From Alphaproteobacteria bacterium (GTDB taxonomy: Bacteria; Pseudomonadota; Alphaproteobacteria; Sphingomonadales; Emcibacteraceae): a stretch of 18,957 nt of DNA. This document shows positions 1 through 18,957 of this stretch, piece by piece. The notes beneath the pieces were generated by a model, which had not been told where the DNA came from, searched no databases, and saw nothing but the letters and a program-made list of their open reading frames with translations. The DNA lies in assembly GCA_002749135.1 (NCBI GenBank), contig NVVY01000027.1:6703-25659 (forward strand). The letters run 5' to 3'. Each line of letters begins with the position of its first letter. Positions within the stretch are counted from its first letter, which is position 1. A program made the position numbers and the translations under genes.

Positions 1-306
1 CATAGCCCTATGGAGCTGTTGCTCATGGGGGCCGGGGGATGCGCGAGCATAGATGTGGTGATGATCCTGCAAAAAGGCCGCAATGAGATTACCGATTGCG
101 TCTGTCAGGTTTCCGGCATCCGGTCGCCTGAATTCCCGAAAGTATTCACCGACATTCACATGCATTTTATCATCACCGGATCAAAGATAAAGGACGGTGC
201 CGTGGCTCGGGCGGTCAGCCTGTCCATGGATAAATATTGTTCCGCCTCCGCCATGCTCGCCAAAGCGGCCAAGCTCACCTATGACTGGGAAGTGGCCGGG
301 GGGTAA
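1..306 (+). CDS. OsmC family protein, 3' part
   Basis: The reading frame is open from the window edge and continues upstream of the first ATG (codons H-S-P precede it), so the N-terminus is missing. The visible 101 residues match the C-terminal two thirds of OsmC/Ohr-fold proteins. The PMELLLMGAGGCASID segment carries the first conserved cysteine (codon 40-42), and the SMDKYCSASAML segment carries the second, 66 residues later. This pair is the thiol peroxidase centre of the family, which reduces hydroperoxides in the cytoplasm. The order and spacing fit the OsmC/YhfA branch, whose members often have unclear physiological substrates. The TAA stop abuts the stop of the convergent LysR gene with no base between. 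Family assignment is firm; subfamily and substrate are inference. Confidence 0.85.
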   Translation, partial: HSPMELLLMGAGGCASIDVVMILQKGRNEITDCVCQVSGIRSPEFPKVFTDIHMHFIITGSKIKDGAVARAVSLSMDKYCSASAMLAKAAKLTYDWEVAGG

Positions 307-1179
307 TTATGGGCCTTTTCCTTCCAGCAAGGACCGATGGCTAAGAATAGCCGTGGCTATAAAGTCCTTGAAGATGCGAATACGGGCGTTGGTCCGAGTG
401 TCGGGGTGGCTGAGAAGCCACAAATCAAAGTTTGGCTTCTGTTCCGGGTCCGACAGACGTTGCAGGGAAGAATCAATATCGGCCAGAAAACAGGGTAACA
501 TGCCGATGCCCATACCATTTTTGCAGGCCTCAAGCTGTACCAGAAGATTTATAAATTGACCTTTCACAGGAATATTTGGAAAAGCAGTTTTTTTAACCCA
601 GTCCTGGTTTTGGCTTCCAAATCCGATCCAGCGGGTTTTCTCTGGATCATTCAGGTCGTTATATTTTTGATAGTTATGTGAGACATAAATGGCCGTGGCG
701 CAGGTGAGCAGCCGGCGGCCAATGAGGGTCTCGGGGGGATTCATGGCAAAACGTATGGCTATATCTGCCTCGCGGCTGTTCAGGTCGGCGGCGTCATATG
801 TCACATCTACTTCCAAATCAATTTCAGGATATTCATGGGTAAACCTGGATAAATGAGGCATAAGAAGATGCAAGGCAAGCGCATCAACCATGGTAACCTT
901 TATCCTTCCGGCAAGATTATGGTCGTGGCCCAAAATACGCCGTTCCAGCCCGCCCATCTCGGTTTCCATATGTTCAGCGACCTTTAGCATATCCTCGCCC
1001 ACCGGAGTGACGACATAGCCGACAGGCAGGCGATCAAATAACCGGACGGCCAGTTTTTTTTCCATTGCATCAATTCTTCGGGCTACCGTCGAGTGGCTGA
1101 TGCCCAGATGATTAGCGGCGGCACGGACAGTACCAGCCCGCATCAGAGCCAGAAAAATTTTTATATCATTCCAATTTAT
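307..1179 (-). CDS. LysR-type transcriptional regulator, probable ATA start
   Basis: This is a LysR-family regulator of about 290 residues. The N-terminal winged helix-turn-helix has the usual pattern (AGTVRAAANHLGISHSTVARRI, then LAVRLFDR...GYVVTPVGE), followed by a periplasmic-binding-like effector domain (GRIKVTMVDALALHLLMPHL onward). The first ATG at 1143 would remove the first helix of the HTH. The reading frame continues upstream to a TAG at 1189-1191 and encodes INWNDIKIFLAL, which is the normal LysR N-terminus. The codon in the Met position is ATA (1177-1179), preceded by AGGA with a 7-nt spacer. No ATG, GTG or TTG lies between that codon and the stop; CTG codons occur only inside the first helix. 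I therefore place the start at ATA. The gene is divergent from a small exported protein gene, so autoregulation and control of that neighbour are likely. The effector is unknown. Confidence 0.8.
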   Translation of the reverse strand: MNWNDIKIFLALMRAGTVRAAANHLGISHSTVARRIDAMEKKLAVRLFDRLPVGYVVTPVGEDMLKVAEHMETEMGGLERRILGHDHNLAGRIKVTMVDALALHLLMPHLSRFTHEYPEIDLEVDVTYDAADLNSREADIAIRFAMNPPETLIGRRLLTCATAIYVSHNYQKYNDLNDPEKTRWIGFGSQNQDWVKKTAFPNIPVKGQFINLLVQLEACKNGMGIGMLPCFLADIDSSLQRLSDPEQKPNFDLWLLSHPDTRTNARIRIFKDFIATAILSHRSLLEGKGP

Positions 1180-1200
1180 TTTTTTGTCCTATTTATGATC

Positions 1201-1258
1201 ATTTCAAAGTCAATAATGAATATTGTGTATCAAATTTAATACGCTATATCTTTGAAAT
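1201..1258. promoter_or_regulatory. Inverted repeat and possible promoter between lysR and the exported protein gene
   Basis: A 9-bp exact inverted repeat, ATTTCAAAG (1201-1209) and CTTTGAAAT (1250-1258), flanks an AT-rich 40-bp centre. A weak plus-strand promoter candidate lies inside it: TTGTGT (1223-1228), 16 bp, TATATC (1245-1250). The position between divergent genes is where LysR regulators usually bind. The assignment as a regulator site is inference. Confidence 0.4.
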
Positions 1259-1317
1259 AGGCAAGGATGAACCATTGCCGAATAATTGGTATATCAATTT
1301 AATGTAAGGAAGTAATA

Positions 1318-1722
1318 ATGTATAAATCTATTTTGAGAACATGCGCAATGGTCATGGTAATGGCCGTAACGTCACTGTCTCTTAGTACTATAGGGGCTTT
1401 GGCTGATACAAAGGGTTATTTTATTGACCTTCTGTATTTGCAGGATGGCAAGACTGAACAAGATGCCAAAAGGTATTTTGACAAGGTGGTTCCAATCATT
1501 GCCAAGCACGGCCTGCGCCGGGTCACTCCCGGATTTAAGGTTACTATGAAAATGTCAGGGGATATTTCTCCTAATTTGATCAATGTATGGTCCGTAGGCG
1601 ATGTGCAAAATACGATGAATGATATTTTTTCAGACCCGAAATACCTCCAGCATATGCCTCTGCGCAACAGTATTTTTGATATGAAGCGGTCACATATGTT
1701 TATGATGAAAGCGATGCAATAG
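1318..1722 (+). CDS. Small exported protein of unknown function
   Basis: This 134-residue protein begins with a typical Sec signal peptide: basic MYKSILR, a hydrophobic stretch, then a likely cut after IGALA (residue 29 or so). The start is supported by AAGGA at 1306-1310, 7 nt before the ATG. The mature part (about 105 residues) has a helix rich in charged residues (KTEQDAKRYFDKVVPIIAKHG), then short strands and SDPKYLQHMPLRNSIFDM. That pattern resembles small ferredoxin-like dimeric alpha-beta barrel proteins (DUF1330 or EthD-like), but I see no diagnostic catalytic residue and do not assign a function. It is divergent from the LysR gene, so it is a likely target of that regulator. A terminator follows, so it is probably transcribed alone. 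Five methionines in the last 31 residues are notable but may be incidental. Confidence 0.75.
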   Translation: MYKSILRTCAMVMVMAVTSLSLSTIGALADTKGYFIDLLYLQDGKTEQDAKRYFDKVVPIIAKHGLRRVTPGFKVTMKMSGDISPNLINVWSVGDVQNTMNDIFSDPKYLQHMPLRNSIFDMKRSHMFMMKAMQ

Positions 1723-1759
1723 AGATATTGTACTCTGGCATAATTTATTCAGGACCTTC

Positions 1760-1794
1760 ACCCCCGGCATTAATATATGGCGGGGGTATTTTTT
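1760..1794 (+). terminator. Rho-independent terminator after the exported protein gene
   Basis: A 7-bp GC-rich stem, ACCCCCG (1760-1766) with CGGGGGT (1781-1787), closes a 14-nt loop and is followed by a run of six T (1789-1794). It separates the exported protein gene from the PQQ dehydrogenase. Confidence 0.8.
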
Positions 1795-1815
1795 ATGGCA
1801 ACAATGGGGCAAATT

Positions 1816-1831
1816 AGTTTACAGTTAAACT
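1816..1831. promoter_or_regulatory. Inverted repeat upstream of the PQQ dehydrogenase
   Basis: AGTTTA (1816-1821) and TAAACT (1826-1831) form an exact inverted repeat with a 4-bp centre. TTAAACT is repeated directly at 1826 and again about 8 bp on. It lies about 35 bp before the start codon, where an operator could sit. Only the symmetry is seen; the binding protein is unknown. Confidence 0.3.
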
Positions 1832-1864
1832 ATTAAACTCATAAGAATAAGGATGATCGGACAA

Positions 1865-3973
1865 ATGTGTAAGTTACTTTTGAAAATGATGATCATTGTT
1901 TTTGGTCTGATGGCAAGTAGCTGTAGTGAGCAGGCAGAAAAGGCTCACAAATCCGGCTGGATTGATCGCGCCAGACTTCAGAATGCGGAAAAAGAACCGG
2001 GGGTTTGGCTTACAGGCGGGCGGGATTTCGGCGAAACCCATTTCTCCCCCCTCAAAGACATCAATGACCGGAATGCGGACCAATTGGGCTTTGCCTGGCA
2101 ATATTTCACCGATACCCACCGGGGGCTGGAGGCAACACCGATCTTCGTTGACGGGGTGCTGTATGTGACCGGAAACTGGGGGATTGTTTTTGCCATAGAT
2201 GGTAAAACCGGTGAGGAATTATGGATCTTTGACCCGGAGGTTCCGGGAAAATGGGCGCGCTATGCCTGCTGTGATGTGGTGTCGCGGGGCCTGTCCGTAT
2301 GGGAAGGCCGGGTCTATGCGGCCTCTCTGGACGGGCGATTATTTTCCCTTGATGCGGCAACGGGCAAAGAGATCTGGCAGGTGGATACATTCCCCGACCG
2401 CACCATCCCCTATACTATCACCGGGGCGCCGCGCATCGCGGGCCATAATGTGGTTATTGGCAACGGCGGGGCGGAATATGGCGTGCGCGGTTATGTGAGC
2501 GCCTATGATCTGAAGACGGGCAAGCTGTCATGGCGATTCTATACGGTGCCGGGCGATCCGAAAAAACCTTTTGAGCATCCTGAACTTGAAATGGCGTCCA
2601 AGACCTGGGACCCGAACAGCCGATGGGATATTGGCGGCGGCGGTACGGCGTGGGATTCCATGGTTTATGATCCTGAGCTTAATCTGTTGTATGTGGGAAC
2701 CGGTAACGGCAGCCCGTGGATACAGGCGGAACGCAGCCCCGGCGGCGGGGACAATCTATTCCTGTCGAGCATTTTGGCGATCAATCCCGATACCGGGCGG
2801 CTGGTCTGGTATTATCAGACGACGCCCGGTGATAACTGGGACTATACCGCCACCCAGCCGATTATCCTGACCGACCTCACCATTGAGGGCAAGACGCGCA
2901 AAGTGCTGATGCAGGCGCCAAAGAACGGCTTTTTTTATGTGCTTGATCGCGCCACCGGTGAATTACTGTCGGCGGAGAAATATGCGGCGGTCACTTGGGC
3001 CAGCCATGTGGACAGGGCAACGGGCAAGCCGGCGGCGATGGCGCAATCCGATTATTCCAAAGAACAGAAGCTGATCCTGCCCAGTCCGGCGGGGGGCCAT
3101 AACTGGCAACCCATGGCCTATAATCCTGACACCGGGCTTGTCTATATTCCGGCCATGAATGACCCGGCCATTTATGAACGGCGCAAAGACTTTGAATTTA
3201 TCAAGGGCATCAATAATCAGGGCGCGCATTTTTCAGAAGGCACCATAACCTCTGAAATTGGTGATTTTGATGCGGGTGAGGCAGGCGGTTTCCTGCTGGC
3301 CTGGGACCCGGTGAAGGCAAAGCCTGTCTGGCGGCACAAGCTGGGGAATTTTATCTTTCATGGCGGTGTTCTGACCACGGCGGGCAATATTGTGGTTCAG
3401 GCGCGGGATGACGGTCTGCTGGTGGTCTATGAGGCGGATAGCGGCAAAGTTCTTCAGAAAATTCAAACCGGCAGCAGTATTCTTGCAGCCCCCATGACCT
3501 ACCGCATTGATGGCGTGCAATATATTGCGGTGATGGCCGGATACGGCGGCGGCCCGTTTGGCTATTTCCCCGTAGGAGCGGCAGTGGAAAAATATGGCAA
3601 TGAGGGACGGTTACTGGCTTTCAAGATTGGCGGCGGTGCGGTGCCTCTGCCTGACGTATTGCCCCCCCTTGGCCCCCTACCGAAACCACCGGCCCTGAAG
3701 GCATCGGCAGAGACTTTGGCGTTGGGTAAAAAGCTGTTTACCAAGGCCTGCGGCGAATGTCACTGGAATATCAATGGTGGTTACCCGGACCTGCGCCGCA
3801 TGTCGCCGGAGGTTCATGCCGCTTTCAAGGATATTGTTCTTCATGGTCAGCGGGAGCCATTAGGCATGGCGGGTTTCGGCGATATTCTGTCAGAAAAACA
3901 GGTAGAAGCCATTCACAGCCACCTGATTAAATTGGCTCAGAAAGCCTATGACGGCGAACAGGCAAAAAAATAA
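1865..3973 (+). CDS. PQQ-dependent alcohol dehydrogenase with cytochrome c domain (quinohemoprotein)
   Basis: Residue numbers count from the upstream in-frame ATG at 1853. I prefer the ATG at 1865 because the AAGG at 1849-1852 touches the first ATG. The N-terminus is a lipoprotein-like signal ending in LMASSC (Cys24). An eight-bladed propeller follows, with repeated tryptophan-docking segments (LYVTGNWGIVFAIDGKTGEELW, VYAASLDGRLFSLDAATGKEIW). The vicinal cysteines that sit on PQQ are C139-C140 (RYACCDVVSRG). GDNWDYT places the catalytic Asp at 330. Residue 332 is Thr, not the extra Asp of lanthanide enzymes, so calcium use is expected. The C-terminal 90 residues hold a c-type haem motif CGECH (633-637) and a likely axial Met672. 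The enzyme oxidises an alcohol in the periplasm and passes electrons through its own haem; the substrate cannot be read from sequence. No PQQ biosynthesis genes or cytochrome partner are nearby. Confidence 0.92.
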   Translation: MCKLLLKMMIIVFGLMASSCSEQAEKAHKSGWIDRARLQNAEKEPGVWLTGGRDFGETHFSPLKDINDRNADQLGFAWQYFTDTHRGLEATPIFVDGVLYVTGNWGIVFAIDGKTGEELWIFDPEVPGKWARYACCDVVSRGLSVWEGRVYAASLDGRLFSLDAATGKEIWQVDTFPDRTIPYTITGAPRIAGHNVVIGNGGAEYGVRGYVSAYDLKTGKLSWRFYTVPGDPKKPFEHPELEMASKTWDPNSRWDIGGGGTAWDSMVYDPELNLLYVGTGNGSPWIQAERSPGGGDNLFLSSILAINPDTGRLVWYYQTTPGDNWDYTATQPIILTDLTIEGKTRKVLMQAPKNGFFYVLDRATGELLSAEKYAAVTWASHVDRATGKPAAMAQSDYSKEQKLILPSPAGGHNWQPMAYNPDTGLVYIPAMNDPAIYERRKDFEFIKGINNQGAHFSEGTITSEIGDFDAGEAGGFLLAWDPVKAKPVWRHKLGNFIFHGGVLTTAGNIVVQARDDGLLVVYEADSGKVLQKIQTGSSILAAPMTYRIDGVQYIAVMAGYGGGPFGYFPVGAAVEKYGNEGRLLAFKIGGGAVPLPDVLPPLGPLPKPPALKASAETLALGKKLFTKACGECHWNINGGYPDLRRMSPEVHAAFKDIVLHGQREPLGMAGFGDILSEKQVEAIHSHLIKLAQKAYDGEQAKK

Positions 3974-4001
3974 GCACGCCGCAAGAAACCTTGCGACGCG
4001 C
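3964..4001 (-). terminator. Rho-independent terminator of the cold-shock gene
   Basis: Read on the minus strand, a continuous 12-bp stem (two G-U pairs) forms between 3990-4001 and 3974-3985 around a GTTT loop (3986-3989). Its core is CGCAAG/CTTGCG. A T-rich run (3964-3972) follows and is antisense to the last codons of the dehydrogenase. It lies 61 nt after the cold-shock stop. On the plus strand the same stem lacks a T run, so it would end dehydrogenase transcription less well. Confidence 0.75.
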
Positions 4002-4062
4002 CTTTAAAATAGACGCCTCTGTTAAAGAGCAAGAGGTGTAAAAAGCAAAAAGACGGGTGTCT

Positions 4063-4269
4063 TTAGTCGATCAGCTGAATGCTGGCGGCTGCTTCTTTGC
4101 CTCTGTTTTCAGCTACGTCGTAGCTTACTTTTTGTCCGTCATCCAATTGGCGAATGCCGGATTTTTCTAATTCTGTAATATGTACGAATACATCTTTGCC
4201 GCCCTCATCCGGTGCGATAAAGCCATATCCTTTATTAGTATTAAACCATTTTACTGTGCCAGTAGCCAT
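4063..4269 (-). CDS. Cold-shock domain protein (CspA family)
   Basis: This is a 68-residue single cold-shock domain beginning MATGTVKWFN. Both RNA-binding motifs are present: KGYGFI (RNP1) and DVFVHI (RNP2). The acidic-aromatic surface and length are those of CspA-type proteins, small five-stranded barrels that bind single-stranded RNA or DNA and melt structure in mRNAs. The start at 4269 is set by AAGGA with an 8-nt spacer; an in-frame ATG 13 codons upstream (4308) is not used by the family. A leader of up to 250 nt with hairpins lies upstream, as often seen for cold-inducible csp genes, so post-transcriptional control is plausible. A strong terminator follows. Whether this member is cold-induced or constitutive cannot be told. 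Confidence 0.93.
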   Translation of the reverse strand: MATGTVKWFNTNKGYGFIAPDEGGKDVFVHITELEKSGIRQLDDGQKVSYDVAENRGKEAAASIQLID

Positions 4270-4370
4270 TTTAAGCTTCCTTAAGTGTCTGTATATAATA
4301 TTTCCCACAATTGCGGGGCGTTCAAGAGTTAGTATAAGTCCGGTATTGAAGCCCTAGAAACAGACAGGAG

Positions 4371-4438
4371 GGACCATTCACATGGTCCTTCACCTCAAAA
4401 AGAGGCACTGCGTAAGATTCTATTTGCATCCTCAAAAA
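4371..4438 (-). promoter_or_regulatory. Structured leader or intergenic hairpins upstream of the cold-shock gene
   Basis: The 257-bp gap 4270-4526 has no gene. It holds a 7-bp perfect stem GGACCAT/ATGGTCC (4371-4377 with 4382-4388) and a stem CCTC/GAGG around AAAAA (4393-4405). A near copy of the second (CCTC-AAAA-AGGAG) lies at about 4430. On the minus strand these lie in the likely 5' leader of the cold-shock gene. I could not fix a promoter. Confidence 0.35.
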
Positions 4439-4526
4439 GGAGAATCAACGTAACTCAATGTATGCTTTTATGTTAGATAAATAGAAAAATCAATCTAATA
4501 TTTTGAATTTAATACTAAAATTGGTT

Positions 4527-5726
4527 TTAGGGCACGGATTTTGGGGCCCTTGCGATCATTATACGATAGCTGATCCATGCGGCTATTCCCATGGTGCTGA
4601 CGCCGATGGCCATGGGGATTTGGGTCATATTAAAGCTGTGAGCCACCATCAGCCCCACAAGGGAGGCAAAGACATTCTGGCCAAATCCGGCAAGGGATGA
4701 CGCTGCCCCGGCCATCTTGGGAAAAGGACCGATCAGCCCGGCCAGCGCCGTGGGATAGGTCAGGCCCATACCGATCATATAGAGGACCATCGGCCCTAAT
4801 ATTGCTGCTATATGATTGAGGGGCACCAAGGCCATGGCGATCATGGAAAAGCCCGCCACGGCACAGGTGAGGGTGCCAAAGCCGACAATGCGGACAATGC
4901 CCAGCGCACTTACGAGTCGCCCGCCCAGCTGTGTGCCGATCATATAGCCGACAACGGCGGTGGCAAAGCACAGGCCAAACTGGTCCGCGCTCAGGCCCAA
5001 TGTCTTGATAAAGACAAAGGACGAGCCGGAGATAAAGGAGAACAGGCCGCTATAGCTAAAGGCGACGATCAATAAATATCCGGTATAATGCCGGTCTTTC
5101 AACAGGGCCGCGAAATTACGCAGTGTCTGGCGCGGGTGAATGGCATGGGGGTCTTTATGGCGGTTGGTTTCCTGTAAGACAAACAGGATGCCCAGAATGC
5201 ACAGGCCACCAAAGAGAACCAGAATAGCGAAATTTGCCCGCCAGCCATATATGATGGTCAAATAACCGCCAATGATCGGCCCCAATGCCGGGGCCATGGC
5301 CATGGCAGTCCCGATATAGGATAAAACCTTGGCGGAGCGTTCCTGGCCGTAAATGTCACGGACCATGGTGCGCGACAGGACAACTCCGGCGCACCCGCCA
5401 ATGGCTTGCAACACCCGTCCGGCGATCAGAATCTCGATGGTCGGGGCGATCAGACAGACAATGGACCCCAAAAGATATATGGCCGTGCCGATCAACAGGA
5501 TAGGCCTGCGGCCAAAACGGTCGGACAGCGGCCCGTAGAAAAGCTGGCAGACGGCAAAGACAACCAGATAGACGCTGAGGGTGAGCTGTACGGTGGTGAC
5601 ATCGGTATTGAAATAGGCCTGTATGGCGGGCAGGGCGGGCAGATATAAATCGGTGGTAATGGGCCCCAGCGCCGTGAGCATGGTCAGGAGGATAACCACA
5701 ATTAGGGCATCTGGCCGTAAACTCAT
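4527..5726 (-). CDS. MFS multidrug exporter, Bcr/CflA family
   Basis: This inner-membrane transporter of about 399 residues has 12 predicted hydrophobic segments. The N-terminal half carries the Bcr/CflA (DHA1) signature: TDLYLPALPAI in helix 1, the loop motif GPLSDRFGRRPILLIG between helices 2 and 3, and GRVLQAIGGCAGVVLSRTMVRDIY in helices 4-5. ALGPIIGGYL is the antiporter motif C region. Such proteins export drugs or metabolites (bicyclomycin, chloramphenicol, cysteine or others) against protons; the substrate here is unknown. I chose the start at 5726 because AGGA lies 8 nt before it. An in-frame ATG at 5762 has no clear ribosome site. It is divergent from the RNA helicase and nothing follows in operon. 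The stop codon sits in a small AT-rich stem (CTAAAA/TTTTAG, 4515-4530). Confidence 0.9.
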   Translation of the reverse strand: MSLRPDALIVVILLTMLTALGPITTDLYLPALPAIQAYFNTDVTTVQLTLSVYLVVFAVCQLFYGPLSDRFGRRPILLIGTAIYLLGSIVCLIAPTIEILIAGRVLQAIGGCAGVVLSRTMVRDIYGQERSAKVLSYIGTAMAMAPALGPIIGGYLTIIYGWRANFAILVLFGGLCILGILFVLQETNRHKDPHAIHPRQTLRNFAALLKDRHYTGYLLIVAFSYSGLFSFISGSSFVFIKTLGLSADQFGLCFATAVVGYMIGTQLGGRLVSALGIVRIVGFGTLTCAVAGFSMIAMALVPLNHIAAILGPMVLYMIGMGLTYPTALAGLIGPFPKMAGAASSLAGFGQNVFASLVGLMVAHSFNMTQIPMAIGVSTMGIAAWISYRIMIARAPKSVP

Positions 5727-5762
5727 AAAGATTATCCTGCTTGTTACACTTGAGATGGGCAC

Positions 5763-5791
5763 TTGCGCCTTGCGCTTTCCTCGTATATATA
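5763..5791 (+). promoter_or_regulatory. Candidate promoter of the RNA helicase gene
   Basis: TTGCGC (5763-5768), a 17-bp spacer and TATATA (5786-5791) resemble a sigma-70 promoter, giving a leader of about 60 nt before the helicase ATG. The TATATATA run could also serve the divergent exporter gene, for which no matching -35 box at normal spacing was found. Confidence 0.4.
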
Positions 5792-5859
5792 GCGCGGTAT
5801 GTCAAGGAAATGCACCAATATTACAGGCGTATATTCAAAATAACTGGAAAATCGAGATA

Positions 5860-7152
5860 ATGACTAAATTTGTGGAGCTCGGCCTGCGCGAGGCTGTCCT
5901 GCGTGCCGTGGAAGAGGGCGGCTATGAAAATATGACGCCTATTCAGACTCAGGCCATTCCCAATGTGCTGGAGGGCAAGGATATGATCGCCGTGGCCCAG
6001 ACCGGCACCGGCAAGACAGCGGCCTTTTCCCTGCCGATCATACAAATGCTACTGAAAGGCGAAGGCAAGCGACAGGCAAAGGTTGCCCGGTCGCTCATAT
6101 TGGCGCCGACTCGCGAACTTGCGATACAGATTGCCGAGAATATTCGCGCTTATGCCAAATATGTTCATTTGCGCATCGCGCTGGTTTACGGCGGTGCCTC
6201 TGCAAAGCCTCAGATCAAGTCCATGATGCCGGGGGTGGATATTCTGATCGCCACACCGGGCCGTCTGCTGGACCTGACCAATCAGCGGCATATTGATCTG
6301 GGACAGGTGGAATATCTGGTGCTGGACGAGGCGGACCGGATGCTGGACATGGGCTTTATCCGCGATATTCGGAAGATCATTGCCTATCTGCCGAAAAAAC
6401 GCCAAACGTTGATGTTTTCCGCCACTATGCCGGCAAGCGTGGAAAAGCTGGCGGCCAGTATCCTGTATAAACCGTTTCGTATTGATGTGGCGCCAGAGGC
6501 GACCACGGCGGAAAAGGTTGATCAGCATGTGCTGATGGTGCCCAAAAGCCGTAAGCGGGACCTGCTCGCGCATATGCTGAAAGATGAGGCCGTCAAGCGG
6601 GTTCTGGTCTTTACCCGCACCAAGCACGGGGCCAACCGGGTGTCGAAGCATCTTGACAAGCTGGGGGTGGCCTCCGGGGCTATCCACGGTAACAAGTCCC
6701 AGAATGCCCGTCAAAAGGCCTTAAACGAGTTTCGGTCCGGCGCAATCCGGGCTTTGGTGGCCACCGATGTGGCGGCGCGGGGCATTGATGTGGACGGGGT
6801 GACCCATGTGATCAATTTTGACCTGCCCAATGAGCCGGAAAGCTATGTGCATCGTATTGGCCGCACGGCGCGGGCGGGGGAAAGCGGGGTTTCACTGTCC
6901 TTTTGTGATCATGAAGAGCGGGCTTACCTGCGGGATATTGAGAAAATAATTCGCCAGAAGATCCCCCTGATGACGGATCACCCTTATCACGCCGAGGGGA
7001 TGGCAGAACGGCCTCATACCGCTGAGAAAGACGACACGCCCTCGCGCCACAACCCGCGCAGGCGGTCAGATTCGGGCAGGCATAAGCCCAACCAGCCGAA
7101 GCCCGGTAACAGCCAACGCAGGCGGCGGCCCGCCAGACAACGCTCCCGTTGA
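5860..7152 (+). CDS. rhlE: DEAD-box ATP-dependent RNA helicase, RhlE type
   Basis: The 430-residue protein has all DEAD-box motifs in order: the Q motif (F-x-LGL...PIQTQAIP, 4-34), AQTGTGKT (46-53), PTREL (84-88), TPGR (133-136), DEAD (157-160), SAT (188-190) and HRIGRTARAG (332-341). A basic, proline- and arginine-rich tail follows (from about 385, ending RRRRPARQRSR), as in RhlE-like helicases. It unwinds short RNA duplexes using ATP and is expected to act in ribosome assembly or mRNA turnover. The frame is open upstream into the exporter gene, but the family start is MTKFVELGL at 5860; the ribosome site there is weak (GAG close to the ATG). It converges with the RND pump gene, stops 10 bp apart. 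RhlE versus another small DEAD-box branch is judged from the tail and motif style only. Confidence 0.9.
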   Translation: MTKFVELGLREAVLRAVEEGGYENMTPIQTQAIPNVLEGKDMIAVAQTGTGKTAAFSLPIIQMLLKGEGKRQAKVARSLILAPTRELAIQIAENIRAYAKYVHLRIALVYGGASAKPQIKSMMPGVDILIATPGRLLDLTNQRHIDLGQVEYLVLDEADRMLDMGFIRDIRKIIAYLPKKRQTLMFSATMPASVEKLAASILYKPFRIDVAPEATTAEKVDQHVLMVPKSRKRDLLAHMLKDEAVKRVLVFTRTKHGANRVSKHLDKLGVASGAIHGNKSQNARQKALNEFRSGAIRALVATDVAARGIDVDGVTHVINFDLPNEPESYVHRIGRTARAGESGVSLSFCDHEERAYLRDIEKIIRQKIPLMTDHPYHAEGMAERPHTAEKDDTPSRHNPRRRSDSGRHKPNQPKPGNSQRRRRPARQRSR

Positions 7153-7162
7153 ATGTTGGGGA

Positions 7163-10100
7163 TCAGTCCTCTTCCATTTCCGGGGCCAGCTTGACGAAGC
7201 CAATATCTTCCATGATGGCATAGAGAGCGGGCAGCACCATCAGGATCAGCACCGTAGAGGTCAGCATGCCGAAGACGATGCTGGTGACCAAAGGTACCAG
7301 AATCAGGGCCTGGGTGCTGGTTTCAAACAGCAGGGGGGCCATGCCGGCAATGGTGGTCACAGAGGTCAGGAATATGGCACGGAAGCGGTCAAAGACCGCC
7401 TGACGGGCGGCATCGTGAAATACCATGCCTTCCGCAACCCGGAATTTGACAAATTCCACCAGCAGGATGGAATCATTAACCACAATCCCGGCCAGTGACA
7501 CAAAACCGATCATGCTGGGCAGGGTGAAATCCAACCCCATGATCAGATGCCCCCAAATGGCCCCGATCAGGGCGAGGGGGATATTGATCATCACAATCAG
7601 CGGTTCCCGATAATTTCGAAATTGCAGGCTGAGCAGCAGAAAGACACCAAAAACCCCAAGGCCAAATCCTTCCAGAATGGACAGACGGGTTTCGGTCCCA
7701 TTTTCCACTTCGCCCTTGAAATTAAAGGTGATCTCCGGATATTTCTTGTTCAGTTCTGCCGCATAGGTCTGAACACTGGCGATTATTTCCGAAGTATTGG
7801 CAATATCCGCGTCCACATCGCCGTAGATATTTACTGTGCGCTGGTGATTAATATGACCGATGCGGGAAAATTCCCGGCTTTCGGTGATATTGGCGACGCT
7901 GGTCAGGGGAATGGCGCGGCCTTTGCTGGAGAAAACGGTAAAATTATCAAAATCCTCTAAGGCTTGCGCAGGGACATTATCCAGTTTGGCAATGATTTCA
8001 TAGGACTCGCGGCCGTTGTAAATCTCGGCAATTTTAATATCCAGATAGGCGGCGCGCAGTTGGGCGGCGATACTGCGTGAGGTGACCCCGGCCGCAAGGG
8101 CGCCGGGTTTCAGGCGGATATTATATTGGGGCTTGCCCGGCCTCAGGTCATCAATCAGGTTATTCACCCCGTCATAGCCGCGCAGGCGGTTCTGAACATC
8201 CCATGAGGCCCGGGATAATTCCGTGAGGTGCGGGCCGCTCAGGCGGATATGGATGGCGCGCCCCGCCGGGCCGACTTTCGGTTCCTTATATTGAATATTC
8301 AGCACATCGGGCAGGTCGCCGGTATTGTCCTTCCACAGCTGGATCAGCTGGTTCATCTTGGTATTACGGCTTTCTGTGTTGAGCAGGTCAATGCTCAATG
8401 TCGCCAGATGGGGGCCGTTTTCCGGCACATCGCCGTGGGTGCCGTAGGACAGCTGTATATTCTTGACCAATGGCTCATCTTCATTCTGACTTAATGTGCG
8501 GTTGGTTTTATCCAGCGCCGCCAGCAGAATATCAACAACCCGTTCGGTTTCGCTTAAGGGTGTGCCTTGGGGCAGCAGGATACGGGCCTCAAGATTATTA
8601 CCTTCCAGATCGGGGAAAGCCTTGAATTTAACCGTGCCCGTGGCAATCAACCCGATGGAAAAGATAAACAGGGCAAGGGCGGCTCCTACGGTCACATAGC
8701 GAAACTGCATGGCCTTTTGGGCGGCATCCCCGGCGGCATGGCGCAGCTTGCTGAAACGGGCCTCAAAATTCTGACGCCATTTTGGCGGTTCCTGATGATG
8801 GGTATGTTTCAGGGATTGTTTCAGGTGGTGGGGCAGCACCAAAAAGGCTTCAATAAGGCTGATGGTCAATACGGACAGCAACACCACTGGCAGAACGCCC
8901 AATATTTGCCCCATGTCCCCCTTCATCATCAGCAAACTGCCAAACAGCATGGCCGAGGTCAGGTAGGAGGAGAAAACACCGCGAAAAACCTTTTTCGTCC
9001 CGTCAACGGCCGCATCAAGGGGCGATTTTCCCATGCTATATTCATGGTCGATATTTTCCGACAGAACGATGGCGTCATCCATCAAAATCCCGATGGCCAT
9101 GAGCAGGGCAACCATGGAAATCATATTGATACTGATCCCGAAAACAACCATCATGGCCAGCCCGCCCAGAAAGGAAATCGGCAGGCCAAGGGCAATCCAG
9201 AAAGTATAACGCCATGAGAAAAACAGCAGTAATGTGAAGGTGGCCAGAATAAGCCCCTGCCAACCATTGGTCAGGAGCAGTTTTAGCCGGTCGCGCACCG
9301 ATGTTGAATTGTCATTGACGATGGTCAGCCGTGTCCCGTCAGGCAGAATGTTATTTTCCTGCGCCACGAAATCAATCAGGGCATCGGCCACTTTCAGGGT
9401 GTCATCCCGGGTGTTCTTGCTGATTTTAAGCAGGGCCGCCACCTTGCCGTTTAATTCTATGCGGTCTTCGGGGGTTTCAAACCGGTCGGTGATATGGGCA
9501 ATATCGCCGAGTTTTATCTCACCGCCGTCCGCCGTATTAAGGATGATCAAATTGGCCAGTTCATCTGTCGTCTTTGCCGCATTGTCGAACTTGATCTGAT
9601 AGGAAGTTTCCGCCGCATCCAGCTTTCCAGCGGGCAGGTCCACTACCTCCGCCCCGACCAGAGCGGCTATATCCTGAATGCTCAGGTTATATTTTTTCAG
9701 GGTAACGGGGGGGATTAGAATCTGTAGCTGGTGGGTGGAAAAGCCGTCAATGGTGACAATGGGCACCTCTGGCATGGCGATCAGGCGATCCCGGTAATAT
9801 TCTGCCAGAGCCTTTAATTCGCTTAACGTCAGCTTGTCAGAGGTCAGGGCGATATTGGCCACCGGATTAATCCGGCCCAGCTGTTTGATCACCGGGTCTT
9901 CGACATTATCCGGAAAATTCTGGATGGCGTCAATTTCGGTTTTGATGTCATCGGTGAATTCGCGGATATTGCCTTCTTCCTGCATTTCAAGGGTGAAGAT
10001 GGCCATATTGTCGCGGGCGTCGCATTCTTGTTCTTTCAGGAAGCTGATGCCGTCTGTGGCATCTTCCAGCGGGTTGCAGATGCCGTCTTCCACGTCCGCC

Positions 10101-10261
10101 GGGCTGGCGCCGGGATAGGCGACCATGACTTGAACCTTGCTGGGTTTCAGCAGGGGAAAGGATTCCTTGTTCAGCTCTTTCAGGGAATAGAGGCCCACGG
10201 CGATAATGGCCATCATCAGGATGTTGCTGACGGTGGGATGGGCCGCGAAATAGCGGATCAT
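7163..10261 (-). CDS. RND efflux pump, inner-membrane permease
   Basis: This 1032-residue protein has the duplicated RND layout: a first helix near residues 5-27, a large periplasmic loop, a helix bundle at about 330-480, a second periplasmic loop, and a final bundle at about 850-1020. GILMDDAIVLSENID places the proton-relay aspartates at 395-396 in helix 4. GIVVNDSILLVEFV marks helix 10. It belongs to the HAE1/AcrB-type superfamily that exports drugs, dyes, detergents or metabolites from the periplasm by proton antiport; the substrate is unknown. Its ATG overlaps the stop of the adaptor gene by 4 bases, so they are translationally coupled. No outer-membrane TolC-type gene lies beside it. The first periplasmic loop is rich in acidic residues, which by itself does not define a substrate. 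Confidence 0.94.
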   Translation of the reverse strand: MIRYFAAHPTVSNILMMAIIAVGLYSLKELNKESFPLLKPSKVQVMVAYPGASPADVEDGICNPLEDATDGISFLKEQECDARDNMAIFTLEMQEEGNIREFTDDIKTEIDAIQNFPDNVEDPVIKQLGRINPVANIALTSDKLTLSELKALAEYYRDRLIAMPEVPIVTIDGFSTHQLQILIPPVTLKKYNLSIQDIAALVGAEVVDLPAGKLDAAETSYQIKFDNAAKTTDELANLIILNTADGGEIKLGDIAHITDRFETPEDRIELNGKVAALLKISKNTRDDTLKVADALIDFVAQENNILPDGTRLTIVNDNSTSVRDRLKLLLTNGWQGLILATFTLLLFFSWRYTFWIALGLPISFLGGLAMMVVFGISINMISMVALLMAIGILMDDAIVLSENIDHEYSMGKSPLDAAVDGTKKVFRGVFSSYLTSAMLFGSLLMMKGDMGQILGVLPVVLLSVLTISLIEAFLVLPHHLKQSLKHTHHQEPPKWRQNFEARFSKLRHAAGDAAQKAMQFRYVTVGAALALFIFSIGLIATGTVKFKAFPDLEGNNLEARILLPQGTPLSETERVVDILLAALDKTNRTLSQNEDEPLVKNIQLSYGTHGDVPENGPHLATLSIDLLNTESRNTKMNQLIQLWKDNTGDLPDVLNIQYKEPKVGPAGRAIHIRLSGPHLTELSRASWDVQNRLRGYDGVNNLIDDLRPGKPQYNIRLKPGALAAGVTSRSIAAQLRAAYLDIKIAEIYNGRESYEIIAKLDNVPAQALEDFDNFTVFSSKGRAIPLTSVANITESREFSRIGHINHQRTVNIYGDVDADIANTSEIIASVQTYAAELNKKYPEITFNFKGEVENGTETRLSILEGFGLGVFGVFLLLSLQFRNYREPLIVMINIPLALIGAIWGHLIMGLDFTLPSMIGFVSLAGIVVNDSILLVEFVKFRVAEGMVFHDAARQAVFDRFRAIFLTSVTTIAGMAPLLFETSTQALILVPLVTSIVFGMLTSTVLILMVLPALYAIMEDIGFVKLAPEMEED

Positions 10262-11634
10262 TGGCCCCTCTCCCCTATATCACCCAAGGCATCCTTGGCC
10301 AATTTCATTTCATAGGATTTTGCCTCTATGGGGGCGAGGGGCAGGCCGTCTATAACCGGAATTACATCGGTAATGATGATTTTTTCACCTTCGGAAATGC
10401 CTTTGCCGATGACCACCAGATCGCTCTGTTGGAGCAAGATTTCCACCGGCCGGATGTCCAGTTTATTGTCTGCTGTGGCCACATAGACGCGCCCCTGATG
10501 GATGGCCTTGCGCGGCAGGACCATCATTTTCCGGGGTGGTGCATAAAATTCAACGGCCATATACATGCCCTTTAACAGCGGCGGACGCTTGCCGGGAATG
10601 ATGTCCTGATAGGGGTTATTGACCACAACCACCAGCCCGATAGTGTCCCGGGTCGGGTCAACGGCCTCACCAATGCGCAGCAGCTCGCCGTGCCATTTGG
10701 CCATATTCTGCATTTTCCCCACCAGCGAAACATTGGCCCCGATCTGCATATGGGCAAAGGCATTTTTCAGGTCTTCCGGCCGTTGCAGGTTGATACTTCC
10801 CGTGGTCAATCCGGCAATCAGGGGGGCGAACTGGCTTACGGGCAGTTGGGCATTTATTTCTACTGCCTGGGTGCCGAGGGCCTCAAACAGGGCGGTATTG
10901 GTGGCGACAAATTCGCCTTTCTCCACATAAACCGAGCCGATGCGCGCATCAAAGGGCAGGGCGATTTCCGTGCGACTCAAGGTATCCTTGCTGATGTCCA
11001 GCTGGGTCTTTGATTTTCTGATCTGTGCCTGGGTGGCGGCCCGGCGGCTGGCATAGGTGGCCAGCTTGCCTTCCAGTTCCTCAACTTGTTGACGTAGCTG
11101 GAGGAGTTTTTGCTCCTGCGCGTCCCGGGTTGAGCGGCTGATAACCCGCTTTTCCCACAAGGTAGTGAAACGATCCATTTCCGCCTGACCGATTTTCAGA
11201 TTTTCGTGGGCAATCCCTAAAGAGCGTCTGGTGCTGGCTTCCTCGACTTCCAACTGTTTCAGGAATGATTTACTGCTGGCCAGTGTGGCCTTGCTCTGGT
11301 TCAATGAAAACTCGAACGTTGTCGGTTCAATGCGCAGAACCACGGTGCCTTTGGCCAGGCTCGCGCCCTTTTTCAAGTCCGGGTGAATATAGCTGATCTT
11401 GCCGCTGATTTCGCTGCGGGCTTTCATCAAAACGGCGGGCTCCACATTGCCGTACCCTGTGGCGCGGGCCCGGAAGGGCAGTTTTTTGGCGGTGATGACC
11501 TCGACCGTTTTGGTGGGGAATTGCAATGTGTCATAGTCAATGGCGGGCTTTGATTTTACCGCAATGATAACTATCAGCAGAGCAGCCATGAATATGGCTG
11601 GCAGAATGATCGGCTTTGTCAGATATTTCTTCAT
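10258..11634 (-). CDS. RND periplasmic adaptor (membrane-fusion protein)
   Basis: The 458-residue adaptor has one N-terminal hydrophobic anchor (residues about 9-27) without a lipobox. A lipoyl/barrel-sandwich half follows (GKISYIHPDLKKGASLAKGTVVLRIEP). Next is a long coiled coil (about 110-215, rich in Q, E, K, L) and the second lipoyl half (IALPFDARIGSVYVEKGEFV). The beta-barrel and membrane-proximal domains complete the fold. It bridges the RND permease to an outer-membrane channel. The ribosome site AGGTGA lies inside the end of tetR, and both ends overlap neighbours by 4 bases (ATGA), so tetR, adaptor and pump form one operon. The coiled coil is long enough for direct contact with a TolC-like tunnel; the partner is encoded elsewhere. 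Confidence 0.92.
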   Translation of the reverse strand: MKKYLTKPIILPAIFMAALLIVIIAVKSKPAIDYDTLQFPTKTVEVITAKKLPFRARATGYGNVEPAVLMKARSEISGKISYIHPDLKKGASLAKGTVVLRIEPTTFEFSLNQSKATLASSKSFLKQLEVEEASTRRSLGIAHENLKIGQAEMDRFTTLWEKRVISRSTRDAQEQKLLQLRQQVEELEGKLATYASRRAATQAQIRKSKTQLDISKDTLSRTEIALPFDARIGSVYVEKGEFVATNTALFEALGTQAVEINAQLPVSQFAPLIAGLTTGSINLQRPEDLKNAFAHMQIGANVSLVGKMQNMAKWHGELLRIGEAVDPTRDTIGLVVVVNNPYQDIIPGKRPPLLKGMYMAVEFYAPPRKMMVLPRKAIHQGRVYVATADNKLDIRPVEILLQQSDLVVIGKGISEGEKIIITDVIPVIDGLPLAPIEAKSYEMKLAKDALGDIGERGQ

Positions 11635-12242
11635 CTTTTCACCTCTATACCCCGGCGATAGATGTCATAGACACGCGCCGCTTTCTCGCTAATATTTTCA
11701 ATGTCATTGGCCATCAACAGGGATTGTATGACCAGAGCCTGAATGCTGCCGATGAACAGGATGCGGGCAGAGGCCGTATCAACTGCCGGGTCAATTTCAC
11801 CCTTTTCTCTGGCGGCTTCAATCAGGGTGGTGACACGGGCACCATATTTTTTGAGTAAACCACCGGCCTGCCGCTTGGCCTTGGTATTTTCAGAACGCTG
11901 TAACTCACCGAACATGATCCGCGGCACACCCGGATAGGCGCAGACAAAGTCAATATGGGCCATATAGACGGCTTGCAAGGCGGCCATTGGTGTCGGGGCC
12001 TCATTGGCAGCCTGATCCACTCTTTTAAAAAGGTTGAGCTCAATCCATTCCATAACCGCCTGCCAGAGGCTTTCCTTATTGTCAAAATGGCGGAACAGGG
12101 CCCCCTGTGTTACATTCATATGTTGGGCAATGGCGGCGGTCGTAATGTCGCGGGGATTTTGCCGGGCGGCAATATTCAGCACGGCTTCGACGGTGACAGA
12201 GCGGCGCATATCAGCGGGCATTTTTTTTCGGGTCATGGTCAT
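11631..12242 (-). CDS. TetR family repressor of the RND operon
   Basis: This is a TetR regulator of about 203 residues. The N-terminal HTH is clear (VEAVLNIAARQNPRDITTAAIAQHMNVTQGALFRHFDNKESLWQAV, ending in the diagnostic FRHFDNKE). It is followed by an all-helical ligand domain resembling the TetR_C groups found beside efflux pumps. It is the first gene of the operon with the adaptor and RND pump. A perfect inverted repeat lies just upstream over the predicted -10 box, so it likely represses itself and the pump until a ligand binds. Start choice: ATG at 12242 and ATG at 12236 both have a GGA 7 nt upstream; a TTG at 12254 is in frame but less likely. Ligand unknown. Confidence 0.9.
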   Translation of the reverse strand: MTMTRKKMPADMRRSVTVEAVLNIAARQNPRDITTAAIAQHMNVTQGALFRHFDNKESLWQAVMEWIELNLFKRVDQAANEAPTPMAALQAVYMAHIDFVCAYPGVPRIMFGELQRSENTKAKRQAGGLLKKYGARVTTLIEAAREKGEIDPAVDTASARILFIGSIQALVIQSLLMANDIENISEKAARVYDIYRRGIEVKR

Positions 12243-12254
12243 GTCCAATTCCAA

Positions 12255-12276
12255 AGATAGTAATCAATTACTATCT
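12255..12276. promoter_or_regulatory. TetR operator, perfect inverted repeat
   Basis: The arms AGATAGTAAT and ATTACTATCT (10 bp each) surround a 2-bp centre. The site ends 13 bp before the tetR ATG and overlaps the predicted -10 box. Length and symmetry match operators of AcrR-like TetR repressors. Confidence 0.8.
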
Positions 12277-12300
12277 AATAAAGATATCCCTGAATGTCAA
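12272..12300 (-). promoter_or_regulatory. Promoter of the tetR-adaptor-RND operon
   Basis: On the minus strand, TTGACA (12295-12300) is a perfect -35 box. After 17 bp comes TAGATA (12272-12277) as -10, partly inside the inverted repeat. Repressor binding would block RNA polymerase. Confidence 0.65.
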
Positions 12301-12316
12301 CCCGTAAATTACCCAT

Positions 12317-12347
12317 AAAAAAAGGGCGGCTCCTTTCGAAACCGCCC
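12317..12347 (-). terminator. Rho-independent terminator of the TonB-dependent receptor gene
   Basis: On the minus strand, GGGCGG (12342-12347) pairs with CCGCCC (12324-12329) around a 12-nt loop. Seven T follow (12317-12323). It lies about 20 nt past the receptor stop codon. Confidence 0.88.
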
Positions 12348-12367
12348 GGTTAGGTTACGCCTTTATT

Positions 12368-15265
12368 TTACAGTTTGAAGGCAATGCGACCAAAGAAGAA
12401 ACGGCCCGGTATCTGATGGATAGTACCCTCAAAGTTGTTCAGGTCACAGCTTGTACAAAGCGGTGTGTCTTCATCCAGAAAGTTTTGAATGCCAAAAGTA
12501 AAAGATACTTTCTCGTCAAAGGCTTCCGGGCTGTAGGAGAATTGAGCATCGGCATAGAAGACGCTGTCCAAACGGTTGCCAGCTTCGCCGTTTGAGCAAT
12601 TCTGGAAGAACCCGAAGCCGCCTGTTGTACCGCCGCATGCTTCATCAACACCGCTAATATAACGACCTGTTAGCCCGACGGTAAATTCATTGCGCGTCCA
12701 ATCAATGAACAATGAGGATTTGAACTTTACAAATGCCCTTTCCGGAGAGCCAAGTTCAGTACCGGCCCTTTCTGTTACTATTGGATTTCCGTCAATACCA
12801 AGAACAGATTCCGTATATTTAAACAGGTGGGTATTAACCCATTTAAAACGGATTTGACCCCAATCGGCGTCTTGGGTTTCGGCGGTGATGGACCAGTCCA
12901 GACCGTTGGTATCAATGCCGGCAATATTGGTCAGGATACCATCAATCCGGGTCACAGTACCCGTAGCCGTACGGTTTACATTATCACAAAACAGCGGGTT
13001 CAATGTTGCCACACATCCTTCCAATACATCGGAGGCATTGGGGGCCTGAATGGTATCATCCACTGAAATATCATAATAGTTGACTTCAAAGGTAATGCCC
13101 GCAAGTCCTATGGATTCCGCAAAATCCGCCGGACTGTAGGTTACGCCAAGGGTAAAGGTTTTTGAGGTTTCCGGGGTCAGGTTCGGATTACCGCCTGTGG
13201 AGACGCTGATCTGTGCATTCGGTTGCTGATGGTCGGCGGGTACGCCAAGGGTGGCGCAATTTGCCGGTACCGATGAATTTGCCACCGTATCGCAGGGGTC
13301 GGTGATGGTGCCGTCAAAGCGGGAACCGGTATTGAACAGCTCACCAATATTGGGCGCGCGGAATCCTTCGGACCAGTTCCCCCGGAAGGTCAGGTCATCA
13401 TTGATCTGCCAGACGGCACCGAATTTAAAGACAGTTGAACTGCCGGAAGTATTATAATCCGAATAGCGCACCGCCGCATTGACATCAAAGCTTTTGACAA
13501 AATCCATCTCGGCCAAGACGGGAATATTAATTTCACCGTAAAACTCGGTTGCCTCAACCCGTCCTGCGGTCGGGCTTGCCGGGACGCCCGCTGTCTCGCC
13601 GCCGGAAACCACGGAATCCGGTGTGAAAGAGCCAATTTCTTCGCGGTATTCAATGCCAAAGGCGATACCAACCGGGCCTGCGGGCAGGTCTGCGACCTCA
13701 CCGGATACATTGGCCAACAGGTTAAACAGTTCTTGACGACTTTCGTCTTTTTGGGTGAAGGTAATGAAATCCAGCATTTCCCGGGTTATGGTTCCCGCAC
13801 CGCCAAAGAAGTTCAGCGGAACGCAGCCCGGAATAGCCGCACAGGCATCCGGGTCACCAAGGGCGTCGCTGATCCGGCGGGCGTTAAAGGCACCGCGTTT
13901 CACTTGTGAGGCCTGATTTTGGGCAAAGGTGGCGGTTACATCCCAGAAGAAATTCCGATCAGCGAATTTAACGGAACCGTCCAGTGTGTTGGATATATAC
14001 CATGTATCCACATTCTGCTCAAAGATACGCGGTCCGGCTTCGATGGGTCTGCGGCCAAAAAAGACAATGTTACTGCTATCCAGTTGAACACCGAACGGGT
14101 TAAAAGGCTGGTTCGCCGGAATGACAATATTATCAAGCCAGAAACCCGCCCCGGCATCCGGGCCGAGGAACAGGGGTTCCGGCGCGGCCTGACTGACCGA
14201 TTGACGGTTGTTAAAGGAAGCAATGGCCCGGTAGGTAATGTCATCGGTGATGTCATATTCACCCTTGATGAAAACATTCACCCGCTCGCTGGGGGTGAGC
14301 AACTTGTTAAAGGGGGAAAAGTTAAACCGGTCATTGATGGTAAAATTATGAAAATCCGAATTTGGCCCGGTGGGATTCAGCGGGTCAAAGGTGGGAATGG
14401 GCCCGGTACCTGCGTTAGGTGTGATATTAAGGCCGTCAAGGTTCGATCCGTCCTGAAACAGGAAACGGCCTTGCGGTGTGCCGGAAGAGGCCCCCAGATT
14501 TTCAATGGGGATAGCAAAGGCGGATATGGCCCTGTCCCGGGCTTCAACGGCCCCCTGATTGGTATAACTCAGGTCAACAATGAGCCGTCCCCGGTCACTT
14601 TTTGCTCCAAAGCTCAGGTCATATTCCTGGGTGTTGCCGTCGCCCTGTTCATACAGGCCGTAATAGGCACTGCCCCGAAATCCGTCATAATCGTCACGGG
14701 TTTTGATGTTAACCACCCCGGCAATGGCATCAGAGCCATAAATAACCGAGGCTCCGTCCTGCAAAACTTCGATGGTTTTTATGATGCCAATGGGGATCGT
14801 ATTCAAATCCACCGCGCCTGATACACCGGATGCGGAGGAGCCGCGTATCCATCTTTTACCATCCACCAGAACCAGTACCCGCTTGGCGGTCAGGTTACGC
14901 AGGTCGATTTGGGATGACCCGGCGCCAATGCCAGACCCGTCAGGTGGAAACCCAAGGTTCCCGGAGGAGTTATTGGACCGATTATTGGCCGACCCGGATA
15001 TGGGTAGCCTTTGCAGGAAATCTGCAACCGAAACCTGCCCGGATTCCTTGATGTCGTCCGATGTTAAAATCTGTACAGGTGATTTGGCCTTTAGCGGGTC
15101 CTGACGGATGCGGGAGCCGGTAACAATTACTTCTTCAAGGGTTGCTTCGCCATCAGCGGCAAAGGCACTTTGAGTTGGTGCGATCATGGTCAAGGCAAAG
15201 GCAAGAGCCGATGCGCTACCTAAGTATCTATATTTGTGATGATTTTTGATAGTTTTATGGTGCAT
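12368..15265 (-). CDS. TonB-dependent outer-membrane receptor
   Basis: The 965-residue receptor begins with a signal peptide (basic start, hydrophobic LGSASALAFALTMIAP, cut after QSAFA). A TonB box LEEVIVTGSRI follows at about 43-53. The plug domain is next (PVQILTSDDIKESGQVSVADFLQRLP, RVLVLVDGKRW, DGASVIYGSDAIAGVVNIKT), then a 22-strand barrel ending GRFFFGRIAFKL. It imports a ligand across the outer membrane using TonB energy; the TonB-box form and length are those of the large CirA/BtuB-like receptors common in marine alphaproteobacteria. No siderophore, sugar or cobalamin gene lies beside it to suggest the ligand. The start at 15265 has AAGGA with a 7-nt spacer; upstream in-frame ATGs (15280, 15322) lack this. 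Paired cysteines in late barrel loops (VDEACGG, FFQNCSN, LCTSCD) suggest extracellular disulfides. Confidence 0.95.
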   Translation of the reverse strand: MHHKTIKNHHKYRYLGSASALAFALTMIAPTQSAFAADGEATLEEVIVTGSRIRQDPLKAKSPVQILTSDDIKESGQVSVADFLQRLPISGSANNRSNNSSGNLGFPPDGSGIGAGSSQIDLRNLTAKRVLVLVDGKRWIRGSSASGVSGAVDLNTIPIGIIKTIEVLQDGASVIYGSDAIAGVVNIKTRDDYDGFRGSAYYGLYEQGDGNTQEYDLSFGAKSDRGRLIVDLSYTNQGAVEARDRAISAFAIPIENLGASSGTPQGRFLFQDGSNLDGLNITPNAGTGPIPTFDPLNPTGPNSDFHNFTINDRFNFSPFNKLLTPSERVNVFIKGEYDITDDITYRAIASFNNRQSVSQAAPEPLFLGPDAGAGFWLDNIVIPANQPFNPFGVQLDSSNIVFFGRRPIEAGPRIFEQNVDTWYISNTLDGSVKFADRNFFWDVTATFAQNQASQVKRGAFNARRISDALGDPDACAAIPGCVPLNFFGGAGTITREMLDFITFTQKDESRQELFNLLANVSGEVADLPAGPVGIAFGIEYREEIGSFTPDSVVSGGETAGVPASPTAGRVEATEFYGEINIPVLAEMDFVKSFDVNAAVRYSDYNTSGSSTVFKFGAVWQINDDLTFRGNWSEGFRAPNIGELFNTGSRFDGTITDPCDTVANSSVPANCATLGVPADHQQPNAQISVSTGGNPNLTPETSKTFTLGVTYSPADFAESIGLAGITFEVNYYDISVDDTIQAPNASDVLEGCVATLNPLFCDNVNRTATGTVTRIDGILTNIAGIDTNGLDWSITAETQDADWGQIRFKWVNTHLFKYTESVLGIDGNPIVTERAGTELGSPERAFVKFKSSLFIDWTRNEFTVGLTGRYISGVDEACGGTTGGFGFFQNCSNGEAGNRLDSVFYADAQFSYSPEAFDEKVSFTFGIQNFLDEDTPLCTSCDLNNFEGTIHQIPGRFFFGRIAFKL

Positions 15266-15288
15266 AAGATTTTCCTTCATTTGGTGTA

Positions 15289-15320
15289 GAATAATCAAAT
15301 AAAATTTTATTTGATTATTC
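15289..15320. repeat. 32-bp perfect palindrome at the receptor promoter
   Basis: The arm GAATAATCAAATAAAA (15289-15304) is followed directly by its exact reverse complement (15305-15320) with no spacer. It lies 23 bp before the receptor ATG and over the expected transcription start. It is either an operator or a leader hairpin; see findings. Confidence 0.85.
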
Positions 15321-15321
15321 A

Positions 15322-15350
15322 ACTATATGGTTAATAGGAAGGTAGCCCAA
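15322..15350 (-). promoter_or_regulatory. Candidate promoter of the TonB-dependent receptor gene
   Basis: On the minus strand, TTGGGC (15345-15350), 17 bp and TATAGT (15322-15327) fit sigma-70. Transcription would start near 15315, at the edge of the palindrome, giving a leader of about 50 nt. Confidence 0.5.
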
Positions 15351-15393
15351 ATCACTTTAACGTGAAAAATATATGGGTATATTCTTATGTTTA

Positions 15394-15537
15394 CACATGA
15401 ATTAATACTAATTCAACCATATTACCCCATGATTTTTGCTTGCGTAAAAAGCGCATATAACTTGCAGAACAGCAGGAGAAAAAGGGCATGTCATTACCCG
15501 GCATAAATAGCGGCGCCCCGTCCACGGCGGGCAGTTT
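15394..15537 (+). repeat. Direct repeat, left copy (promoter, leader and 17 codons of the 18080 gene)
   Basis: Without gaps this segment matches 17986-18129 at about 128 of 144 positions. The last 84 bp before 15535 match at 81 of 84. It includes a degenerate CtrA box (TTAA-N7-TCAACC, 15402-15418), the AGGAG ribosome site and the codons MSLPGINSGAPSTAGSF. Homology stops at 15537, where flavoprotein-derived sequence begins. Confidence 0.92.
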
Positions 15538-15598
15538 TGACAGTCAGCCCGCCCCCGCAAGGCTTGTCTCTGGGAAAACTTTCCTTGTCAACTATTAA
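15488..15598 (+). pseudogene. 5' fragment of a paralogue of the 18080 gene, fused to antisense flavoprotein sequence
   Basis: The start codon, ribosome site and first 17 codons are those of the intact gene at 18080 (MSLPGINSGAPST, with Ala for Val at residue 14). After the junction near 15537 the frame runs through the antisense of the broken flavoprotein gene for 19 codons to a TAA. The 36-aa product has no family-like body, so this is most likely a dead gene start, although its leader may still be transcribed and translated. Confidence 0.75.
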
Positions 15599-15682
15599 GA
15601 CATTGGCACCGGCCTTTACAAGGTCATAAGCTGCGGATGACCCTGCTGGACCGGCGCCAACGATGACGGCATCATAAATCAA
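15494..15682 (-). pseudogene. Truncated flavoprotein, geranylgeranyl reductase family
   Basis: A TTG start with AGGAG 7 nt upstream begins MIYDAVIVGAGPAGSSAAYDLVKAGANVL. This is the FAD-binding Rossmann motif GxGxxG with the trailing acidic residue (IVDKE). The family motif PRDKPCGGGLTVKT follows. After about 49 codons, where full members have around 400, the frame crosses into the repeat at 15531-15537 and ends after a foreign tail (ARRGRGAAIYAG). Intact relatives reduce isoprenoid double bonds or act on lipids in the membrane. The gene is last in the minus-strand operon with the fatty-acid-modifying enzyme, so it probably once acted with it. The substrate-binding domain is absent, so the remnant cannot be an active enzyme. 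Confidence 0.85.
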
Positions 15683-15711
15683 AATTTGGCTCCTGATCTC
15701 ATAAAGCTGTT

Positions 15712-15873
15712 CTATTTTCCGCCGCAACAGCTGTGAGAATTGTCCGTTTTTTCGGGGGCTGTTTTTTCAACGTCTTTGCTCTGACAGCAACTTCCGCTTT
15801 CCTTCTTTGGTTCCTGATGATCATGGTGACCGCCGCAACAGCCGCTCTGCTGATGTTTGTTGTTTTCTGTCAT
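15712..15873 (-). CDS. 53-aa Cys-Cys/His-rich peptide, putative metal-binding
   Basis: An excellent ribosome site (AAGGAG, 7-nt spacer) precedes an ATG whose first bases overlap the stop of the upstream methyltransferase gene (ATGA). Translational coupling is therefore likely. The product has three Cys-Cys pairs (residues 12-13, 29-30, 49-50). The first and last are in SG-CCGG and SHS-CCGGK, and a histidine cluster (HHDH, 16-19) lies beside the first. The rest is hydrophilic (Lys, Glu, Gln, Ser), with no membrane segment or signal. Such composition suits soft-metal binding or thiol buffering in the cytoplasm, which agrees with the MerR sensor and YHS protein in the operon. I do not recognise a named family. 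Function is inference; existence of the gene is well supported. Confidence 0.8.
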   Translation of the reverse strand: MTENNKHQQSGCCGGHHDHQEPKKESGSCCQSKDVEKTAPEKTDNSHSCCGGK

Positions 15874-17129
15874 GATATTTCTCCTTTTGTAAGTTCTACT
15901 TGAATGACATCAATTCTGCCGCTTCTGAACATGGCAGCACAGGATGTCAGATAAAAACGCCATTTGCGGATAAATTCATCACCAAACCCCATTGCTTTTA
16001 TGTCTTCTATTTTGGCATCAAAATTATCCAGCCATTTTTCCAGCGTGATGGCATAATCCTGCCCGAAGTGAAAAACATCTTTCACCGTAAGGTCAGCTTT
16101 GACCGCTTCCTGTTCGAAACGCTCACGGGACGGTAGCATTCCGCCCGGGAAAATATATTCCCGGATAAAATCGCTGGTTTTGCGGTATTTTTCAAACAGG
16201 TCATCGCGGATGATGATGCTCTGGATCATGGCTGTGCCGCCCGGTTTCAGGTATTTATGAACCGTCGTCATATATTCCGGCCAGAAGGCTTCGCCCACAT
16301 GCTCGAACATGCCGATAGAGACAATATGGTCATATTGACCATCAAGTTCGCGGTAATCCTGCAGGCGTACCTCTGCCGTTTTACTTAGTCCGGCCATATC
16401 AAGTCGTTGCCGGGCCAATGAGGCCTGTTCATCAGAAAGTGTCACTCCTGTGACTTTAAAATCATTGTTGGCGGCGGCTTCCATAAATCCGCCCCAACCG
16501 CAACCAATCTCAAGAATATGATCAGGAGAGGACGTAGAGGAAGGCCGCAGCCTATCCAAAATACGCTGATATTTGGCCTGTTGTGCATCCAGCAAGGATT
16601 TTGAGGCATCGCCGTCAAACAGCGCACTGGAATATGTCATGCCTTTATCCAGCCAGAGCCGGTAAAAATCATTGCCCAGATCATAATGAACCTGGACGTT
16701 TTCCCGGCTTTTCACGCGTGTGTTGGGGGAAAATTTATTTTTCAGGGCATAGGCGAAACGATAGAATATATTGCCACGGTAATAATCCTCGAAAGCCTGA
16801 ATATTTTCGATGGCAACCCGCATAAAATTTTTCAGATCGGGCGTGTCCCACAGGCCGTTAATATAATCCTCGCCTAAGCCAATGTCGCCGCGCTTGAGCA
16901 TATGGTTAAATACTTTCCAGTCATGAACCTGCATTTCCCCCTGTGTTCCGGGGGCTTTGCCAGTATATATGGCTGTTTTGCCATCTGGCAGTTGCAAGTC
17001 AAGCCGACCTCGCTGAATGAAATTTAAAGGCAATAGAGCAGCGGGCATACGTTTGTTTGTATTCGCTGAAACGGGGTTGTCTTGCTCTGGTTCATTTTGT
17101 TGCATATTTTGTTGCATATTTTGTTGCAT
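15870..17129 (-). CDS. Cyclopropane-fatty-acid-synthase family methyltransferase
   Basis: The 419-residue protein fits the SAM-dependent CFA synthase family. It has VHYDLGNDFYRLWLD (147-161), TYSSALF (165-171), SAM motif I EIGCGWGGF (207-215), TGVTLSDEQ (227-235), MFEHVG (274-279) and EYIFPGGMLPS (324-334). CFA synthases add a methylene from SAM across the double bond of unsaturated acyl chains in membrane phospholipids; relatives make methyl-branched or furan acids. The residue matching the bicarbonate-binding cysteine of E. coli Cfa (YSC) is Ser168 here. The start has a near-perfect ribosome site (AAGGAGG, 7-nt spacer). The first 12 residues are MQQN three times. It is the third gene of the MerR operon and overlaps the small Cys-rich gene by 4 bases. 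Exact product is unknown. Confidence 0.9.
   Translation of the reverse strand: MQQNMQQNMQQNEPEQDNPVSANTNKRMPAALLPLNFIQRGRLDLQLPDGKTAIYTGKAPGTQGEMQVHDWKVFNHMLKRGDIGLGEDYINGLWDTPDLKNFMRVAIENIQAFEDYYRGNIFYRFAYALKNKFSPNTRVKSRENVQVHYDLGNDFYRLWLDKGMTYSSALFDGDASKSLLDAQQAKYQRILDRLRPSSTSSPDHILEIGCGWGGFMEAAANNDFKVTGVTLSDEQASLARQRLDMAGLSKTAEVRLQDYRELDGQYDHIVSIGMFEHVGEAFWPEYMTTVHKYLKPGGTAMIQSIIIRDDLFEKYRKTSDFIREYIFPGGMLPSRERFEQEAVKADLTVKDVFHFGQDYAITLEKWLDNFDAKIEDIKAMGFGDEFIRKWRFYLTSCAAMFRSGRIDVIQVELTKGEIS
17094..17129 (-). repeat. 12-bp tandem repeat (x3) at the start of the methyltransferase gene
   Basis: ATGCAACAAAAT is repeated three times exactly, encoding MQQN-MQQN-MQQN and offering three in-frame ATGs. 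Only the first has the AAGGAGG site at good spacing. The unit length keeps the frame if copy number changes. Confidence 0.9.
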
Positions 17130-17173
17130 AATTTTACCTCCTTAATCTCCAGGGTTAAAATTCATTATTTCCA

Positions 17174-17368
17174 TCACGGCGTTTTATTAAACTTATGAAT
17201 ATATAATTCCGGGTTTTCTTCAAATGTCTGACGGCAGGCGTCGGCACAAAAATAATATGTTTTATTCTCATGGTTAATCACCGCCGGTGCCGTATTATAA
17301 CTGACCTCCATGCCGCATACGGGGTCAATATGGGTAAAATCGCTCTTCGCTTTTTTCTTGTATTTCAT
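17174..17368 (-). CDS. YHS domain mini-protein
   Basis: The 64-residue protein is a single YHS domain: DPVCGMEV (Cys18), a short strand region, then TYYFCADACRQTFEENPELY (Cys41, Cys45). The basic start MKYKKKAK is not a signal peptide, so it is cytoplasmic. YHS domains occur alone or fused to copper- and heavy-metal P-type ATPases and are thought to bind metal through these cysteines. It sits 17 bp after merR and 44 bp before the methyltransferase gene in the same direction, so it is part of the operon. No strong ribosome site is visible, so its expression may depend on readthrough from merR translation. Which metal it binds is not decided by sequence. Confidence 0.87.
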   Translation of the reverse strand: MKYKKKAKSDFTHIDPVCGMEVSYNTAPAVINHENKTYYFCADACRQTFEENPELYIHKFNKTP

Positions 17369-17385
17369 AACATAGGGGTCTTTTT

Positions 17386-17793
17386 CTAGGTTTCAGGGTA
17401 CAAATGGTCGAGGATCGGACATTCACTTAAGGGCATGTCGCCGCCCGGACAGGCCTCTGACAGTTTTTCCAGCGCATCATGCATGTGATCCAAGTGACGC
17501 ATATTTTCTTTTGCTTCGGCAATTTTGGCCTCGGTGAGTTCCAGCATGTCGCGGCATGTGGCCGTTTGTGAAGCCTTAAGATTCAATAACATCTTTATTT
17601 CTGCCAGCGTGAAGCCAAGATCCTTGGCGCGGCGGATAAATTTTATGGTTCGAATGCTTTCTGAACCGTAAAGCCGATATCCGGCATTCGATCGATCTTC
17701 CGGCCTGATAATGTCCAACTGCTCATAATAACGGATTGTATCCGTTCTTACCCCGCATTTTTTTGCCAATTGTCCAATCGTAAAAACATTCAT
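17386..17793 (-). CDS. MerR family metal-responsive regulator
   Basis: The 135-residue protein starts MNVFTIGQLAKKCGVRTDTIRYYE, the MerR winged HTH. A dimerisation helix follows (about 84-110), then a metal loop ACPGGDMPLSECPIL. Cysteines 80, 115 and 125 occupy the positions of the ZntR/PbrR/CadR metal site (Cys79, 114, 124 in ZntR). The second adjacent cysteine of ZntR is a proline here, so one divalent soft metal (Zn, Cd, Pb or Hg) per site is expected rather than Cu(I). The start at 17793 has AGGTGA close upstream; an ATG 15 codons earlier lies over the promoter and is not used. It heads the operon with the YHS, methyltransferase, Cys-rich and flavoprotein genes, and probably activates it in response to metal by untwisting the promoter. 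Confidence 0.9.
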   Translation of the reverse strand: MNVFTIGQLAKKCGVRTDTIRYYEQLDIIRPEDRSNAGYRLYGSESIRTIKFIRRAKDLGFTLAEIKMLLNLKASQTATCRDMLELTEAKIAEAKENMRHLDHMHDALEKLSEACPGGDMPLSECPILDHLYPET

Positions 17794-17819
17794 TAGAATC
17801 ACCTTTATTAACAAAGAAC

Positions 17820-17851
17820 AGTATGAACCTATGACCATACTCCAAGGTCAA
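17820..17851 (-). promoter_or_regulatory. MerR-type promoter of the operon
   Basis: On the minus strand, TTGACC (17846-17851) is followed by TCATAC after 19 bp, or CATACT after 20 bp (17820-17826). This overlong spacer is the mark of MerR-activated promoters. The spacer holds an imperfect dyad around GTATGGTCATA. The merR ATG follows about 27 bp downstream. Confidence 0.75.
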
Positions 17852-17947
17852 GTATATAATTACCTAATATTTTATGGGGATTTCGGATAGATACAGAACA
17901 GTAGGAAAATAGGGGGATTTTGGCGATTTAAAATTATAGCCTTGGCA

Positions 17948-17980
17948 GCACCGCCCGGTTTGATCAGACCAGGTGCTTTT
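17948..17980. terminator. Hairpin with short T run, possible terminator
   Basis: GCACC (17948-17952) pairs with GGTGC (17972-17976). Inside it GGTTT (17957-17961) pairs with AGACC (17966-17970) around GATC, and four T follow on the plus strand. It lies between merR and the 18080 gene, upstream of the CtrA box. No plus-strand gene ends just before it, so its role is unclear. The rest of the gap 17852-17985 shows nothing else. Confidence 0.3.
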
Positions 17981-17985
17981 GCAGC

Positions 17986-18129
17986 CACATGTGTTAACAC
18001 TAATTTAACCATTCTTCCCCATGATATCAGCTCGCGTAAAATGCGCATATGACTTGCAGAACAGCAGGAGAAAAAGGACATGTCATTACCCGGCATAAAT
18101 AGCGGCGCCCCGTCCACGGTGGGCAGCTT
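17986..18129 (+). repeat. Direct repeat, right copy (promoter, leader and 17 codons)
   Basis: This is the counterpart of 15394-15537 in the same orientation, 2592 bp away, about 89% identical without gaps. Here the repeat continues into the full gene. Identity is highest from the leader through the 17th codon. Confidence 0.92.
17994..18012 (+). promoter_or_regulatory. CtrA binding site
   Basis: TTAA (17994-17997), seven bases, then TTAACCAT (18005-18012) matches the full alphaproteobacterial CtrA consensus TTAA-N7-TTAACC. It lies 68-86 bp before the 18080 start codon, a normal place for CtrA activation overlapping a -35 region. The left repeat keeps the site with one change in the second half. 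Confidence 0.75.
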
Positions 18130-18808
18130 CGCGCAGCTACAGTATTTTCAGGCAAATTTCAGCTATTCCAAAACCAGTCAGTTTCAGGCGACCTCTGCCG
18201 ATGGTCAGCAAACGGCAAGCTTCAGCTCTGCCGTGACCCTGTCGCTTTCGGTTACGGCGATTAACGTCACCTCTGGGTTCCTTGCGGCGAAGAAGACCAT
18301 TGATGCAACCGCACCGACGCCGCCGCCGCCGGCCAATGGCAATTCCCGGGCCAAGGGCATTGAAGATGCGCTGAAAGGCTTGATCAAGGAATTAAGGGAT
18401 AATAATGGCTTGACCGATAAGGTCGCAAAAAGGTTATTCAAGCTTGTGGGGGCCCTGAATTCAGCCAGAGGGACAAATAAGCCGCTTGGTACATTGGATC
18501 CAAATGCGCGCGATAAGGTGCGTACCGCCCGTCAGCAGGTCAATGATTTCTTCCAACAAAAAAATTCGACCCCGCTGGTCAACAAGGATTTGACCAATTT
18601 TATCGAACTGGTATCAAAACTTGAAACTTTGCGCGAATTTGTCCTGAAGACCACCGACCTGCTTGCAGCCCTGAAGGGGGGCGGTGACGGTGATGACAAT
18701 GGCGACGTGGAAGAAGTGGAAAGTGAAACAGAATCCCAATCAGAGGCCACTCATCAACAACCTGCCAACGCTAATCAACAACCTGTCCCGGTTAACGTTA
18801 CGGCGTAA
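18080..18808 (+). CDS. Hypothetical protein, CtrA-linked, 242 aa
   Basis: I do not recognise a family. The ATG is preceded by AGGAG (9-nt spacer). Residues 1-70 are rich in Ser, Thr, Gln and Phe with alternating pattern (FQANFSYSKTSQFQATS, AVTLSLSVTAINV), suggesting beta strands. Residues 77-87 form a proline linker (TAPTPPPPANG). Residues 88-198 are largely helical with regular charge (IEDALKGLIKELRD, LVSKLETLREFVLKTTDLL). Residues 199-242 are a disordered tail, first acidic (GGDGDDNGDVEEVESETES) and then Gln/Asn/Pro-rich. There are no cysteines, no signal peptide and no membrane helix. Its promoter, leader and first 17 codons are duplicated at 15394. CtrA control would place it with motility, surface, cell-cycle or gene-transfer functions, which is inference. 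Its 3' end overlaps the convergent gene by 11 bp. Confidence 0.8.
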   Translation: MSLPGINSGAPSTVGSFAQLQYFQANFSYSKTSQFQATSADGQQTASFSSAVTLSLSVTAINVTSGFLAAKKTIDATAPTPPPPANGNSRAKGIEDALKGLIKELRDNNGLTDKVAKRLFKLVGALNSARGTNKPLGTLDPNARDKVRTARQQVNDFFQQKNSTPLVNKDLTNFIELVSKLETLREFVLKTTDLLAALKGGGDGDDNGDVEEVESETESQSEATHQQPANANQQPVPVNVTA

Positions 18809-18957
18809 GAGCCGCCCGGCGAATTATGCGGAATGAGGCGGTGCTTTGGTCGCCGCATCCTTTGGGCAGGAATATCTGACCGGTTTTCTTGAGGGTTACC
18901 GTGTCATAGGTTGCCACGTCACAGGCAGCCCCGCCCACATAGACCTCATGGCCATCC
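18798..18957 (-). CDS. C-terminal part of an unidentified protein
   Basis: A minus-strand frame is open from the window edge for 52 residues to a TAA. It reads VYVGGAACDVATYDTV, then TLKKTGQIFLPKGCGD, then QSTASFRII and RRAALTP. The ordered glycine, aspartate and aromatic pattern and two cysteines look like a conserved enzyme terminus, but I cannot name the family. It overlaps the end of the 18080 gene by 11 bp tail to tail. The start lies outside the window. Confidence 0.55.
   Translation of the reverse strand, partial: DGHEVYVGGAACDVATYDTVTLKKTGQIFLPKGCGDQSTASFRIIRRAALTP

Follow-up and report, generated by a model that had tools for sequence, protein, structure and literature searches.

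The locus analyzed here raises the question of how a MerR-controlled gene cluster came to lie between two copies of the start of another gene, and in which order the underlying events took place. The window, i.e., the whole stretch of 18,957 nucleotides that we analyzed, stems from an alphaproteobacterium of the family Emcibacteraceae. A repeat search and alignment bore out the originally proposed pair of direct repeats: two 144-bp copies (15394-15537 and 17986-18129, both plus strand), which are spaced 2592 bp apart, agree at 128 of 144 positions (89%, 16 mismatches) and share a core (15451-15534) that is identical at 81 of 84 positions, with mismatches at 15459, 15486 and 15528. Against the retrieved loci, the repeat pair gave a BLAST E value of about 1e-48, far below chance expectation. 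The right copy comprises an intact CtrA-like box (17994-18008), a leader, an ATG and the first codons of an intact gene, here called gene X, into which it continues. The left copy is a dead fragment that contains the leader, the ATG and about 17 codons of gene X, as had been predicted for each repeat, but its CtrA-like box (15402-15416) has decayed. Judged by the consensus TTAA-N7-TTAA, which we take to define such boxes, its second half-site is gone, with a C at 15414 in place of the T found in the right copy, in the related genome G009 and in all seven outgroup leaders. When the genome was searched with positions 17900-18300, only the two known places were recovered at E ≤ 0.001. A candidate for a third gene X leader at 17894-17918 was discarded (shuffles gave p = 0.01 when it was compared with the repeat alone, 0.08 with the repeat plus gene X, and 0.40 for its G009 counterpart).

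The repeats enclose, as anticipated, five coding segments, all on the minus strand. The first encodes a MerR-family regulator (17386-17793), whose start was set at 17793 because the listed open reading frame start at 17838 overlaps the likely promoter (17820-17851, minus strand). The latter consists of TTGACC, a 20-bp spacer and CATACT, an arrangement that we assume to represent a MerR-type promoter motif; its G009 equivalent has CATAAT. Then follow the genes for a 64-residue YHS-domain protein (17174-17368), a methyltransferase of the CMAS/cyclopropane-fatty-acid-synthase family (CFA; 15870-17129), which occurs only once in the genome, and a 53-residue cysteine-rich peptide with three CC pairs (15712-15873), which is also found in G009 and has no Pfam match. 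The last segment is the N-terminal remnant of a geranylgeranyl-reductase-like flavoprotein (15535-15727), which is cut at the left junction and has an intact homolog in the genome G006 (L191 8153-9454). Since the flavoprotein reading may extend some bases into the left repeat, the position of this junction is uncertain by roughly 10 bp. The sequence GGGCAG at 15529-15534 is a possible short shared stretch at this junction. On the other side, the segment 17910-17985 has a terminator-like hairpin followed by TTTT and cannot be clearly matched to either G009 locus. The cluster is probably metal-responsive; our literature search retrieved nothing that joins MerR, a YHS domain and cyclopropane-fatty-acyl-phospholipid synthase. 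An assignment as a defense system (PADLOC: merR as mads_1, CFA as mads_2) was rejected because neither model is matched over its full length and the similarity appears to stem from shared HTH and methyltransferase domains. A cassette common to other bacteria was not apparent either: among the 13 of 80 retained CFA loci that were checked for companion proteins (L098-L109 and L155), only L098 was positive, and this is the G009 contig itself. All CFA matches in plasmid records were below 60% identity.

Gene X (18080-18808, plus strand) encodes a protein of 242 residues that has no Pfam or NCBIfam match and whose predicted model (mean pLDDT 39) is too poor for a fold search. Matches were found in 9 of 60 genomes, including the window's own, with one per genome and all within a single genus. 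The gene shows raised divergence from its G009 counterpart. However, in the half beside the repeat, silent divergence is at background (0.226), and within the gene it is high only at 18446-18700 (0.61), which led us to dismiss the idea that gene X contains foreign donor DNA.

The order of events can be addressed because a filled site, an empty site, an orthologous operon elsewhere and outgroups are all at hand. The empty site with a single gene copy that had been predicted for a related strain is present in G009, a member of the same genus: it contains one repeat copy, and the TonB-dependent receptor gene (12368-15322 in the window, minus strand) adjoins gene X, with no operon in between. In a tree of the leader sequences (145 columns, with the gap column outside the model) that included both copies, G009 and seven outgroup leaders, the left and right copies were joined with a support of 94/92, although the key branch stayed under the program's starred level, and a pairing of G009 with either copy was rejected (p-AU 0.024 for both alternatives). 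Moreover, the two copies have in common three derived states that are absent from G009 and also from most outgroups, namely an A at 15410, one extra A at 15479 and a C at 15519. Since the tree joins the two copies and rejects G009 with either, these comparisons lend modest support to a duplication in the lineage of the window genome, later than the separation from G009, whose site was thus probably never filled. We had initially favored a deletion between the repeats as the origin of the single copy in G009, which matches the left and then the right copy with 10 mismatches, as opposed to 13 for the left and 15 for the right copy alone. Yet this mosaic pattern is not significant (permutation p = 0.12) and conflicts with the derived states shared by the two copies.

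In two relatives, the cluster occupies different chromosomal positions and therefore appears to be mobile, although no enzyme for movement was found in it. The block common to the window and G009 (15575-17909, minus strand) is located at another locus in the latter (L042 8717-11041, 90.7% DNA identity), whose counterpart in the window genome lacks the operon. The ends of the two blocks differ, and the window copy retains about 37 bp more of the flavoprotein, so that neither known site can simply be the source of the other. Silent divergence between the two operons (CFA 0.26, YHS 0.20, merR 0.33) falls within the background set by 13 other genes (0.166-0.338), which suggests relocation. With an orthologue elsewhere in G009 at background divergence, the inserted block is likely to have originated inside the same lineage. 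In G006, a partial operon that includes an intact flavoprotein gene lies at a third place, and none of the operon proteins was found in the corresponding regions of G010, G009, G000 and G005. The CFA gene of G006 has fewer silent differences than three genes of the neighboring region, making a transfer between lineages possible. The G009 operon is itself flanked by a 30-bp imperfect direct repeat (23/30; reached in 0 of 1000 shuffles), whose inner 12 bp can also be read as decayed flavoprotein sequence. The flanking duplication would thus measure 18-30 bp at best, an uncertain value, compared with 144 bp in the window. The original prediction would have been refuted by related genomes with the operon and both repeats at unrelated places. 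This is borne out only halfway: the operon does lie elsewhere in G009 and G006, but such a distribution indicates that it moves and does not contradict an insertion.

No transposase domain, integrase or replication gene was detected in the five insert proteins. Inverted repeats of at least 20 bp were absent from 14000-18957, and none of six inverted pairs of 14-21 bp in 15394-18129 lies at both ends of the insert. Ku was found in none of 16 genomes of the genus, several of them incomplete, but in the Bacillus subtilis control, which argues against classical end joining. On balance, we consider it somewhat probable that the locus arose by an insertion with long target duplication, which relocated a self-contained MerR operon of about 2.4 kb through illegitimate joining. 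After the split from G009, the block would have been inserted between the TonB-dependent receptor gene and gene X, thereby duplicating about 144 bp of the target, such that the right copy preserved the whole of gene X with its own promoter and the left copy became a dead fragment. Most likely, the block was captured illegitimately at a staggered break or a broken fork, where fill-in would duplicate the target and the ends may have been joined through a short shared sequence. This explanation is based on draft genomes and on the short alignment behind the tree.

Among the alternatives, the best surviving one, although still unlikely, is a one-sided homologous import. Here, linear DNA from a sibling in which the operon neighbors gene X would have recombined at one end within gene X and been joined illegitimately at the other end to codon 17 of the resident gene, leaving the resident start as the left remnant. 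Such a process has been described for natural transformation and conjugation in the account given by PMC3240628, and the GGGCAG motif may be shared at the left junction. A suitable neighborhood probably exists, given that the gene X match P0002 and the CFA match P0018 both list a hydrothermal-vent contig of 12,838 bp, which, by its equal length, is probably one and the same. A point against our preferred reading is that the 5' part of the right copy is unusually diverged, with 12 of 66 positions differing from G009, compared with 7 of 66 for the left copy and 13 of 66 between the two copies, and would be better explained by an imported allele. However, an import requires an earlier insertion in the donor and merely moves the question back, and the silent divergence of gene X beside the repeat is no higher than background. 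Slightly more doubtful still is the Campbell-type integration put forward originally, in which a circle bearing the operon along with the beginning of gene X underwent a single crossover with the start of the chromosomal gene. This mechanism produces direct repeats of such a kind, could account for the diverged 5' part as donor DNA and agrees with the best fit of G009 to a left-then-right pattern. Nevertheless, that pattern lacks significance, the insert proteins include no integrase or replication gene, and the circle would need gene X DNA beside the flavoprotein fragment, an arrangement found nowhere else. Furthermore, the two copies group as sisters, and their shared derived states speak against reciprocal recombinants. 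The operon is an insertion, as proposed; a circle could have delivered it, but nothing found requires one. It is quite improbable that the insertion at the gene X site is ancestral and that G009 lost it when the repeats recombined, while keeping or reacquiring the operon at another locus. The empty site has the form expected from such a loss, and the vent contig suggests that the window genome is not alone in having this arrangement, but the three states common to both copies are missing in G009 and most outgroups, and the trees with G009 beside either copy were rejected. Tandem gene X paralogs, of which the left one was disrupted afterwards by a deletion or by insertion of the operon, would account for the gene X start in the left copy, but the single match in each of the nine genomes and the single copy in G009 make this version of the original prediction very improbable. 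Finally, an assembly artefact is hardly credible even for a draft genome of 57 contigs and 88.77% completeness, as the copies differ at 16 sites, CFA occurs once and a separate vent contig appears to carry CFA and gene X together.

An insertion with long target duplication would constitute a case of bacterial gene movement without a visible mobile element. If correct, it would add a regulatory operon to the restriction genes for which this type of event is known, and it would show how such an insertion can be harmless, since the promoter and beginning of the struck gene are restored by the duplication. As originally pointed out, a recombination event joining the two repeats would in theory restore a single intact gene X, and the remaining repeats should permit clean loss or amplification of the operon. 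More speculatively, and with rather little confidence, the cluster could be a nomadic metal-response unit under MerR control that lacks its own recombinase and has changed its position repeatedly inside a single genus (three genomes, three sites). Capture at DNA breaks would underlie these moves, with target duplications of varying length that let the genes at its landing sites survive.

Transposons and insertion sequences also duplicate their target on insertion, but 144 bp is far longer than their usual target duplications, and, unlike in these elements, no transposase or terminal inverted repeats were found in the insert. A different parallel is provided by transposed genes in Arabidopsis, whose flanking direct repeats match an unoccupied target in a sister species and for which excision as a circle and reinsertion have been proposed (Woodhouse et al., 2010; PMC2869330). 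These cases resemble ours in the flanking direct repeats and the unoccupied target of a relative, but they concern a plant nuclear genome and often derive from tandem gene arrays. Homology-facilitated illegitimate recombination, as presented in PMC3240628, could yield a similar product through one homologous and one illegitimate junction, but it presupposes a donor in which the operon adjoins gene X, which in our case we can only infer. The closest match is the insertion with long target duplication reported from Helicobacter pylori, where it mostly involves restriction-modification genes (Nobusato et al., 2000, Gene 259:99-108, as cited in PMC1643837 and PMC3031569). According to these accounts, the inserted block is likewise absent from a close relative that has one target copy, and is flanked by a long direct target duplication without known mobile-element ends. 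Restriction-modification cargo appears in PMC3031569 as a frequent but not a defining feature of such insertions; here, the cargo comprises merR, YHS, CFA, the cysteine-rich peptide and a piece of the flavoprotein gene. Unlike the H. pylori cases as reported in these sources, the present one concerns an alphaproteobacterial genus and a MerR operon, which relatives carry at other loci.

The minus-strand operon lying between two direct repeats is a real insertion in the window and sits at different places in related genomes. As described in the original prediction, the repeat copies (15394-15537 and 17986-18129) face the same way, agree at 128 of 144 positions and are spaced by 2592 bp (BLAST E ~1e-48). 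A search of the window genome with the stretch 17900-18300 returned just these two places at E ≤ 0.001. The empty site with one repeat copy that had been anticipated in a relative is present in genome G009, where the counterparts of window 13986-15537 and 17986-18957 adjoin each other and share a single copy. In this genome, the TonB receptor gene (12368-15322, minus strand) and gene X (18080-18808, plus strand; 242 amino acids) are neighbours, the left flank matches the window at 93.2% over 9.3 kb, and a 20-kb stretch around the two genes contains no match to the operon proteins.

Gene X has a match in nine of 60 genomes (window genome counted), one in each and all within one genus. In one of them, G015, it neighbours a TetR gene at a distance of ~0.8 kb (L048 1065-3093), and neither the TonB gene nor the operon proteins match its contig. 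Since the TonB receptor gene is missing there, gains or losses at this spot extend beyond the operon. Relatives of the gene X protein (P0002; 91.9% identity over the aligned part, 89% in the database listing) and of the CFA protein of the operon (P0018; 92%) are each listed, from an independent assembly, on a contig of 12,838 bp with the label hydrothermal vent metagenome, so that one contig likely carries the two genes together. In a TonB search giving one contig per match, this contig was absent among the best 120 of 3920 matching proteins. Gene X itself looks mosaic: its first half shows background silent divergence from G009 (0.226), as against 0.61 for 18446-18700, and P0002 agrees with the window protein at N-terminal residues but with G009 at C-terminal ones. 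Directly before its start, a leader of the form GCAGAA(N)AGCAGGAG (18054-18070) is kept in both repeat copies and in all eight aligned relatives, including distant ones (L043, L046-L052). Upstream of it, both arms of a short palindrome around GCGTAAAATGCGC seem, by eye, to vary jointly. At the other flank, a self match revealed a palindrome of 38 bp, near-perfect at 94.7%, where the TonB receptor gene starts (15286-15323).

The repeats enclose genes for a MerR-family regulator, a YHS protein, a CMAS-family methyltransferase (CFA), a 53-residue Cys-rich peptide and the N-terminus alone of a geranylgeranyl-reductase-like flavoprotein. The start of the regulator is best placed at 17793 (minus strand), because a promoter (TTGACC, 20 bp, CATACT; 17851 to 17820), which we take to be of MerR type and which has a match in G009, lies just upstream. 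ZntR, MerR and CueR models top its NCBIfam ranking, all below their cut-offs, and a metal response of the operon appears likely. The merR relatives of G006 (78%) and G010 (77%) stand in a different cluster (L076 3882-8400; L077 5269-9771), together with what is presumably a copper P-type ATPase with a YHS-like domain. At the CFA gene start, three 12-bp direct repeats (17094-17134) encode MQQN repeats, with one unit fewer in G009 and P0018.

G009 carries its operon at a second site, flanked by genes for a GST and an NAD(P)-binding protein (record JAADFR010000154.1; window 15575-17909 versus L042 8717-11041, 90.7%). At the same site, the window genome has the GST gene end, ~10 bp and then 45 bp that survive of the NAD(P)-binding region; a tRNA-Ser (GGA) gene adjoins this unoccupied site after the GST gene (L078 9045-9134). 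The GST gene was found in just two of 16 genus genomes (E ≤ 1e-30), too few to polarise the site. At silent sites, the operon genes of the two genomes (CFA 0.26, YHS 0.20, merR 0.33) have diverged within the range of 13 other genes (0.166-0.338; gene X, at 0.351, set aside), so that the two operons look like relocated orthologues. The blocks do not end at the same points: the window copy retains ~37 bp more of the flavoprotein, and no clear counterpart of window 17910-17985 exists in G009. On either side of the G009 block lies one copy of an imperfect 30-bp direct repeat (23/30), and none of 1000 shuffles scored as high. Since the inner 12 bp of this repeat could equally represent decayed flavoprotein, the G009 duplication measures 18-30 bp at best, compared with 144 bp in the window.

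When the flavoprotein remnant was searched against 60 genomes, an intact homologue emerged at a third place, in G006. It adjoins a Cys-rich peptide and the end of a CFA gene (final 106 aligned codons, 86%), which is cut off by the contig edge and is missed by a CFA search at E ≤ 1e-60. This operon is read from one side, its far side lying beyond the assembled contig. Collinearity between G006 and G010 (91.8% across 8 kb) ends at the stop codon of the neighbouring gene; from there on, G006 has the operon and G010 RHS-like sequence. The latter is accompanied by a TGGGGTCAGAGTAAATTGATT motif in both orientations (L213 ~2650-2850), perhaps a mobile-element end. The operon proteins had no match in the regions of G010, G009, G000 and G005, the four examined of 12 genomes with the neighbouring gene. 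Transfer of the operon between lineages is possible, because the silent difference of CFA between G006 and the window genome (pS 0.46) is below that of three genes of the region (0.61-0.74); a 51-codon flavoprotein piece gives 0.64.

Either G009 never had the window insertion, or it once had it and lost it through recombination between the repeats. The single copy of G009 is closer to the left copy over its 5' part and to the right copy over its 3' part, the pattern of a deletion product, but a permutation test of this pattern gave p = 0.12. Moreover, with the leaders of seven further genomes serving as outgroups, the two copies share three states missing from G009 and most or all outgroups: A at 15410 (6/7 outgroups have T, as does G009), one extra A at 15479 (absent from G009 and 7/7) and C at 15519 (6/7 have A, as does G009). 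A maximum-likelihood tree (145 of 149 columns) joined the copies with support of 94/92, below the program's starred level, and placing G009 with either copy was rejected (p-AU 0.024). Given the shared states and this test, the duplication probably arose after the window lineage had split from G009.

The simplest account of the insertion is that a random-ended block was captured at a staggered or fork-associated break, where fill-in would have produced the target duplication. Searches for a transposase domain among the five proteins of the insert, for inverted repeats at its ends and for Ku across 16 genomes of the genus, several of which are incomplete, were all negative; joining would therefore need a route other than Ku. 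We infer this joining step, as well as an earlier home of the operon. HMMER stretches the flavoprotein match to 15527, so that the left junction may fall within a short shared stretch, GGGCAG. The left copy has lost half of its CtrA-like box since duplication, as expected of a dead fragment. The unusually diverged 5' part of the right copy (12/66 versus G009; left copy, 7/66) counts against plain duplication. Rival accounts are one-sided homologous import and the integration of a circle carrying the operon.

The window case has a described counterpart in insertion with long target duplication, proposed for H. pylori (Nobusato et al., 2000, as described in PMC1643837 and PMC3031569), and Woodhouse et al. 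(2010) report a like pattern in Arabidopsis. Of the defining features of this kind, the window case shows a close relative with one target copy and no block, and a long direct duplication flanking the block; its cargo differs from the usual restriction-modification genes. The window insertion belongs to a described but little-understood kind.
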